Assembly (NCBI RefSeq): GCF_018861125.1
Contig: NZ_JAHKQN010000013.1
Location: forward strand, 159,160 to 223,159
Direction of reading: 5' to 3'
From: Cellulophaga baltica
Lineage (GTDB): Bacteria; Bacteroidota; Bacteroidia; Flavobacteriales; Flavobacteriaceae
Length of the DNA: 64,000 bases
Shown here: positions 1 through 64,000 of the stretch, piece after piece
How positions within the stretch are numbered: position 1 is the first letter of the stretch
Layout of the letters: every line of letters begins with the position of its first letter
Notes under the pieces: generated by a model
Database searches by the model: none
What the model saw: the letters and a program-made list of their open reading frames with translations, nothing else
What the model was told of the DNA's origin: nothing
Program-made: the position numbers and the translations under genes

Positions 1-1573
1 AATCATTTGAAGCCATCCATTTATTCGCTACTTGTTGTGAACCTGGGCCACTATATTGAAACATGAATAATGGATATTTTTTTGAAGCATCAAAGTCTGA
101 TGGCTTAATCATCCACATATTTAAGTCGTTACCATTTATTGCTATTGTAGAAAACTCTTTAGGACTAATGTCATAGCTTTCTAATTTCTTAGTCAAAACA
201 CTATTATTTAAAATAGTTTTTACTTTTTCACCCGTTAAGGCTTTGTGTAAAGTATATTCTGGCGGTGTAGTTGCACTAGAAAATGTGTTTATAAAATACG
301 TAAAGTTTGTACTGAAATCCGCACTATTCTGTCCTTCTTTTTTTGTTAGTAGTAGCTTATCATCGCCACCACTACTTATACTGTATATTGCTCTGTTAAT
401 TGAGCCATTTTCGGTAGATTGATAATATATTTTATCTTCATTTTGATCGTAACCATAATAGCTTGTTACTTCCCAATCACCTTTTGTAATCTGGTTCATT
501 AAATCACCATCTTCATTATATAAATAAATATGATTGTAACCGTCTTTCTCGCTCGTCCAGATAAAACTATCATTTTCTAAAAAAGTCAAGTTATCTGTAA
601 CATCAACATAAGCCTTATCTTTTTCTTCTAATAATAGAGAGACCTTATTATTTTTAGCATTGACAGCATACAGTTTTAAATTATCTTGATGCCTATTTAT
701 AGTTTGAACACTTAACATGTTTTTATTATTCATCCACTTGATGCGTGGAATATAATAAGGACTGTTTATATCGATTTTTGATATTACTTTAGATTTTACA
801 TCTAGCATATGCAAAGTAACTATGGCATTATTCTCACCAGCTTTTGGATATTTAAAAACCTCTTGTGTTTGGTATAATCCTGTACCGTACATATCCATCG
901 AAAATTCAGGAACCTCAGTTTCATCAAAACGTAAAAAAGCAATTTTACTTCCGTCAGAATTCCAGTCAAATGCACGAACAAAAGTAAACTCTTCTTCGTA
1001 AACCCAATCCGTAACCCCATTAATAATTTTGTTTTTAACACCATCTGTAGTAATCTGAGTTGTGGTGTTTTTTTCTAAATCTAATATGTAAATATTATTT
1101 TCAAAAACATAAGCAACCTTTTTGTTATCAGGTGATAAGGTTGGCTCTTGAATTTTATTTTCAGATATTTTTACAACTGATTTTGATTTCACATCATAGA
1201 CATAATAAATACCTACTGATGATCTTCTAAAAATTGCTTCACTTTCTGTTGCTAATAGAACTTTACTTTCATCAGCACTAAACTCGTATGAAGTAAAAAA
1301 TTGAATACCACTTAAATCTTTTGAGTTAACAACTGTACCAACTTTATTTAAAGTCTCATAATCATATGTATCAACACTTGTAGTTCTTGAGTTTCTGTCA
1401 AAATTTAATACTGTGTATTGTGTTCCGTTATTTAAGGACCGTAATACATCTAACCTTTCAGTATTAAATGCTCCTTCTTTCCATATTTCTTCTAAAGTGA
1501 CTTGTTTTTTCTGTGCATTTATTACAATATTTGTACTGCAAATAAATAAAAATAGAAGTACTATTTTTTTCAT
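1..1573 (-). CDS. Dipeptidyl peptidase IV (S9 family), N-terminal part, cut by window edge
   Basis: Reading the minus strand from the ATG at 1573 gives an open frame of 524 codons that runs off the left edge, so the C-terminus is missing. It begins with a signal peptide (MKKIVLLFLFICSTNIVINA), so the product is periplasmic or outer-membrane associated. The body reads like the eight-bladed DPP IV propeller: repeated beta-strand pairs, FRRSSVGIYYVYD, a DWVYEEEF motif (the Glu pair that binds the substrate N-terminus in DPP IV) and a hydrolase-domain onset near YPLFMFQYSGPGSQ. The catalytic Ser/Asp/His lie outside the window. Family knowledge: removes Xaa-Pro dipeptides from peptide N-termini. 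No clear promoter match upstream; a near match (TAAACTTG) lies within the 5' region. Confidence 0.9.
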   Translation of the reverse strand, partial: MKKIVLLFLFICSTNIVINAQKKQVTLEEIWKEGAFNTERLDVLRSLNNGTQYTVLNFDRNSRTTSVDTYDYETLNKVGTVVNSKDLSGIQFFTSYEFSADESKVLLATESEAIFRRSSVGIYYVYDVKSKSVVKISENKIQEPTLSPDNKKVAYVFENNIYILDLEKNTTTQITTDGVKNKIINGVTDWVYEEEFTFVRAFDWNSDGSKIAFLRFDETEVPEFSMDMYGTGLYQTQEVFKYPKAGENNAIVTLHMLDVKSKVISKIDINSPYYIPRIKWMNNKNMLSVQTINRHQDNLKLYAVNAKNNKVSLLLEEKDKAYVDVTDNLTFLENDSFIWTSEKDGYNHIYLYNEDGDLMNQITKGDWEVTSYYGYDQNEDKIYYQSTENGSINRAIYSISSGGDDKLLLTKKEGQNSADFSTNFTYFINTFSSATTPPEYTLHKALTGEKVKTILNNSVLTKKLESYDISPKEFSTIAINGNDLNMWMIKPSDFDASKKYPLFMFQYSGPGSQQVANKWMASND

Positions 1574-1710
1574 GAAATGTTTCCGTTTTGTTTGGTAGCC
1601 CAAGTTTAATAATAATTTCACATAAAAATAAACATTTAACAATAAATATAACAAACACGAGGCTTTACTTATGACTAAAGTTTCTCATCAAATAAATATT
1701 TGGTAATTAC

Positions 1711-1718
1711 TATCTTTG
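1711..1718 (+). promoter_or_regulatory. Bacteroidetes -7 box (TATCTTTG) for the HMG-CoA reductase operon
   Basis: TATCTTTG matches the Bacteroidetes sigma-70 -7 consensus TAnnTTTG exactly. No convincing TTG at the -33 position was seen. Its position implies transcription starts around 1724, which places the TTG at 1716 inside the promoter and argues for translation from the ATG at 1740. Confidence 0.65.
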
Positions 1719-1739
1719 AACTCAGAAACCAGACAATTT

Positions 1740-3050
1740 ATGATTACTCCTATAGAAGGATTTTCCAAACTTACTAAAAATCAAAAAATAGCTTGGATAG
1801 CGGAAAACTACACTCAAAATAGTGATGAAGCCATTAAAATTTTAAAGCGCTATTGGAATGCCGACTCTGATTTACAAAAATTACATGATGAGTTTATTGA
1901 AAACACTGTAAGTAACTACTATTTACCTCTAGGTATTGCTCCTAATTTTTTAATAAATGACAAGCTTTACGCCATTCCTATGGCTATTGAAGAAAGTTCC
2001 GTAGTAGCCGCAGCAAGTAAAGCCGCAAAATTTTGGCTTAAAAGAGGTGGATTTAAAACTTCAATTATTGGTACTGAAAAAGTAGGACAAGTACATTTTA
2101 TGTACACTGGAGACTTTACCAAGTTAAATGAGTTTTTTACGGGCCTTGAATCTGTTTTAAAAAATGATGCAAGCGACATTACCAAAAACATGAAAAAAAG
2201 AGGTGGTGGCATAACCGCTATAACCTTAAAAGATAAAACCGAAGACTTAAAAGATTACTACCAGTTACATTGCACTTTTGAAACTTTAGATGCAATGGGT
2301 GCGAATTTTATAAATACTTGCTTAGAGCAGTTTGCTCAAACTCTTAAAAGAGAGTTTACAAACAGTTTACTTTTTTCAAATTCATATGAAGAATTAGAAA
2401 TTGTGATGAGCATTTTAAGTAATTATGTACCAAATTGTATTGTAAAAGCTGAAGTTTCTTGTCCTGTAGAAGAACTTAATGACGATAAGAATATTTCTCC
2501 AGAAGATTTTGCTCAGAAAATGATTAGGGCCATTGCTATCGCTAAAGCGGAACCTTACCGAGCTGTAACACATAACAAAGGTATAATGAACGGTATTGAT
2601 GCTGTGGTTTTAGCTACTGGTAACGACTTTAGAGCTATAGAGGCTGGTGTTCATGCCTATGCTGCCAAAGATGGACAATATAGTAGTTTAACACATGCAA
2701 CTGTAGAAAACAATATTTTTAAATTCTGGATTGAAATTCCTCTTGCTTTGGGAACTGTTGGTGGTTTAACTTCATTACATCCTTTAGTAAAATTAGCCTT
2801 AGAAATACTTCAAAAACCTTCAGCTAAAGAATTAATGCAAATAGTTGCCGTTGCCGGTTTAGCTCAGAATTTTGGTGCTGTGCGTTCTTTAGTTACCACT
2901 GGAATACAAAAAGGACATATGAAAATGCACCTGATGAATATTTTAAATCAACTAGGAGCTAGTGAAGAACAAAAAGTAACATTGGTTGAGCATTTTAAAA
3001 CAAATACTATTACACATAGCGCTGTTATCGAAGCCTATAACAAACTTTAA
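1740..3050 (+). CDS. Hydroxymethylglutaryl-CoA reductase (class II-like)
   Basis: Interconverts HMG-CoA and mevalonate, the committing step of the mevalonate route to isoprenoids. Visible family motifs: IPMAIEESSVVAAAS (catalytic Glu), AVTHNKGIMNGIDAVVLATGND (split: Lys in THNKG and Asp in NGIDAV), and GHMKMH near the C-terminus (catalytic His). Length about 436 residues fits the bacterial class II enzyme, often named degradative although in Bacteroidota it serves biosynthesis. The frame is open back to a TTG at 1716, but that codon lies in the TATCTTTG promoter box, so I use the ATG at 1740. The next gene begins 5 bases after the stop and is a GHMP kinase of the same pathway. Cytosolic. Confidence 0.93.
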   Translation: MITPIEGFSKLTKNQKIAWIAENYTQNSDEAIKILKRYWNADSDLQKLHDEFIENTVSNYYLPLGIAPNFLINDKLYAIPMAIEESSVVAAASKAAKFWLKRGGFKTSIIGTEKVGQVHFMYTGDFTKLNEFFTGLESVLKNDASDITKNMKKRGGGITAITLKDKTEDLKDYYQLHCTFETLDAMGANFINTCLEQFAQTLKREFTNSLLFSNSYEELEIVMSILSNYVPNCIVKAEVSCPVEELNDDKNISPEDFAQKMIRAIAIAKAEPYRAVTHNKGIMNGIDAVVLATGNDFRAIEAGVHAYAAKDGQYSSLTHATVENNIFKFWIEIPLALGTVGGLTSLHPLVKLALEILQKPSAKELMQIVAVAGLAQNFGAVRSLVTTGIQKGHMKMHLMNILNQLGASEEQKVTLVEHFKTNTITHSAVIEAYNKL

Positions 3051-3055
3051 AAGTA

Positions 3056-3964
3056 ATGACTAACAACTTTTATAGTAACGGCAAATTATTAATTACTGGA
3101 GAATATGGGGTTCTTGATGGAGCTCTTAGTCTTGCTATACCTAGTAAATACGGACAAGCATTACATATTAGCTCAAACGAAAGTGATAATTTAACATGGA
3201 AAAGTTATACCAACAAGAATGAGGTTTGGTTTGAAGGAGTTTTTGAATTAGAGACTTTACAAGAATTAAGTTCATCGGACAATGATACAGCTACAGCATT
3301 ATCAAAAATGCTTAATGAAGCTCGAGCATTAAATCCTAAATTTTTATCTGACTACAAAGGGATAAATGCAACAACAACTCTAGATTTTCCTAGAGATTGG
3401 GGACTGGGCTCTTCTTCTACTTTATTAAATAATATTGCAGAATGGGCAAATGTAAATCCATACACTTTACTCTGGAATTCTTTTTCTGGAAGTGGCTATG
3501 ATATTGCATGTGCAAAACACGATACACCCATTATTTATTCAGTAAAAAATAAAAAACCGAAAGTTCAAGAGGTAGTTTTTAATCCAACTTTTAAAGAAGC
3601 TATCTATTTTATTCATTTGAATAAAAAACAAAATAGTCGTGAAGGTATTGCTACATATAGAAAGGCTGATTTTGATAAAAATCAGTTCACAAGTGAATTA
3701 TCAGAGTTAACGCAACAATTTATAGCTTGTAAAGATGTTGAAACTTTTAAAAATCTAATTATTAATCACGAAGCTTTAGTAGCATCAATAACTAAACAAA
3801 CACCTGTAAAAGAACTTTTATTTTCTGATTATGATGGTGCCGTAAAAAGTTTAGGCGCATGGGGTGGCGATTTTATAATGGCAGTTGGCAATACGAACAC
3901 ACCAGATTACTTTAGAAATAAGGGATATAACACTATTTTAAGTTATAATGATATGTTGCTTTAA
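3056..3964 (+). CDS. GYDIA-family GHMP kinase, probable mevalonate-pathway kinase
   Basis: A 302-residue GHMP-fold small-molecule kinase. Motif 1 is GKLLITGEYGVLDG (residues 9-22), the phosphate-binding motif 2 is PRDWGLGSSST (112-122), and the GYDIA signature that names the family is at 147-151. A C-terminal AWGGDFIMAVG fits GHMP motif 3. It is translationally close to HMG-CoA reductase (5-base gap), so its substrate is likely mevalonate or phosphomevalonate. A separate mevalonate kinase and diphosphomevalonate decarboxylase lie at 44.2-46.3 kb, leaving phosphomevalonate kinase as the unassigned step; this protein is the natural candidate, by inference. It is last in its operon, with a strong hairpin terminator 19 bases after the stop. 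Confidence 0.85.
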   Translation: MTNNFYSNGKLLITGEYGVLDGALSLAIPSKYGQALHISSNESDNLTWKSYTNKNEVWFEGVFELETLQELSSSDNDTATALSKMLNEARALNPKFLSDYKGINATTTLDFPRDWGLGSSSTLLNNIAEWANVNPYTLLWNSFSGSGYDIACAKHDTPIIYSVKNKKPKVQEVVFNPTFKEAIYFIHLNKKQNSREGIATYRKADFDKNQFTSELSELTQQFIACKDVETFKNLIINHEALVASITKQTPVKELLFSDYDGAVKSLGAWGGDFIMAVGNTNTPDYFRNKGYNTILSYNDMLL

Positions 3965-3982
3965 ACAAAAAACTAAAGCATA

Positions 3983-4020
3983 AAAAAAAGCCTCTTTTTT
4001 ATCAAAAAGAGGCTTTTTTT
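3983..4020. terminator. Bidirectional intrinsic terminator between GHMP kinase and ppiD-like gene
   Basis: Perfect 17-bp inverted repeat (arms 3983-3999 and 4004-4020, loop TATC) with core GCCTC/GAGGC, flanked by A and T tracts on both sides. It separates two convergent genes and can end transcription in both directions. Confidence 0.92.
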
Positions 4021-4042
4021 ATAAAGTATATTGTCCTATTTA

Positions 4043-6163
4043 TTAGTAGAACATTGATCTATTATCTTCAATTTCAGAACCTTCTTTTAAAGCTTGGTAT
4101 ACTGAAGAACTTACTCTGTTTGCTTTAGACTTCTTTAAAGTATTTGCAAAAGTACTATAATTGTCAAGTTTAGTAGCATCAGTTTTCTTAGTAACACTAA
4201 CCATAAAAACACCTGTTTCACCTTCAATAAGACCTGAATTTTTACCTTCACCTAAAGCATAAGCTGTAGCAACAACTGCAAGTTCTCTACCTGCACCAGG
4301 AATTGTTGGTGATTTAACTGTCAATGCACTAGCAGTTGCTTCACGAGAATTATTGCTTGTTGCAAAAGCATCCATTGATTTACCTTTATTTGCACTAATA
4401 ATTTGTGCTGCTTTTTTCTTTTTACGTAAAATTGGTAACACTTGTGCAGAAGCATCTTCAGCACTCATTAAGCCTTTTTCGTAAGCTGCAGTCAATTGAA
4501 CTACCGCGTAACCATCATTTAAATCAAAACGCTTGATATCACCTATTTCAGATTCAGAATTAAATGCCCATTGTACGATTGCACGTTGCGCTCCTAAACC
4601 TGGTAGATTTTCATCCATTGCTTTTACCTTATTAACAGGTCTAACTACATAGTTACTAGTTTTAGCAATATCAGTATATGATGATTTACCGTCAAGTGTT
4701 TCCATTTCAAATTTAGTAGCATCTTGGAACAACATATCAATTGTTTCTTCAGAAGCTTCAATTTCTCTAACTAAGTTTGCGACTTGATAAATATCTTGCT
4801 TCTCTATAATTTTCACAATATGAAAACCAAAATCAGTCTCAACCATTCCTACAGTACCAACTTTATTACCAAAAGCGAAGTCGTTAAATTTAGGAACCAT
4901 AGTTCCTTCTTGGAAAAAACCTAAATCTCCACCTCTTGGTGCAGAAGGTCCATCAGAATTTTCTCTTGCTAAATCAGCAAATACTGCATCTGACTTTTTA
5001 GCGTCAGCTAAAACCTCTTTTGCTTTTTCTTCAGCTTCTTCTTTTGTTCTTGTAATATCAGCACTTGCACTTTGAGCACCTGCGTAAGAAACAAGAATAT
5101 GACTAGCTTTTACATTACCTCCAGATTTTTTACCTGTAAGTTTAGACACTTTGTAAAAATTACCATCACGGTATGGACCGTAAATACCACCAATATTTAA
5201 AGAAGTAATTGTATCTGCAAATTTTGCAGGTAAAGCACTTTTTGGTTTATAGATAGTATCAAACTTAACATCTGAATTTAGATCTAAAAATGCAATATTA
5301 TCACTTGTATTAGCAAAACCTTTAATTATATCTGTTTTGTTTGTTGTAGCATTAAACTCTTCTTTGTCATTTAATAAAGCAACAACACTTTCTTTTACAG
5401 AATTCTCATCATTTAAAGAAGGTTTTTCTTCGAAATAAACAAATTGAATATCTCTACTATCTTCTTGCTCAAATTCATCTTGATGTTGTTTAACATAATC
5501 AGAAATCTCACTTTTACTTACTGATACAGTACTATCAGGAATAGAAGTATAAGGTACTCTTACGTATTTAATATCAATTTTATCATTAGCTAACTTATAA
5601 TCTAGCTCACCCTCTTTTAACGTTGTACTAATACCAGATTTTATCAGGTTATTATAAATTTGCTCTTTAGCTGCAAAAATAATAGTTTTTTCAGTCTGTA
5701 ACCACTGTTGGTAACCTGCTGGGTTGTTATCTCTTAAATCGGCAACAAACTCGATAAATTTATTTTCATCAAAAACACCATTTTCATTTAAGAATTGTGG
5801 CAACTGAGAATAGCTAGGATTCGTTCTTAAAAAATCAACTATTTGGTCTTGCTCAACAGAAATGCCTAATTTATCAAATTGTTCTTCTAGAATTGAATTT
5901 CTAACTTCTTGCTCGTAAACATTATTTACAATTTGCATAGCAGAAGCATTTGCGCCATATTGTTGTGTAGCAGCATCTACCTTACCTCTAAATCCGTCAA
6001 TAGAAATTTCTTTACCATTAACTTCAGCAACAGCTGAACCTACTTTAGCTCCAGAAAATGCATTTGCACTAAATATACCAGATATTACGAATGCAAATAG
6101 CGCCAAACCAATAATTAAAATCAATATGGTTGTTTTCTTTCTAATTTTATCTAAAATTGCCAT
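4043..6163 (-). CDS. PpiD/SurA-like peptidyl-prolyl isomerase, membrane-anchored
   Basis: Periplasmic folding factor of 706 residues. An N-terminal transmembrane anchor (about residues 11-33, KTTILILIIGLALFAFVISG) is followed by a SurA-type chaperone N-domain, a parvulin domain beginning at KASHILVSYAG and containing RGGDLGFF and the TDFGFHIVKI end motif (about 345-455), then a long C-terminal chaperone-like region. Architecture matches bacterial PpiD more than soluble SurA. It is the last gene of the minus-strand envelope operon, 91 bases after the CNNM-type gene. Probably assists outer-membrane protein and lipoprotein folding. The start ATG is the only one that keeps the membrane anchor. 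Confidence 0.9.
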   Translation of the reverse strand: MAILDKIRKKTTILILIIGLALFAFVISGIFSANAFSGAKVGSAVAEVNGKEISIDGFRGKVDAATQQYGANASAMQIVNNVYEQEVRNSILEEQFDKLGISVEQDQIVDFLRTNPSYSQLPQFLNENGVFDENKFIEFVADLRDNNPAGYQQWLQTEKTIIFAAKEQIYNNLIKSGISTTLKEGELDYKLANDKIDIKYVRVPYTSIPDSTVSVSKSEISDYVKQHQDEFEQEDSRDIQFVYFEEKPSLNDENSVKESVVALLNDKEEFNATTNKTDIIKGFANTSDNIAFLDLNSDVKFDTIYKPKSALPAKFADTITSLNIGGIYGPYRDGNFYKVSKLTGKKSGGNVKASHILVSYAGAQSASADITRTKEEAEEKAKEVLADAKKSDAVFADLARENSDGPSAPRGGDLGFFQEGTMVPKFNDFAFGNKVGTVGMVETDFGFHIVKIIEKQDIYQVANLVREIEASEETIDMLFQDATKFEMETLDGKSSYTDIAKTSNYVVRPVNKVKAMDENLPGLGAQRAIVQWAFNSESEIGDIKRFDLNDGYAVVQLTAAYEKGLMSAEDASAQVLPILRKKKKAAQIISANKGKSMDAFATSNNSREATASALTVKSPTIPGAGRELAVVATAYALGEGKNSGLIEGETGVFMVSVTKKTDATKLDNYSTFANTLKKSKANRVSSSVYQALKEGSEIEDNRSMFY

Positions 6164-6254
6164 TATTTTTTTACTATTTTATATCAGGCGACGAAAATAC
6201 CATTTTTCTTTTAAATACTAAAAAGAAAAAATATAATAATTCGGTTGCCAAAAG

Positions 6255-7544
6255 TTACTCTTTTTCAAGTACTTCAAGGGATACCAAATCAATTTTGGTG
6301 TTTGAAACCTCAATAATTGTAAATAAGAAGTTTTGAATTTGTATTTGAGAATTCTGCTCAGGAATTTCAGTAGTTTCATGAACAATTAAACCTCCTAAAG
6401 TTCCGTATTCATCACTTTCTGGTAGCTCTAATTTGTAATTCTCATTTAAATGATCAACTTCAAGTCGTGCAGAAAACTTATATATCTTTTCACTTATTTG
6501 TTCCTCAATTAAGTCAGTAGTATCATGCTCATCTTCAATTTCACCAACCAACTCTTCAACAATATCTTCAACAGTCATAATACCAGAAGTACCACCGTAC
6601 TCATCTAAAACAACAGCAATACTTTTTCTTTTTTTTGTAAGACTCCCTAAGATATCATTTATAAGCATTGTTTCTGGCACAAACTCTACTGGCATTAAAA
6701 TACTGTTGATGGTTTTGGGTTTTTTAAATAGTTCATAAGAATGCACATACCCAATTATATCATCAATAGTTTCTTTGTAAATCAAAATTTTAGAATAACC
6801 TGTTTCTGAAAACCTTTTGGTTAAATTCTTAGGATTTTCTTGAATTTCTACAGCTTCAATTTCTGTTCTTGGCACCATTACATCACGCGCTTTTACTGCA
6901 GAAAATTCTAAAGCATTCTGAAAAATTTGAATTTCAGAATCTATTTCATCTTCTTCTTCAACAGTTTCCATTTGCTCTGTAATGTAATCACCTAACTCTA
7001 TTTTACTGAAGGCCAATTGCACTTCATCACCATCAGTTTTAAAAAAAACTTTAAGAATTACATCAGATATTTTTATTACAAATTCCGATATAAACGAGAA
7101 TAAAATATAGAATATATACGCAGGAAATGCTAATACTTTTAAAAGTACATTGGAGTATATTTGAAACAATACTTTAGGTAAAAATTCCGCTGTAAGCAAA
7201 ATTACTAACGTAGATATAACTGTCTGACTTAACAGGTTAAAGTCAACCAAAAGATACTTTACAATTTGATTCTCTGAAAATTGAAAAGCAGAAAACCAAT
7301 CCATTAATAAATCACCCATGTATAAACCATACACAACTAAGGCGATATTATTGCCAATTAACATTGTGGCAATAAATTTAGAGGGTTTTTTTGTTAGCCT
7401 AGTTAGTATTTTAGCTAAAAAACCATCTTGTTTTTTTTCAATTTCTATATGAATTTTATTCGCAGATATAAATGCTATTTCCATTCCTGAAAAAAAAGCA
7501 GATAATAACAAACTACAAACAATGATTACTATAGAAGTTCCCAA
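6255..7544 (-). CDS. CNNM/CorC-type hemolysin-family membrane protein (DUF21-CBS-CorC_HlyC)
   Basis: A 429-residue inner-membrane protein. N-terminal DUF21/CNNM domain with four hydrophobic segments (about 1-180, including ATMLIGNNIALVVYG), then a CBS pair starting around VMVPRTEIEAVE (about 220-340), then a CorC_HlyC domain at the C-terminus. The motif AVVLDEYGGTSGIMTVEDIV is typical. Relatives bind or export divalent metals such as Mg2+ or Co2+; 'hemolysin' is a historical label. GldE of flavobacterial gliding belongs to this broad family, but no gliding genes flank this copy, so I do not assign it. It starts one base after the small gene upstream, inside the lptC operon. Confidence 0.88.
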   Translation of the reverse strand: MGTSIVIIVCSLLLSAFFSGMEIAFISANKIHIEIEKKQDGFLAKILTRLTKKPSKFIATMLIGNNIALVVYGLYMGDLLMDWFSAFQFSENQIVKYLLVDFNLLSQTVISTLVILLTAEFLPKVLFQIYSNVLLKVLAFPAYIFYILFSFISEFVIKISDVILKVFFKTDGDEVQLAFSKIELGDYITEQMETVEEEDEIDSEIQIFQNALEFSAVKARDVMVPRTEIEAVEIQENPKNLTKRFSETGYSKILIYKETIDDIIGYVHSYELFKKPKTINSILMPVEFVPETMLINDILGSLTKKRKSIAVVLDEYGGTSGIMTVEDIVEELVGEIEDEHDTTDLIEEQISEKIYKFSARLEVDHLNENYKLELPESDEYGTLGGLIVHETTEIPEQNSQIQIQNFLFTIIEVSNTKIDLVSLEVLEKE

Positions 7545-7748
7545 TTAATCTTTATTATTTTGTTGACGTTTTTCAAATTTTCGTCTGTATGTTCTTCTAA
7601 ATGCATACATAGCCAATGACATCACAGTAAAACCCATAAAGAGATAAGCCATTTGACGGTTAATATTCCAATCTACAAAAACGCGATAGATTGCAATTAC
7701 AGCTACTATTAAATATAAATATTCGGTATACTTTAATATCTTAGTCAT
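7545..7748 (-). CDS. Small hypothetical membrane protein, 67 residues
   Basis: Two short hydrophobic segments (about residues 8-24 and 33-49) and a strongly basic C-terminus (AFRRTYRRKFEKRQ), suggesting a two-pass inner-membrane protein with its tail in the cytoplasm. Its first eight bases overlap the end of lptC and its stop abuts the start of the CNNM gene, so it is translationally coupled on both sides, which supports it being real. Function unknown; the context suggests envelope or LPS-export related work. Confidence 0.75.
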   Translation of the reverse strand: MTKILKYTEYLYLIVAVIAIYRVFVDWNINRQMAYLFMGFTVMSLAMYAFRRTYRRKFEKRQQNNKD

Positions 7749-8352
7749 CTAATTTATCATTAATTATTTTATAACCATCTCCTGTTTTATGAGCATTTAA
7801 TATGGTAAAATCTCTATTAAAGTCCATTCCCTTACCATAAATTAAAGTCCCATCAATATCATCAGAAAATTTAAATTTTTCTTGGGTAAATATCCACTGC
7901 GTTGCCTGATCATAATACAATTGGGTAGTTTCCAAAGTTTTACCGTCTTGCATTTCTATAACCACATTGCCCTGCAAATCTATAAGATTTGTGCCAGAAT
8001 ATATAATGCCATAATCTGCCAAAATTATGCTTTTATTTCCTTCTTTATCAAAAAATTCAACTTTTAATCCTTTTGGAAAAGTTCTATATGGAAATTCCAG
8101 GTTTTCATAATCTTCACTAACCGCACCAGTTAAAATAGCAATTTTTTTTGAATCGCCAGTTGAAGTACTCCGTAATGGATCAAGTGTTTCAGTATACACC
8201 AATTTATAATCTTCGGCAATACCTTGTGGGTATAAATTTTTCTTCGCATCAGCACCTACTCGTTTGTAATCGCTAGAACAAGCAAAAAAAAGCATCGTCA
8301 TAGTACATACTACGACAATGCTTTTTATGTTATATAAAGATTTTTTAGTCAT
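7741..8352 (-). CDS. lptC: LPS export ABC transporter periplasmic protein LptC
   Basis: 203 residues. The N-terminus carries a lipoprotein signal with lipobox LFFAC (Cys25); Bacteroidota LptC proteins are often lipoproteins. The body has the LptC/OstA beta-jellyroll pattern: EFFDKEGNKSIILADYGIIYSGTN (split), a following VVIEMQDGKTLETTQLYYDQ strand repeat and an IYGKGMDFN segment. LptC carries lipopolysaccharide from the LptB2FG extractor to the LptA bridge. The gene follows the TPR gene by one base and overlaps the small membrane gene downstream, so it lies mid-operon. Recognition rests on sequence pattern and context. Confidence 0.85.
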   Translation of the reverse strand: MTKKSLYNIKSIVVVCTMTMLFFACSSDYKRVGADAKKNLYPQGIAEDYKLVYTETLDPLRSTSTGDSKKIAILTGAVSEDYENLEFPYRTFPKGLKVEFFDKEGNKSIILADYGIIYSGTNLIDLQGNVVIEMQDGKTLETTQLYYDQATQWIFTQEKFKFSDDIDGTLIYGKGMDFNRDFTILNAHKTGDGYKIINDKLDD

Positions 8353-8353
8353 C

Positions 8354-9718
8354 TTATAAGTTAGGCACTTTTACGCTACCACCTACCCAGCAATTAAAGG
8401 TAACTGTTTTACCAGCCATACCTGAGCTAAATATCATTTCTTTTGATGGTGCTTTAGCCATGTAGCTATTTACAGCTCCACTAGACTTACCACTTAATGA
8501 TGGATCTACTCTACCAGCTTGACGTGCAACATCTGCAGCTTTCCAGTAAATAGCTCTTTTTTCAAAAGCAGAAGTACCACAATCGTTAGCACTACGTGCA
8601 TATAAACTAGCAATTAATAAATATGCTTTACCGTTTGATGAGTTAGCATCAATTGCTTTTTGAGCATAACTTCTAGCAGAAGATCTACTTGTTCTTGAGT
8701 AAATAGATGCTACTTTGTAAAGTAAATCAGATTTTTTAGTACTGTCTGATTCTAAATCAATCGCTTTATTAAAGTTAGATAAAGCTTCATTTTTATTACC
8801 TGCTTTGTTTTCTAATAAACCTAAGTACACATATAAATCTGCAGTTGGCTCAATAGCTAATTGTGCATCTAATAATTTTTTAAACATTGGATCATCAGTA
8901 CACTCTTTGTTATATATTCTATTTACAGCTCTTTTTACCCAAGTAATATCACCCTTTTTAGCTTCAAAACTCTTTTCATATAAAGGAATTAAGTTTGAAC
9001 AATCTGCTAAAGCTCCTAATTTAGCATCGATACTACCTTCAATTTTACCGTAGTTTTCAGAGTTTTGAGTATATGCTTTTAAATTTCTTTTTTCTTTAGA
9101 AGTAATTGTACCGTTGTCTTCTTTAGGAATTAACTGAGTAATTCTATCTGTTAATTTCTTGTTTTCAACACCAATCTTCTCAATTACATCATCATATGTA
9201 TCGAAAACTTCTTGTAAGTCTTTAGCACCTGCTTTATGCAAATCTACTAATAAAGAAAAGTAAAGGTATAATGCTTGTGGGTTACTAAAGTTCTCTTTAT
9301 CTTCAGTAAAAGCTTTATGAAGGATATCATAAATTTCTTGATCAGAACCTAATTTTTCCTTATTCATCAATAGAGCTTTATCTATAAGAACATCAGCTTC
9401 ATCAAATTTAGTAGGAAAATGAACTCTACTTGCATCATACAATGCCATCAAATCATTAGTAAATGCAGTTTTATCTGCTCCAGTAGCTTTCCCTATTTTG
9501 TATTTTAAGATTTTTTCTCCGTAAACAAAGTTAGCCTTATTTAATGCAGGACAGTTATCATAAACCATTTTCCATGGTGTATAAGCTGCTTCGTAATTTT
9601 TAACTTTTACGTGCTCTGCGTAAACAGATAGGTTTGTATTACACTCAGGATTCTGAGCATTCGCAAAACCTAAAAAACCTAATGTTGCAATGGCAACGAT
9701 ATAAAACTTCTTTTTCAT
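8354..9718 (-). CDS. Secreted tetratricopeptide-repeat protein
   Basis: 454 residues with a cleavable signal peptide (MKKKFYIVAIATLGFLGFANA). The central and C-terminal region contains TPR-like helix pairs, clearest at ADLYVYLGLLENKAGNKNEA and the following LSNFNKAIDLESD, then SDLLYKVASIYSRT and GKAYLLIASLYARS. Probably a periplasmic scaffold; no catalytic motif seen. It is one base upstream of lptC, so co-transcription with LPS export is likely. A 426-base AT-rich gap precedes it, so its promoter is probably there, although I found no TAnnTTTG match on this strand. Confidence 0.82.
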   Translation of the reverse strand: MKKKFYIVAIATLGFLGFANAQNPECNTNLSVYAEHVKVKNYEAAYTPWKMVYDNCPALNKANFVYGEKILKYKIGKATGADKTAFTNDLMALYDASRVHFPTKFDEADVLIDKALLMNKEKLGSDQEIYDILHKAFTEDKENFSNPQALYLYFSLLVDLHKAGAKDLQEVFDTYDDVIEKIGVENKKLTDRITQLIPKEDNGTITSKEKRNLKAYTQNSENYGKIEGSIDAKLGALADCSNLIPLYEKSFEAKKGDITWVKRAVNRIYNKECTDDPMFKKLLDAQLAIEPTADLYVYLGLLENKAGNKNEALSNFNKAIDLESDSTKKSDLLYKVASIYSRTSRSSARSYAQKAIDANSSNGKAYLLIASLYARSANDCGTSAFEKRAIYWKAADVARQAGRVDPSLSGKSSGAVNSYMAKAPSKEMIFSSGMAGKTVTFNCWVGGSVKVPNL

Positions 9719-10144
9719 AGTTGTGAGATATTTGTATATAGCGTTTATTAGTTATTTTAATTTTTTGGGACAATTTACCACTTTCAATGGTATTCCAGCT
9801 TGTATTATTTAATAAATTTCTTGTTTTAATATTTATACTTACTCTTAATTAATCAATTTAAAAACAAACATCAATAATTAAGAACAACAGTAACTTACTT
9901 CCAAAAGTTGTGCCAAAAACAATTTATTCTAATTTCAGAACAATAAAAATTGAACTAAAAAAGCTTTTAATTGAATTATAATTCATTAAAATTCAGCTAA
10001 TTAAAAATCTAAAAAATAATACATTATACAAATCAACTAAAAGATGTTGTAATCGCACTATTTTAGTTACAACTTAAAATTTTTAGATACTAAGTTTAAC
10101 AAAATCAAAATACATTTAACACTTAAAAAATTTCAGAACTTTTA
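9719..10144. other. 426-base AT-rich intergenic gap
   Basis: No open frame of note, tRNA or strong terminator. It should hold the promoter of the TPR-lptC operon. The only structure noticed is a weak inverted repeat GTTGTAA (10046-10052) / TTACAAC (10067-10073) with a 14-base loop and no T tract. Confidence 0.6.
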
Positions 10145-10870
10145 TTACTTATTGTATTCCAATAAATAATTCAAGCCCATTAGGAGAAATTTTTGATTGG
10201 CAAATATGCTATTTTTTGTTCTTTTAGACAAAAATAACGCATCACCACCGGTCAAAATAACTGTTAAATTTTTAAACCTAGATTCATATTTCGAAACAAT
10301 CCCATCAATTTCAGCAACAATTCCGTTAATTACACCACTTTGAATACTTGTTTCGGTTGTATTCCCTATAAAATCTAAAATATTACCAGCCTCAAGTAAT
10401 GGTAATTTTGAAGTTTGATCATGTAATGCTTTAAACCTCATTTTTAATCCGGGTGAAATAGAACCACCTAAATACTCTCCATAATCATTAACCATATCAT
10501 ATGTAATACACGTACCAGCATCAATAACCAGAGTGTTCCCTTTCGGATTCTCATAAAAAGCAGCAGTCGCTAATGCAATACGATCTACTCCTAAAGTTTC
10601 TGGTGATGCATATGAATTTTTAAAAGGCGTTTTAGTTTGATGAGATAACAATATTGTTTTGCAAAAAAGCTCTACAACCACAATATCTTTTTTTTCTAAT
10701 GCTCCAACTGATGAAATTATTGCATTATTTATATTCGGAAATTGTGCAAATACTGCTTTTATCTTCGAAACAAACAACGAATATTCAATTTGCTCACTGA
10801 ATATTTCATTTTTTTGTTTAAAAATTGAAATCTTAATTAGGCTGTTTCCTGCGTCTATTACTAGGTTCAT
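10145..10870 (-). CDS. coaX: Type III pantothenate kinase
   Basis: Phosphorylates pantothenate, the first step of coenzyme A synthesis. 241 residues, normal for CoaX. Motifs: N-terminal phosphate loop VIDAGNSLIKISIF, the central LVIDAGTCITYDMV, the substrate-binding LGGSISPGLKMRFKAL, and the C-terminal VILTGGDA; the family GVDR motif appears as LGVDRIALA. The ATG at 10870 places the DAGNS motif at the usual very N-terminus. It heads, at some distance, the minus-strand set of envelope genes; the 426-base gap after it suggests separate transcription. Confidence 0.95.
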   Translation of the reverse strand: MNLVIDAGNSLIKISIFKQKNEIFSEQIEYSLFVSKIKAVFAQFPNINNAIISSVGALEKKDIVVVELFCKTILLSHQTKTPFKNSYASPETLGVDRIALATAAFYENPKGNTLVIDAGTCITYDMVNDYGEYLGGSISPGLKMRFKALHDQTSKLPLLEAGNILDFIGNTTETSIQSGVINGIVAEIDGIVSKYESRFKNLTVILTGGDALFLSKRTKNSIFANQKFLLMGLNYLLEYNK

Positions 10871-10923
10871 GATGTAAAGTTCCGAAATTCTAAAAAAAGA
10901 TTTAATATTTTTTTCGTTTTTTA

Positions 10924-10954
10924 TTTGGATATCGGAAAATTGAAATTATATTTG
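10924..10954 (+). promoter_or_regulatory. Promoter of tRNA-Phe (TTTG-N19-TATATTTG)
   Basis: TTTG at 10924-10927, then 19 bases, then TATATTTG at 10947-10954. This is a textbook Bacteroidetes -33/-7 promoter and lies 18 bases before the tRNA 5' end. Confidence 0.88.
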
Positions 10955-10972
10955 CACCCGCTTAACGGCTTT

Positions 10973-11045
10973 GGTGCCTTAGCTCAGTTGGTAGAGCAAT
11001 GGACTGAAAATCCATGTGTCCCTGGTTCGATTCCTGGAGGCACCA
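10973..11045 (+). tRNA. tRNA-Phe (GAA)
   Basis: Complete 73-base cloverleaf. Acceptor stem GGTGCCT (10973-10979) pairs with AGGCACC (11038-11044), with A as discriminator. D arm contains GCTC/GAGC, the anticodon stem is ATGGA/TCCAT with loop CTGAAAA giving anticodon GAA, and the T arm is CCTGG/CCTGG-complement around TTCGATT. The 3' CCA is not encoded and must be added enzymatically. It stands alone with its own promoter and terminator. Confidence 0.97.
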
Positions 11046-11050
11046 CAAAA

Positions 11051-11084
11051 AACCCGATTCTAACGAATCGGGTTTTATTGTTTT
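11051..11084 (+). terminator. Intrinsic terminator after tRNA-Phe
   Basis: Perfect 10-bp stem AACCCGATTC (11051-11060) / GAATCGGGTT (11065-11074), loop TAAC, followed by a T-rich tail. It starts 6 bases after the tRNA end. Confidence 0.92.
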
Positions 11085-11131
11085 AAAAGGTTTTTCTACA
11101 CTATAAATTTACAAAACACTAACCATGCAAA

Positions 11132-11163
11132 TTTGAAACACAGCCTACATATCATTACTTTTG
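11132..11163 (+). promoter_or_regulatory. Promoter of the rhodanese/arsenosugar-type operon
   Basis: TTTG at 11132-11135, 20-base spacer, TACTTTTG at 11156-11163: consensus Bacteroidetes promoter. The predicted start of transcription near 11169 leaves only a short leader before the TTG start at 11184. Confidence 0.82.
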
Positions 11164-11183
11164 AAACATAACACATTTGTATT

Positions 11184-11672
11184 TTGTTTAAAAAGACTTT
11201 ACTCTTACTATATTTTTTTTCTAGCTGTAGTTTTTTAATAGCTCAAAAAAGCATTGATAAAGCTCTAGAAAAGTTTAACGACAATAGCATCCCTTACATT
11301 ACAACTAAAAAATTACAAGAAACTAAAAACGTAATTGTTTTAGATACTCGAGAAAAAGAAGAGTTTAATGTTAGTCACCTCAAAGATGCTATTTGGGTTG
11401 GCTACAAAAGTTTTGATATTAACAATATACAAGTTGAAAAAAATGCGAATGTGGTTGTTTATTGCTCTATTGGTGTGCGATCTGAAGATATTGGAGAGCA
11501 ATTAACCAAGAATGGCTTTACAAATGTTCAGAATTTATATGGTGGCATATTTAAATGGATAGAAAATGATTTTCCTATTTACGACACCAAAAACAACGAA
11601 ACCAAAAAAGTTCACGCCTACGACAAAGAATGGGGTAAACTTTTAAAAAAAGGTAAAAAAGTTTATGAATAA
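11184..11672 (+). CDS. Secreted rhodanese-like protein
   Basis: 162 residues: a signal peptide (MFKKTLLLLYFFSSCSFLIA), then one rhodanese domain with the entry motif VIVLDTREKEEFNVSHL and active-site loop YCSIGVRSED carrying catalytic Cys94. Translation starts at TTG; the promoter at 11132-11163 leaves no room for an earlier start, and the signal peptide begins immediately. Such proteins move sulfane sulfur or reduce oxyanions in the periplasm. It precedes genes of the arsenosugar-associated type, where rhodaneses may occur, but a role there is inference. Confidence 0.87.
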   Translation: MFKKTLLLLYFFSSCSFLIAQKSIDKALEKFNDNSIPYITTKKLQETKNVIVLDTREKEEFNVSHLKDAIWVGYKSFDINNIQVEKNANVVVYCSIGVRSEDIGEQLTKNGFTNVQNLYGGIFKWIENDFPIYDTKNNETKKVHAYDKEWGKLLKKGKKVYE

Positions 11673-11739
11673 GAGATTTTTACTTTTCTGTAATTACAAA
11701 AATCTAACTATTTTTATAGATCATAAATCCACTTCATAA

Positions 11740-12354
11740 TTGAATACAAAAAACCTTCTTTTAATTTTTACAAGAAACCCTGAACTAGGGAAAGGTAAAA
11801 CAAGATTAGCTGCAACTGTAGGTAAAGAAACAGCATTAGAAATATATAAATTTCTACTTGCACGTACTGTTGAAATTACTGAGAACTTAGACCTAACAAA
11901 ACAAGTCTATTATTCTGAAACAATTTGGGATAATGACATTTGGGAAAATTCTATTTACCAGAAAAGAGTACAGTGTGGTGAAAATTTAGGCAAAAGAATG
12001 ATTAATGCTTTTAAAGATGGTTTTGAAACTGGCTTTGAAAAAATTATAATTATTGGTAGTGATATGTTTGACCTTAGCCAAGCAGATATAGAAAATGCTT
12101 TTACCCAATTAAATGATAATGATTTTGTCATAGGGCCTGCTGAAGATGGTGGTTACTATTTATTAGGGATGAAACACTTAGAAACTTCAGTTTTTGAAAA
12201 CAAAGATTGGGGAACTGAGAGTGTATTAGACGCAACACTATCAGATTTAAAAAATAAAAAAATAAAACTTTTAGAGGAACGAAATGATGTTGATGTATAT
12301 GAAGACATTAAAGATATTAGCGCATTTCAACCCTTTTTAAAAAATTTAGAATAG
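11740..12354 (+). CDS. DUF2064 / TIGR04282-type glycosyltransferase
   Basis: 204 residues, GT-A-like nucleotide-sugar fold. Recognisable features: IFTRNPELGKGKTRLA near the N-terminus (nucleotide-binding loop of DUF2064/CofC-like proteins), IIIGSDMFDLS, and GPAEDGGYYLLGMK. This pattern is that of the TIGR04282 'arsenosugar biosynthesis glycosyltransferase' model; the TIGR04283 partner lies 1.6 kb downstream. Start is TTG at 11740; no ATG fits the conserved N-terminus. Cytosolic. The stop is 4 bases before the purine nucleoside phosphorylase gene. The arsenic link comes from genome-context naming and is not demonstrated here, since no methyltransferase or radical SAM arsenic gene is in the window. 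Confidence 0.8.
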   Translation: MNTKNLLLIFTRNPELGKGKTRLAATVGKETALEIYKFLLARTVEITENLDLTKQVYYSETIWDNDIWENSIYQKRVQCGENLGKRMINAFKDGFETGFEKIIIIGSDMFDLSQADIENAFTQLNDNDFVIGPAEDGGYYLLGMKHLETSVFENKDWGTESVLDATLSDLKNKKIKLLEERNDVDVYEDIKDISAFQPFLKNLE

Positions 12355-12358
12355 CAGA

Positions 12359-13174
12359 ATGATAAAAAAAGAAATACAAGAATCTATAAAATATTTAGTT
12401 AATAAAGGTTTTGACAAACCAGAAGTTGGTATAGTTTTAGGTACTGGATTAGGAAAATTAGCAAATCAAATAGAAGATTCTATTGAGGCGCATTACAATC
12501 ATATTCCTTTTTTTCCGTTAGCTACAGTAGAGTTTCATAGAGGCAAATTAATATACGGAACTTTAGAAGGCAAAAAAGTTGTTGTTATGCAAGGTAGGTT
12601 TCATAGGTACGAAGGCTACGATTTAATTGACGTGACTTATCCGATTCGAATTATACATGAATTAGGTATTAAAAAATTGTTTATTTCTAATGCCTCTGGA
12701 GGTATTACCACAGGCTTTAAAAAAGGAGATATGATGTTAATTGAAGACCATATCAATCTTCAAGGAGATTCTCCATTAGCATTTAAGAATGTTTCTGAAT
12801 TTGGTAGTCGTTTTACTGACATGAGTGCACCATATGATGCTGAAATGCGTGAAAAACTACTGAACATTGCAAAAAAAGAAAACATCACACTAAAAGAAGG
12901 TGTTTACGCCTCGGTTGTGGGCCCTCAGCTAGAAACAAGAGCCGAATATCGAATGCTAAAGATCATTGGAGCGGATGCTGTTGGTATGAGTACAGTGCCA
13001 GAAGTTATTGTTGCAAATCACTTAAGCTTGCCTGTTATCGCCATATCAGTAATTACTGATGAATGCGATCCTGAAAATTTAGAAGCTGCCGATATAAATG
13101 ACATTATCGCAACTGCTGAAGATACGGAACCAAAAATGGTGACTTTGTTTAAAGAATTGATAAAACAGTTGTAA
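12359..13174 (+). CDS. Purine nucleoside phosphorylase, class I (trimeric type)
   Basis: 271 residues. Motifs in order: GIVLGTGLGKL (phosphate loop), GRFHRYEGYD, NASGGI, GPQLETRAEYRM (substrate-binding Glu192) and GADAVGMSTVPEVIVANH. It splits purine nucleosides with phosphate to base plus ribose-1-phosphate. The base-recognition residue aligned with human Asn243 (ITNKV) is Asp234 here (VITDECD), as in enzymes that accept 6-aminopurines. It lies between the two glycosyltransferase-type genes, so it may handle a nucleoside by-product of that pathway as well as doing salvage. Confidence 0.92.
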   Translation: MIKKEIQESIKYLVNKGFDKPEVGIVLGTGLGKLANQIEDSIEAHYNHIPFFPLATVEFHRGKLIYGTLEGKKVVVMQGRFHRYEGYDLIDVTYPIRIIHELGIKKLFISNASGGITTGFKKGDMMLIEDHINLQGDSPLAFKNVSEFGSRFTDMSAPYDAEMREKLLNIAKKENITLKEGVYASVVGPQLETRAEYRMLKIIGADAVGMSTVPEVIVANHLSLPVIAISVITDECDPENLEAADINDIIATAEDTEPKMVTLFKELIKQL

Positions 13175-13231
13175 ACTTTGTAAGGTTACAAAAAGAGCGA
13201 CTACTAATTTAAAAAATAAAAAATTAGTCAA

Positions 13232-13963
13232 ATGAAAACAATATTTCTAGCTCTTATAACTTTTTTCTCAGTAAACACGTATGCTAATCACAGCAGTGAA
13301 ACTGTAATTTTTTCTAAGCCAGACCATACATCTTGGAATACTTTATCAAAAAAATACATCAATCAAAATGGTGATGTTAATTACAAAGCATTTAAAAAAG
13401 ATGAAGCAAAACTAGATGCTTATTTACAATATTTAGCTAGCAATGCACCTTCTAAAGACTGGTCTAAAAATGAAAAGTTAGCCTATTATATTAATTTATA
13501 TAATGCAGGTACGGTTAAACTAATATTAAAAAACTATCCTGTAAAAAGCATTAAAGATATTAGTAAGCCTTGGGATAAAGAATGGCTTAAAGTTGGTAAC
13601 AAAACGTTTTCATTGGGTCAAATTGAGCATGAAGTTCTTAGAAAAATGAATGAACCACGTATTCACTTTGCTATTAACTGTGCTTCTTATTCTTGTCCTA
13701 AATTATCAAATGAAGCTTATACCGCTACAAACACACAAGCCAAACTTAAGCAAGCAACGATTGATTTTGTGAATGATAAAAAACGCAATATTATAACACC
13801 TAATAAAGTGCAGTTATCTGCTATTTTCAAATGGTTTAAAGACGATTTTACCAAAAACGGTTCTGTAATTGACTTTATAAAACCTTATGCTAAAACAAAA
13901 ATTGAATCTAAAGTAAAAATTAGCTATTTAACTTACGACTGGAGTTTAAATGAAAGTAAGTAA
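13232..13963 (+). CDS. Secreted DUF547 protein
   Basis: 243 residues with a signal peptide (MKTIFLALITFFSVNTYA). The DUF547 pattern is clear: KLAYYINLYNAGTVKLIL, LGQIEHEVLRKMNEPRIHFAINCASYSCP (split at EPR), and a C-terminal FKWFKDDF. The conserved His/Cys cluster HFAINCASYSCP suggests catalysis by a papain-like or transglutaminase-like fold, but no activity is established that I know. Its last 14 bases overlap the next gene, so the two are coupled. Confidence 0.85.
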   Translation: MKTIFLALITFFSVNTYANHSSETVIFSKPDHTSWNTLSKKYINQNGDVNYKAFKKDEAKLDAYLQYLASNAPSKDWSKNEKLAYYINLYNAGTVKLILKNYPVKSIKDISKPWDKEWLKVGNKTFSLGQIEHEVLRKMNEPRIHFAINCASYSCPKLSNEAYTATNTQAKLKQATIDFVNDKKRNIITPNKVQLSAIFKWFKDDFTKNGSVIDFIKPYAKTKIESKVKISYLTYDWSLNESK

Positions 13964-14660
13964 GCCACAAATAAGTGTTGTTATTCCTGTATATAATGAA
14001 GAAAAAAATATATCAAGAATACTAAAACACCTTATAGAAAACAGCTCACCCAACCACATTAAAGAAATTATTGTGGTTGATGGCGGCAGTACTGATAACA
14101 CGGTAAATTTAGCATTACTCAATAATCGTGCAACAGTTATACATTCTAATAAAGGTAGAGCAAAACAATTAAACTTTGGAGCTCAACGTGCAACAAGTGA
14201 AATTATTTATTTTTTACATGCAGATACATTTCCTCCTAAAAACTTTGACGAAAGTATTATTAACACTGTAGCGCAAGGAAATAAAGTTGGGTGTTTTGAA
14301 ATGCGTTTTGATTCCGACTCAAAATTCTTAAACTTTTTCGCACTGCTCACAAAAATTAACCATACAATTTGTAGAGGGGGCGATCAATCACTTTTTATTA
14401 CTAAAGATTTTTTTATCGAGATGAATGGCTTTAACGAGAGCTACATTATCTATGAAGATAACGAGTTTATTGCTCGCACCTATAAAGCGACAAAATTTAC
14501 AATTCTACCAGATCATGTAAAAACTTCTGCTAGAAAACACAGAAACCATGGCAATGTTAAGCTACAATATCATTTTGGAGTTATCCACTTAAAAAATATA
14601 CTTGGCGCTGGCCCCGATGAACTACACGATTATTACAAGAGAAATATTGCTATTCAGTAA
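13950..14660 (+). CDS. TIGR04283-type family 2 glycosyltransferase
   Basis: 236 residues, GT-A fold. PQISVVIPVYNEEKNISRIL at the N-terminus, EIIVVDGGSTDNT, DXD-like HADTFPP, then CRGGDQSLFITKDFF and a C-terminal RNHGNVK. This pattern corresponds to the TIGR04283 'arsenosugar biosynthesis glycosyltransferase' family, usually a short soluble GT2. It overlaps the DUF547 gene by 14 bases and is last in the operon; its stop lies 3 bases from the stop of the convergent amidase gene. Acceptor and donor unknown. Confidence 0.82.
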   Translation: MKVSKPQISVVIPVYNEEKNISRILKHLIENSSPNHIKEIIVVDGGSTDNTVNLALLNNRATVIHSNKGRAKQLNFGAQRATSEIIYFLHADTFPPKNFDESIINTVAQGNKVGCFEMRFDSDSKFLNFFALLTKINHTICRGGDQSLFITKDFFIEMNGFNESYIIYEDNEFIARTYKATKFTILPDHVKTSARKHRNHGNVKLQYHFGVIHLKNILGAGPDELHDYYKRNIAIQ

Positions 14661-14663
14661 TTT

Positions 14664-15683
14664 TTATTTTTTTTCATAATCCAATAGAACACCTTCACTA
14701 ATCCATTTTGCTAAAGCTTGTCTATTTTCATAATCTAAAATACGGCGCTGATCTTTTTTATTGGTAATATTTCCAATTTCAATAAAAGTCATTGCTGGGT
14801 GCGTTTTTTTTACCAAATAAAGCGAACTTCTATCTTCAAAAGTACCCTCATAAGTACGATTGGGTTGGTATTTCTTATATTTTGCTTGAAAAGTTTTATG
14901 AATACTCTCTGCTAATTTTTTTCCGTTTGTACTTTTTTCATGATGATAGAAGAAAACATCAATATTTTGACCCTTACTCCTGCTATCAACATGTGTAACA
15001 ATTAAACGTTGGTACTTACCTTTATTTTTTCTGTAAAGTTCATTTACTACTTCAACTCGTTGTTTTAATCTAGCGACTTGGTTGAGTGGTATTATTTTAT
15101 CAGGGTAAACAACCTCATCTCTATCAATCTCTAAAATACGGTCATCTCGAATACCATCATCTGGATCACGAACTATGATATACACCATCGCTCCATGAGA
15201 TAACAATTCTTTTGCAAGCCTTAATGTCACATCATAAGCATATTCATCTTCAGCAATAGCTTTACCTCTATACGTGGTCATTGCCCCAGGATCAGGACCA
15301 CCGTGACCTGAAACTAAATAATAAACAGCACCTTCTAACCTTGTACTTTGTGATATAACCTCTGCATATTTATCTCCAAAAATAGCATATGATATACCTG
15401 TAACATCTTTAGTTTTCGTTTCCACTTTTGTATTAAGAACTGTGGGAATCTTATAAACCCTACCTTCGTATAAATGAGTACTATCTCTGAGGTTATCAAT
15501 ATTTAATGAAATAAATTCATCATAGCCTTCATAAGGGTTTACACCTTGTTTTCTTAATAAAGACAATATGCCGTCACCTTTTTCTGCAACAACAGTTTGC
15601 AGAGTCTCTTGTGCTATACCATTAAAAACTACGGTAACTACAACTGCAAAAAAAAATGATTTTCTGAACTTAAAAACTGACAT
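14664..15683 (-). CDS. N-acetylmuramoyl-L-alanine amidase (Amidase_3) with LysM-like N-domain
   Basis: 339 residues, secreted. After a signal peptide (to about residue 24, FNGIAQ) comes a degenerate LysM-like segment (about 28-82), then the amidase domain. All expected catalytic residues are present: zinc ligands His127 (VSGHGGPDPG), Glu147 (EDEYAYD) and His231 (VTHVDS), and catalytic Glu302 (FIEIGN). It cleaves the bond between N-acetylmuramic acid and the stem peptide in peptidoglycan. Directly upstream is a paralogue that has lost three of these four residues. Confidence 0.92.
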   Translation of the reverse strand: MSVFKFRKSFFFAVVVTVVFNGIAQETLQTVVAEKGDGILSLLRKQGVNPYEGYDEFISLNIDNLRDSTHLYEGRVYKIPTVLNTKVETKTKDVTGISYAIFGDKYAEVISQSTRLEGAVYYLVSGHGGPDPGAMTTYRGKAIAEDEYAYDVTLRLAKELLSHGAMVYIIVRDPDDGIRDDRILEIDRDEVVYPDKIIPLNQVARLKQRVEVVNELYRKNKGKYQRLIVTHVDSRSKGQNIDVFFYHHEKSTNGKKLAESIHKTFQAKYKKYQPNRTYEGTFEDRSSLYLVKKTHPAMTFIEIGNITNKKDQRRILDYENRQALAKWISEGVLLDYEKK

Positions 15684-15714
15684 TAAAATTATCTATTATT
15701 TGTATGAACTATTA

Positions 15715-16632
15715 CTAATCTTCCATTTCAATATTAGAATAATCAACTTGTATGCCAGTAGAGATAACATCAATAAATTTATTTTTACTGCTTGTTGCCA
15801 TACTCTTATTTTTATTACTATTTACAGTAATAAAAGTCATTGCCGGAAGTGCATTGTTTGCCAAATATAAGCTAGTTTTTTCAGTTAAAGGAGCTCCATT
15901 GTTACTATCTGCATATAATTTTATTCTGTTAGATTTAAAAACACGCTCTAAATTATCAGATAACTTTTTACCTTTTTCACTCTTTTGGTGGTGAGCAATA
16001 TCAATTATAGCAGATGAATTGAAACCATTTTCTACATCAACAACTAATAAGCGTTGATACTCTTCTTGATGCTTTAAATATTGTTGATTTATTTTTGCAA
16101 CAAAATCACCTAAACCTGTATTTTCTATAGAGTCATATTCAAAAAGAAAAACTCTAGCTCCTTTTTCTAAAAGTTCTTTAGCTACAGCAAATGCTAAGGT
16201 TTTTTTATTTTCTGAATCAGAATTTACTACGGATAAATCATGATTATTAAACTTATCAAATAGCAAATAATACACCGAGTTATTTAAAATAGTATCTCTC
16301 TTTTTTAACCCCGCTTTAGTCGGGTTAAAAATTGAAGTTTCTACGCCAGTAGTTAAGTTTATTTTCCTCCCCAAGCTTCTATAAGAAACAGCTGCTTTTG
16401 GTATTTTATACTCCTCACCAATACGAAGCATACTGCCCTTGCTTATTTTACCCTCATTTAAGCTTAAAAATTCTTGATAATATTCATTTTTATCTAAACC
16501 TTCCCTATATAATATTTGCACAATTCCATCGCCATTTTTAGCAACAAAAGTAGGTTTACTCTCTTGAGAATTTAAAATAAAAAGCGTTGAAATAAAACAA
16601 AAAACCGATGTAATAAATTTCGATAAATTCAT
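15715..16632 (-). CDS. Catalytically dead amidase paralogue (pseudo-amidase), secreted
   Basis: 305 residues, colinear with the neighbouring amidase from signal peptide through LysM-like segment (AKNGDGIVQILYREGL; EEYKIPK) to the C-terminus. At aligned positions the zinc ligand His127 is Lys127 (YYLLFDKF), His231 is Asp199 (VVDVENG) and the catalytic Glu302 is Thr269 (FITVNS); only the Glu ligand remains (Glu141). The frame is intact with no stop or shift, so it is a maintained protein and not a decaying gene. Likely a peptidoglycan binder or regulator of its active sister 31 bases downstream, by inference. Confidence 0.82.
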   Translation of the reverse strand: MNLSKFITSVFCFISTLFILNSQESKPTFVAKNGDGIVQILYREGLDKNEYYQEFLSLNEGKISKGSMLRIGEEYKIPKAAVSYRSLGRKINLTTGVETSIFNPTKAGLKKRDTILNNSVYYLLFDKFNNHDLSVVNSDSENKKTLAFAVAKELLEKGARVFLFEYDSIENTGLGDFVAKINQQYLKHQEEYQRLLVVDVENGFNSSAIIDIAHHQKSEKGKKLSDNLERVFKSNRIKLYADSNNGAPLTEKTSLYLANNALPAMTFITVNSNKNKSMATSSKNKFIDVISTGIQVDYSNIEMED

Positions 16633-16659
16633 AGCTAAGGGATTGATTTACAAATATTA

Positions 16660-17925
16660 CTAAAAATACTGACCAATTCCAAACACTAAACCTTTTGTTC
16701 CGTTTTTAGTAATACCATAACCATAATCAATTCTAAAAACGGCATTAAATATTTTTTTATGTATAAACCTTACTCCTGCACCAGGATATATTCTAATATT
16801 ATTTTCATCAACAAAATCATTAAAATCTCCACCTGGGTTTCGCCATGTACCTCCATCAACAAACACATTGCCTTGTAGTACAAACCATTTTTTATCAATT
16901 ATCGAATGTCTGTATTCTGTATTTATAACAATGGCCGCAGTGCCACGATCAATAGTGTTGCCAACACCTCTAATATTCAAATTATTATCTACCGTAAAAG
17001 GCGCAAACGGACTGCTTGTATTACTTGCCAAACCAAGCCTTACTCTATTTGTCCAATTGCCTAATTTACCAACACGCTTGTAATATAAAAAGTCATTAAA
17101 CCCGATTAAAAAATCTGGCAGTGATGCATCGGTACTATTCACATATTGCAAATTTAAAGCACTTTTAAAACCATCTAAATATTGATAATAATAGGTAATA
17201 TTCTCATAATTGTACAATAGCTTAAGTAGCTTTTTATTTGTACTTAAACTCTCTGGCACATCGTCATTCAAAAAACCTTCTAAATAATCATAATATTCTG
17301 TAAAAAAGCTAACCCCAAATTCAGCCTTATGCCTGGCATTAAACTCATATAGACCTAAAATTTCAATTCCTTTGTTTCTATACCTATAATCAACGGTACC
17401 TGCATCAAAAAAAGCAGGTTCACGTGTAATAAAATCATTATAATTTACTGCCAACCCCAGTTTACTACTAAATAAGTTAGGCGCTCTAACTAATAAACCA
17501 AATGAATTAAAAATATCATATTGGTAAAAACCTCCTAAGGTTACGTTTTTACCAAAAGCATTAAATTCTTGTAAACCAAGCCTAAAAGCCAAATCATCAT
17601 TTGAAGAAGAAAAAACATTAGCAAAAGGTATTAACGTAAAATTCTCTTCTACACCATAGGTTACTTTATAGTTTTTTTTTGAAATTAATTCTACTTTATA
17701 ATAAGCATGTGCAATTGAAGGTAAACGCTTAAGCCTATTTATATCAGTTTCTATTAGTGTAGAATCTAAAGCAGTTTGTGCTTTTACCAATAACAATGAC
17801 TTTAAAAAAGATTCTTTATTTCTTTTTAAACCATAAAAATCAACTTGCAAGACTATTTGTTCTTGAGCATTACTAAATAAAGTAAAACTTATGAAGACAA
17901 AAAATAGTAAAAATTGGTTTTTCAT
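16660..17925 (-). CDS. BamA/TamA-like outer-membrane barrel with one POTRA-like domain
   Basis: 421 residues. Signal peptide (MKNQFLLFFVFISFTLFSNA), one POTRA-like domain (about 22-95; IVLQVDFYGLKRNKESFLKS), then a barrel of about 300 residues with alternating aromatic strands and the Omp85-type NNLNIRGVGNTIDRG motif, ending in GLVFGIGQYF with terminal Phe as in outer-membrane proteins. Much shorter than BamA, closer to patatin-associated or TamA-like Omp85 members. It lies upstream of the two amidase-type genes (27-base gap), suggesting an envelope assembly or peptidoglycan function. Confidence 0.82.
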   Translation of the reverse strand: MKNQFLLFFVFISFTLFSNAQEQIVLQVDFYGLKRNKESFLKSLLLVKAQTALDSTLIETDINRLKRLPSIAHAYYKVELISKKNYKVTYGVEENFTLIPFANVFSSSNDDLAFRLGLQEFNAFGKNVTLGGFYQYDIFNSFGLLVRAPNLFSSKLGLAVNYNDFITREPAFFDAGTVDYRYRNKGIEILGLYEFNARHKAEFGVSFFTEYYDYLEGFLNDDVPESLSTNKKLLKLLYNYENITYYYQYLDGFKSALNLQYVNSTDASLPDFLIGFNDFLYYKRVGKLGNWTNRVRLGLASNTSSPFAPFTVDNNLNIRGVGNTIDRGTAAIVINTEYRHSIIDKKWFVLQGNVFVDGGTWRNPGGDFNDFVDENNIRIYPGAGVRFIHKKIFNAVFRIDYGYGITKNGTKGLVFGIGQYF

Positions 17926-17947
17926 GGTTTATGGCATTTGGTGGTAC

Positions 17948-18952
17948 TTATTGGTATTTTTTATATAATTCTCTAATCGTATTTTCTGCTGGTTTATTTT
18001 GTGGGGTAAACCGGTTATCTTCAATACCACCTGATCGTTTGTGATTAATAAACCACTTCCAAACATAACCACCGGCAAACCATTTTTCTGGCCAAAACTC
18101 TTCAATTATGGCATGTGTTGCATTTACTTGAGCTTCTAAATTAACTTTCTCTTCATTTCTATCTACAAGCCATGGTTTTTTTGCAGTATAATCCATACTT
18201 CTATAACCATACTCTGTAAATAAAATAGGTTTACTTTTTTCTTCAGAAAAAGTAGCCAATTCATCTTTCCAATACCTCCAACCAGCTTTCAAATTTTCTA
18301 CTGTAGGTGATTTAGCCTCAGAAAGTGGAAAATAGGCATCAACACCTACATAATCTAATTCTTCCCAAAAAGGTGTTTTTTTAAATTCATCCCAGTTAGA
18401 AGCATAGGTTAATTTACCCTTGTAAATTTCTTTTATTTCAACTATTAACTTCAACCAATAATTTGGTCTATTTTCCACAAACTTTTCAAGCTCAGTACCT
18501 ATGCAAAACATATCAACTTTAGCATCTGCGGCTACTTTTGCATACATGGTAATAAAATCTCTATACGTGTCTTCTAATATTTTCCAATCTTCTTCCGTAT
18601 GCATTTCTAAAGTTCCTGTAAACTCACCTCCTCTAATCCATATTTGAGGCTTCATCATTACGGCTATTCCATTTTTATGCAAAATATCAATGTATTGGCT
18701 TACTCCTTTTTTTGTTTCACCATACCATTGCCTGTCTGTATTAAAATTAACTTTAGGTGAATTTATATTTTGCACAAAACCAAAAGGCATTACTGCCGCA
18801 TGATTGGCATTTAAATTGACCACTTTTTCTACATGATCCTGTGCAACACCTTCTCTTGACGAAACAAAACTGATTCCGTTAATTTTCGTTTGAGATTGAC
18901 TTGTACATGAAAATTGTAATATGCACAAAAAAAGAAATCCTATTTTTTTCAT
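17948..18952 (-). CDS. GH113-like glycoside hydrolase lipoprotein
   Basis: 334 residues. Lipobox ILQFSC with Cys16 predicts a lipoprotein. The rest is a TIM-barrel glycosidase: MKPQIWIRGGEF, acid/base Glu154 in FCIGTELEKF, DYVGVDAYFPL, and nucleophile Glu247 in ILFTEYGYRS. This fits family GH113 (beta-mannanase-like), but substrate cannot be read from sequence. No polysaccharide-utilisation genes (SusC/D) flank it, so a role in recycling a self-made glycan is as likely as nutrition. Confidence 0.82.
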   Translation of the reverse strand: MKKIGFLFLCILQFSCTSQSQTKINGISFVSSREGVAQDHVEKVVNLNANHAAVMPFGFVQNINSPKVNFNTDRQWYGETKKGVSQYIDILHKNGIAVMMKPQIWIRGGEFTGTLEMHTEEDWKILEDTYRDFITMYAKVAADAKVDMFCIGTELEKFVENRPNYWLKLIVEIKEIYKGKLTYASNWDEFKKTPFWEELDYVGVDAYFPLSEAKSPTVENLKAGWRYWKDELATFSEEKSKPILFTEYGYRSMDYTAKKPWLVDRNEEKVNLEAQVNATHAIIEEFWPEKWFAGGYVWKWFINHKRSGGIEDNRFTPQNKPAENTIRELYKKYQ

Positions 18953-18970
18953 TATCTATTATTATCAAAT

Positions 18971-18978
18971 CAAAAATA
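18971..18978 (-). promoter_or_regulatory. -7 box (TATTTTTG, minus strand) for the GH113-like gene
   Basis: The minus-strand reading TATTTTTG matches TAnnTTTG and sits 19 bases upstream of the ATG at 18952. No clear -33 TTG was found. Confidence 0.5.
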
Positions 18979-18997
18979 GGGTTTTAATAGCTTAGAA

Positions 18998-19915
18998 TTA
19001 GAAAATAGCCCTAAGCCCGACATTAAATGTTTCACCCAAACCTGTATTATTACCTCTCACAAAGTTTGTATACAAAGTTTCTATATTTAAAGCGTCGGTT
19101 AACTGGTATTTTAATCCACCACCAAGTGCCGTAAAATCTTGTGTAAAATTGTTACCTAAATCTAAACGCTGTGAATGTTGTGCCAATGCTAAAACTGTGA
19201 ACTTTGAAGATGGAAAATAACTTAAAAATAACCCCGGAGTTAAGTTTAAACTGTTATTCGCAAAACTACCCTCAATAGAGTCTCCCTGCTCATCATAAAC
19301 AGCATTTTTACCAAAATGGAATTCAGAATTTAACTCAGAAAACAATTGCCATTTATCACCCGGAAAAGTATAATCATAAAAAAATCTGTTTTGCCAAGTA
19401 TATCCTTTTTGATCTAAAAAAACACCTTCTTCAACTTCATTATCTATTAAAGGAATATAGAATGAACTTTGTATACTGAAATTACTGATTTTTGCAAAAG
19501 GAACAAACTTAACAGAAGGTGCAATTGATGTTAAACCAGAACGTGCTGTACCAGATTCACCATCAAATTTGAACACTTCTAAAGCATTTCTATCAGCTAT
19601 AACATTAGATCTAAATTCTAAAATAGCACCAACATTCCATCGCTTATTTTCACCAACACCTGTATATAGTTCTAAGGTAGATGTAAAAAAGGTCTGACGA
19701 TCTTCGGACCCTTCAGAAAAGGTGCTTTCTGTTTGTGTATATAAATTATTAAACCATTTTAAGTCAATCTGTCCTTTTCCTATTAACTTAGAGGGCGTAT
19801 ACTGTTGTATGTTACTCTTTTCTTTCTTATTCTCAATTATTTCTTGCTGAGAAAACGAATTTGAATAATATAAAAACAATGTTGTGACAAATAAAGGTTT
19901 TAAAATATTTTTCAT
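18998..19915 (-). CDS. Predicted outer-membrane beta-barrel protein, function unknown
   Basis: 305 residues with a signal peptide (MKNILKPLFVTTLFLYYSNSFS) and a body of alternating beta strands (QIDLKWFNNLYTQTES; RFFYDYTFPGDKWQLFSELN; ALNIETLYTNFVRG) ending in a terminal Phe (VGLRAIF), typical of outer-membrane barrels. I do not recognise a named family. Lies 45 bases upstream of the GH113-like gene on the same strand and is divergent from the redox operon starting near 20.1 kb. Confidence 0.68.
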   Translation of the reverse strand: MKNILKPLFVTTLFLYYSNSFSQQEIIENKKEKSNIQQYTPSKLIGKGQIDLKWFNNLYTQTESTFSEGSEDRQTFFTSTLELYTGVGENKRWNVGAILEFRSNVIADRNALEVFKFDGESGTARSGLTSIAPSVKFVPFAKISNFSIQSSFYIPLIDNEVEEGVFLDQKGYTWQNRFFYDYTFPGDKWQLFSELNSEFHFGKNAVYDEQGDSIEGSFANNSLNLTPGLFLSYFPSSKFTVLALAQHSQRLDLGNNFTQDFTALGGGLKYQLTDALNIETLYTNFVRGNNTGLGETFNVGLRAIF

Positions 19916-20096
19916 ATTTTGTAGTTATTTACTTACAATATAAAATTAGGAAATTAATTAAATATAATGCGGTTAATTTTTAAGTTGAACCAAATAACTG
20001 TAAAAAGTATCACATAGTTATAACAGAAAAAATTAATTTTTTTTGTTAAGTTATGTTATTTTGTTTCGACTCAACCAAAACAACAAATCAAACCTT

Positions 20097-21443
20097 ATGG
20101 AAAATATTGTCATTATTGGTAACGGAATTTCAGGTATTACAACCGCTCGTCATATTCGAAAATTATCTGATAAAAAAATTACCATTATTTCTGCTGAAAC
20201 AGATTATTTTTTTTCTAGAACAGCATTAATGTATGTGTACATGGGTCATATGAAATTTGAACATACACAACCTTATGAAAACTGGTTTTGGAAAAAAAAT
20301 AGAATTGATTTGGTTAATGATTTTGTTACTGCAATAAATCACGAAAGCAAAGAACTAGTTTTAAAAAAAGGTGGCTCAATGTCATATGATAAATTAGTTA
20401 TCGCCACAGGTTCTAAACCAAATAAATTTGGATGGCCAGGTCAAGATTTAGATGGCGTTTACGGTATGTACTCTAAACAAGATTTATTAGGCATAGAAAA
20501 AAATGCGCCTGATAACGAGCAATGCAAACGCGCCGTAATTGTTGGTGGCGGATTAATAGGTATTGAAATGGCAGAAATGCTCAGGTCTAGAAAAATACCT
20601 GTTACTTTTTTAGTCCGTGAAAAAAGTTTTTGGAATGGAGTTTTGCCTGATGGAGAATCGCAACTTATAAACGAACATATTTTAGATCATCATATAGATT
20701 TACGATTAGATACGAATTTAGAAGAAATAATCGCCGATGAAAAAGGTTATGCTAAAGCAGTAAGAACAGACAAAGGTGATATTATTGATTGTAATTTAGT
20801 TGGTTTAACTGCTGGCGTTACCCCCAATATAGATTTTTTAAAAGAATCTGGGATTGAAATAGGAAGAGGTGTAAAAGTGAATCGTTATTTAGAAACTAAT
20901 ATACAAGATATTTATGCTATTGGTGATTGTGCTGAGCAACATGAAGGTATTGGAAAACGAAGACCTATTGAAGCTGTATGGTATACGGGCCGCATGATGG
21001 GTGAAACTTTAGCACAAACTATTTGTGACAACAAAACAAAATATAGCCCAGGACATTGGTTTAATTCTGCAAAATTTTTAGATATTGAATATCAAACTTA
21101 TGGTTGGGTAAATAGTATGCGTAACAAACCTGATTACGAAGAACATTTTCATTGGCGACATAGTACTGAAAATACCTGCATTACCATTTCTTATGAAAAG
21201 GACACTAAAGAATTCTTGGGCATAAATACTTTTGGAATTAGAATGCGTCATGAAATTTTTGACCGTTGGCTCACTGAGAAAAAAGACATTTATTTTGTAC
21301 TAGAATATTTAAAAGACGCCAATTTTGACCCTGAATTTTTTAAGAATTACGAACAGCAGATTGTCTCAAAATTTAATTCAGAATTTAATTCAAACATTAC
21401 TCCTAAAAAGAAAAGCTGGAAACGAATTTTTAGCAAAGCATAA
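20097..21443 (+). CDS. NAD(P)/FAD-dependent pyridine nucleotide-disulfide-type oxidoreductase
   Basis: About 448 residues from the ATG at 20097. I prefer this start to an open-frame ATG at 20043 because the FAD Rossmann motif (IVIIGNGISGITTARH) then lies at the N-terminus as usual. Other motifs: KLVIATGSKP, the second NAD-binding Rossmann motif VIVGGGLIGIEMAEML, and the FAD-binding IYAIGDCAE. Resembles the reductase part of NirB, rubredoxin reductase and NADH oxidases. No redox-active CxxC seen. Heads the operon with the membrane polyferredoxin 26 bases downstream, so it probably moves electrons between NAD(P)H and that protein. Confidence 0.87.
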   Translation: MENIVIIGNGISGITTARHIRKLSDKKITIISAETDYFFSRTALMYVYMGHMKFEHTQPYENWFWKKNRIDLVNDFVTAINHESKELVLKKGGSMSYDKLVIATGSKPNKFGWPGQDLDGVYGMYSKQDLLGIEKNAPDNEQCKRAVIVGGGLIGIEMAEMLRSRKIPVTFLVREKSFWNGVLPDGESQLINEHILDHHIDLRLDTNLEEIIADEKGYAKAVRTDKGDIIDCNLVGLTAGVTPNIDFLKESGIEIGRGVKVNRYLETNIQDIYAIGDCAEQHEGIGKRRPIEAVWYTGRMMGETLAQTICDNKTKYSPGHWFNSAKFLDIEYQTYGWVNSMRNKPDYEEHFHWRHSTENTCITISYEKDTKEFLGINTFGIRMRHEIFDRWLTEKKDIYFVLEYLKDANFDPEFFKNYEQQIVSKFNSEFNSNITPKKKSWKRIFSKA

Positions 21444-21469
21444 TTAATTACAAGGAAAAAATAAACATC

Positions 21470-23050
21470 ATGAAAACAATTCAAAACATAGGCCTTGTAA
21501 TATTCTTAATTGGCTTAGCAATATTTACAGCATTACCATTATCAGGTTCATTCAAATTAACACAAAAAGATTTTGACACTTTTGTGTCCGAAAAAAAAAT
21601 AAAGAGTGAAGTATTTATTCAGAATGTAGAAAAAACTATTGTTGGTAGGGAATTTAGCGGTATGCAATCTTTATCTCCATTAGTAAGTGATGCATTAGAA
21701 AACGCAAACCAAGTTCACGTTAAAAATAAAGAATACGGAAAAAAAATATACACCAGTGCAAAAGATATGGCCACTGCTATTGGTAAAACTTCTGCCGCAG
21801 GTTTTATTGCCGAAAACAAGGGGCTAATGTGGTTTTTAACCTTCGGGTTAGGTATTATTGGCGCACTTATGTTCATTTTACCAAATGCTATTTTATTGGG
21901 TAAAAAAGGAATTAAAAACGATGGTATTTACCTTCATTCAGCGACTAATAGAGGTTGGATTGCCTGGATGGTATTTGTATTTTTAGTATCTTTTTACTTG
22001 GTACTTTATTTTGCATCACAATATGCAACAAACTGGACGTTGGTTGTTGATCCTATAAGTGAGAGTTTAAGTGGTAACCCTGCAGGCCATTGGTTTGTAT
22101 ACGGTTTTATGTATTGCGTAATAATGACTGTTATGGCTGTGCGTATGTACATTAAATACCGTCATAATATGTATCAAGTTGTTCGTACAACATCGGTATT
22201 ATTTTTTCAAATTGTATTCGCCTTTCTTATTCCTGAAATAATGGTGCGCTTACAAATGCCTTATTATGATTTTAAAAATGCTTTTCCTTTAGATTATGAC
22301 TTCTTTTTTCAATGGAATTTAAAATCACTATTAAATAGTGGTGGAATTGGTTTATTCATCTTAGTTTGGGGTGTTGTTTTAACCTTAGTAATTGTACCCG
22401 TTATGGTTTATTTCTTTGGTAAAAGATGGTATTGTTCATGGGTTTGTGGTTGCGGTGGTTTAGCCGAAACATTAGGTGACCCGTACAGGCAACACTCAAG
22501 TAAATCACTATTTTCGTGGAAAGTTGAACGTTGGTTAATACACAGTGTACTTTTATTTGCTGTAGTAATGACGGGTTTAACATTGTATAGCTTTTTTGCT
22601 GAAACAGGTACCGTTTTAGGCATAAAAACTTCAAGCATACAAAACATATATAGTTTAGTAATTGGTTCTATATTCGCTGGAGTTATTGGTACTGGATTTT
22701 ATCCAATTTTCGGAAATAGAGTTTGGTGTAGATTCGGTTGCCCATTAGCTGCTTATTTAGGATTTGTACAACGTTTCAAATCTCGTTTTAGAATAACAAC
22801 TAATGGTGGCCAATGTATTTCTTGTGGTAACTGTTCTACGTATTGTGAGCAAGGTATTGATGTTAGAGCTTATGCCCAAAAAGGTGAAAACATTGTACGT
22901 TCAAGTTGTGTTGGTTGTGGTGTTTGTTCTGCTGTATGCCCACGTGGTGTATTAAAATTAGAAAACGGACCAGAAGAAGGTCGTATTAACCCAACTGAAG
23001 TTCTTTTAGGAAACGATGTTGATTTAATGGAGCTTGTAAACAAAAAATAA
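21470..23050 (+). CDS. Membrane polyferredoxin, NapH/NosR/CcoG-like 4Fe-4S protein
   Basis: 526 residues. An N-terminal membrane segment and an extracytoplasmic stretch (about 25-110) are followed by several transmembrane helices. Cysteine motifs: WYCSWVCGCGGLAETLGDP and WCRFGCPLAAYLG, as in NapH/NosR-type proteins, then two 4Fe-4S ferredoxin motifs near the C-terminus (CISCGNCSTYCEQ and CVGCGVCSAVCPRG). Such proteins carry electrons across or along the membrane. Nothing nearby encodes nitrate or nitrous oxide reductase; instead three glycosyltransferase genes follow, so the terminal acceptor is unknown. Confidence 0.87.
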   Translation: MKTIQNIGLVIFLIGLAIFTALPLSGSFKLTQKDFDTFVSEKKIKSEVFIQNVEKTIVGREFSGMQSLSPLVSDALENANQVHVKNKEYGKKIYTSAKDMATAIGKTSAAGFIAENKGLMWFLTFGLGIIGALMFILPNAILLGKKGIKNDGIYLHSATNRGWIAWMVFVFLVSFYLVLYFASQYATNWTLVVDPISESLSGNPAGHWFVYGFMYCVIMTVMAVRMYIKYRHNMYQVVRTTSVLFFQIVFAFLIPEIMVRLQMPYYDFKNAFPLDYDFFFQWNLKSLLNSGGIGLFILVWGVVLTLVIVPVMVYFFGKRWYCSWVCGCGGLAETLGDPYRQHSSKSLFSWKVERWLIHSVLLFAVVMTGLTLYSFFAETGTVLGIKTSSIQNIYSLVIGSIFAGVIGTGFYPIFGNRVWCRFGCPLAAYLGFVQRFKSRFRITTNGGQCISCGNCSTYCEQGIDVRAYAQKGENIVRSSCVGCGVCSAVCPRGVLKLENGPEEGRINPTEVLLGNDVDLMELVNKK

Positions 23051-23055
23051 GAACC

Positions 23056-23538
23056 ATGCATTTCAAAGCTTTTCTTTATGTTTGCTTCTGTATATTCGCT
23101 TTTAATACAATTTTAGCAAAAACATATACCAAGAATTATTACGATTCTGGCGAATTAAAATCAGAAGGTTGGATAGATGATAACTCTAAAAGTGGGTATT
23201 GGTTATTCTATTACAAAAACGGAAAAGTTTCTGAACAAGGACATTATAAAAACAATAAAAAAGATGCGTATTGGCATTATTTTTCTAAACATGGAAAACC
23301 TACAAAAGCAGGTAACTATATAAAGGGAAAAAAGTCAAAATGGTGGTTATTTTATGATTCAAAAGGTTTTATAAATCATAAATGCCAATTAAGTATGGGA
23401 ATTAAAAATGGATATTGCTTAAAATATATCAATCAAAAATTGACTTCTGCAGAAAAATATAAAGATGGACAAAAAATTAAAGAATGGTTTAGTTTTTCAA
23501 GCTTTAGAAGTGAAAACAAACTATCTGACTTAAGATAA
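23056..23538 (+). CDS. Secreted YwqK-type / MORN-repeat protein
   Basis: 160 residues. Signal peptide (MHFKAFLYVCFCIFAFNTILA), then repeated MORN-like units of about 22-24 residues: YYDSGELKSEGWIDDNSKSG, YYKNGKVSEQGHYKNNKKDA, and FSKHGKPTKAGNYIKGKKSK, then a weaker copy. YwqK relatives are annotated as antitoxins in databases, but no toxin gene adjoins it and the signal peptide argues against that role. It lies between the polyferredoxin (5-base gap) and a glycosyltransferase (immediately adjacent). Confidence 0.8.
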   Translation: MHFKAFLYVCFCIFAFNTILAKTYTKNYYDSGELKSEGWIDDNSKSGYWLFYYKNGKVSEQGHYKNNKKDAYWHYFSKHGKPTKAGNYIKGKKSKWWLFYDSKGFINHKCQLSMGIKNGYCLKYINQKLTSAEKYKDGQKIKEWFSFSSFRSENKLSDLR

Positions 23539-24228
23539 ATGAGTATAATTAAAGTTATAATACCTGCTTTTAACGAAGCAGACTCTATCGCTCATGTGAT
23601 TAATGAATTACCTGCTACTGTTACTGAAACAATTGTAGTAAACAATAATTCAACCGATGAAACCGTTTTAAAAGCTGAAAATGCTGGTGCAACTGTTTTA
23701 ACAGAAGACAGAAAAGGCTATGGTTACGCTTGTTTAAAAGGTTTACATTATATTGAAGAACAAGCTAAACAACCAGATATTATTGTTTTTTTAGATGGTG
23801 ATTATTCTGATTACCCTGAAGAACTAACAAAATTAGTTGCCCCAATTATTAATAATAATATTGATATGGTTATAGGCGCAAGAGATAAAGCTTTAAGAGA
23901 AGAGGGTTCTATGACTCCACAACAGGTTTTTGGTAATTGGCTTGCAACTGTATTAATGAAAATATTTTTTGGTGCTAATTTTACAGATTTAGGACCATTT
24001 AGAGCAATAAAATACGATAAGTTACTAGCACTTAACATGCAAGATAAAACTTATGGCTGGACGGTTGAGATGCAATTAAAAGTATTAAAAAACAAATTTT
24101 CATATACCGAAGTACCAGTGCGTTATAAAAAAAGAATTGGAGTGTCAAAAGTGTCTGGTACCGTAAAAGGTAGTATATTTGCTGGCATTAAAATCTTAAC
24201 TTGGATTTTTAAATACAGTTTAAAATAA
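23539..24228 (+). CDS. Family 2 glycosyltransferase, polyprenyl-phosphate type
   Basis: 229 residues, no membrane helix. IKVIIPAFNEADSIAHVINE, TIVVNNNSTDET, DXD motif FLDGDYSD, and GPFRAIKYDKLL match the DPM1/UgtP-like group that often makes polyprenyl-phosphate sugars. Its start directly follows the YwqK stop, and the next GT begins one base after its stop. It would supply a lipid-linked sugar to the GT-C-like membrane protein two genes downstream, by inference. Confidence 0.87.
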   Translation: MSIIKVIIPAFNEADSIAHVINELPATVTETIVVNNNSTDETVLKAENAGATVLTEDRKGYGYACLKGLHYIEEQAKQPDIIVFLDGDYSDYPEELTKLVAPIINNNIDMVIGARDKALREEGSMTPQQVFGNWLATVLMKIFFGANFTDLGPFRAIKYDKLLALNMQDKTYGWTVEMQLKVLKNKFSYTEVPVRYKKRIGVSKVSGTVKGSIFAGIKILTWIFKYSLK

Positions 24229-24229
24229 T

Positions 24230-25714
24230 ATGGAATTAGTAATTTCTTACGTTATCATTACCGTATATAGTATCTCATTACTATTAATATTTTTCTACAG
24301 CCTTGCTCAACTTAACTTACTAGTCAACTACTTAGGAAACAAAAGAAGAGATAAAACAGCGCCAAAATTCAATCTTTTAGACCCAAAAGAAATTCCTTTT
24401 GTGACCATTCAACTTCCTGTTTATAATGAGGAATATGTAATGGATAGATTGCTTGAAAATATAGCTAAAATAGAATATCCAACCAATAAGTTAGAAATTC
24501 AAGTATTGGATGACTCAACTGATGATACAGTAATTGACACTGCAGCTCACGTAAAAAAATTACAAGAGACTGGTTTAGATATTAAGCATATTTGTAGAAC
24601 TAACAGACAAGGTTTTAAAGCCGGAGCATTAAAAGAAGGTTTAGAAATTGCCAAAGGTGATTTTATTGCCATTTTTGATGCTGACTTTTTACCATCATCT
24701 GATTGGTTAAAGAAAACTGTTATCTACTTTAAAGATACTGAAATAGGTGTTGTACAAACACGTTGGGGACACATTAACCGTGACTACTCAACATTAACTA
24801 AAATACAAGCTTTTGCTTTAGATGCGCATTTTACTTTAGAACAAGTTGGCCGTAACTCAAAAGGGCATTTTATCAACTTTAATGGTACTGCTGGTATTTG
24901 GCGTAAAGATTGTATTCTTGACGCTGGTAACTGGGAAGGTGATACTCTTACTGAAGATTTAGATTTGAGCTACAGAGCACAACTTAAAAATTGGAAGTTT
25001 AAATATTTAGAAGATGTTGAAACACCTGCTGAATTACCTGTAGTTATTAGCGCTGCGCGTTCACAACAATTTAGATGGAATAAAGGTGGTGCTGAAAATT
25101 TCAGAAAAACCGTTACTAGTGTTGTAACAGCTAAAAACATCCCTTTTAAAACAAAATTTCATGGGGTAATGCACTTACTAAACAGCTCAATGTTCTTATG
25201 TGTTTTTATAGTTGCTCTTTTAAGCATACCTATGTTATATATTAAAAACAGCTACGGACATTTAGGTTGGATATTTGAAGTAACTAGTTTCTTCATAGTT
25301 AGTACTATAATTCTATTTGTCTGTTATTGGTTTACTTACAAAAGCATACAAGGTAGCAGTATCAATAACTTTGTTGATTACATAAAAATATTCTTTACAT
25401 TTTTCTCTGTTGCACTTGGTTTCTCTTTACACAATTCAATTGCGGTATTAGAAGGTCATATGGGCAAAAGAAGTGAATTTGTACGTACACCAAAATTCAA
25501 CTTAAACAATATTAAAGACAGCTGGAAAGGCAACAAATATTTAGCTAAAAAATTATCACCAAACATGATATTAGAAGCGGCGCTTATGATTTATTTCCTT
25601 TTTGGAATGTATAGTGCTATACCTTTAAATGATTTCGGATTATTCCCTTTTCATTTCATGCTATTTTTAGGTTTTGGATTTGTATTCTTTAAATCTCTTA
25701 CTTCAAGAGCATAA
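24230..25714 (+). CDS. Membrane-bound family 2 glycosyltransferase, cellulose-synthase-like
   Basis: 494 residues. One N-terminal helix, a cytosolic GT2 domain with PFVTIQLPVYNEEYVMDRLL, DADFLP (DXD), TED in LTEDLDLSYR and QQFRW (the processive Q-x-x-R-W motif), then C-terminal helices starting around residue 310. These are hallmarks of processive or cellulose-synthase-like inner-membrane enzymes (glucomannan or CgsA-like in Bacteroidota). No PilZ domain seen. Product unknown. Tightly linked on both sides (1 and 2 bases). Confidence 0.88.
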   Translation: MELVISYVIITVYSISLLLIFFYSLAQLNLLVNYLGNKRRDKTAPKFNLLDPKEIPFVTIQLPVYNEEYVMDRLLENIAKIEYPTNKLEIQVLDDSTDDTVIDTAAHVKKLQETGLDIKHICRTNRQGFKAGALKEGLEIAKGDFIAIFDADFLPSSDWLKKTVIYFKDTEIGVVQTRWGHINRDYSTLTKIQAFALDAHFTLEQVGRNSKGHFINFNGTAGIWRKDCILDAGNWEGDTLTEDLDLSYRAQLKNWKFKYLEDVETPAELPVVISAARSQQFRWNKGGAENFRKTVTSVVTAKNIPFKTKFHGVMHLLNSSMFLCVFIVALLSIPMLYIKNSYGHLGWIFEVTSFFIVSTIILFVCYWFTYKSIQGSSINNFVDYIKIFFTFFSVALGFSLHNSIAVLEGHMGKRSEFVRTPKFNLNNIKDSWKGNKYLAKKLSPNMILEAALMIYFLFGMYSAIPLNDFGLFPFHFMLFLGFGFVFFKSLTSRA

Positions 25715-25716
25715 GT

Positions 25717-27051
25717 ATGTATTCGTATTGGAAACTTCATAAACTTCCAATCTTATTGGTGCTTTTTAGTAGCATCTTGTATTATACATTCGCATACCAT
25801 TTTGAACGAACAGAATTTATAAAACTAATAACGCTATTTTTTGCGTTATTAGTTTTTTGTTTTAAACTCATTCAGTTTGAAAAATGGAATTTAAAATTCT
25901 TACTCGCTTCAGGTATAATTTTCAGAATCATATTCATCTGTATTCTGCCTAATTTTTCTCAAGATTTTTATCGTTTTATATGGGATGGGGAGTTGGTGAG
26001 CAACTTACAAAACCCATATTTACAAGTCCCAAATGAACTAATTAAGCAGCCAAACTTAGTTATTGATAATGCCCAAGAATTATTAACAGGAATGGGAGAC
26101 TTGAGCCCTAAATTTCATAGTAATTATCCACCGTTAAATCAGATTATATTCTCTATTGCTTCGGTTTTAGGTTGTAAATCAATTTTAGGTTCTGTAATTG
26201 TAATGCGAATTATAATTATTCTTGCAGATATAGGTATCGTTTATTTCGGTCAGAAACTATTAAAAAATCTCAATTTATCACCACATTTAATATTTTGGTA
26301 TTTCTTAAATCCATTAATTATTGTAGAACTTACAGGCAATCTTCATTTTGAAGGTGTCATGCTTTTTTTCTTTGCCTGGTCATTATACTTGCTATCGAAA
26401 AATAAATGGCAATTAGCAGGTATAATCTATGCATGTGCTATTTCAATAAAATTAGTGCCATTACTTTTTCTACCACTATTCTTTAAATATTTTAGTTTTA
26501 AAAAAAGTATTCAATTTTATAGTATTGTTGGTGTTACCTCAATCCTATTACTAGCTCCATTTTACACATCAGAATTCATTAGTAATTATTCTGATACTGT
26601 TGGCTTATGGTTTTCAAATTTTGAATTTAATGCAAGTGTGTACAACATTATAAAAACCATCTCAATAACTTATTTTGATGGCAAACCTTGGGAAATCGTA
26701 AAAGTATATGGTAAAGTAACTCCGTTATTGACAATCGGAATTGTTCTCCTATTTACTTTTTTGAGAAAAAATGAGAAATTACCGGTCTTAATTACCTCAA
26801 TGCTTTGGGTGCTCAGCATTTATTATTTTATATCAACCACTGTACATCCTTGGTATGTAGTATTCCTAGTGTTCTTAACTGTCTTTACAAAGTATAGGTT
26901 TGCACTAATTTGGTCAGGAGTAATCATTTTAAGTTATTACGCTTATGCCAATGCCAACTACATAGAACATTTAGGCATTTTAGCTCTTGAATATATTTTA
27001 GTAATAGGGTACATGGTTTACGAATTAAGTATCGTTCGTAACAAAAAGTGA
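25717..27051 (+). CDS. Polytopic GT-C-like glycosyltransferase (GT87/mannosyltransferase type)
   Basis: 444 residues with about ten hydrophobic helices. The extracytoplasmic loop after helix 3 contains SQDFYRFIWDGELVSNLQNP (acidic catalytic-type Asp residues), and later HFEGVMLFFFAWSLYLL and ISIKLVPLLFLPLFF are typical of GT87/PMT-like enzymes that use polyprenyl-phosphate sugars. It completes the operon. A perfect 14-bp hairpin with a T tract lies inside the gene at 25821-25858. Ends 65 bases before the arg leader ORF. Confidence 0.8.
   Translation: MYSYWKLHKLPILLVLFSSILYYTFAYHFERTEFIKLITLFFALLVFCFKLIQFEKWNLKFLLASGIIFRIIFICILPNFSQDFYRFIWDGELVSNLQNPYLQVPNELIKQPNLVIDNAQELLTGMGDLSPKFHSNYPPLNQIIFSIASVLGCKSILGSVIVMRIIIILADIGIVYFGQKLLKNLNLSPHLIFWYFLNPLIIVELTGNLHFEGVMLFFFAWSLYLLSKNKWQLAGIIYACAISIKLVPLLFLPLFFKYFSFKKSIQFYSIVGVTSILLLAPFYTSEFISNYSDTVGLWFSNFEFNASVYNIIKTISITYFDGKPWEIVKVYGKVTPLLTIGIVLLFTFLRKNEKLPVLITSMLWVLSIYYFISTTVHPWYVVFLVFLTVFTKYRFALIWSGVIILSYYAYANANYIEHLGILALEYILVIGYMVYELSIVRNKK
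25821..25858 (+). terminator. Terminator-like hairpin inside the GT-C gene
   Basis: Arms 25821-25834 (AAAACTAATAACGC) and 25843-25856 (GCGTTATTAGTTTT) pair perfectly over 14 bp with an 8-base loop, followed by TT and G so that six T residues run together. It lies about 35 codons into the gene in the sense direction. Form fits an intrinsic terminator or attenuator; activity unproven. Confidence 0.55.
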
Positions 27052-27079
27052 AATTTTTGTAAAAATTAGACAACAAGTA

Positions 27080-27108
27080 TTGAAAAGTCAATTTAATTTG
27101 TACATTTG
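27080..27108 (+). promoter_or_regulatory. Promoter of the arginine/proline operon
   Basis: TTG at 27080-27082, 18-base spacer, TACATTTG at 27101-27108 (TAnnTTTG consensus). Expected transcription start is around 27112-27115, only a few bases before the leader-peptide ATG at 27117. Confidence 0.85.
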
Positions 27109-27116
27109 ACTCGATA

Positions 27117-27203
27117 ATGAATAAAAACGCACACATATTAGTTTCTACAGACAGGGCAATAGCTCCTGTGCGTTCATTTACACCTACACGCCGTCGCCCG
27201 TAA
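27117..27203 (+). CDS. Arginine-rich leader peptide (28 residues)
   Basis: ATG at 27117, stop TAA at 27201-27203. The peptide ends FTPTRRRP: three consecutive Arg codons (CGC CGT CGC) then Pro just before the stop, with two more Arg at positions 13 and 19, five Arg in 28. It starts within a few bases of the predicted transcription start and directly precedes an arginine biosynthesis operon. That is the layout of an attenuator leader: a ribosome stalling at the Arg run when charged tRNA-Arg is short would alter downstream RNA folding. Too short for standard gene callers. Confidence 0.78.
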   Translation: MNKNAHILVSTDRAIAPVRSFTPTRRRP

Positions 27204-27296
27204 GGGTGTGATATATTATGGAAATAGGTGAGTCCATTTCCGCAGAAAGACAAAACAATATTTCAATTAATTTTTTACTCTTAATCCTAATTGGCA
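27126..27296 (+). promoter_or_regulatory. Candidate attenuator RNA of the arg/pro operon
   Basis: Possible pairings: AACGCACA (27126-27133) with TGTGCGTT (27167-27174), 8 bp, both inside the leader ORF; CACC at 27181-27184 with GGTG in the 27204-27209 segment, or CGCCC with GGGTG around a GTAA loop; CACCTA (27181-27186) with TAGGTG (27225-27230); and GGAAAT (27220-27225) with ATTTCC (27236-27241). Several exclude each other, as expected of a switch. A run of six T at 27271-27276 lies upstream of the GNAT start. No classical GC hairpin joined to a T tract is visible, so control could be at translation or by Rho. Confidence 0.55.
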
Positions 27297-27935
27297 ATGG
27301 AAATACAAATTGCTAACGAGTCACATTTTAAATACGCTGAAGCTATTTGCGATACAATAGCGGAATCTGCCAAAGTCAGAGGAACAGGAATCGCAAAAAG
27401 AACTCCGGAATATATTTGTAAAAGGCTAGGTAATGGTAATGCTATTATTGCATTAGACAACGGTAAGTTTGCAGGTTTTTGTTATATAGAAGTCTGGGGG
27501 CATGAGAAATTTGTTGCCAATTCTGGCCTTATCGTTCACCCTGATTACAGGTCACAAGGACTTGCTAAAAAAATAAAAGAAAAAACTTTTGAGCTATCAA
27601 AGGAAAAATTTCCTGATGCTAAAATTTTTGGAATCACTACTGGTTTAGCAGTAATGAAAATTAATTACGAATTAGGCTACAAACCAACAACATTCTCAGA
27701 ACTTACGGATGATCCTGAATTCTGGAAAGGTTGTCAAACTTGTAAAAACTTTGACATTCTTACACGTACAGAACGAAAAATGTGTTTGTGCACCGGCATG
27801 TTGTATGACCCTGCAACTGACAATAAAAAGAAAGCAGAAAACGAAGTAACTAAGGGCCATGAAAAAGCAAACCCTAAAGCTTTCAAAAAATTAAAAAGTA
27901 TAAAAGAATCCCTTTTCATAAAAAAGAAAGAATAA
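27297..27935 (+). CDS. GNAT-family N-acyltransferase, probable first arginine-pathway enzyme
   Basis: About 212 residues from the ATG at 27297; a TTG two codons earlier is possible but less likely. GNAT fold with acyl-CoA loop HPDYRSQGLAKKIKEKT, plus a C-terminal Cys motif GCQTCKNF and MCLCTGM that looks like a zinc-binding CxxC/CxC pair. First structural gene of the arginine operon and abutting argG. Bacteroidota lack a classical argA; this acetyl- or succinyltransferase is the probable glutamate N-acylating enzyme. Acyl group by inference succinyl, given the Ser90 type of carbamoyltransferase in the same operon. Confidence 0.85.
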   Translation: MEIQIANESHFKYAEAICDTIAESAKVRGTGIAKRTPEYICKRLGNGNAIIALDNGKFAGFCYIEVWGHEKFVANSGLIVHPDYRSQGLAKKIKEKTFELSKEKFPDAKIFGITTGLAVMKINYELGYKPTTFSELTDDPEFWKGCQTCKNFDILTRTERKMCLCTGMLYDPATDNKKKAENEVTKGHEKANPKAFKKLKSIKESLFIKKKE

Positions 27936-29125
27936 TGAAAAAATTAGTATTAGCCTATAGCGGTGGTTTGGACACATCATACTGTGCAAAACATTTATCA
28001 AAAGATGAAGGATTTGAAGTTCATGCTGTAAGTGTAAACACAGGTGGTTTTTCAAAAGAAGAAATCAGTGAAATAGAAAAAAAAGCTATTGAATTAGGTG
28101 CAACATCATATAAATCAATTGATGCTGTTCAAACTTTTTACGATAAAGTAGTTAAGTTTTTAATTTTCGGGAACGTGCTTAAAAACAATACTTACCCACT
28201 TTCAGTAAGTGCTGAGCGTATTGTACAGGCTATTGAAATTGTAAACTACGCTAAAAAAGTGGGGGCTTCACATATTGCTCATGGTAGTACTGGTGCTGGT
28301 AACGATCAGGTTCGTTTTGATATGATTTTTCAAATTATAGCTCCTGAAATAGAAATCATTACACCAATAAGAGATAATAAACTTTCAAGAGAGGCTGAGA
28401 TTGCTTATTTACAAGAGAATGGCATTGATTACCCTTGGGAAAAAGCAAAATACTCAATCAACAGAGGGCTTTGGGGGACATCAGTTGGTGGTGAAGAAAC
28501 ATTGACATCTCAAAATGCTTTACCAGATAGTGCATACCCAAGTCAATTACAAGATAAAGAACCTAGTGATGTAAAACTAACTTTCGAAAAAGGTGAGTTA
28601 ATTGCAGTTAATGGCACTAAAGATAATCCTGTTGCAAATATTGAAAAATTAGAAACTATGGCTTCTAAATATGCAATTGGCAGAGATATTCATGTTGGTG
28701 ATACTATTATAGGTACAAAAGGTAGAGTTGGTTTTGAAGCAGCTGCCGCTTTAATTATCATAAAAGCACACCATTTATTAGAGAAACATACACTAACTAA
28801 ATGGCAACAATACCAAAAAGAGCAACAAGGTAATTTTTACGGAATGTTATTACATGAAGGCAATTATTTAGATGCTGTAATGAGAAATATTGAAACTTTC
28901 TTGACAGATACACAAAAGACTGTTTCTGGAGATGTTTTCTTAAGCTTATACCCTTTCCAATTTAGATTAAACGGAATTTCATCTGAACATGATTTAATGA
29001 CGGATGCTTTTGGAAGTTACGGTGAAGTTAATAAGGGTTGGTCTGCAACTGATGCTAAAGGCTTTATTAAAATGCTCTCAAACTCAGGTAGAATATACAA
29101 CTACGTAAACAATAGTAATGAATAG
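27935..29125 (+). CDS. argG: Argininosuccinate synthase
   Basis: Joins citrulline and aspartate with ATP to form argininosuccinate. 396 residues, full length. ATP-pyrophosphatase motif AYSGGLDTSYCAKHL at the N-terminus, AHGSTGAGNDQVRFD (citrulline/Asp binding) in the middle, and IGTKGRVGFEAAAALIIIKAH. Overlaps the GNAT stop by one base and the following unknown gene by eight. Confidence 0.97.
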   Translation: MKKLVLAYSGGLDTSYCAKHLSKDEGFEVHAVSVNTGGFSKEEISEIEKKAIELGATSYKSIDAVQTFYDKVVKFLIFGNVLKNNTYPLSVSAERIVQAIEIVNYAKKVGASHIAHGSTGAGNDQVRFDMIFQIIAPEIEIITPIRDNKLSREAEIAYLQENGIDYPWEKAKYSINRGLWGTSVGGEETLTSQNALPDSAYPSQLQDKEPSDVKLTFEKGELIAVNGTKDNPVANIEKLETMASKYAIGRDIHVGDTIIGTKGRVGFEAAAALIIIKAHHLLEKHTLTKWQQYQKEQQGNFYGMLLHEGNYLDAVMRNIETFLTDTQKTVSGDVFLSLYPFQFRLNGISSEHDLMTDAFGSYGEVNKGWSATDAKGFIKMLSNSGRIYNYVNNSNE

Positions 29126-29531
29126 TATTTTAAAATTACTTGAAACAAGAGATCTTTATATCCATCTGATATTGTTTAAAATCTATCTTCAAACAAGTGG
29201 AAGAACAAAAATTCCAATAAATGAAAGTGATTTAAAAAATGAGATTAAAGAAATATTTGATGGTGATTATAGCTATCAAGACTATCTAACAGCTACTCAA
29301 TATTTAATTTCAGAAAATTTGGTAGAGAATTCATTTATGGGGCTAACAGTTAAAGGTAGAGCATATTTTGAAAATTGGATAAAAGAATTTGAAAACTTAA
29401 GTAAAGAGGATCAACAAAAATTAAACGAAAATTTATCTCCAAAAATTTCAAAATTTTTTGAACTAACTGATAATATAGTTAAAGTAGGAACATTTGTTAC
29501 GAAATTAATCGAATTAAGTAATAATATATGA
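29118..29531 (+). CDS. Unknown 137-residue protein inserted in the arginine operon
   Basis: No recognised family. N-terminal helix-rich part (SILKLLETRDLYIHLILFKI) followed by LTATQYLISENLVENSFMGLTVKGRAYFENW, split here at ENLV, which resembles a winged-helix wing as in small effector or antitoxin-like proteins; the C-terminal third is helical with a mildly hydrophobic end. It overlaps argG by eight bases and argC by four, so it is translated as part of the operon. It is not a normal arginine gene. Possibly regulatory or an accessory insertion. Confidence 0.65.
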   Translation: MNSILKLLETRDLYIHLILFKIYLQTSGRTKIPINESDLKNEIKEIFDGDYSYQDYLTATQYLISENLVENSFMGLTVKGRAYFENWIKEFENLSKEDQQKLNENLSPKISKFFELTDNIVKVGTFVTKLIELSNNI

Positions 29532-30502
29532 TTAAAGCTGGAATAATAGGTGGTTCTGGATATACTGGAGGTGAACTTATCAGAATACTTTTAAACCACC
29601 CAGAAGTAACTATAGATTTTGTGTACAGTACCACAAGAGCTGGAAAAAAAATTACAACAGCACACCCTGATTTATTAGGGGTTACTGATATTGCTTTTAC
29701 AGGTGATGTAAACTTAAATGTAGATGTTGTTTTCTTATGCTTAGGTCACGGAAATTCAACAACATTTTTAAATGCAAATGATTTTTCTGCTAACACAAAA
29801 ATCATTGATTTGAGTAATGATTTTAGGTTAGATGCTGATGCTATTTTAAATGGCAAAAAATTTGTTTACGGTTTACCCGAAACAAATAAGCCTGCAATTA
29901 AAAAAGCAAATTATATTGCTAATCCTGGTTGTTTTGCGACAGCTATTCAACTTGGTTTATTACCATTAGCAAAAGCAGGACTTTTAAATAACGAAATTCA
30001 TATAAATGCTGTGACAGGTAGTACTGGTGCAGGCGTTAGTCCATCAGCTACTTCACATTTTAGTTGGAGAAATAACAATGTATCGTGGTATAAACCTTTT
30101 ACTCACCAACATTTAGGCGAAATAGGTGAAAGTTTAGCTTCTTATAACAATGAAGTAGGAGAATTATTTTTCTTACCTAACAGAGGGAATTTTACAAGAG
30201 GAATTTTAGCTACAGCTTATACTAAGTTTGAAGGTAGTATAGAAGATGCAATAGCTCTCTATAAAGATTTTTATAAAGATGCTTTGTTTACACATATTTC
30301 AGAACAAGAAATAAATTTAAAGCAAGTAGTAAATACTAATCACTGTCATATTCATTTACATAAGTTTAATGATCGTCTTCTAATTACTTCAGCTATAGAT
30401 AATTTATTAAAAGGAGCATCTGGTCAGGCAGTACAAAACATGAATTTAATGTTTGGTTTTGAGGAAAATATAGGACTGAATTTAAAAGCAGGAGTTTTTT
30501 AG
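29528..30502 (+). CDS. argC: N-acyl-gamma-glutamyl-phosphate reductase
   Basis: 324 residues. NADPH motif AGIIGGSGYTGGELIRIL, active-site Cys in ANPGCFATAIQLGLLPL, and His in the C-terminal half (HQHLGEIGESL). Reduces the acyl-glutamyl phosphate made by ArgB to the semialdehyde. Followed by the only sizeable gap (70 bases) inside this operon. Confidence 0.96.
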   Translation: MIKAGIIGGSGYTGGELIRILLNHPEVTIDFVYSTTRAGKKITTAHPDLLGVTDIAFTGDVNLNVDVVFLCLGHGNSTTFLNANDFSANTKIIDLSNDFRLDADAILNGKKFVYGLPETNKPAIKKANYIANPGCFATAIQLGLLPLAKAGLLNNEIHINAVTGSTGAGVSPSATSHFSWRNNNVSWYKPFTHQHLGEIGESLASYNNEVGELFFLPNRGNFTRGILATAYTKFEGSIEDAIALYKDFYKDALFTHISEQEINLKQVVNTNHCHIHLHKFNDRLLITSAIDNLLKGASGQAVQNMNLMFGFEENIGLNLKAGVF

Positions 30503-30572
30503 CATCGATTTCACTCAGCGAACAAATATTGATTGAGCGTAATCTAAATTAAAAAGCAGTAAAATTAAAAAA

Positions 30573-31373
30573 ATGAAAGTAGCCATAATAGGAGCAGGAA
30601 ATTTAGGATTAGCTATCGCCAAAGGAATATTAAATTCTAATGGTGCTACTAGTATGTATTTAACGAAACGAAATACAGAAGAAATTTCTAAATATGAAAA
30701 ATACGGAAACGTAACTGTTACTTCTGATAATAGAGAAGCAGTTGAAAAGTCTGATATTTTAATATTTGCTGTTCAACCAGCACAATTTGAGCAAATTCTT
30801 ACTGATGTAAAAGATTTGTTAAATGAAAAACACGTGGTAATTTCAACCATTACAGGTGTGGTTATTTCTCAAATTGAAGCAATTATTGGTACTGATCATA
30901 ACATCATCCGTAGTATGCCAAATACAGCAATATCTGTAGGTAAATCTATGACTTGCATTTGTAGTAATGAACAAGGTAAAAAACGAATTGAGCTTGCTAA
31001 AGCTATTTTCAACCGGATGGGCCATTCTATGGAAATTCCTGAAAGTCAGATGCAAGCAGCTACAGTAATTTGTGCTAGTGGTGTTGCCTTTTGGATGCGA
31101 TTAATACGCGCTACAACTCAAGGTGCTATTCAACTTGGTTTTGATGCTAAAGAAGCTCAAGAATTAGCAATGCACACTTGCGATGGTGCTGCAAACTTGT
31201 TAATAGAATCTGGCAATCATCCGGAGGCAGAAATTGATAGAGTTACGACTCCAAAAGGGTGTACAATACAGGGTTTAAACGAAATGGAACATCAAGGTTT
31301 AAGTTCGTCATTAATACAAGGTATTGTAGCATCTTATGAAAAAATAAGTGAAATAAAAAAAGGGGAATTATGA
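30573..31373 (+). CDS. proC: Pyrroline-5-carboxylate reductase
   Basis: 266 residues. Rossmann motif VAIIGAGNLGLAIAKGIL, IIRSMPNTAISVGKSMTC, and the family's C-terminal TPKGCTIQGLNEMEHQGL substrate loop. Last step of proline synthesis, NADPH plus P5C to proline. Proline genes embedded here put proline synthesis under the arginine promoter. Overlaps argD by four bases. Confidence 0.94.
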   Translation: MKVAIIGAGNLGLAIAKGILNSNGATSMYLTKRNTEEISKYEKYGNVTVTSDNREAVEKSDILIFAVQPAQFEQILTDVKDLLNEKHVVISTITGVVISQIEAIIGTDHNIIRSMPNTAISVGKSMTCICSNEQGKKRIELAKAIFNRMGHSMEIPESQMQAATVICASGVAFWMRLIRATTQGAIQLGFDAKEAQELAMHTCDGAANLLIESGNHPEAEIDRVTTPKGCTIQGLNEMEHQGLSSSLIQGIVASYEKISEIKKGEL

Positions 31374-32497
31374 AACTATTTGATGTTTATCCACTTTATG
31401 ATGTAACACCTGTAAGTGCAAAAGGAATAGTTGTTACAGATGACAAAGGACAAGAATATTTAGATTTTTATGGTGGACATGCTGTAATTTCAATCGGGCA
31501 TTCTCACCCACACTATGTAAAAAGATTAGAAGATCAATTACACAAAATAGGTTTTTATAGCAATGCTGTACAAAACCCATTACAGGTTGAGCTTTCTACA
31601 AAATTAGGTACATTATCAAATTGCAATAATTACAATTTGTTTTTATGTAGTTCTGGTGCTGAGGCAAATGAAAATGCGCTAAAATTAGCTTCATTTGAAA
31701 CAGGAAAATCTAGAGTATTAGCATTTAATAATGGTTTTCACGGTAGAACGTCTGCAGCAGTAGCTGCTACTGATAACCAAAAGATAAATGCGCCAATTAA
31801 TAAGCAACAAAAGGTTACTTTTTTAGCTTTTAATGATCTAGCTTCATTCACTACTGAAATTGAAAAAGGTGATGTTTGTGCAGTAATTTTAGAAGCAATA
31901 CAAGGTGTTGGTGGTTTAGATGAGCCTTCAACTGATTTTTATCAAAGCGTTGCAAAACTTTGTAAAGCTAACAATGTAAAACTTATTGCTGACGAAGTAC
32001 AGTGTGGTTTTGGTAGAAGTGGAAAATTTTTCGGTTTTCAACATCACAACATACAACCTGACATTGTAAGTATCGCTAAAGGTATGGGGAATGGTTTTCC
32101 TGTAGGTGGTGTACTTATTCATGAAAGTATTGAAGCTAAATACGGAATGTTAGGTACAACTTTTGGTGGTAATCATTTAGCATGTGCTGCATCAATGGCA
32201 GTTTTAGAGGTTATTGAAAAAGATAATTTGATTGAAAATGCCGCTACATTAGGTGAGTATTTCAAAACTTGTGCCACAGAAATTCCTGAAGTTAAAAAAG
32301 TAAAAGGTAGAGGTCTAATGCTTGGTTTAGAATTTGATTTTGAAGTAGCTGCCTTACGCAAAAAACTTATTCATACTCAACACATGTTTACAGGTGGTGC
32401 AATGAACAAAAACTTATTGAGAATTTTACCTGCTTTAAATATTACAAAACAAGATATAGATACATTTTTCAACGCACTTAAAGAGGAACTAAAGTGA
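31370..32497 (+). CDS. argD: N-acylornithine aminotransferase
   Basis: 375-residue class III PLP aminotransferase. Glycine motif FLCSSGAEANENALKLA, DEVQCGFGRSGKFF (PLP-binding Asp), PLP lysine in DIVSIAKGMGNGFPVGG, and TFGGNHLACAA. Converts acyl-glutamate semialdehyde to acyl-ornithine. Ends in a GTGA overlap with proA. Confidence 0.95.
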   Translation: MKLFDVYPLYDVTPVSAKGIVVTDDKGQEYLDFYGGHAVISIGHSHPHYVKRLEDQLHKIGFYSNAVQNPLQVELSTKLGTLSNCNNYNLFLCSSGAEANENALKLASFETGKSRVLAFNNGFHGRTSAAVAATDNQKINAPINKQQKVTFLAFNDLASFTTEIEKGDVCAVILEAIQGVGGLDEPSTDFYQSVAKLCKANNVKLIADEVQCGFGRSGKFFGFQHHNIQPDIVSIAKGMGNGFPVGGVLIHESIEAKYGMLGTTFGGNHLACAASMAVLEVIEKDNLIENAATLGEYFKTCATEIPEVKKVKGRGLMLGLEFDFEVAALRKKLIHTQHMFTGGAMNKNLLRILPALNITKQDIDTFFNALKEELK

Positions 32498-33693
32498 GCT
32501 TAATATTAAACATAGAACAACGTAATAAGGTTTTAAATACTATGGCTGCCTTAGTAGCATCAAAAAAATCAACCATTTTAGCCGCTAATAAAATAGATTT
32601 AGAAGCGTATTCTGGTGATGATTTAGCCATGGCCGATCGATTAAAAGTTGATGATGATAAAATTAAAGGAATGATTTTATCATTACAGCAACTAGCTAGT
32701 CAAACAGATCCTTTAGGTGTTGAACGTTTTGCTTTTGAACATGACAACGGTATTAAAGTAAGTAATAAAACAGCACCATTTGGCACCGTTTGTATCATTT
32801 ATGAATCTAGACCTGATGTTACAATTGAAGCAGCAGGAATTGCATTTAAATCTGGAAATAAAATATTATTAAAGGGTGGTAAAGAATCACTAAATAGTAA
32901 TTTAGCTTTGGTTGATTTATGGCATAAAGCTTTAGAAGAAAATGACTGTAATACTGACTGGGTTACTTATTTACAATTTAACCGAGAACAAACACAAGCA
33001 TTTTTAGAAAATCCTACTCAAAAGATGGATTTAATTGTTCCTCGTGGAGGTGAAAAACTAATTTCTTTTGTAAAAAAACACGCTAATTGCCCAGTAATAA
33101 TTAGTGGTCGTGGTAATAATTTTGCATACGTTTCTTCAGAAGCAGATTTACAAATGGCTATTGATATCATTATCAATGCTAAAACAACAAAAATATCTGC
33201 ATGTAATGCTTTAGATAAAGTTTTAATTGCTGCCGATATGCCTCGTAAGCATGAGTTTTTACAACACTTAATCAACGAACTTAAAAAGAGTGATGTTGAA
33301 ATTTTAACAGATACTATATTTTCAGAAATTGAAGGTGTTAAAGAAATTGAAAACGACGATGTTTGGTATAAAGAGTTTTTAGATTATAAAATAGTAATTG
33401 GTCAAGTAGCCAATGTTGAAGATGCTATTGAAAAAATAAACACCTATGGTGGCGGACATTCGGCTGTTATCATTACTTCAAATACTGAAAAAGCAGAAAC
33501 ATTTTTACAATCTGTTGATGCTGCAGCAGTATATCATAATGCATCAACACGTTTTACTGATGGGTTTCAATTTGGTCTGGGTGGCGAATTAGCAATTAGT
33601 ACTGATAAATTACACCAAAGAGGCCCTATTGGATTGCAACACTTGGTTACCAATAAATGGTATGTATTAGGTGAAGGGCAAATAAGACCATAA
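32494..33693 (+). CDS. proA: Glutamate-5-semialdehyde dehydrogenase (gamma-glutamyl phosphate reductase)
   Basis: 399 residues starting at GTG, which overlaps the argD stop. IIYESRPDVTIEAAGIAFKSGN is the characteristic cofactor segment, LIVPRGGEKLISFVKK is conserved, and the catalytic Cys is in ISACNALDKVL. Second step of proline synthesis; C-terminus FGLGGELAISTDKLHQRGPIG is typical (split here: the motif ends after DKLH). Confidence 0.95.
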   Translation: MSLILNIEQRNKVLNTMAALVASKKSTILAANKIDLEAYSGDDLAMADRLKVDDDKIKGMILSLQQLASQTDPLGVERFAFEHDNGIKVSNKTAPFGTVCIIYESRPDVTIEAAGIAFKSGNKILLKGGKESLNSNLALVDLWHKALEENDCNTDWVTYLQFNREQTQAFLENPTQKMDLIVPRGGEKLISFVKKHANCPVIISGRGNNFAYVSSEADLQMAIDIIINAKTTKISACNALDKVLIAADMPRKHEFLQHLINELKKSDVEILTDTIFSEIEGVKEIENDDVWYKEFLDYKIVIGQVANVEDAIEKINTYGGGHSAVIITSNTEKAETFLQSVDAAAVYHNASTRFTDGFQFGLGGELAISTDKLHQRGPIGLQHLVTNKWYVLGEGQIRP

Positions 33694-33717
33694 ATGTTTT
33701 AAAACACGAAATTGAAA

Positions 33718-34479
33718 ATGAAAAAGAAACGCATCTTATTAAAAGTAGGTTCCAATACCTTAACAAAAGAAACGAATCATATTTCTCGTGGAAAAATAGA
33801 AGATATTGGTCGCCAAATAGAAAGTCTTAAAGATGAGTATGAATTTATCATCGTTAGTTCTGGTGCAATAGCAGCGGCAAAGCAATTTGTTAAATTAGAA
33901 CATAATGGTGAAGATATTAACATAAAACAGGCTTTAGCCTCAATAGGACAACCTCACTTGATGCGTATTTTTCAAGAAAATTTTAGAGAACTTGGTTTAT
34001 TTACATCACAATGTTTGTTATCCTATTCAGATTTTGAGAACCAAAAAGCTAAATCAAATATTAAAAACACCATTGATGTTCTGGTTGCAAATAATTTTAT
34101 TCCTATTATAAATGAGAACGATACTGTTGCTACGGACGAAATTAAATTTGGTGACAATGATAAATTAGCCGCACTTACGGCTTCTTTATTAAAAGTAGAT
34201 TTGCTGATAATTGCTACTAATACTGATGGTGTTTACACTAAAAAATCATTTGAAGTTGATATGCCTGAAACTATTGAAGAAGTAATTAACTTAAACGAAT
34301 TACTAAATGAGGTTGGCAACAGTAAATCAACACATGGAACAGGTGGTATGCAATCTAAGGTTGAAGCCGCAACAATTGCACATGCATCTAATATAGAAAC
34401 TTGGATTGTAAACGGATTAAGAGAAAATTTTATTACTGATGCTATAAACGGTAAAAGTAACTTTACAAAAATAAGATAG
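33718..34479 (+). CDS. proB: Glutamate 5-kinase without PUA domain
   Basis: About 253 residues, amino-acid-kinase fold only; many bacterial ProB are about 370 residues with a C-terminal PUA domain, absent here. Motifs: LLKVGSNTLTKE, IVSSGAIAAAK, NENDTVATDEIKFGDND, and HGTGGMQSKVEAA. First step of proline synthesis. The frame is open to a TTG at 33712, but the ATG at 33718 fits the conserved N-terminus and is preferred. Confidence 0.94.
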   Translation: MKKKRILLKVGSNTLTKETNHISRGKIEDIGRQIESLKDEYEFIIVSSGAIAAAKQFVKLEHNGEDINIKQALASIGQPHLMRIFQENFRELGLFTSQCLLSYSDFENQKAKSNIKNTIDVLVANNFIPIINENDTVATDEIKFGDNDKLAALTASLLKVDLLIIATNTDGVYTKKSFEVDMPETIEEVINLNELLNEVGNSKSTHGTGGMQSKVEAATIAHASNIETWIVNGLRENFITDAINGKSNFTKIR

Positions 34480-34516
34480 TAAAACAACTAGTTGCTTTAC
34501 TAGAAACAAATTACAA

Positions 34517-35458
34517 ATGAAACATTACACAAGCATACAAGATATAGATTCACTACCAAAATGGGTAGCTGATGCAAAAGAGTTAAAGGCAAATTCTAAA
34601 GCTTTTAAAAACTTAGGAGAGAACAAAACTATCTGTTTATTATTTTTTAACAACAGTCTTAGAACACGCTTAAGCACTCAAAAAGCAGCAATGAATTTAG
34701 GTCTTGAAGTTATGGTAATGAACTTTGGCAGTGAAGGTTGGGCTTTAGAATATGGAGACGGAACAGTTATGGATCAAGGTACTTCTGAGCACATTAAAGA
34801 AGCCGCTCAAGTGGTTTCTCAATTCTGTGATATAGTTGCTATTAGAGCTTTTGCTTCATTAACAGACAAAGAAAAAGACGAAGCAGAAGTTGTTTTAAAT
34901 GGTTTTAAAAAGCACACAACAATTCCTGTAGTAAATATGGAAAGTTCTGTTGGCCACCCATTACAAGCTTTAGCTGATGCAATTACTATTGCTGAAAATA
35001 ATACGAAAGACAAGCCGAAAATTGTACTTTCTTGGGCTCCACACCCAAAAGCATTACCACACGCTGTAGCCAATTCATTTACTGAAATGATGTTAAAGCA
35101 AAATGCAGATTTTATAATTACACACCCTGAAGGGTATGAGCTAGACCCTAACATTACAAAAGATGCTATGATTGAGCATGATCAAGAAAAAGCTTTAGAG
35201 AATGCTGATTTTGTTTACGTAAAAAACTGGAGTAATTATAAAAATTACGGTCAAGTACTGAACAATGACAAAAACTGGATGATGACTAAAGAAAAATTAG
35301 GCGCTGCTAAATTTATGCATTGTTTACCTGTTAGAAGAAACGTTGTGGTTGAAGATGCTGTTTTAGACAGCAATCAAAGTATTGTTATTGAACAAGCCAA
35401 CAACAGAACATATGCAGCACAAATCGTATTAAAAAAAATATTAGAAAATCTGTCTTAA
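34517..35458 (+). CDS. argF': N-succinylornithine/N-acetylornithine carbamoyltransferase
   Basis: 313 residues. Carbamoyl-phosphate motif SLRTRLSTQKAAMNLG in place of the ornithine carbamoyltransferase STRT form, WALEYGDGTVMDQGTSEHIKE, HPLQALADA, and HCLPVRRNVVVED. The HCLP-V-RR ending marks the acyl-ornithine branch. Residue 90, Pro in the B. fragilis succinylornithine enzyme and Glu in Xanthomonas acetylornithine enzymes, is Ser here, which favours N-succinylornithine. Product is acyl-citrulline, so ArgE must act after this step. Confidence 0.9.
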   Translation: MKHYTSIQDIDSLPKWVADAKELKANSKAFKNLGENKTICLLFFNNSLRTRLSTQKAAMNLGLEVMVMNFGSEGWALEYGDGTVMDQGTSEHIKEAAQVVSQFCDIVAIRAFASLTDKEKDEAEVVLNGFKKHTTIPVVNMESSVGHPLQALADAITIAENNTKDKPKIVLSWAPHPKALPHAVANSFTEMMLKQNADFIITHPEGYELDPNITKDAMIEHDQEKALENADFVYVKNWSNYKNYGQVLNNDKNWMMTKEKLGAAKFMHCLPVRRNVVVEDAVLDSNQSIVIEQANNRTYAAQIVLKKILENLS

Positions 35459-35485
35459 ACAAAAAGGCAGATTAAAATAATTCTT

Positions 35486-36268
35486 ATGGATAAGAAAAAA
35501 TTATCAGTAGTTAAAATTGGCGGCAATGTAATTGAAAACACTACTGAATTAGATAAATTCTTAACGCTATTTTCCAAAATTGAAGGTCCTAAAATATTAG
35601 TGCATGGTGGCGGAAAATTAGCTACACAATTAGCAAGTAAATTAGGCATTGCATCTAAATTAGTAAATGGCCGCCGTATTACTGATGCTGATAGTATTGA
35701 CATAATCACAATGGTTTACGGTGGGTTAACCAACAAGAAGATTGTAGGTAAATTACAAGCCAATAATTGTAACGCTATAGGTTTAAGTGGAGCAGATGGC
35801 GATGCTATTCAAGCTCACAAAAGACCTGTAAAAAATATCGATTATGGTTTTGTAGGTGATATTGATGGTGTAAACACCAATTTAATAACTACGTTATTAA
35901 ATGCAGACTTAACACCTGTTTTTTGTGCACTTTCACATGATGGTAACGGACAAATTTTAAATACCAATGCCGATACAATAGCTTCAGAAATAGCTATAGG
36001 CATGAGTAAAAATTTTGACACCACCTTATATTATTGCTTTGAAAAAAAAGGTGTTTTATTAGATATTAAAAATGAAGAATCTGTAGTAAAACATATCAAT
36101 TCAAATAAATACCAAGAATTACTAGATCAAAAAATTATTGCAGATGGTATGCTTCCTAAATTAGAGAATTGCTATCATGCTTTACATCATAAAGTAACTA
36201 AAGTTTGTTTAGGTGATATCGAAATGATAAAAACTGATGCTACTTTATTTACAACAATTACAATATAA
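35486..36268 (+). CDS. argB: N-acylglutamate kinase
   Basis: 260-residue amino-acid-kinase-fold enzyme. VVKIGGNVIEN at the N-terminus, ILVHGGGKLATQLASKLG (substrate Gly-loop), GLSGADGDAIQAHK, and ILNTNADTIASEIA. Phosphorylates N-acyl-glutamate for ArgC. Starts 27 bases after argF'. Confidence 0.93.
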   Translation: MDKKKLSVVKIGGNVIENTTELDKFLTLFSKIEGPKILVHGGGKLATQLASKLGIASKLVNGRRITDADSIDIITMVYGGLTNKKIVGKLQANNCNAIGLSGADGDAIQAHKRPVKNIDYGFVGDIDGVNTNLITTLLNADLTPVFCALSHDGNGQILNTNADTIASEIAIGMSKNFDTTLYYCFEKKGVLLDIKNEESVVKHINSNKYQELLDQKIIADGMLPKLENCYHALHHKVTKVCLGDIEMIKTDATLFTTITI

Positions 36269-36270
36269 TT

Positions 36271-37341
36271 ATGAATCAAAAACAACTTACAGAAAAAGCT
36301 ATTGCGCTATTAAAACAGTTGATTAGTATTCAATCATTCTCAAAAGAAGAGGATAAAACTGCTGAAGCAATTCAAGATTGGTTCAACTTTTTTGAAATTC
36401 CGTTTACGAGAGATAATAATAATGTGTATGCTAAAAACAAGCATTGGGATGATACAAAACCAACGCTTTTGTTAAACTCTCACCACGATACAGTAAAACC
36501 TAATCAAGCATACACAAAAGATCCTTTTTTACCTCATATTGAAGATGGTAAATTATACGGTTTAGGAAGTAATGATGCAGGTGGCTGTTTGGTTTCATTG
36601 CTCGCGACCTTTTCTTATTTTTATATCGCAGAAGATTTAAACCACAACATATTAATGGTTGCTTCCGCAGAAGAAGAAAATGCAGGAGTTAATAGTTTAA
36701 GAGGTTTGCTTCCTTCATTACCACATATTGATGTTGCTATTGTTGGTGAACCTACACTAATGAATTTAGCTATTGCAGAAAAAGGTTTGGTGGTATTTGA
36801 TGCTGTTGTAAAAGGGACTCCTTCACATGCAGCTCATCCAAATAACGACAATTCAATTTACAATACAATAGAAGTACTTGATTGGTTTAAAAATTATAAA
36901 TTTGAGAAGTCATCCGAAGCTTTAGGCGATGTAAAACTTACGGTAACGCAAATAAATGCAGGAACACAACATAATGTAGTTCCTTCACAAGTAGATTTAG
37001 TCATTGATGTTCGTGTTAATGACAGCTACTCTAATTTAGAAATAGCCAATTTGCTAAAAGCTAAAGCGCCTTGTGAAATTAAAGAACGCGGATTAAAACT
37101 TAATTCATCAAAAATTGATAAAGATCATCCGTTAGTACAATCAGGCATAGCACTAGGAAGAGAAACTTACGGCTCTCCTACCCTGTCTGATCAAGCAGCA
37201 CTTACGTGTCAGTCTTTAAAATTAGGACCTGGTGATAGTACAAGATCGCATTCTGCTGATGAGTTTATTTACGTAAACGAAATTGAAGAGGGTATCGATT
37301 TATACATTAAAATATTAAACGGATTTATTAAACAGAATTAA
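36271..37341 (+). CDS. argE: M20-family deacylase, N-acyl-citrulline/ornithine hydrolase
   Basis: 356 residues. Zinc ligands and catalytic residues of M20 enzymes: LNSHHDTVKP, GLGSNDAGGCLVSLLA, ASAEEENAG (general base Glu pair), VGEPT, and C-terminal RSHSADEF. Releases citrulline from acyl-citrulline in this branch of the pathway, by inference from the carbamoyltransferase type. 2-base gap to argB. Confidence 0.92.
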   Translation: MNQKQLTEKAIALLKQLISIQSFSKEEDKTAEAIQDWFNFFEIPFTRDNNNVYAKNKHWDDTKPTLLLNSHHDTVKPNQAYTKDPFLPHIEDGKLYGLGSNDAGGCLVSLLATFSYFYIAEDLNHNILMVASAEEENAGVNSLRGLLPSLPHIDVAIVGEPTLMNLAIAEKGLVVFDAVVKGTPSHAAHPNNDNSIYNTIEVLDWFKNYKFEKSSEALGDVKLTVTQINAGTQHNVVPSQVDLVIDVRVNDSYSNLEIANLLKAKAPCEIKERGLKLNSSKIDKDHPLVQSGIALGRETYGSPTLSDQAALTCQSLKLGPGDSTRSHSADEFIYVNEIEEGIDLYIKILNGFIKQN

Positions 37342-37381
37342 GTACTAAATACTTAATACAAACTACTTAATAATTAGGATT

Positions 37382-38662
37382 ATGAAACTTTGGGATAAAG
37401 GATTTAGTACTGATAAAAAAATAGACCATTTTACGGTTGGTAACGATAGAGAATTAGATTTACAATTAGCTAAATATGACGTAATAGCATCAAAAGCACA
37501 TGCTAAAATGTTAGGTGAAATTGGCTTATTAACTGCAGAAGAAACTGAAAACTTAGTAAAAGAGCTTGATAATATTGGTGCTACTATAGAAAATGGAACT
37601 TTTACTATTGAAGATTCATTTGAGGATATGCACTCTAAAATTGAGTTTCTTTTAATTGAAAAACTAGGAGATACTGGTAAAAAAATACACACTGCACGTT
37701 CAAGAAACGATCAAGTTTTGGTTGCCATGCATTTGTATTTAAAAAATGAATTGACTGAAATCAAATCAGAAACTAAAGTTCTTTTTGATCTTTTATTAAA
37801 CCTTGCTGATAAATATAAATCGGTTTTAATACCTGGTTATACACATTTACAAATTGCAATGCCATCATCATTTGGTTTGTGGTTTTCTGCATATGCAGAG
37901 AGTTTAATTGATGATCTATATTTTATTGATGCTGCCTACAAAGTTGCTGATCAAAACCCATTAGGTAGTGCTGCTGGTTACGGAAGCTCTTTTCCTATTG
38001 ACCGTATTTTCACCACTAAAGAAATGGGGTTTGCTAGTTTAAAATATAATGTTGTTGCCGCTCAAATGGGCCGTGGTAAAGTTGAAAAAGCTACTGCTTT
38101 TGGTATCAGTAGCGTTGCCGCTACCCTATCAAAAATGGGAATGGATATTTGTTTGTATATGAGTCAGAATTTTAATTTCATCTCTTTCCCTGATGAATTA
38201 ACAACTGGTTCTAGTATTATGCCACACAAGAAAAACCCTGATGTTTTTGAACTTATTAGAGGTAAATGTAACCGTTTGCAAGCAGTACCTACACAGTTAA
38301 CTATGATTTTGAATAATTTACCAAGTGGATACCACAGAGACTTACAATTGGTGAAAGAAGTGATAGTACCTGCCATACAAGATTTGAGAGCTTGTATTGA
38401 GATTTTGACTTTTAGCTTAAAAGAAGTCAGAGTTAATGAAAACATCCTTGGGGATACTAAATATGATTATTTATTTAGTGTTGATACATTAAACGAATTG
38501 GTACTTAGCGGTATTCCGTTTAGAGATGCATACAAGAAAATGGGTAAAGAAATTAACGAAGGTACATTTTCACCAAAAAGAGATATTAAACACACACACG
38601 AAGGTAGTTTGGGTAACTTATGCTTAAATGATATTCGCGAGAAAATGAAAAAAATATTTTAA
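37382..38662 (+). CDS. argH: Argininosuccinate lyase
   Basis: 426 residues. N-terminal MKLWDKGFSTDKKIDHFTVG, HTARSRNDQV (substrate), GYTHLQIAMPSSFG, and the fumarase-superfamily signature GSSIMPHKKNPDVFELIRG with catalytic Ser in the loop. Cleaves argininosuccinate to arginine and fumarate, the final step. Confidence 0.97.
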   Translation: MKLWDKGFSTDKKIDHFTVGNDRELDLQLAKYDVIASKAHAKMLGEIGLLTAEETENLVKELDNIGATIENGTFTIEDSFEDMHSKIEFLLIEKLGDTGKKIHTARSRNDQVLVAMHLYLKNELTEIKSETKVLFDLLLNLADKYKSVLIPGYTHLQIAMPSSFGLWFSAYAESLIDDLYFIDAAYKVADQNPLGSAAGYGSSFPIDRIFTTKEMGFASLKYNVVAAQMGRGKVEKATAFGISSVAATLSKMGMDICLYMSQNFNFISFPDELTTGSSIMPHKKNPDVFELIRGKCNRLQAVPTQLTMILNNLPSGYHRDLQLVKEVIVPAIQDLRACIEILTFSLKEVRVNENILGDTKYDYLFSVDTLNELVLSGIPFRDAYKKMGKEINEGTFSPKRDIKHTHEGSLGNLCLNDIREKMKKIF

Positions 38663-38694
38663 TTTCATCATTATAACCCTTTTAAAAAACATAA

Positions 38695-40290
38695 ATGAAA
38701 TTGACATTATCTAGTCTTAAAAAAAGTATCAGTATTGTTTTATTCCTAATAAGTGTTCCTAGTGTTTTTGCTCAAGACACCTATCAAAAAAATGAAAATA
38801 TTGATATTCAAGACTATATTTTTAGTCTTACTCTTAATGATGAGAACAATCAAATTAAAGGTGAGGCAATAATTAATGTGTTGTTTAAAAATATTGAAGG
38901 TTCTTTTGATTTAGACCTAATTGGAAAGTCAGAAACCTTTGGTATGGAAGTCACCAATGTTTTTGAAGGTGATACACCTGTAAATTTTATTCATAAGAAT
39001 AATAAAATTAGTATTACACCAACTGAAGCTACAAAAGGGTTAAAAACTTTTAAGATCATTTATAACGGAATACCTGAAAGAGGTTTAGTAATTTCAACTA
39101 CTAAGTTTGGGGAGCGTTCTTTTTTTGGAGATAACTGGCCTAATTTAGCGAGACATTGGTTGCCATCTGTTGATCACCCATATGACAAAGCTACGATTGA
39201 GTTTAGAGTTACTGCACCTGAATATTATGATGTAGTTGCCACAGGAAAAAAGATTGAAGAGAGCAGTTTAGATAATGGTTTTAAACTTACTACTTACAAA
39301 GAACCTTCACCTGTTGCAATGAAAGTTGTCACTATTGGTGTTACTAAATTTGCCAGTAAATTATTAGACATAATTCATAATATTCCTGTGACTGCTTGGG
39401 TATATCCTGAAAACAGACTTGATGGCTTTTCTGATTACAAAGTAGCATCAAATGTACTCGAATATTTTATTGACAATATTGGTCCTTATTCTTATGCTAA
39501 ATTAGCTAACATGCAAGCTAAAACACAATGGGGCGGACTAGAAAATGCTGGAACTATTTCTTATTTTGAAAATTCAGTGAATGGTAAAAATAATGTTGAA
39601 GATTTAATAGCTCATGAAATTGCACACCAATGGTTTGGTAATTCTGCAACAGAAAAAACTTGGAATCACGTTTGGCTGAGTGAAAGTTTTGCCACCTATT
39701 TTTCAATCTTATATTTAGAACATGCCCACGGTGATAAAGCGCGAAAAAAAGAGTTAGCTATTGACCGAAAAGAAGTAATCGAGTACTACAAAAAAAATCC
39801 GGCACCAATTGTAGATCTTACAATAACAGACCCAATGAAAGTGTTGAGTGTAAACAGTTACCAAAAAGGGGGTTGGGTACTAAATATGTTACGTCATAAA
39901 TTGGGAGATGAAGTATTTTGGAAAGGGATACGAGACTATTATAAAACTTACCGAAATTCAAATGTTTTAACTGATGATTTTATTAAATGTATGGAAAAAG
40001 CATCTGGTGAAAACTTAGAAGCATTTTTTAAACAATGGTTATTTATTAAAGGACACCCAAAGTTAAAACATGAATGGAATTACAAAAAGAAAAAGCTTCA
40101 AATAACTATTAATCAATTACAAACGCATCATGTTTACAATTTCCCATTAGAAATTGGAATTGTACAAGGTGATAAAATAAAAATTGAAACTATAGAAGTA
40201 GATAAACAATCTGAAACTTTTGAGATTAATTTAAAATCAAAACCAGATTCAATGATCTTAGACCCAAATTATTGGCTGTTGTTTGAGTAA
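38695..40290 (+). CDS. M1-family zinc aminopeptidase, secreted
   Basis: 531 residues with a signal peptide (to about VFAQ, residue 27). Zinc site HEIAH at 307-311 with Glu330 in SESFATY, the HExxH-x18-E arrangement of M1 peptidases; WGGLENAGTIS corresponds to the family GAMEN motif. Shorter than full M1 enzymes, so it probably lacks the large C-terminal domain. It follows argH by 32 bases and may be co-transcribed; a peptidase releasing amino acids fits this regulation, but that is inference. Confidence 0.9.
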   Translation: MKLTLSSLKKSISIVLFLISVPSVFAQDTYQKNENIDIQDYIFSLTLNDENNQIKGEAIINVLFKNIEGSFDLDLIGKSETFGMEVTNVFEGDTPVNFIHKNNKISITPTEATKGLKTFKIIYNGIPERGLVISTTKFGERSFFGDNWPNLARHWLPSVDHPYDKATIEFRVTAPEYYDVVATGKKIEESSLDNGFKLTTYKEPSPVAMKVVTIGVTKFASKLLDIIHNIPVTAWVYPENRLDGFSDYKVASNVLEYFIDNIGPYSYAKLANMQAKTQWGGLENAGTISYFENSVNGKNNVEDLIAHEIAHQWFGNSATEKTWNHVWLSESFATYFSILYLEHAHGDKARKKELAIDRKEVIEYYKKNPAPIVDLTITDPMKVLSVNSYQKGGWVLNMLRHKLGDEVFWKGIRDYYKTYRNSNVLTDDFIKCMEKASGENLEAFFKQWLFIKGHPKLKHEWNYKKKKLQITINQLQTHHVYNFPLEIGIVQGDKIKIETIEVDKQSETFEINLKSKPDSMILDPNYWLLFE

Positions 40291-40311
40291 TTCAAATCTA
40301 TTTTTAAACAC

Positions 40312-41376
40312 TTAACAAGCCCATTTTTTTAGGGTCTGGTGTATAAATTTCATTTTTTCAATTACGGGTTCTGAAATTACGAATGGGTAAACATCAGCTA
40401 TGCCCATAGATCTATTCATACTGTTAATTGCAGAATATAGAGGAATACAAGAATCTACAATCTTATCAAAATTATTGTTTTGGTAAGGATCAAACAATGC
40501 TTCCATTTGAATAGGATTTTCATTATCAATTCTCGTATCTACAGTTAAACCGAAGTAATAAGCGGTTTCCAAGGTATCCATTAAATGTAAATAATGCGCC
40601 CAGGTTTCGGCCCAATCTTCCCAAGAATGTGATGAAGCATATTCACTGATAAAACTGTTTTGCCAATTCTGCACAGGACCTTGCTTATAGTGTTTATCCA
40701 AGGCATCAGCATAAGAAACTCTTTCATCTCCAAAATAAGTTCTATACTGTTCTAATACTTGATTATTATCTCTAATTAAACGTTCCCAATAATAATGACC
40801 AACTTCATGCCTAAAATGCCCAATTAAGGTTCTATATTTCTCATCTAGATCCTTTTTCATTTTTTCAAGCAATACAGAATCTGCCTCAGAAAGTAAAATG
40901 GTTATTACACCATTTGCATGGCCAGTCATCAAGTTTTTATTCTCACCTGTAGCTTCTTGCTTCGATAAAAAATTAAAACTGAGTCCTGATTCTTTATCAA
41001 CTATCTTACTTTGTATGGGTAATTTTAATTGTAGTAATTGAAAAATTAAGCGATGTTTTGCAACCTCTAATTTTTTCCACTTCTCTTTATTCTGGTTCGT
41101 TTGTAGGTTTGGGATAATAGTATTTAAACTACATGCTTTGCAAAGTTTGGAGCCATTAGCTTCAACCAACCAATTGCAAACACCATGCTTATAGTTTTCA
41201 CAATAACGATAAACAGAATTATTCTGGTTAGGCAATACCCATTCCGTTAATTTTGAGTCTAACGAAATGAGCGCCATTTCTTTTTCAAGAAAGCCTAATT
41301 TACAACCGCATTTACGACAAAAATTATTTTCGAAGAAAACAATATTATTGCAATTATTACATTGAAAAAGTTTCAT
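40312..41376 (-). CDS. Putative zinc-binding metallopeptidase with N-terminal zinc ribbon
   Basis: 354 residues. Two N-terminal zinc-ribbon Cys pairs (CNNC, CRKCGC; then CENYKHGVCNW and CKACS), and a gluzincin-like HEVGHYYWE motif at about 205-213 followed by SWEDWAETWAHYLH. The pattern matches the 'putative zinc-binding peptidase' family (Pfam Peptidase_Mx type). No signal peptide, so cytosolic. Substrate unknown. Convergent with the M1 peptidase gene, 21-base gap. Confidence 0.83.
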   Translation of the reverse strand: MKLFQCNNCNNIVFFENNFCRKCGCKLGFLEKEMALISLDSKLTEWVLPNQNNSVYRYCENYKHGVCNWLVEANGSKLCKACSLNTIIPNLQTNQNKEKWKKLEVAKHRLIFQLLQLKLPIQSKIVDKESGLSFNFLSKQEATGENKNLMTGHANGVITILLSEADSVLLEKMKKDLDEKYRTLIGHFRHEVGHYYWERLIRDNNQVLEQYRTYFGDERVSYADALDKHYKQGPVQNWQNSFISEYASSHSWEDWAETWAHYLHLMDTLETAYYFGLTVDTRIDNENPIQMEALFDPYQNNNFDKIVDSCIPLYSAINSMNRSMGIADVYPFVISEPVIEKMKFIHQTLKKWAC

Positions 41377-41407
41377 CCATGCACAGTTAAGTAAATTGAC
41401 TAAAATA

Positions 41408-42250
41408 TTATTTTATCATACCTAAATTTATAACCTCTTGCTCAGTAAGTGGTCTCCAGTGTCCTCTTGGTAAATCTTTTTTGGTAATTCCTGCATAGAC
41501 AACTAAATCTAATTTCACAAGCTCATAGTCTAACTCTTCAAAAAGACGACGTACAATATTATTTCTAGTACTGTATATTTCAATACCTACTTGATTTTTT
41601 GGGGCATTATCAATATAGCTAATATCTTGAACACGAACTATCTTTTCTTCTACCATCAAACCATCTTGAACTCTTTTAAGATCTGCACTTTTAAAAGGTT
41701 TTGTAAGCTCAACGTGATAAATTTTACGTAAACCGTTTTTTGGGCTATTTAATCGTGTAGATAACTCTCCATCGTTTGTAAAAAGCATTAAACCCATTGA
41801 AGATTTATCCATTTTACCAACTGGTAAAAGTTTAGCTCTTGTAGCATTTGATATTAAACCCATTGCGCTTCGGTTACCTCTACCATCTTTTGATACGGTA
41901 ACAAAATCTTTAGGTTTATTAAGTATAATATATTCTTTTTTAATTGGGTTTAATAAACGACCGTCAAATTTAACCTCGTCAGTTAAATTAACTTTGTATC
42001 CCATTTCAGTAACAGCTTTTCCGTTTACAGTAACACTACCTGCTGCAATAAAAATATCTGCTTCTCTACGTGAACAAACTCCAGAGTTTGCTACATAACG
42101 ATTTAATCGTAAAATATTAGGGTTAGAAGGTTTCTTTGGAGCGACGTTTTTCTTTACTGGAGAATTACCTCTAGCATAACTTTTCTTTCTAAATGTTCCT
42201 CCCTGTCTCCCTGAAGCCTTATTATCATTGTTGGAATCTGACCTACTCAT
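41408..42250 (-). CDS. RluB/RsuA-family rRNA pseudouridine synthase
   Basis: 280 residues. A basic, low-complexity N-terminal extension (about 1-45, rich in Ser, Lys, Pro) precedes an S4 RNA-binding domain (LNRYVANSGVCSRREADIFI) and the catalytic domain with Asp in LLPVGKMDKSSMGLMLFTND. Late motif STRNNIVRRLFEELDYEL is typical. Modifies rRNA, likely 23S. A minus-strand -7 box lies 17-24 bases upstream. Confidence 0.92.
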   Translation of the reverse strand: MSRSDSNNDNKASGRQGGTFRKKSYARGNSPVKKNVAPKKPSNPNILRLNRYVANSGVCSRREADIFIAAGSVTVNGKAVTEMGYKVNLTDEVKFDGRLLNPIKKEYIILNKPKDFVTVSKDGRGNRSAMGLISNATRAKLLPVGKMDKSSMGLMLFTNDGELSTRLNSPKNGLRKIYHVELTKPFKSADLKRVQDGLMVEEKIVRVQDISYIDNAPKNQVGIEIYSTRNNIVRRLFEELDYELVKLDLVVYAGITKKDLPRGHWRPLTEQEVINLGMIK

Positions 42251-42266
42251 AAAAAAATAATTTGCA

Positions 42267-42274
42267 CAAAGGTA
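42267..42274 (-). promoter_or_regulatory. -7 box (TACCTTTG, minus strand) for the pseudouridine synthase gene
   Basis: Minus-strand TACCTTTG matches TAnnTTTG; a TTG lies 23 bases farther upstream, slightly more than the usual 19-21. It sits 17 bases before the ATG at 42250. Confidence 0.6.
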
Positions 42275-42349
42275 GTAAAGGATTTTGGATGTATAACCAA
42301 ACTAAGTGTTGATTTAAGTATCTAATTTATAAAAGCTTAAATTCAATTG

Positions 42350-43300
42350 TTAATCATTGAATTCAACAGTTGATTGTCGTTCTCTATTAACGGTTAACTT
42401 TGTAACATCTGGTCTTGAGTAATGACCCACTGGATCAAAATTTTGTCGTTCTTCATAAACAAGATTAAAATCTAACGTATGATAAATTAAACCTTCTGCA
42501 TATAAAACTGGTTCTACCAACCATTCACCATCTGGCCCAGCTATACAAGAGCCTCCATTACCTAAAACCTCTGGAGATTTTTCTAATATTTTATCAAGAT
42601 GAGGTGTTCCTTCAGGAAAATCTTTCTTACTCATTAATGAAGAAACAGAAATCACATAGCTACGTGACTCTCTAGCTATAAAACGTGTAATATCTTTTGT
42701 GTTATTTTCATTTCCGGGCCATACTGCAATGTGTAAATTTTCACCCAAACCATATAAAGCTGTTCTAGGTAAAGGCATCCAATTTTCCCAGCAATTTAAC
42801 CCTCCGACAGTAAATTCTTTAAGCGGATGAACTTTTAAACCATTGCCATCACCAGGTGCCCAGGTCAAACGTTCATCATAAGTTGGTTGTAATTTCCTAT
42901 GTACAGATTTTATTTCTCCTAACTCATTAATATAGACTAAAGAACAATAAATACTATGACCTCCTCTGTCTTTAGCTCGTTCCATAATACCTAAATATAT
43001 AGCAATATTATGTTTTTTTGCTAAAGCGCAAACACTATCTAGTTCACCTGCTTCAACTTGAATTGAGTTACGAACATAATGCGCATGAATTTCTTTATTA
43101 ACTTTAAGATCCCAAGCAGCTCCATTAGTTAGTGCTAACCAAAAAGGATAACCTGGCAAAAGTGCTTCTCCAAAAACAATTAATTCTGCTTTCTCACTTG
43201 CCGCGTTTTCAATTGAAGTTTTAATTTTAACTAAGGTTGCCCCTTTATTTAACCATACAGGTGAAATTTGAGCCAGTGCTACTTTTAATAAATTATCCAT
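42350..43300 (-). CDS. Nitrilase-branch carbon-nitrogen hydrolase
   Basis: 316 residues with the full catalytic triad: Glu45 (VFGEALLPGYPFW), Lys136 (HRKLQPTYDERLTW) and Cys170 (GGLNCWENWMPL). The CWENxMP form of the Cys loop marks the true nitrilase/cyanide-hydratase branch and not amidases. Converts a nitrile to carboxylate and ammonia; substrate unknown. Abuts the UbiA gene stop (start of this gene at 43300, UbiA ends at 43301), which places it at the end of the mevalonate operon for no obvious metabolic reason. Confidence 0.9.
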   Translation of the reverse strand: MDNLLKVALAQISPVWLNKGATLVKIKTSIENAASEKAELIVFGEALLPGYPFWLALTNGAAWDLKVNKEIHAHYVRNSIQVEAGELDSVCALAKKHNIAIYLGIMERAKDRGGHSIYCSLVYINELGEIKSVHRKLQPTYDERLTWAPGDGNGLKVHPLKEFTVGGLNCWENWMPLPRTALYGLGENLHIAVWPGNENNTKDITRFIARESRSYVISVSSLMSKKDFPEGTPHLDKILEKSPEVLGNGGSCIAGPDGEWLVEPVLYAEGLIYHTLDFNLVYEERQNFDPVGHYSRPDVTKLTVNRERQSTVEFND

Positions 43301-44206
43301 TTATAAAATTCTATTTAATACTAAATCTATATTAATCAACAAGATACTAAAAACACCTAGTATTATTATAAACTTTAATATGTTGTGTAATAGTATATAA
43401 TGTTTTTTAGAACCTGATTTAACCAGAATAAATAAGAACGAAATGAATAGAAATACACACATTACAAAATAATAATGCATATAACCAACATCAAATTTTG
43501 CAATTAATAATAATGACGGAACTAGGGTTAGTAAAATTAAAAACCCAATTAAGAATTTTGAAGTTTTTTCACCGTATAAAACAGGAATCGTTTTATAATT
43601 CTGGGCAATATCACCAGCTATATTCTCTAAATCTTTAATCATCTCACGAGCGAGAATTAGTAAAAATAAAAAAAGCGCGTGAACGAAAATTACCCGTTCG
43701 AAGTTTTTATAATAAACGAAAACAATAAAGAAAGGTGCTATTGCTAAAGTTGCTGAAACAAAATTACCAACAAAAGGTATTTTTTTTAGTTTATGAGAAT
43801 AAATCCATATTCCGAATATATATGATGAAAAGAATAATACCGCTTTGAATGATACAGAACTCGCAACAAATACCGCTAAAAAGTTTAAAATAAAATAGGT
43901 TGTTAACTTAAATGGCTGGCTTACATACCTATCTAATTTTGTTTTATTAGGTTTATTAATTATGTCTTTCTCTGCATCATAAAAATTATTAATTATATAG
44001 CCTGCGGCAATTACCATTGCTGAAGAAAGTACTATTAAAAATAAATTAACATCAAAAACTACTTTACGCAAAGGAAGTTCTGGTGCTAATATATATATTG
44101 ATGCCAAATATTGGGCAATTATAATAATCAAAATATTATAACCTCGAACAACAGAAAAAAGACTCAATAACTTCAATAGCAAGAGCTTGTTTTTCCTATT
44201 AATCAT
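43301..44206 (-). CDS. UbiA-family prenyltransferase (geranylgeranylglycerol-phosphate type)
   Basis: 301 residues, eight to nine predicted helices. First Asp-rich motif NNFYDAEKDIINKPNK and second motif KDLENIAGDIAQNYKTIPVLYG, as in UbiA enzymes. Database relatives in Flavobacteriia are labelled geranylgeranylglycerol-phosphate geranylgeranyltransferase, an archaeal ether-lipid enzyme type. Located 13 bases after mevalonate kinase, so it is linked to isoprenoid supply. Could also prenylate another acceptor; acceptor is not determined by sequence. Confidence 0.85.
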   Translation of the reverse strand: MINRKNKLLLLKLLSLFSVVRGYNILIIIIAQYLASIYILAPELPLRKVVFDVNLFLIVLSSAMVIAAGYIINNFYDAEKDIINKPNKTKLDRYVSQPFKLTTYFILNFLAVFVASSVSFKAVLFFSSYIFGIWIYSHKLKKIPFVGNFVSATLAIAPFFIVFVYYKNFERVIFVHALFLFLLILAREMIKDLENIAGDIAQNYKTIPVLYGEKTSKFLIGFLILLTLVPSLLLIAKFDVGYMHYYFVMCVFLFISFLFILVKSGSKKHYILLHNILKFIIILGVFSILLINIDLVLNRIL

Positions 44207-44219
44207 ATGATAATGAAGT

Positions 44220-45155
44220 TTAGAAGTTATAAACCACTTCTAATTTATGACCTTTTAATGAATTTTTTGCTTTTTCAAGGTCTTCAGTAAAACCTAAAAT
44301 GTAACCACCACCACCTGAGCCACATAATTTTAAATAATAATCATTCGTATCAATCCCATGTTTCCATAATTTGTGAAATTGTGCTGGAATCATAGGTTTG
44401 AAATTATCTAAAACAACGTGTGACAATTGTTTTATATTGCTAAATAATGATTTTACATCACCACTAACAAAATCTTCAACACAGGCATCAGTATGTTTTA
44501 TAAATTGATCTTTTAACATTTTACGGAAGCCGTTGTTTTTCATTTGTTCCATAAAAATTTGAACCATCGGTGCTGTTTCGCCGATAATACCACTATCTAA
44601 TAAAAAAACAGCGCCTTTACCTGCTGGATTTTGAGAAGGTATACTAGTTGATTCTATATTATCTTTCGAATTTATAAGAATTGGCAAACTTAAATAACTA
44701 TTTAATGGATCTAAACCAGAAGATTTACCATGAAAAAAAGATTCCATAGCACCAAAAACAGATTTAAGGTTTAATAATTTCTCTCTAGTCAAATTCTCTA
44801 AAACAGTAATTTTATCAAAAGCATATTTATCATAAATAGCGGCTACTAATGCACCACTACTACCAACACCATAACCTTGTGGAATAGAACTGTCAAAATA
44901 CATCCCCGAAGCCACATCCATTTTCAATGTTTTAATATCAAAAGTAACGAGCTCAGGTTGTTCATTAGAAAGTTCTTCTAAATAAAGCGCATAGTTTTTA
45001 AGGCTCTCATTGGATTTTTTTGCTTCTAAAGAAGTTGCATTTGGTTTTAATGCTCCTTTAAAAAAATTATAAGGTATAGAAAGCCCCTTAGAATCTTTTA
45101 TAATTCCATATTCTCCGAAAAGTAGAATTTTTGAGTAAAATAATGGTCCTTTCAC
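44220..45155 (-). CDS. Mevalonate kinase (GHMP family)
   Basis: 311 residues starting at GTG (MKGPLFYSKILLFGEYGI); the KILLFGEYGIIKDSKG segment is GHMP motif 1, PQGYGVGSSGALVA is motif 2, and KLCGSGGGGYILGF is motif 3. Context (mvaD upstream, UbiA downstream) supports a role in phosphorylating mevalonate. Specific substrate is not certain because a second GHMP kinase (GYDIA type) exists at 3.0-4.0 kb, and the two could share the mevalonate and phosphomevalonate steps. Confidence 0.85.
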   Translation of the reverse strand: MKGPLFYSKILLFGEYGIIKDSKGLSIPYNFFKGALKPNATSLEAKKSNESLKNYALYLEELSNEQPELVTFDIKTLKMDVASGMYFDSSIPQGYGVGSSGALVAAIYDKYAFDKITVLENLTREKLLNLKSVFGAMESFFHGKSSGLDPLNSYLSLPILINSKDNIESTSIPSQNPAGKGAVFLLDSGIIGETAPMVQIFMEQMKNNGFRKMLKDQFIKHTDACVEDFVSGDVKSLFSNIKQLSHVVLDNFKPMIPAQFHKLWKHGIDTNDYYLKLCGSGGGGYILGFTEDLEKAKNSLKGHKLEVVYNF

Positions 45156-45239
45156 TGTTCTAAAATTGTTGGTTAATAATTTCTAAACTAGAATTTTAAT
45201 GCTAATTAAACGCAAAAAAATCAATAATATGATTGTTAT

Positions 45240-46322
45240 CTAAAGTTTTTTTGCCCCGAAACCTATTTGATCACAAATATACTGCTGGTTTTCACAAAAA
45301 ACAACTAACTCATCTTTAATAAACTGATTTACAATAGCTTTCTCATTTTCAGAATATAATACATGAACATTAGCACCTGCATCTAAAGTAAAGCATATAT
45401 GTGAGTTTGATTTTTCTCTAAATTCCCATATTTTATTAATAATTTCTAATGTATTTGGTTTCATTAAAATAAAATATGGCATACTTGTCATCATCATTGC
45501 ATGCAAGGTTAATGCCTCACTTTCTACAATTTTGATAAACTCAATTAAGTCTCCACTTTTAAATACGGATTTTAACTTGTTTAGGTTTGTATGAGCTTGA
45601 TTAAATCGTTCTGCAGCAAAAGGATGGTTATGCATTAAATTATGACCAACCGTACTACTCACCTGCTTTTGACCTTTATCAACAAGTAAAATTGTATCTT
45701 GAAAGTTCTTAAAATTCTCGTGTACTTCGTAAGGATATTTTATTCCGAATAAATCTGAACTACCTTCCGTTTGTTCGTGAGCACCCCATTGTATTAAATC
45801 ACCTTCAATACTTCTGCAAGCACTACCTGAACCTAAACGCGCTAAAAAAGATGCTTTTTTATTGAAAAAATCTGCAGTTATTTCTGGGTTTAATTGTTTC
45901 TCAATATCCATAAAACAAAGTGCTAGCGCAGACATACCACTAGCTGACGAAGCTATACCACTACTATGCGGAAAAGAGTTTGAGGTTTCAATTTTAAAAT
46001 GGTATGACTTTAAAAATGGAATATATATTTCTATTCTTGACAAAAATGTATTTATTTTAGGCTTAAAATCTTCTTTCTCTTTACCTTCAAACCATAAATC
46101 AAATGAAAAGTTTTCGTCTAATTTTTCAAGTTTATTAAAAGTAACTTTAGTAGTGGTAGCACAAGCATCAAGTGTAAAACTTATTGATGGGTTTTGCGGT
46201 AACTGATTTTCTTTTTTTCCCCAATATTTGACTAAAGCAATGTTACTAGGTGATTTGTAGCTTACAGAACCTTCTTTAACATCATTTATATAGTCAGAAG
46301 GTAAAAAGTCAGTTTCGGTCAT
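45240..46322 (-). CDS. mvaD: Diphosphomevalonate decarboxylase
   Basis: 360 residues. SNIALVKYWGKKENQLPQNP is the family N-terminal motif, SFTLDACATTTKV follows, and HSSGIASSASGMSALAL is GHMP motif 2. Converts diphosphomevalonate to isopentenyl diphosphate using ATP. First gene of this minus-strand operon with a -7 box just upstream. Confidence 0.95.
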   Translation of the reverse strand: MTETDFLPSDYINDVKEGSVSYKSPSNIALVKYWGKKENQLPQNPSISFTLDACATTTKVTFNKLEKLDENFSFDLWFEGKEKEDFKPKINTFLSRIEIYIPFLKSYHFKIETSNSFPHSSGIASSASGMSALALCFMDIEKQLNPEITADFFNKKASFLARLGSGSACRSIEGDLIQWGAHEQTEGSSDLFGIKYPYEVHENFKNFQDTILLVDKGQKQVSSTVGHNLMHNHPFAAERFNQAHTNLNKLKSVFKSGDLIEFIKIVESEALTLHAMMMTSMPYFILMKPNTLEIINKIWEFREKSNSHICFTLDAGANVHVLYSENEKAIVNQFIKDELVVFCENQQYICDQIGFGAKKL

Positions 46323-46338
46323 AAAAAAATATTTTTTA

Positions 46339-46346
46339 CAAAGATA
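46339..46346 (-). promoter_or_regulatory. -7 box (TATCTTTG, minus strand) for the mvaD operon
   Basis: Minus-strand TATCTTTG matches TAnnTTTG; TTGAC lies 16 bases farther upstream (46363-46365 for the TTG), shorter than the usual 19. Identical core to the HMG-CoA reductase box at 1711. Confidence 0.65.
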
Positions 46347-46406
46347 GTTTTTAGTGTATTGTCAATTAAATTAAATCATTAATTTAGTAGCAATACAACA
46401 ACTATT

Positions 46407-46880
46407 TTGAATAAAAAATTATATTACATCGCTATTTCTATTGCTATTTGTTTGGTTTTAGGATTTTTATCTGGTTTTGCAACAAAAGCTTCAATAATTG
46501 ATTGGTATCCTACATTAAATAAACCTTCCTTTAATCCGCCAAATGGAATTTTTGCTCCGGTATGGCTTGTTTTATATACAATGATGGGTATTTCTGCTGG
46601 AATTGTATGGGCTAAAGGGTTCCATCATGTTTGGGTAAAAACAGCATTATATCATTTTATTTTTCAGCTATTATTTAATGCTTTATGGAGTACAATTTTC
46701 TTTGGACTCAAAATGCCCTTTATGGCACTATTAGTAATTATTACTCTTCTAATTTTAATTATACTTACTATAAAATGGTTTAAAGTTGTAGATAAAACCG
46801 CTGCATATTTACTGATCCCTTATTTACTCTGGGTTTGTTTTGCAACTGTATTAAACTTCAGCATTTGGCAATTAAATTAA
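46407..46880 (+). CDS. TspO/MBR family membrane protein
   Basis: 157 residues, five transmembrane helices. WYPTLNKPSFNPPNGIFAPVW is the hallmark (split: ends at FAPVW), with ALWSTIFFGLKMP in helix 3-4 and a C-terminal YLLWVCFATVLNFSIW. Binds porphyrins and cholesterol-like ligands in other species. Start is TTG at 46407; no ATG fits. Divergent from mvaD, and its last four bases overlap the convergent DUF1697 gene. Confidence 0.9.
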   Translation: MNKKLYYIAISIAICLVLGFLSGFATKASIIDWYPTLNKPSFNPPNGIFAPVWLVLYTMMGISAGIVWAKGFHHVWVKTALYHFIFQLLFNALWSTIFFGLKMPFMALLVIITLLILIILTIKWFKVVDKTAAYLLIPYLLWVCFATVLNFSIWQLN

Positions 46881-47404
46881 TTAGACATTTCTAATAATTT
46901 GTACATAGTCTTAAAATTACGAGTAGTTGCTTGAACTTTTAATTTTTTCTCGAAAAAATTATTATTGCACTTTGCTCTCCCATAACCTTTTTTGCAAGAC
47001 AAGTAAACACAATTATCAGTTATTATAAAACTTTCGTTTTCATAGTTTTCTGAATTTAAAACACTTACATGTTTTTTAGCTGCTTTATTTTTTAATAACA
47101 CAAAATATGAATTTGTATTTTCAACCTCAGAAAAAATGGCCTTTTCAATAATACTTTTAAATTTTGAAGCTTCAATAAGTAGTATTGGCACTTTAAAATT
47201 AAATATATCGCCTATAGCTTTACTAATTTTAACTTCCAACGTGTTTAATGATTCTGTTGATTTGAAAACTACGTTTCCACTCTGTATATACGTTTGAATT
47301 TCAGATATATTTAAGCCTTCCAATAGCAGTTTTAAACTTGCCATTGGCATTTTGTTTTTACCCGCAACATTAACACCTCTTAAAAGTAAGATATATGTTT
47401 TCAT
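46877..47404 (-). CDS. DUF1697 protein
   Basis: 175 residues. The DUF1697 N-terminus is clear: YILLLRGVNVAGKNKMPMA, then YIQSGNVVFKS, and a C-terminal ATTRNFKTMYKLLEM. Function unknown; cytosolic. Its start abuts the BaiN-type gene stop, placing it last in the operon. Confidence 0.9.
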   Translation of the reverse strand: MKTYILLLRGVNVAGKNKMPMASLKLLLEGLNISEIQTYIQSGNVVFKSTESLNTLEVKISKAIGDIFNFKVPILLIEASKFKSIIEKAIFSEVENTNSYFVLLKNKAAKKHVSVLNSENYENESFIITDNCVYLSCKKGYGRAKCNNNFFEKKLKVQATTRNFKTMYKLLEMSN

Positions 47405-48694
47405 CTATTCTGATTTATTTGCAATTGCTGTGCCTGCAATAAAAGCACCTGTCCATGCATTTTGAAAGTTAAATCCGCCAGTTATAGCATCAACATTAAT
47501 AACCTCACCTGCAAAATATAAGTTTGGTATTAATTTACTTTCATAAGTTTTAAAATTTACTTCTTTTAAAGCTACACCACCAGCAGTGACAAATTCTTCT
47601 TTAAATGTACTTTTACCATCAACCGCATATTCGCCTGCTGTAAGTTCTCTAGCTAAATTTTGAAGTTGTATTTTGGTACAATCAGCCCATTTTGTATCAC
47701 TAGCAATACCGGAAGCTTTTACCAATTTAACCCATAATCGTTTGGGTAAATCTACGGCGTGTGTACGTAGAACCGTTTTTTTAGCTTCTACATCTTTCAC
47801 TTGTATTAACAACTTCAATACTGCTTCTTGATGATATTCTGGCAACCAATTTACACGAATTGTAAATTTATAATTTGCTTCATTTAAAACTCGAGCACCC
47901 CAAGCTGATAGCTTTAAAATTGCAGGCCCACTCATGCCCCAATGCGTTATTAATAATGGTCCTTCAGATTCTAAAATTGTTTTTGAAGCTACTTTGCTTT
48001 TTAAATCAATAGTTACTTTTTGACCTGTTTTTTTAGCAAGAACATCCACAGTTACATTGGCACTCACACCAGGAATACCTTCTATTCTTTCATCTTTAAT
48101 ATTGAATGTAAATAATGACGGAACTGGTGGTACAATCTTGTGTCCTAGTTTTTCAAGTAGTTTCCATATTTTAGGATTACTACCTGTAGCCACTACTATT
48201 TTTTTAGCATGATATTTTTTCTGAATAGATTCCACCGAATAACCACCAAGCGGATTTTTATCAGATTTTTCAATAGGTTCTATTCCAACAACAGAACTAT
48301 TTTTTAAGACTTTTACCCCTAAACGTTCTCCTTCGTTAACAAAACAATCTATAATAGTTTGTGATGTGTTGCTTTCCGGGAACATTCTGCCATCTTCTTC
48401 AATTTTTAAAGCAATACCTCTCTCTTCAAAAAAAGCAATGGTGTCACCACTACAAAATGTATGAAATGGCCCTTTAAGTTCTTTTTCTCCTCTTGGATAG
48501 TATTTTACTAACTCATTAGGGTCAAACTCTGCATGAGTCACATTACACCGACCACCACCAGAAACTTTTACTTTAGTTAAAACTTCTTTTCCTCGCTCGA
48601 GAATAGCCACTTTTAATTCAGGATTTTTTTCTGCAATCGTAATTGCTGTAAAATAACCAGCCGCACCACCACCAACAATTAATACATCAAACAT
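47405..48694 (-). CDS. BaiN/HI0933-type FAD-dependent flavoprotein
   Basis: 429 residues. FAD motif VLIVGGGAAGYFTAITIAEK at the N-terminus, VSGGGRCNVTHAEF, IVVATGSNPKIWKLLEKLGH, and C-terminal NLYFAGEVINVDAITGGFNF (split as motif names). The family is common and poorly characterised; some are tied to bile-acid or tRNA modification. Overlaps GDPD by one base. Confidence 0.9.
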   Translation of the reverse strand: MFDVLIVGGGAAGYFTAITIAEKNPELKVAILERGKEVLTKVKVSGGGRCNVTHAEFDPNELVKYYPRGEKELKGPFHTFCSGDTIAFFEERGIALKIEEDGRMFPESNTSQTIIDCFVNEGERLGVKVLKNSSVVGIEPIEKSDKNPLGGYSVESIQKKYHAKKIVVATGSNPKIWKLLEKLGHKIVPPVPSLFTFNIKDERIEGIPGVSANVTVDVLAKKTGQKVTIDLKSKVASKTILESEGPLLITHWGMSGPAILKLSAWGARVLNEANYKFTIRVNWLPEYHQEAVLKLLIQVKDVEAKKTVLRTHAVDLPKRLWVKLVKASGIASDTKWADCTKIQLQNLARELTAGEYAVDGKSTFKEEFVTAGGVALKEVNFKTYESKLIPNLYFAGEVINVDAITGGFNFQNAWTGAFIAGTAIANKSE

Positions 48695-49440
48695 TATTTT
48701 ACTCTTTCAGGGTAATTGGTAAACATTCCATCTACACCAATTCTTTTCATTTCTATTATTTTTTGCGGATCATTTACTGTCCAAGGATAGATTTTAAATC
48801 CTGCTTCTCTAATTTTGTTTGCAATTTCTAAAGTCAATTTATCGGCATCAGGGTTAATTGCAACCGCATGTAATTTTTTGGCCAATGGAATAGCTTCTAA
48901 CGGGTTCTCATCTTCAATTAAAACTGCAACAGCAATATCATTATTTACTTCTCGCATTAGGATTAATTCATCCCAATTAAAACTAGAAATAATAAAATCA
49001 TTTAACTCCCAGCCCTTCTCCGATATATAAGTTTTAATAATTTCATCAACATCCTTTGCTGTGTTTGCTCCTTTTAATTCAATATTTAATGGGACCTTTT
49101 TATTTATTATATTTAAAACCTCGGTAAATAATGGAATTTGATGACCCCCCACAACTTCTAATTTTCTTAATTCTGAAAGTGTAAACGCTTCAATATTACC
49201 TTTCCCGTTTGTTAAACGCTCAACACTATCATCATGAAAAACTACTATTTCACCACTAGCAATTTTAAAAACATCAATCTCAATCATATTAACCTCTAAT
49301 GCTAAGGCTTTTTCAATTGATGCAATTGTATTTTCTGTTTCGTGCCCCATTGCACCTCTGTGCCCTATAACTAATAGTTTTTTATTTTCCATACATGATA
49401 AGCTTAAAACAAGAAAAAGAGCTATAAAAATATTTTTCAT
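48694..49440 (-). CDS. Glycerophosphodiester phosphodiesterase, lipoprotein
   Basis: 248 residues. Lipobox LSLSC at Cys16. GDPD motifs: VIGHRGAMGHETENTIAS (His), MIEIDVFKIASGEIVVFHDD (metal Glu/Asp and His), and PLNIELKG; C-terminal GFKIYPWTVNDP. Hydrolyses glycerophosphodiesters to glycerol-3-phosphate and alcohol, here outside the inner membrane. One base after the GH13 gene. Confidence 0.93.
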   Translation of the reverse strand: MKNIFIALFLVLSLSCMENKKLLVIGHRGAMGHETENTIASIEKALALEVNMIEIDVFKIASGEIVVFHDDSVERLTNGKGNIEAFTLSELRKLEVVGGHQIPLFTEVLNIINKKVPLNIELKGANTAKDVDEIIKTYISEKGWELNDFIISSFNWDELILMREVNNDIAVAVLIEDENPLEAIPLAKKLHAVAINPDADKLTLEIANKIREAGFKIYPWTVNDPQKIIEMKRIGVDGMFTNYPERVK

Positions 49441-49441
49441 C

Positions 49442-51235
49442 TTATTTCAGTTTGAAAATAAATGATTGTAACGGGTAAACAATAATATCAAAACGACCAA
49501 TACCATCGTCACCAACTCTTAGGTCTAATTTTGCTTGATTATATAATTCATCTTCTAAGGGATAAGCAGTATTCTTACTAAGTCCCCATTTTTGTATAAT
49601 ATCTTGAGGAACTTTAAACTCGTACTCATAGGTTTTGTCAACATCAAAATTACTAATCACCAACAATTTTTCATTCGCTGACCATCTACAGAACGAAAAA
49701 GATCTATGATTATAATTAGCGGTATATTCTTTATTAAAAAAATGCGTTTCTTGGTATTCACCTATTAAAGCATCACTAGTAATGGTGAAGTTTAATAAAC
49801 GCTTATAAAAATCTCGTAAATCCTTTTCTTCATCTGTTGACTGACCGCCATCAAATTTTTTATTATTTACCCAACGTTGTAAGGTAGGCACTCCAATATA
49901 ATCGAAAATTGAAGTACGGCTAGGACTACCAAAACCAGCATGCTCTGCAGCAGGTTCTCCAACTTCTTGACCAAAATAAATCATAGTTGGTGATGTGCTT
50001 ATTGTTGCAGAAACCACCATTGCAGGTTTCGCAGTTTTAGCATCACCAGCAAACTCAGGACTAGCAATTCGTTGTTCGTCATGATTTTCTAAAAAATGAA
50101 GCATATTATGTTCAATATCTTGAATACCATTTTGTACTGTATGAATATGATCAGACCAACCATGGCCTGCCATTATATGCTTTAAACCATCGTACAAATC
50201 TACCTTATCATACAAATAATCCATTTTACCCTTATTAATATATTCACGGTATAAACCCGGATTATATACCTCTGCCATTATGAAAGTATCATTATTTTTC
50301 ATTTTGATATGTGAATTCAAATAGCTCCAGAATTCCACCGGAACCATTTCTGCCATATCATACCTAAAACCATCAACACCCATTGCAAGCCAATACAGCG
50401 CAATATCTTTAAATTTCACCCATGAACTAGGTACATCTTTCGTTACCCAAAACTCGTAATGCTCTTTGTAGTCTTTTGTATCAAAATCATCAGGTAGCAT
50501 ATCAAAATCATAGTGACCATCTGGTCTAACGCCATAATTAATTTTTACAGTTTCATACCAATCATTAAAGTCTGGCTGTGCTGACCTTGAGCCATTACCT
50601 GTCCACTTAGCAGGTATTTCGGTAAACTTATTATCTTCTAAAGGATTTTTTTCTCCACCTAAAGGCGTGTAACCATCACGCCAATCTGGAACTTTAAACT
50701 CGGTTCCCGGAATGTAATAAAAGTTGTTATCTCTCTTATATTCCACAGTTGTATCATCAGAAGCTCCAAAAGGTTCAAAACCTTCAGGGGTAGATTTGCC
50801 TTCATAATTTCGAGCAACATGATTCGGAACAATATCTATAATTACTTTTAAACCTGCCTTATGACTCCTTTTAATTAAATTTTGAAATTCTTCTAATCGC
50901 TTTTCAGGATTTTTAGCTAAATCAGGATTCACATTATAATAATCTTTTACTGCATATGGCGAACCTGCACGGCCTTTTACTATATCAGGATCATCGTTTG
51001 ATATTCCATAAGCTGTATAATCTCGAATTACATCGTGATGCGGTACACCCGTATACCAAATATGTGTAACCCCTAAATCTTTAATAGCTTTTAAGGCCTT
51101 AGCTGAAAAATCTGTAAATTTACCTACTCCATTTTCTTCAATAGTTCCCCACGGTTTATTGGTCATATTTGTATTTCCAAAAAGCCTGGTGAACACTTGA
51201 TAAACAACAGCTTTTTTGTGTTTTTTAGTAGCCAT
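49442..51235 (-). CDS. GH13 alpha-amylase family enzyme, cytosolic
   Basis: 597 residues, no signal peptide. (beta/alpha)8 motifs: DIVPNHVARN, nucleophile Asp in MGVDGFRYDMAEMVP, Glu in FIMAEVYNPGLY, and NHDEQRIAS. Acts on alpha-1,4-glucan or maltodextrin; substrate class not resolved. Eleven bases after the GH65 gene, so it belongs to maltose/alpha-glucan use: GH13 may trim or transfer glucosyl units to feed maltose to GH65. Confidence 0.9.
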   Translation of the reverse strand: MATKKHKKAVVYQVFTRLFGNTNMTNKPWGTIEENGVGKFTDFSAKALKAIKDLGVTHIWYTGVPHHDVIRDYTAYGISNDDPDIVKGRAGSPYAVKDYYNVNPDLAKNPEKRLEEFQNLIKRSHKAGLKVIIDIVPNHVARNYEGKSTPEGFEPFGASDDTTVEYKRDNNFYYIPGTEFKVPDWRDGYTPLGGEKNPLEDNKFTEIPAKWTGNGSRSAQPDFNDWYETVKINYGVRPDGHYDFDMLPDDFDTKDYKEHYEFWVTKDVPSSWVKFKDIALYWLAMGVDGFRYDMAEMVPVEFWSYLNSHIKMKNNDTFIMAEVYNPGLYREYINKGKMDYLYDKVDLYDGLKHIMAGHGWSDHIHTVQNGIQDIEHNMLHFLENHDEQRIASPEFAGDAKTAKPAMVVSATISTSPTMIYFGQEVGEPAAEHAGFGSPSRTSIFDYIGVPTLQRWVNNKKFDGGQSTDEEKDLRDFYKRLLNFTITSDALIGEYQETHFFNKEYTANYNHRSFSFCRWSANEKLLVISNFDVDKTYEYEFKVPQDIIQKWGLSKNTAYPLEDELYNQAKLDLRVGDDGIGRFDIIVYPLQSFIFKLK

Positions 51236-51246
51236 AGCAATGTATT

Positions 51247-53559
51247 TTAATTAAAAACTTCAATTAATTTATTAGGCGTAACAAACACACGTTTGCCATT
51301 CACACGTATAGAGGTTTCCATATCCCCTTCTAATTCAAAAGTGGTTTTAGCTAGTGAAACGGTTACTTTAAATATTCTGTTTCTAAAATTTATTTTGAAA
51401 GAATAAGCTTCCCATTGCTCCGGTATTCTTGGTGTGAAGGATAATTTATTTTCAACCACACGCATACCACCAAAACCTTCAACGATACTCATCCAAGTTC
51501 CTGCCATTGACGTAATATGCAGGCCTTCTTCCACTTCTTTATTATAATCGTCTAAATCTAACCTTGATGTTCTTAAATAGAATGTATACGCTTGTTCCAT
51601 TCTATTTAATTTAGATGCTTGAATACTATGCACGCAAGGTGATAAAGAGGATTCATGTACCGTAAAAGGCTCATAAAAATCAAAATGCTTTTCTAGTTCT
51701 TCAGTTGTAAATTGATCTTCAAAAAGATAAAAACCTTGTAGCGTATCTGCTTGTTTAATATATGGTGAGCGTAAAATACGATCCCAACTCCACTTTTGAT
51801 TTATTGGGCGTTGCGATTTATCTAAATCTGCAACCGTAATTAATTCTTTATCTAAAAAACCATCTTGCTGCAAATAAACACCTAATTCATCGGAATATGG
51901 AAAATACATGTTCTCGGCAACTTTTTTCCAAGCGTCAATTTCATTTTCAGAAAGCTTTGTTACACCAATAATTCTATCATAATCTTGATCATAACCATCA
52001 GCAACTTTTTTCAATTGTTCTATTGTAAAATTAATACACCATTTTGCTAAATAGTTTGTGTACCAATTGTTATTGATATTATTTTCATATTCATTTGGAC
52101 CAGTAACTCCTAAAATTACATACTTATCTTTTTGAGTAGAAAAAGTTGCTCTTTGATGCCAAAAACGAGCAATTCCGATTAAAACTTCCAAACCCATTTC
52201 TGGAATATAAGTGTAATCGCCCGTAAAACGGAAGTAGTTATAAATTGCAAAAGCTATGGCTCCATTACGATGAATTTCTTCAAAAGTTATTTCCCACTCA
52301 TTATGACATTCTTCACCATTCATTGTTACCATTGGGTACAATGCTGCTCCATTTGAAAAGCCTAATTTTTCAGCATTTTCAATTGCTTTTTTTAAGTGAT
52401 TGTATCGGTATTCTAAAAGGTTACGCGCAACATTCTGCTCTTTTGTTGCCATATAGAACGGAATACAATATGCTTCGGTATCCCAATAAGTACTACCTCC
52501 ATATTTTTCACCTGTAAAACCTTTTGGCCCAATATTTAGAGTAGAATCAGTGCCTAAATAAGTTTGATTCAACTGAAAAATATTAAAACGAATACCTTGT
52601 TGTGCTTTTACATCACCTTCAATAGTGATATCGCTCATTTCCCAAATTTTAGCCCAAGCTAATTTCTGTTGTTCTAAAAGAGCATCAAAACCTAAATCGG
52701 TCGCCTTTTTTAATGCCTTCTTTGAAGCATCAACTAATTTATATTTGTCATGATTTCTATCTACTGTATAACCACCAAATTTTTGAAGCACAACAGTCTC
52801 TCCTGCTTTTACTTTTTGAGTAAATTGATGTGTTATTTTAAGTTCTTCTTTTTTCTCAGTCGGATTTTGTTCAACAACTGCACCATTGTATACTAATTGA
52901 GATTGCATGAAAGTACAGGTAGCAAACTCAGTTTTCATAGTATGCGCTTCAATAAAAGCCCTATTATTTTCTGAAGATATTTTTGTTGTATTCCAGAATT
53001 TATCATCCCAATTACTATCTTCATTAGTAATGCCGCTATCTAAATATGGTTCCAAAATTACTGTAGCATCATCATTTACTACTGTTATCTCATAATTTAC
53101 AGCTCCAATTTCATTAATATCTAAACTTAAAAAACGGGTGGTTTTTACTTCTATCGTTATTGAATTAGACAATTCTGCTATAAAAGAACGTTGGTACCAA
53201 CCTTCTTTCATATTTAGCTCTCTTTTATAGTTTGAAACCGATTTGCAAGTGTTTAAATCAAGAATTTCTCCTTCTACAAATACATTTATTCCAATCCAAT
53301 TTGGCGCATTTAATACCTTAGCAAAATATTCAGGATAACCATTTTTCCACCAACCAACTCGGGTTTTATCAGGGTAATAAACACCCGCAATATAACTCCC
53401 TTGAAAAGTATCACCAGAATAATGTTCTTCAAAATTTGCACGTTGCCCCATGGCTCCGTTACCAATACTAAATAAACTTTCTGAAGATTTTATGCGCTCT
53501 TTATCAAAACCTTCTTCAATAATCGACCAAACATCGGGTTGTATATAATCTTGATTCAT
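51247..53559 (-). CDS. GH65 glycoside phosphorylase, probable maltose phosphorylase
   Basis: 770 residues, cytosolic. N-terminal domain (SLFSIGNGAMGQRANFEE), then the catalytic (alpha/alpha)6 barrel with YWDTEAYCIPFYM, GEECHNEWEITFEEIHRNG, the general-acid Glu in VTGPNEYENNINNNWYTNY, and SLSPCVHSIQASKLNR. Converts maltose and phosphate to glucose and beta-glucose-1-phosphate. Trehalose or kojibiose phosphorylase are alternatives; adjacent pgmB and GH13 favour maltose. Confidence 0.88.
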   Translation of the reverse strand: MNQDYIQPDVWSIIEEGFDKERIKSSESLFSIGNGAMGQRANFEEHYSGDTFQGSYIAGVYYPDKTRVGWWKNGYPEYFAKVLNAPNWIGINVFVEGEILDLNTCKSVSNYKRELNMKEGWYQRSFIAELSNSITIEVKTTRFLSLDINEIGAVNYEITVVNDDATVILEPYLDSGITNEDSNWDDKFWNTTKISSENNRAFIEAHTMKTEFATCTFMQSQLVYNGAVVEQNPTEKKEELKITHQFTQKVKAGETVVLQKFGGYTVDRNHDKYKLVDASKKALKKATDLGFDALLEQQKLAWAKIWEMSDITIEGDVKAQQGIRFNIFQLNQTYLGTDSTLNIGPKGFTGEKYGGSTYWDTEAYCIPFYMATKEQNVARNLLEYRYNHLKKAIENAEKLGFSNGAALYPMVTMNGEECHNEWEITFEEIHRNGAIAFAIYNYFRFTGDYTYIPEMGLEVLIGIARFWHQRATFSTQKDKYVILGVTGPNEYENNINNNWYTNYLAKWCINFTIEQLKKVADGYDQDYDRIIGVTKLSENEIDAWKKVAENMYFPYSDELGVYLQQDGFLDKELITVADLDKSQRPINQKWSWDRILRSPYIKQADTLQGFYLFEDQFTTEELEKHFDFYEPFTVHESSLSPCVHSIQASKLNRMEQAYTFYLRTSRLDLDDYNKEVEEGLHITSMAGTWMSIVEGFGGMRVVENKLSFTPRIPEQWEAYSFKINFRNRIFKVTVSLAKTTFELEGDMETSIRVNGKRVFVTPNKLIEVFN

Positions 53560-53577
53560 GCTTACGAGTTAAATAGG

Positions 53578-54231
53578 TTATCCAATAAGTTTTTCTAAAA
53601 AGTTTTTATCCATTTCGGTAAAATCTTTAAAGTTATAATTTGCTTCAGACAATATTGTAGCGTCACCAATACCTATACTTATCATTTCACCTGCATTAGC
53701 AGCTTGTATACCTGCAACAGCATCTTCAAAAACTATGCATTTATTCGGTAAAACACCCAACTGTTTAGCTGCAATCAAAAAAACTTCAGGGTCTGGCTTT
53801 GCCTTAGTAACATTTGTACCGTCAACGATAGTATTAAAGTAATGTATTAAATCTACTTTTTCTAAAATTGCACGCGCATTTTTACTTGCAGAACCTAATG
53901 CAATAGGTATATTCTTTTGTTTTAAAAACTCAAGAACTTCAGGCACATCTGGTAGTATTTCAGACTTGTCCATTTTTTCAATATAAGCCAAGTAATCAAT
54001 GTTCTTTTCAACCATCCAACGATCAAATTGTTCATCAGTAGTTTCAACATTAGCTAGGTCTAGTAAAATTTCTAAACATCGTTTACGGCTAACACCTTTA
54101 AACAACTCATTATGTTCTTTGGTAAATTGAAAATCTAGCTCAATGGCTAATTTTTTCCAGGCAAGGTAATGGTATTTTGCAGTGTCAACAATTACACCGT
54201 CTAAATCAAAAATAAATCCTACTGTGTTCAT
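53578..54231 (-). CDS. pgmB: Beta-phosphoglucomutase
   Basis: 217-residue HAD-superfamily enzyme. Nucleophile motif FIFDLDGVIVDTAKYHYLAWKK (split: DLDGV), cap-domain GVSRKRCLEILL, ALGSASKNARAILEK, and KPDPEVFLIAAKQLG with EDAVAGIQAA. Turns beta-glucose-1-phosphate from GH65 into glucose-6-phosphate. First gene of the catabolic operon downstream of the LacI gene. Confidence 0.95.
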   Translation of the reverse strand: MNTVGFIFDLDGVIVDTAKYHYLAWKKLAIELDFQFTKEHNELFKGVSRKRCLEILLDLANVETTDEQFDRWMVEKNIDYLAYIEKMDKSEILPDVPEVLEFLKQKNIPIALGSASKNARAILEKVDLIHYFNTIVDGTNVTKAKPDPEVFLIAAKQLGVLPNKCIVFEDAVAGIQAANAGEMISIGIGDATILSEANYNFKDFTEMDKNFLEKLIG

Positions 54232-54242
54232 TACTTTAGTAA

Positions 54243-54269
54243 TTTAGGTGAAAGATATTCAAACCTAAA
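54243..54269 (-). promoter_or_regulatory. Promoter/operator region of the pgmB-GH65-GH13 operon
   Basis: The minus-strand -7 box TAGGTTTG lies at 54260-54267, 29 bases before the pgmB ATG. It is embedded in an inverted repeat TTTAGGT (54243-54249) / ACCTAAA (54263-54269) with a 13-base spacer. A regulator bound there would cover the promoter; the adjacent LacI protein is a candidate, though LacI operators are usually contiguous palindromes. Confidence 0.5.
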
Positions 54270-54306
54270 TAAAATTTTAATGAAATACGATAGAATAGTG
54301 AATTAC

Positions 54307-55332
54307 TTAATTTATAGTAGATTCACGCTCAATAATAGTAGATTTTATAATTTCAGTTGTGAACGTTTCTTCTTCTTCACTTTCGTTCTCTACTTTTTCA
54401 ATAAGCATCTCTGCTGCAATCTCCCCCATACGCTCACCATGTTGTGCAACAGCAGTTAAACTAGGATTAGAAAAACGTGATAATATACCATCAGTAAAAC
54501 CAATAAATGAAACATCTTCAGGAATTCTTAGTCCCATTTTTTGAACCAAACGCATACCATGAATGGCATAAATTTCATTCACGCTTAAAACGGCATCAAT
54601 TTCTTGAGTTTCAAAAAAGGTTTCCATTTCATTACCTTCAATACTGTTCATTAAAGGCAAACGTAAAATTAAATTCTGGTCTATTTCAATATTACTTTCT
54701 CTTAATGCTTTTTCATAACCACAGAGACGATCTTTACTTACACTCAAATAATCTTCAGTAGCAATTAAAGCTATTTTTTTTCTGCCAGATTCAATTAACT
54801 TTTTAGTAGCCCTGTAAGCTCCACCCTTATCGTCAATAATTACCTTATCGCATTCTATTTCATCTGTAACTCTATCAAAAAGTACTAACGGAACACCTTG
54901 GTCTTTTAATTCTTTTAAATGCTGATAATCATTATTAAATTGAGTCTCGGTAGATAGTGACATGATAAAACCATCAACACTACCATTTGCTAAAACTTCC
55001 AAATTTATTACTTCTTTTGAAAAGGTTTCATCTGAAACACATGCAATAACATTGTAGCCCTTACTAGTTGCATATTTTTCAATACCACTAAATACTGTTG
55101 TAAAAAAATGATGTACAATATCAGGAATAATTACACCAATATTTTTAGTCTGTTTATTTTTAAGACTAATAGCAATATTATTTGGTTTGTAGTTGTATAA
55201 TTTTGCGTAAGCTTGAATTTTATCTTTAGTCTCTCTACTAATCTCCTCGCTATTTTTTAGCGCTTTAGAAACTGTAGAAATAGAAACCTCTAATTCTTGA
55301 GCAATATGCTTTAATGTGATCTTACGTTTCAA
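54307..55332 (-). CDS. LacI-family transcriptional regulator
   Basis: 341 residues. N-terminal LacI HTH (ITLKHIAQELEVSISTVSKALKNS), hinge KPNNIAISLKNKQ, then a periplasmic-binding-protein-like effector domain (IGVIIPDIVHHFFTTVFSGI). Starts at TTG (minus strand of 55330-55332). Sits between the symporter and pgmB, so it most likely controls the alpha-glucan genes in response to maltose or a phosphorylated sugar. Confidence 0.92.
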   Translation of the reverse strand: MKRKITLKHIAQELEVSISTVSKALKNSEEISRETKDKIQAYAKLYNYKPNNIAISLKNKQTKNIGVIIPDIVHHFFTTVFSGIEKYATSKGYNVIACVSDETFSKEVINLEVLANGSVDGFIMSLSTETQFNNDYQHLKELKDQGVPLVLFDRVTDEIECDKVIIDDKGGAYRATKKLIESGRKKIALIATEDYLSVSKDRLCGYEKALRESNIEIDQNLILRLPLMNSIEGNEMETFFETQEIDAVLSVNEIYAIHGMRLVQKMGLRIPEDVSFIGFTDGILSRFSNPSLTAVAQHGERMGEIAAEMLIEKVENESEEEETFTTEIIKSTIIERESTIN

Positions 55333-55421
55333 GGTTTAATCCTTTTAAAAATTAATTACACAAGGTATCGTTTTTCCAATTTTAATACAAAAAAATTAAG
55401 CTTAATAACAAGTTTTAAAAG

Positions 55422-55449
55422 ACAAAGGAGCTAAAATTAGCTCCTTTGT
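55422..55449 (-). terminator. Intrinsic terminator of the symporter gene
   Basis: Perfect 13-bp stem (arms 55422-55434 and 55437-55449, 2-base loop) with core GGAGCT, three bases past the symporter stop on the minus strand, followed by a T-rich stretch. It separates the symporter from the LacI gene. Confidence 0.85.
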
Positions 55450-55452
55450 AAA

Positions 55453-57042
55453 TTATCTTGCGAAATATATATAAATAAAGATTACAATTGCCGCTATCCC
55501 CATACCTACGGGTTTTACATATTTATAAGGTTCAATAGACACTTGTTTTGTATACTCTAACTCAAAAGGCACTTCACGAGGTCTTAGTTTACCTATAATC
55601 AACATTATAACAGCATTTGTAATAAATAGAATTGCCATTACATGTAAAAAATGCGGATAATTGTCTTCACCAAATACATAAGGTTTTAAAACAAACTGAC
55701 TTAATATATATAAAAACGAACCAAAAAAGATTCCAATTTTAGCCGCAATTGCAGGAACTCTTTTAGTTAGATACCCAACCACAATGATTGTGAAAATTGG
55801 AATACTATAAATACCATTAATTTCTTGTAAGTAGCTAAACAAACTACCTGCATTAGCAATTAACGGAGCTATAAACATTGCCGCTAATGCCAATGTAACT
55901 CCGAATATTTTACCGTATTTAACTACTGTATTTTCAGAAGCTGTTTTGTTAATATGTTGCTTGTAAACATCAATACCAAATAATGTTACTGAACTATTTA
56001 GCACACTATTAAATGAACTTAATATTGCACCAAAAAGTACAGCTGCAAAAAAACCAACTAATGGTTTTGGTAATACCGCTCTAACCAATTCTGGATAAGC
56101 CATATCACTAGAAGCTAAATTACCATCAAAATAATGGTATGCAATCATACCCGGAAGCACTAATATTAGTGGACCAAGGATTTTAATAAATGACGCCAAT
56201 AATAATCCTTTTTGACCCTCTGCTAAATTTTTAGCCCCTAAAGCTCGTTGTATAATTTGTTGGTTTGTCCCCCAATAAAACAACTGAACTAACATCATAC
56301 CAGTAAATATAGTTGCAAAAGGCACCTCTTGTCCTTGATTACCTGTTGAGTCAAAACGCTCTGGGTTTGCTTGCATTAAAACATCTAAACCATTAAAAAC
56401 GTTACCATCACCAATAGCCATTAATCCAAAAACGGGGATTAACAAACCTCCAATTAATAAACCAACTGCGTTTATAGAATCTGATACAGCAACAGCTTTT
56501 AAGCCACCAAACACAGCATAAATAGATCCAATCACACCTATACCCCAAATACAAATTACTAATGCTATTTTATCAGAAACTCCTAAAAGTGTGGGTATAT
56601 CAAACATACCACTGATTGCAACGGAACCCGAATATAAAATTACAGGCAGTAGAACTACAACATAACCCGTTAAAAATAAAACTGAAGTAATCGTTTTCGT
56701 AGAAGTATCAAAACGTTTTTCTAAAAATTGTGGCACTGTTGTAAGTCCACCTTTCAAATATCTTGGCAATAAAAATATAGCAGTAACAATTATTGCTAAA
56801 GCAGCCAAAGTTTCCCATGCCATTACTGATAGCCCATCTTTATAGGCACTACCATTTAAACCAACTATTTGCTCTGTAGATAAGTTTGTAAGTAACAATG
56901 AACCCGCAATTACCCCAGCTGTCAAACTCCTACCTCCTAAAAAATATCCATCTGAAGAGGACTCATCTGTATTACGAGTAGCAAAATAAGAAATTACAGC
57001 AACAAGGACTGTAAATCCTAAAAACGAAAAAATTCCTAGCAT
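55453..57042 (-). CDS. Sodium/solute symporter (SSS family), probable sugar transporter
   Basis: 529 residues with about 13-14 helices. SSS features: GYFLGGRSLTAGVIAGSLLLTNLS (split; sodium-site Gly/Ser), TNLSTEQIVGLNGSAYKDG, and the central GLKAVAVSDSINAVGLL. Sugar specificity by context: it lies with the GH65/GH13/pgmB cluster. Has its own terminator, so it is transcribed apart from lacI. Confidence 0.9.
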   Translation of the reverse strand: MLGIFSFLGFTVLVAVISYFATRNTDESSSDGYFLGGRSLTAGVIAGSLLLTNLSTEQIVGLNGSAYKDGLSVMAWETLAALAIIVTAIFLLPRYLKGGLTTVPQFLEKRFDTSTKTITSVLFLTGYVVVLLPVILYSGSVAISGMFDIPTLLGVSDKIALVICIWGIGVIGSIYAVFGGLKAVAVSDSINAVGLLIGGLLIPVFGLMAIGDGNVFNGLDVLMQANPERFDSTGNQGQEVPFATIFTGMMLVQLFYWGTNQQIIQRALGAKNLAEGQKGLLLASFIKILGPLILVLPGMIAYHYFDGNLASSDMAYPELVRAVLPKPLVGFFAAVLFGAILSSFNSVLNSSVTLFGIDVYKQHINKTASENTVVKYGKIFGVTLALAAMFIAPLIANAGSLFSYLQEINGIYSIPIFTIIVVGYLTKRVPAIAAKIGIFFGSFLYILSQFVLKPYVFGEDNYPHFLHVMAILFITNAVIMLIIGKLRPREVPFELEYTKQVSIEPYKYVKPVGMGIAAIVIFIYIYFAR

Positions 57043-57263
57043 TTTTGTTTAAATTAATAATTTACAGCTATAAATATATTAGAATATTTAATTTAAAAGA
57101 TACCTAAGCTCAATAAACATTAACTTTTACTCAATATTTGGCTACTACAACGTTTTCTTAAAATGTTAATTTTCTATTTAACAGGAAATTCACGCTATTA
57201 AAAATCTTATTTTGTTGCTTTGTAAGGTAAATACTTTTTGAAAAAAAGCTTAAAAACTCTCAA

Positions 57264-58112
57264 ATGAAATCGATAACAATTCTTGCCACTTTAATATTAT
57301 CTTCCTGTTCAAATTACGGACAATTAAAAATAATAACTGAGCTACCTAATAAAATAGGAGAAAATTCAGGCATTGCGTACTATGGAAATGATCGTGCTTG
57401 GTTTATTGAAGATCATGGCAATGAAGATGTTTTATATCAGGTAAGTTTTAACGGTGAACTCACTAAAGAATTTAAAGTAAAAAATGCAACCAATAGCGAT
57501 TGGGAAGATTTAACTACAGATGATAGAGGTAACATTTATATTGCTGATCTTGGAAATAATCAAAACAAACGTGACGATTTAGTCATTTATAAACTTCCAA
57601 ATCCTGAAAATGAACCTGGTGACCATATTGATGCTGAAAAAATTCATATTAATTACCCTGAACAGAAAAAATTTCCACCAAAAAAAAAGGATTTAATTTA
57701 TGATTCAGAGGCTATATTTTATAATAATAACTACATCTACATTATTACTAAAAACAGATCAAATCCTTTTTCTGGCAAAGCTTTAATTTATAAGGTACCT
57801 GCTGAAAAAGGAACTTATGATGCTGAACTTATTGGTAATTTTACACCTTGTAAAACAGCAGCATCATGCAAAGTAACAGCTGCCGCTATTTCTCCTAGCG
57901 GAAAAAAAGTAGTTTTACTTGGTTATGGGTACTTATGGATATTTACTGATTTTAAATCTGAAAATTTTACCACTGGCACTTTAGAAACTATTGATTTAGG
58001 TACTAGTACACAGTTAGAATCTGTATGTTTTAAAGATGAAAAAACCCTGCTTATCTCTGATGAAGAACGAGGTAAAACAGGGCAAAATCTATATTCTTTT
58101 TCTTTAAAATAA
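57264..58112 (+). CDS. Predicted beta-propeller lipoprotein, function unknown
   Basis: 282 residues. Lipobox LILSSC (Cys15) predicts a lipoprotein. The body has repeated beta-strand units with Asp/Gly turns: NSGIAYYGNDRAWFIEDHGN, SDWEDLTTDDRGNIYIADLGN, YDSEAIFYNNNYIYIITKNRS (split), and ESVCFKDEKTLLISDEE, as in SMP-30/NHL-like propellers. No catalytic site identified. Convergent with the large phosphatase gene, 10-base gap. Confidence 0.78.
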   Translation: MKSITILATLILSSCSNYGQLKIITELPNKIGENSGIAYYGNDRAWFIEDHGNEDVLYQVSFNGELTKEFKVKNATNSDWEDLTTDDRGNIYIADLGNNQNKRDDLVIYKLPNPENEPGDHIDAEKIHINYPEQKKFPPKKKDLIYDSEAIFYNNNYIYIITKNRSNPFSGKALIYKVPAEKGTYDAELIGNFTPCKTAASCKVTAAAISPSGKKVVLLGYGYLWIFTDFKSENFTTGTLETIDLGTSTQLESVCFKDEKTLLISDEERGKTGQNLYSFSLK

Positions 58113-58122
58113 TCGCTTCAAT

Positions 58123-61100
58123 TTAAAAGGCGAATCCTAAACCAAAAGAAAAACGCAACCCATCTTTACTATTAAAGAGTGCTGTGTTTATTGAAATAAT
58201 ATCTGTTGCATTTAAGAAAAAACCACCACCGTAAGAGGTATGCCATGTATCGGAATCAACATCTTTTAACCAAACTTTACCATAATCAAAGCCACCAAAT
58301 ATTCCCATCGCGGTAGGCAATATGCTTGTTCGCATTTTTCTAAAACTATATCGTATATCTGTATTTTGGTAATATGATGTGTTACCTGTAAATCTTTGAT
58401 TTCTAAAACCACGAAGACCATCGTTACCGCCAATACTTGCACCTTGATAAAATTCAAAGTCGTCACCAATATTAAAATGAGCTTTCCATTTAGTTGCTAA
58501 AACCAATCTACCATTGGATATAAGTTTATAGTCAAATGAAATGCTTGGAACTACATAACCAAAACTACTATCTGATTCGTCAATATCTCTTTTATACCCT
58601 ACTAATAATGAAGTTCCCATTCCTAAAGTTGGGAATGCATTGTTATCTTTATTTTCATAGGAATAAGTAGCTTCTGCACCAGCAAAACTTCTTCTTGTAT
58701 CTGTTCCGTTTTCTTGATAAAATTCATTTATAAACCTATCTGATGTTTCTTCCACCTCAATAGTTTCTATTAATAAACCAGCTTTAAGCTTAGCACCAAG
58801 TCTACCTCTCCACACCAGTGATGGAGCAAATCTTAAGGTTTCAAATTTCACTCTATTATAATCTAAACCTAAATCATCATCAAAATTGTCTGTGTCATTG
58901 CCAAATCCGAAGAAATTTATTGCAAAATTAGGACTCGTAAAACGTGCATCTATTTCTAAATTCCATCCTTCAAAAATATGTGCAAATTCACCTGTGTAGG
59001 CTATATCAAAACCACTAGTCGCAAAATAGTACGAAGCACTAATATCATGCTTTTCAGTAAATGGATTTTGCCTAAAACCGTTATAAGTATAGGTATTTAA
59101 AAAGCCTATTTTTAAACCGTCATCAGGGTTATAACCAATAGTTGGTATAATTTGATTGGTACTATACCTCAACTTTAAAGGTTGATATGTATTTACAACA
59201 TAATCATCCATAAGTTTTACTTTTGCACCTTTCGTATTTTTAAGCGTATTCTTTTTACTTTCATAATCGTAAACACTTATTTTTTTAGATGTTTCAATAT
59301 CATAAATATCGTTGTTTTGACCACCAATTAAACGAACTCTAATTGCGTTGTTTTTCTCCCCACTAACCTCAAACAAATCGTCATCATCTAAGCCATAAAC
59401 CCAAATTTCTTTTGTCGTTTGTTTATCAAATGTTTTATTAAAGAAAAGTTTCTTTTTTTCACCTCCTATATTTCTATAAGCTTTTACTTGTGTTTTATTA
59501 TCACTCAAACGCGTAATTTCAAACCAATCATCTTTATCAGTACCAGTAACTACGGCAAACTTATTTAGTATAGAATAATATTCCTTAGCAGTGGCCTCAA
59601 TTGTTGACAAGCGCGCTAATAACGTTGCTTTAATCTCATCTATAGTCCCATCTCGAACTTCTTCTGGCATTGCTTTTAAAGCTTCATCAATAACCGCAGG
59701 AGTCAAATTAATTTTTAATAAATTGGCTTCTTTTACCCAATCAATTTCATTTGTCTCACCCAATAAAGCCATATCTAACACATAAGTTTTAGGTGAAGAA
59801 TTAAAGCCTCTAACACTTCTTATTTCTTCATTAAAACCTTCCATAATTCGTAAACCAGGAATTATTCTTGTAGCTATATTCATTAAAGCACCATCCCCCA
59901 TTTTAGAAAAAACTTGATCTCTATCTCTTGGTACTGGCTTATAAACTACTTTCTTGGTTTCTTTATCTTTAAATTCAGCCCATCTCCATTGATCTGTATG
60001 CCTATCCCAATCACCAATTGCCATATCAAATAAACGAGCTCTTATATATAATTGAGTATCTACACTATATTTTTCATCGTCACGAAGATCCCTTAACATA
60101 GAGTCTGTACTTTTTAAATCATTAGAATATCCAAAGCTTTTTAAATCGCCATGTCCATCACCTGTGTGCTCTTCAATCATATACAACTCATTACCAAAAT
60201 TAGCGTTATACTGCTCTAATGATGACTGTTTTGGAACATAATATAAAACTGGATTAGTATGAAATAAACCTACAGCATCAGATAATATACCAGTGGTAAA
60301 TGGTGCATAAGGGTGCGCACCTGTATAAAAATCTTCTAGTAATTTTTCTCCGAATGTATCTTTTAAATCATCTGCAACGTATTGATCTTGAAAAACCATT
60401 GATTGTAGGTATAGTTCTGCACTTTTACGTATTGCACGCATTACATATTGCTTTCCATCTTTAGCTTCAAGTCGCAACGATTTGGATTGATGCCCACCAC
60501 CTTTTTTTACAGGTTTTAAACCACCAAACAAAGTATCTAAAAGTACGGTTGGTGCTTTTACTTTTACCCCATAATAATCACGATATTTTTTACCCCAAAT
60601 TTTTTCATGCAATTTAGATTTATCAACTTCTTCTTTAGAGTAGACTGAAGCTTCAACAAAAGACGGAAATTCATCATCGTATTTTTCATCATTAACGACT
60701 AAATCTTCACCAAGCACTTCTGAGCCAAATAAAAATGTTTCTTCCTCATTTTCATCTAAACCATAAAATCTAACTTTTGACGAACCATCTTTATAAACTT
60801 CTAACACCGAGTAGCCCATATGACCAGTAGTAAATTCACTACCATTTAGCAACTTAGTATGGCCTTTTTTAGAACCCGAACCGCTTACTATTTGTGGTGT
60901 ACTTTTTTCAACAATATATTGCAAGGTATGCTCATGACCAGAAGCAAAAATGACTTTATCAGAATACTGTGCTAATGTGGTTACCTTATTTTTTAAATCT
61001 CTGTACAAACTATTATTTACATCTTCAATGGAAGGGCCTGCTGTTTTTCTTAATATATTGGCGAATGAACCCAATATTGGGAGTGGAATACTATTATGAG

Positions 61101-61836
61101 AAGGGTAGAATTGTCTTTTAAAGGATGTGTGGCCTCCATGCTCCCCATATGTAAACATCGGATGATGCATAGCTATAATTGTTGTTCGCTCCCTATTGTC
61201 CTTTATAGCATCTTCCAATTCAATTAAAAATTTAGCTCTACTTTTTATCTCGCATTTATCATTAATTCCTGGTCTTTTATTCCAATCTGTCAAATACCAT
61301 TCTGTATCTATAGCTATTACAACAACGTCATCATTAATTTCAATTATTTCTATAGGGCAACCATCTTCAGGAAAATAAACCTCATCACTATCTAAAGCCC
61401 TTTGTATGTATTTCTGTTCTCGCTTTAGGCCTTTTAAACCCTCAGTATACCAATCATGATTACCTGGAATAAAAAATTTAGATCCTTTGAAATTTTCTAA
61501 AGTAGCCACTTGTGCATTTAAATGGCTTGCCGCAGTCCTGAATGCCATAGTAGAATCAATAGGGTCTGGTAAACCTGCAGGATATATGTTATCACCTAAA
61601 AATATAGCCGTACTATTTTTATCAGCAATATTAAGTCTTTTTTTTAAAGCCTTTAAGTTCGCATTCATACCTCCTATGGGTGATAAACCCGCGTCACCCA
61701 TTAAATAAAATGTATGCGATATTTCTTTTGTCGTAGGCTTATCAATCTTATTTTCTTCATTTTTATATTTAGATTGGTACGTGGCACAACCGGTAAATAT
61801 TAAAAGAATCATAATTAGTATAAAATGTTTACGCAT
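58123..61836 (-). CDS. Outer-membrane lipoprotein: metallophosphatase, kinase-like region and BamA-like barrel
   Basis: 1237 residues with three parts. (1) Lipoprotein signal, lipobox IFTGC at Cys17. (2) Metallophosphatase domain about 41-375 with all five motifs: MGDAG (47-50), LGDN (81-83), GNHD (125-128), HHP (224-226) and GHEH (300-303). (3) A middle region about 430-700 resembling HipA/FAM20-type kinases: Gly-rich KKGGGHQS (444-451), possible ATP-binding Arg467 in YVMRAIRK, GDWDRHTDQ (608-616) as a catalytic loop, and PRDRDQVF (636-643) as a metal-binding Asp motif. (4) A C-terminal barrel about 885-1237 ending in terminal Phe. The kinase assignment is my inference; no activity is known. 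Confidence 0.78.
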   Translation of the reverse strand: MRKHFILIMILLIFTGCATYQSKYKNEENKIDKPTTKEISHTFYLMGDAGLSPIGGMNANLKALKKRLNIADKNSTAIFLGDNIYPAGLPDPIDSTMAFRTAASHLNAQVATLENFKGSKFFIPGNHDWYTEGLKGLKREQKYIQRALDSDEVYFPEDGCPIEIIEINDDVVVIAIDTEWYLTDWNKRPGINDKCEIKSRAKFLIELEDAIKDNRERTTIIAMHHPMFTYGEHGGHTSFKRQFYPSHNSIPLPILGSFANILRKTAGPSIEDVNNSLYRDLKNKVTTLAQYSDKVIFASGHEHTLQYIVEKSTPQIVSGSGSKKGHTKLLNGSEFTTGHMGYSVLEVYKDGSSKVRFYGLDENEEETFLFGSEVLGEDLVVNDEKYDDEFPSFVEASVYSKEEVDKSKLHEKIWGKKYRDYYGVKVKAPTVLLDTLFGGLKPVKKGGGHQSKSLRLEAKDGKQYVMRAIRKSAELYLQSMVFQDQYVADDLKDTFGEKLLEDFYTGAHPYAPFTTGILSDAVGLFHTNPVLYYVPKQSSLEQYNANFGNELYMIEEHTGDGHGDLKSFGYSNDLKSTDSMLRDLRDDEKYSVDTQLYIRARLFDMAIGDWDRHTDQWRWAEFKDKETKKVVYKPVPRDRDQVFSKMGDGALMNIATRIIPGLRIMEGFNEEIRSVRGFNSSPKTYVLDMALLGETNEIDWVKEANLLKINLTPAVIDEALKAMPEEVRDGTIDEIKATLLARLSTIEATAKEYYSILNKFAVVTGTDKDDWFEITRLSDNKTQVKAYRNIGGEKKKLFFNKTFDKQTTKEIWVYGLDDDDLFEVSGEKNNAIRVRLIGGQNNDIYDIETSKKISVYDYESKKNTLKNTKGAKVKLMDDYVVNTYQPLKLRYSTNQIIPTIGYNPDDGLKIGFLNTYTYNGFRQNPFTEKHDISASYYFATSGFDIAYTGEFAHIFEGWNLEIDARFTSPNFAINFFGFGNDTDNFDDDLGLDYNRVKFETLRFAPSLVWRGRLGAKLKAGLLIETIEVEETSDRFINEFYQENGTDTRRSFAGAEATYSYENKDNNAFPTLGMGTSLLVGYKRDIDESDSSFGYVVPSISFDYKLISNGRLVLATKWKAHFNIGDDFEFYQGASIGGNDGLRGFRNQRFTGNTSYYQNTDIRYSFRKMRTSILPTAMGIFGGFDYGKVWLKDVDSDTWHTSYGGGFFLNATDIISINTALFNSKDGLRFSFGLGFAF

Positions 61837-61891
61837 AGCAGTAATTAATGAATTATAAAATTTGTAATTTGGACGTTATAATTTCAATCTT

Positions 61892-63094
61892 ATGACAGAA
61901 ATAGTTTTAAAGGCTGAAGAGTATGCGACTAAATTACTAACTGAAAATTTAGATAGTAAGTTTTTATATCATAACCTTAGGCACACCCAAAGAGTCGTTA
62001 AAAGTACTAAAGAATTACTAAATTTTTATAATTTAAAAGATGAGGAAAATAACGCAATTACAATTGCTGCTTGGCTTCATGACACTGGATATACAATAAG
62101 CCCTAATAATCACGAAGAAAGTAGTGCGAAAATTGCAAATGATTTTTTAAAAAAATTAGATTGTAACCCTAATTTTATAGAAACGGTTAAGAATCTAATA
62201 CTTGCAACTAAAATGGATCACAAGCCTCAAAATCTTTTAGAAGAAATTATAAAAGATGCTGATTGTTCTCATTTTGCAAAAAGTAGTTATATAGAGACCT
62301 CTGAGTTTTTACGTGAAGAATTGAGCAACCTTGGTAGTGCAGATTACTCCAGAAAACAATGGCGTAATAAAAATATTGAATTATTTAGAGGCATTCACAG
62401 ATATTATACTGATTATGCCGTTAAAAATTGGCAACCTAAAAAAGATGATAACCTAAAGAAGCTATTAAAAAACAAGAAAAAAAATAGCAAGCTTCTTAAG
62501 AAAGAAGAATTAAAAGTAAACCTTAAGAATAAAAGTCCTGAAAGAGGAATACAAACTATGTTTAGGGTTACACTTAGTAACCACTTAAAGTTAAGTGATA
62601 TTGCTGATACTAAAGCAAATATTTTGCTTTCAGTAAACGCTATTATTATCTCATTAATATTATCAAATTTAATTCCTAAACTAGATAACCCTTCAAATGA
62701 TTACTTAGTTATACCTGCTATGATATTTGTTATTTTTAGTGTCACCTCAATGGTTATGTCTGTACTGGCAACTAGGCCAAACGTTACAAGTGGTGAGTTT
62801 ACTAAAGAAGATGTTGAAAATAAAAAGGTAAACCTTTTATTCTTCGGTAATTTTTATAAAATGAAATTAGATGAGTACGAATGGGCTATAAAAGAGTTGA
62901 TTAAAAACCAAGATGATGTATATTCTACTTTAACTAAAGATTTATACTTTTTAGGTGTAGTACTAAATAAAAAATATAAATTATTACGCTGGACTTACAC
63001 CGTTTTTATGATAGGAATGGTATTATCCGTAGTTGCGTTTTTTGTAGCCTTGAAATTTTACGGCCCTGAAAGAATTATAGAATTACCAACCTAA
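61892..63094 (+). CDS. HD hydrolase fused to Pycsar-type transmembrane effector domain
   Basis: 400 residues. N-terminal HD domain (about 1-190): His31 in YHNLRHTQRV, HD pair at His63-Asp64 in WLHDTGY, HEESSAKIA, and KDADCSHF. A lysine-rich linker (about 190-215) leads to a PycTM-type domain (about 225-390; SDIADTKANILLSVNAIIIS) with about three hydrophobic helices. PycTM proteins damage the membrane after sensing cCMP/cUMP in Pycsar antiphage systems. No pyrimidine cyclase gene is adjacent. 55 bases separate it from the divergent phosphatase fusion gene. Confidence 0.87.
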   Translation: MTEIVLKAEEYATKLLTENLDSKFLYHNLRHTQRVVKSTKELLNFYNLKDEENNAITIAAWLHDTGYTISPNNHEESSAKIANDFLKKLDCNPNFIETVKNLILATKMDHKPQNLLEEIIKDADCSHFAKSSYIETSEFLREELSNLGSADYSRKQWRNKNIELFRGIHRYYTDYAVKNWQPKKDDNLKKLLKNKKKNSKLLKKEELKVNLKNKSPERGIQTMFRVTLSNHLKLSDIADTKANILLSVNAIIISLILSNLIPKLDNPSNDYLVIPAMIFVIFSVTSMVMSVLATRPNVTSGEFTKEDVENKKVNLLFFGNFYKMKLDEYEWAIKELIKNQDDVYSTLTKDLYFLGVVLNKKYKLLRWTYTVFMIGMVLSVVAFFVALKFYGPERIIELPT

Positions 63095-63120
63095 TTGAAG
63101 GTTGGTAATTTTTATTTTTT
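63081..63120 (+). terminator. Intrinsic terminator of the HD-PycTM gene
   Basis: 12-bp stem (63081-63092 with 63099-63110, six-base loop AATTGA) overlapping the last codons and the stop, followed by TTTATTTTTT. The neighbouring minus gene ends inside its T tract. Confidence 0.85.
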
Positions 63121-64000
63121 TATCTCTTGCATCAAATCTTCGTATGTAAACGATTTTTCCTCTGAAATCGGGTTTTCAATTTGATAATTTATATTAGCTC
63201 TAATAGCTTTTAAACCTGATACACCTTGCAAACCTTCAAGATCAACTATTTCGACTGAACCAGTAAAATATCCTTTAGATTTTAAGAACTTTATAAAACG
63301 TAAGTATTCTAGCTCGTCACTTTTTTGAGAGTAAACAATTACTAATTTACCAGGTTGTGTGATACGTTCTGTTGTACCTTTTACAAATGATTTATCAATT
63401 CTTTTTTTGATAATTTCATACCTCGCATTATACGTACCATCAACATCAAATCTTTTTTCATCCATTCTAAAACGGATTGCTAAAGAACCATTGTAAACCA
63501 ACATAAGTGAAGCTACATCTAATGGCACAGATAATTCTGGCTTCAGCTCATAATGCTTAAATTCCATTTCACACATTACTTGTAATTGCCATAATCGCAA
63601 ATTGCTCAAATAAAGAGGATCAAAATCTTTATGGTCAACTATTGATGCTCCAATATACATGTTATGCTCTACTCCATCAGTCTTGTAACGTTCAAAAAAG
63701 TGTGGAAACATTTCTTGTGCTTCTTTCTGTTTTTTATCGAGAACCGATGATAACTTTTTGTTGATAGCCATTACACTTTCATCATAATTTCTACGATGAT
63801 CATAATATGATTTTGTTCCCATATCAATATCCGACTCATAGGCTGTAATCATACTCAATAAATCTTCATCACCTTGAGTTTTCAAATGTTCAAAAACCGG
63901 AACTATTTCATTTTGCACGAAACTAAAAACAGATTGCTCACTATTTGTATTAAGCACTTCTTTTACCTCGTCAATATGATTGTTGGTTCTAAACATTAAT
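63112..64000 (-). CDS. C-terminal part of a GAF-type protein, cut by window edge
   Basis: The frame is open from the stop near 63112 to the window edge; a start at the ATG at 63996 would give 294 residues, but the region reads as the conserved C-terminal part of a longer flavobacterial protein (often annotated as GAF-domain protein), so the N-terminus probably lies beyond 64000. Conserved segments: QSVFSFVQNEIVPVFEHLK, FERYKTDGVEHNMYIGASI, DEKRFDVDGTYNARYE and VIVYSQKSDELEYLRF. No catalytic motif seen. Convergent with HD-PycTM. Confidence 0.6.
   Translation of the reverse strand, partial: LMFRTNNHIDEVKEVLNTNSEQSVFSFVQNEIVPVFEHLKTQGDEDLLSMITAYESDIDMGTKSYYDHRRNYDESVMAINKKLSSVLDKKQKEAQEMFPHFFERYKTDGVEHNMYIGASIVDHKDFDPLYLSNLRLWQLQVMCEMEFKHYELKPELSVPLDVASLMLVYNGSLAIRFRMDEKRFDVDGTYNARYEIIKKRIDKSFVKGTTERITQPGKLVIVYSQKSDELEYLRFIKFLKSKGYFTGSVEIVDLEGLQGVSGLKAIRANINYQIENPISEEKSFTYEDLMQEIKK

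Follow-up and report, generated by a model that had tools for sequence, protein, structure and literature searches.

A near-leaderless arginine leader and an uncatalogued two-hairpin RNA element form a candidate arginine-responsive module before the arg/pro operon of Flavobacteriaceae

The arginine and proline biosynthesis operon of Cellulophaga baltica is preceded by a short ORF that begins almost at the predicted 5′ end of its transcript, ends in a run of Arg codons, and runs into a two-hairpin RNA element conserved in many Flavobacteriaceae. Judging from sequence comparisons, this region probably acts in cis as a regulatory leader and senses arginine supply via translation. Sensing through translation of the Arg codons appears well supported by the anatomy of the leader; the output step is a guess, because no intrinsic terminator follows the ORF. 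Coordinates refer to the window, a 64,000-nucleotide stretch of contig NZ_JAHKQN010000013.1, and the features named below lie on its forward strand.

The putative leader ORF (MNKNAHILVSTDRAIAPVRSFTPTRRRP, then the stop) occupies 27117–27203, with its ATG at 27117 and a TAA stop at 27201–27203. Direct translation of the window gives 28 codons and 28 amino acids, five of them Arg, and the frame closes with the Arg run CGC CGT CGC (27189–27197), followed by Pro CCG and the stop (27198–27203). A TTG resembling a −33 element (27080–27082) lies 18 nt 5′ of a −7 box, TACATTTG (27101–27108). The spacing from the TAnnTTTG box to the transcription start is 4–5 nt in many F. johnsoniae promoters, according to PMC6847099, and on this spacing the predicted start falls at 27113–27114, 3–4 nt 5′ of the ATG; relatives conserve the distance between box and ATG, so a start far from 27117 is unlikely. 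An earlier note on this DNA had described a 28-codon ORF with five Arg ending Arg-Arg-Arg-Pro-stop, the same Arg codons, the promoter TTG-N18-TACATTTG, and an arginine biosynthesis operon 3′ of the ORF, and all of this agrees with the sequence, its translation and the arg/pro genes downstream. When every ATG on both strands is counted, the window contains 680 ORFs of 12–45 codons, five of which encode RRR; nine ORFs closely follow a TAnnTTTG box, and RRR occurs in one of these nine. A chance origin of the leader ORF is untenable because of its conservation among relatives.

The downstream operon (27297–38662) consists of GNAT, argG, orf137, argC, proC, argD, proA, proB, an N-acetylornithine carbamoyltransferase-like gene, argB, argE, and argH, the first being a GNAT-family acetyltransferase gene (27297–27935; Pfam PF00583 and PF13508). 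The products of argG, argC, proC, argB, and argH score above curated NCBIfam cut-offs; argD, argE, and the carbamoyltransferase are named from best NCBIfam matches with scores below the cut-offs, and proA and proB from sequence and position. Neither Pfam (E 0.001) nor NCBIfam (E 1e-20) gave a match to the 137-aa ORF that lies between argG and argC (29118–29531). The ArgR repressor likewise governs arginine genes, and the earlier observation that the window lacks argR extends to the entire genome: a search with PF01316 (ArgR) returned no match in C. baltica, where an ArgR regulon would need one, and the same search was positive in 9 of 14 control genomes. PF01316 was found in 109 of the 292 genomes of a phylum sample, and among the matches listed the lone one in Flavobacteriaceae was weak (G214, 26.9 bits).

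The earlier note had made its reading depend on conservation of the ORF and its Arg run in relatives, and both were found widely in Flavobacteriaceae. A covariance model of the RNA element, R1, matched 174 of 299 genomes of the family, 173 of them once and G126 twice. Every match in an order sample (20/296 genomes) and in a phylum sample (11/296 genomes) belonged to Flavobacteriaceae. These counts are lower bounds, because G214 was missed with strict filters and recovered with lax ones. The second match in G126 (L200, 27 bits) is probably due to chance; no operon protein matched on that locus and its core is unrecognisable. GNAT or argG is present on the stretch in 135 of the 136 loci fetched by R1 alone; in 133 of 136 the core lies no more than 160 nt 5′ of one of these genes; neither gene is visible on the short stretch of L126.

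The GNAT protein had a match in 37 of 60 relatives' genomes, and GGUG[A/U]GUCC stands 5′ of the GNAT gene in 29 of the 30 fetched loci, being absent from L030. Throughout the window's genus and its neighbours (L001–L020), the ORF has 26–28 codons and ends RRRP in 20/20. Loci from named genomes, which include Cellulophaga, Arenibacter, Maribacter, Zobellia, Muricauda/Flagellimonas, Pricia, and Kriegella, have the downstream core in 80/80; 66 of these 80 passed a strict script that requires an Arg-Pro end on a near-leaderless ORF, and the same ORF was seen by eye behind a TACTTTAG or TACATTAG box in the remaining 14. The nearest named record among those returned, from which the window's own genome was perhaps excluded, is an uncultured Cellulophaga whose GNAT protein is 93% identical. 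When 28 mostly R1-negative genomes were probed with the GNAT protein, 13 gave no match. A missing GNAT gene does not mean a missing operon, because G007, without a GNAT match, still has the element 5′ of argG. In L060 and L196, which keep the element, the approximately 800 nt separating it from argG contain nothing that matches the window's GNAT protein.

All nine genomes probed in genus g147 had a GNAT match, and none had the element even with lax filters. The g147 loci L079–L085 have another conserved ORF, MNKISLHITSLSRTNSPITSPEVRTLSL or a close form, just 3′ of the −7 box and with two CGG codons, as well as a second long frame that ends near the start of the GNAT gene; P1 and P2 are absent there. 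Short Arg-containing ORFs also precede the GNAT gene in L030, L094, L096, L097, L098, and L099, from other families of the order. By eye, some of these show a P1-like hairpin over the Arg codons, and in L094 and L096 a T-rich stretch comes after a hairpin in which a pair has changed in a compensating way, an arrangement that looks terminator-like.

Comparison of 157 distinct loci revealed two leader types. A strict test for a near-leaderless Arg ORF was passed by 118 of them, 69 of type I and 49 of type II; 2/157 were loose, and 37/157 failed or were unassigned. Type I leaders have a single near-leaderless ORF that runs into hairpin P1 and starts 12–18 nt from the first base of the −7 box (15–16 nt in 54/69). 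Type II leaders have an additional, earlier near-leaderless Arg ORF (ORF1) starting 11–14 nt from that base (12 nt in 38/49), hence with scarcely any untranslated leader, and carrying 2–8 Arg codons, as in MIIMKNKIRPSSPARMLRRRCAF of L023; a second Arg-rich frame then enters P1, its start often TTG by eye. Directly 5′ of P2, a pattern search in any frame found 2–5 tandem Arg codons and then Pro in 144/157 loci, with a stop directly after Arg-Pro in 136 of the 144. The tandem runs are written almost entirely in CGC or CGT (389/393 codons, vs 43/128 Arg codons in 14 CDSs of the window). About a dozen loci have no in-frame stop in the P1 loop (their frames read RRPLG or similar). Where similar type I ORFs differ, they do so most often at third codon positions (481, vs 292 and 297 at the other two, over 64 non-independent pairs). 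Nonsynonymous codon changes exceed synonymous ones (530 vs 210), and the peptide itself is therefore weakly constrained. As would be expected of a leader, the peptide is loosely constrained except at its ends.

The earlier reading had overlooked an RNA element that overlaps the leader ORF and extends 3′ of it. In hairpin P1, CGCCC-GTAA-GGGTG (27195–27208), the 5′ strand includes the final Arg codon and the loop includes the stop. P1 is followed, after 11 nt, by hairpin P2, GGAAAT-A-GG-TGAGT-CC-ATTTCC (27220–27241), which has a covarying stem and a core, UA-GG-UGNGU-CC (27225–27235), near-invariant over the 157 loci. In its general form, P2 has a stem of 6 bp, next to it a bulge that is mostly A or UA, and then GG-UGNGU-CC. 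Among 17 sequences, chosen from the 29 elements then known as aligning without a bulge shift, 95.9% of cells pair and four pairs are changed on both sides, values matched by 0/500 shuffles. Moreover, the 81 distinct outer-arm pairs found among the 157 loci have 5.79 of 6 positions paired in their native combinations; 10,000 arm swaps averaged 4.83 and never exceeded 5.16. One core pair changes from G-C to A-U in 4/157 loci. P2 thus has the conserved structured core that is looked for in a riboswitch; a riboswitch would also bind a metabolite directly. P1 is invariant across the 42 type I rows of alignment A3, and stem variants (GCGCAC/GUGCGC, CGCAC/GUGCG, and CGCCC/GGGCG) occur in distant loci; covariation of P1 is a weak point, because its support comes from these few distant loci. 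The fold of the window's leader as a whole is barely better than that of shuffles (z −0.78).

The element has no counterpart in Rfam 15. With 4227 families at gathering scores, only a tRNA elsewhere in the window matched; 301 bases around the element gave no match up to E 10, and eight loci of the element gave none at gathering scores. Three other roles for its parts were considered and set aside. A Shine-Dalgarno function of AGGUGA in P2 is ruled out by GAUGNGUUC in L074, L077, L103, and L191, where both sides of the pair are changed. Pairing of CGCC, from the P1 5′ strand or from the Arg codons of ORF1, with GGUG of the P2 core is not favoured, because loci with the CGCAC/GUGCG and GCGCAC/GUGCGC forms of P1 retain GGUGAGUCC; for ORF1 the conclusion is less firm. 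P1 together with the U-rich linker qualifies as a terminator in just 9/157 loci.

Two further pairings lie within the leader. Pairing P0 would join AACGCACA (27126–27133) to its exact complement TGTGCGTT (27167–27174), whose strand shares 3 nt with the 3′ arm of Pa, a hairpin within the ORF (ACAGGG-CAATAGC-TCCTGT, 27151–27169); Pa-like hairpins were seen by eye at the equivalent position in relatives. In type II loci, P0 pairs the first 34 nt of ORF1 with a U-rich segment 10–75 nt 3′ of the ORF1 stop. Under an earlier type assignment in which several type I loci were mislabelled, and with 21 of 54 loci kept after dereplication, native type II partners had a mean energy of −12.2 kcal/mol (−8.3 when swapped), and 0/20,000 permutations were as good, a result repeated with 31 loci kept; a control segment further 3′ gave no signal (17,826/20,000). 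The type I test, made under the same assignment and with shared ancestry incompletely removed, gave weaker, moderate evidence: −8.3 native vs −7.0 swapped, with 6/20,000 permutations (35/53 loci kept).

RNAalifold found Pa, and found it covarying, in type II only; there it recovered Pa and P1, left out P0, and paired the Arg codons of ORF1 with the P2 core in place of P2. On the type I alignment it recovered neither P0 nor Pa. A column-pair scan of 50 type I leaders, noisy in that its remaining entries came mostly from invariant columns, gave prominent P2 pairs and hints of P0 at the single column pairs 12-62 and 12-68 (L001 positions); no conserved switch with P1 or P2, of the kind that an attenuator's mutually exclusive terminator and antiterminator would form, was prominent.

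The earlier note had read the layout as ribosome-mediated attenuation. One part of that reading is supported, namely a conserved near-leaderless leader with Arg codons before an arg operon; the classical layout is incomplete, however, for want of an intrinsic terminator, and the Arg block is under constraint as RNA too, through P1. Nothing terminator-like was found 3′ of the ORF in the window, where the lone match of a loose scan was Pa inside the ORF. Across the family, terminator-like sites between P1 and the gene (9/157 loci) are about as rare as in stretches shuffled by mononucleotide, with base counts alone kept (27/785). The arg leader, putatively translated, thus has the attenuator's short ORF of cognate codons just 5′ of the operon and lacks a terminator between that ORF and the first gene. 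The comparison with other leaders of the same genome covered the hisG and trpE operons. Before hisG (positions 1193–1306 of locus L193), a near-leaderless HHHH leader, MRNQTTHHHHFYTCFQAR, lies behind TACTTTTA and is followed by a 12-pair terminator-like hairpin; before trpE (positions 1324–1434 of locus L194), a near-leaderless WWW leader, MKNLTTNTWWWKNLRQ, lies behind TATCTTTG and is followed by an 11-pair one. By their layout, the two look like classical His and Trp attenuators, respectively. Neither matched Rfam at gathering scores.

The arg leader is reminiscent of trp/his-type ribosome-mediated attenuators in its near-leaderless short ORF and its cognate-codon run directly before a biosynthetic operon. 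It differs from them in having no intrinsic terminator after the ORF, in carrying its Arg codons inside the conserved P1, and in adding the conserved P2 and, in part of the family, a second Arg leader. Bacteroid-trp (RF01692) is linked to Trp leader peptides. It is a predicted cis-regulatory RNA of Bacteroidetes that by its name precedes trp genes (PMC2864571), and it differs in that no Rfam family matched the arg element in the window or in eight loci. In rbfL of S. aureus, as the accessible text of PMC13009471 describes it, Arg codons of a leader peptide likewise sense arginine limitation; there, however, two Arg codons are used, one of them the rare AGG, and the ribosome, once paused, occludes the binding site of a biofilm regulator gene. 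That system does not precede a biosynthetic operon, and the same text describes no such conserved RNA.

The earlier note regarded arginine attenuation as little described in this phylum. The general idea of attenuation here is not new, because PMC9723704 already suggests that leader peptides attenuate amino-acid operons in Flavobacterium psychrophilum. Short leaders are uncommon in this bacterial group: leaderless mRNAs make up 5.5% in F. psychrophilum (PMC9723704), and predicted F. johnsoniae transcripts have leaders of at most 10 nt in 13% and longer ones in 87% (PMC6847099). Some long 5′ UTRs of B. thetaiotaomicron contain leader-like ORFs (PMC7366714), and a survey of 26 bacterial genomes includes a uORF motif of another kind with a conserved Arg-Leu-Arg (PMC8632094). 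No description of the arg element was found in the open-licence literature; an earlier notice of a Flavobacterium arg leader may exist.

Based on these findings, we propose a plausible mechanism for the arg leader. Since the leader begins at the very 5′ end, the first ribosome could load as soon as the RNA emerges. When charged Arg-tRNA is short, the ribosome would stall on the CGN codons and cover P1, and the operon would stay on. When arginine is plentiful, the ribosome would reach the stop in the P1 loop and leave; P1 and P2 would then fold, P0 would shut the 5′ end against reloading, and expression of the operon would drop. Release at the RRP stop is weakened as an essential step, because in about a dozen loci the frame stays open past the P1 loop. 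In type II relatives, the first Arg leader and the P0 helix may form a second gate ahead of this module, gating the second leader. The final step would proceed without a canonical intrinsic terminator, its likeliest route being either Rho or some factor or ligand by which P2 is recognised. Sensing by translation is favoured by the nearly single-copy spread through the family, the Arg-Pro-stop ends, the CGN bias, the covariation of P2 and of type II P0, the lack of PF01316, and the near-leaderless his and trp leaders of the same genome. Against it stand the missing terminator, the invariance of P1, the pairings missed by RNAalifold, the z of −0.78, the 37/157 failures, the weak constraint on the peptide, and genus g147, which has GNAT without the element.

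Several other explanations have to be weighed. With Rho-dependent attenuation, translation of the leader would shield a G-poor untranslated stretch, and after release Rho would stop transcription before the first gene. The lack of an intrinsic terminator and the very low G content 3′ of P2 (1–6% at +30 to +52 from the core) fit this output, whereas G-poor 5′ UTRs may be usual in these genomes, no rut consensus is available for scoring, and the P2 core is left unexplained; we hold it to be possible, at rather less than even chances. Somewhat less likely is that P2, with P1, is the true sensor, as a riboswitch or a protein-binding hairpin for arginine or a regulator, and that the ORF merely times or gates it. 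A core that stays near-invariant while its stem covaries, the element of L060 and L196 retained without a GNAT match ahead of argG, and the great variation in the remainder of the leader peptide are consistent with this, but P2 is very small for a metabolite aptamer and has no Rfam match, and tandem Arg codons precede it in 144/157 loci, near-leaderless Arg ORFs in 118/157. Purely translational control, in which the structure would make the first gene's start, 52–110 nt 3′ of the P2 core, more or less accessible, has a precedent in rbfL, which senses arginine that way according to PMC13009471; we consider it improbable, as P2 is too distant from the gene start to cover it and, in the scan of 50 type I leaders, the 60 best column pairs include isolated columns near that start and no run of neighbouring pairs. 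A chance ORF over a conserved non-coding RNA, its Arg codons a by-product of the CGCC-rich P1 strand, is very hard to credit: although CGCCC forces one in-frame Arg codon, the type II Arg codons sit in a separate ORF1 far from P1, L021, L109, and L189 retain Arg codons despite a different P1 stem, gaps in the ORF alignment are mostly multiples of three (by eye), and the distance from −7 box to start is nearly fixed.

Going beyond the preferred reading, a cis-regulatory leader that senses arginine through translation, we tentatively entertain two sensors in series: a ribosome that reads charged Arg-tRNA on the codons of P1 and, at the P2 core, either arginine or a factor acting in trans. In a large part of the family, at least 49 of the 157 loci, a further near-leaderless Arg leader is added, and its P0 helix would gate translation of the second leader. 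If true, such a relay of two leaders, with an output other than a terminator, would represent a new design of attenuator. How Flavobacteriaceae control arginine synthesis without ArgR found no answer in the literature examined. The leader offers a concrete, nearly single-copy, family-wide candidate control element with defined parts, in an attenuator format that would suit bacteria without Shine-Dalgarno sites, and P2 may serve as a defined bait for a new RNA-binding factor or ligand.
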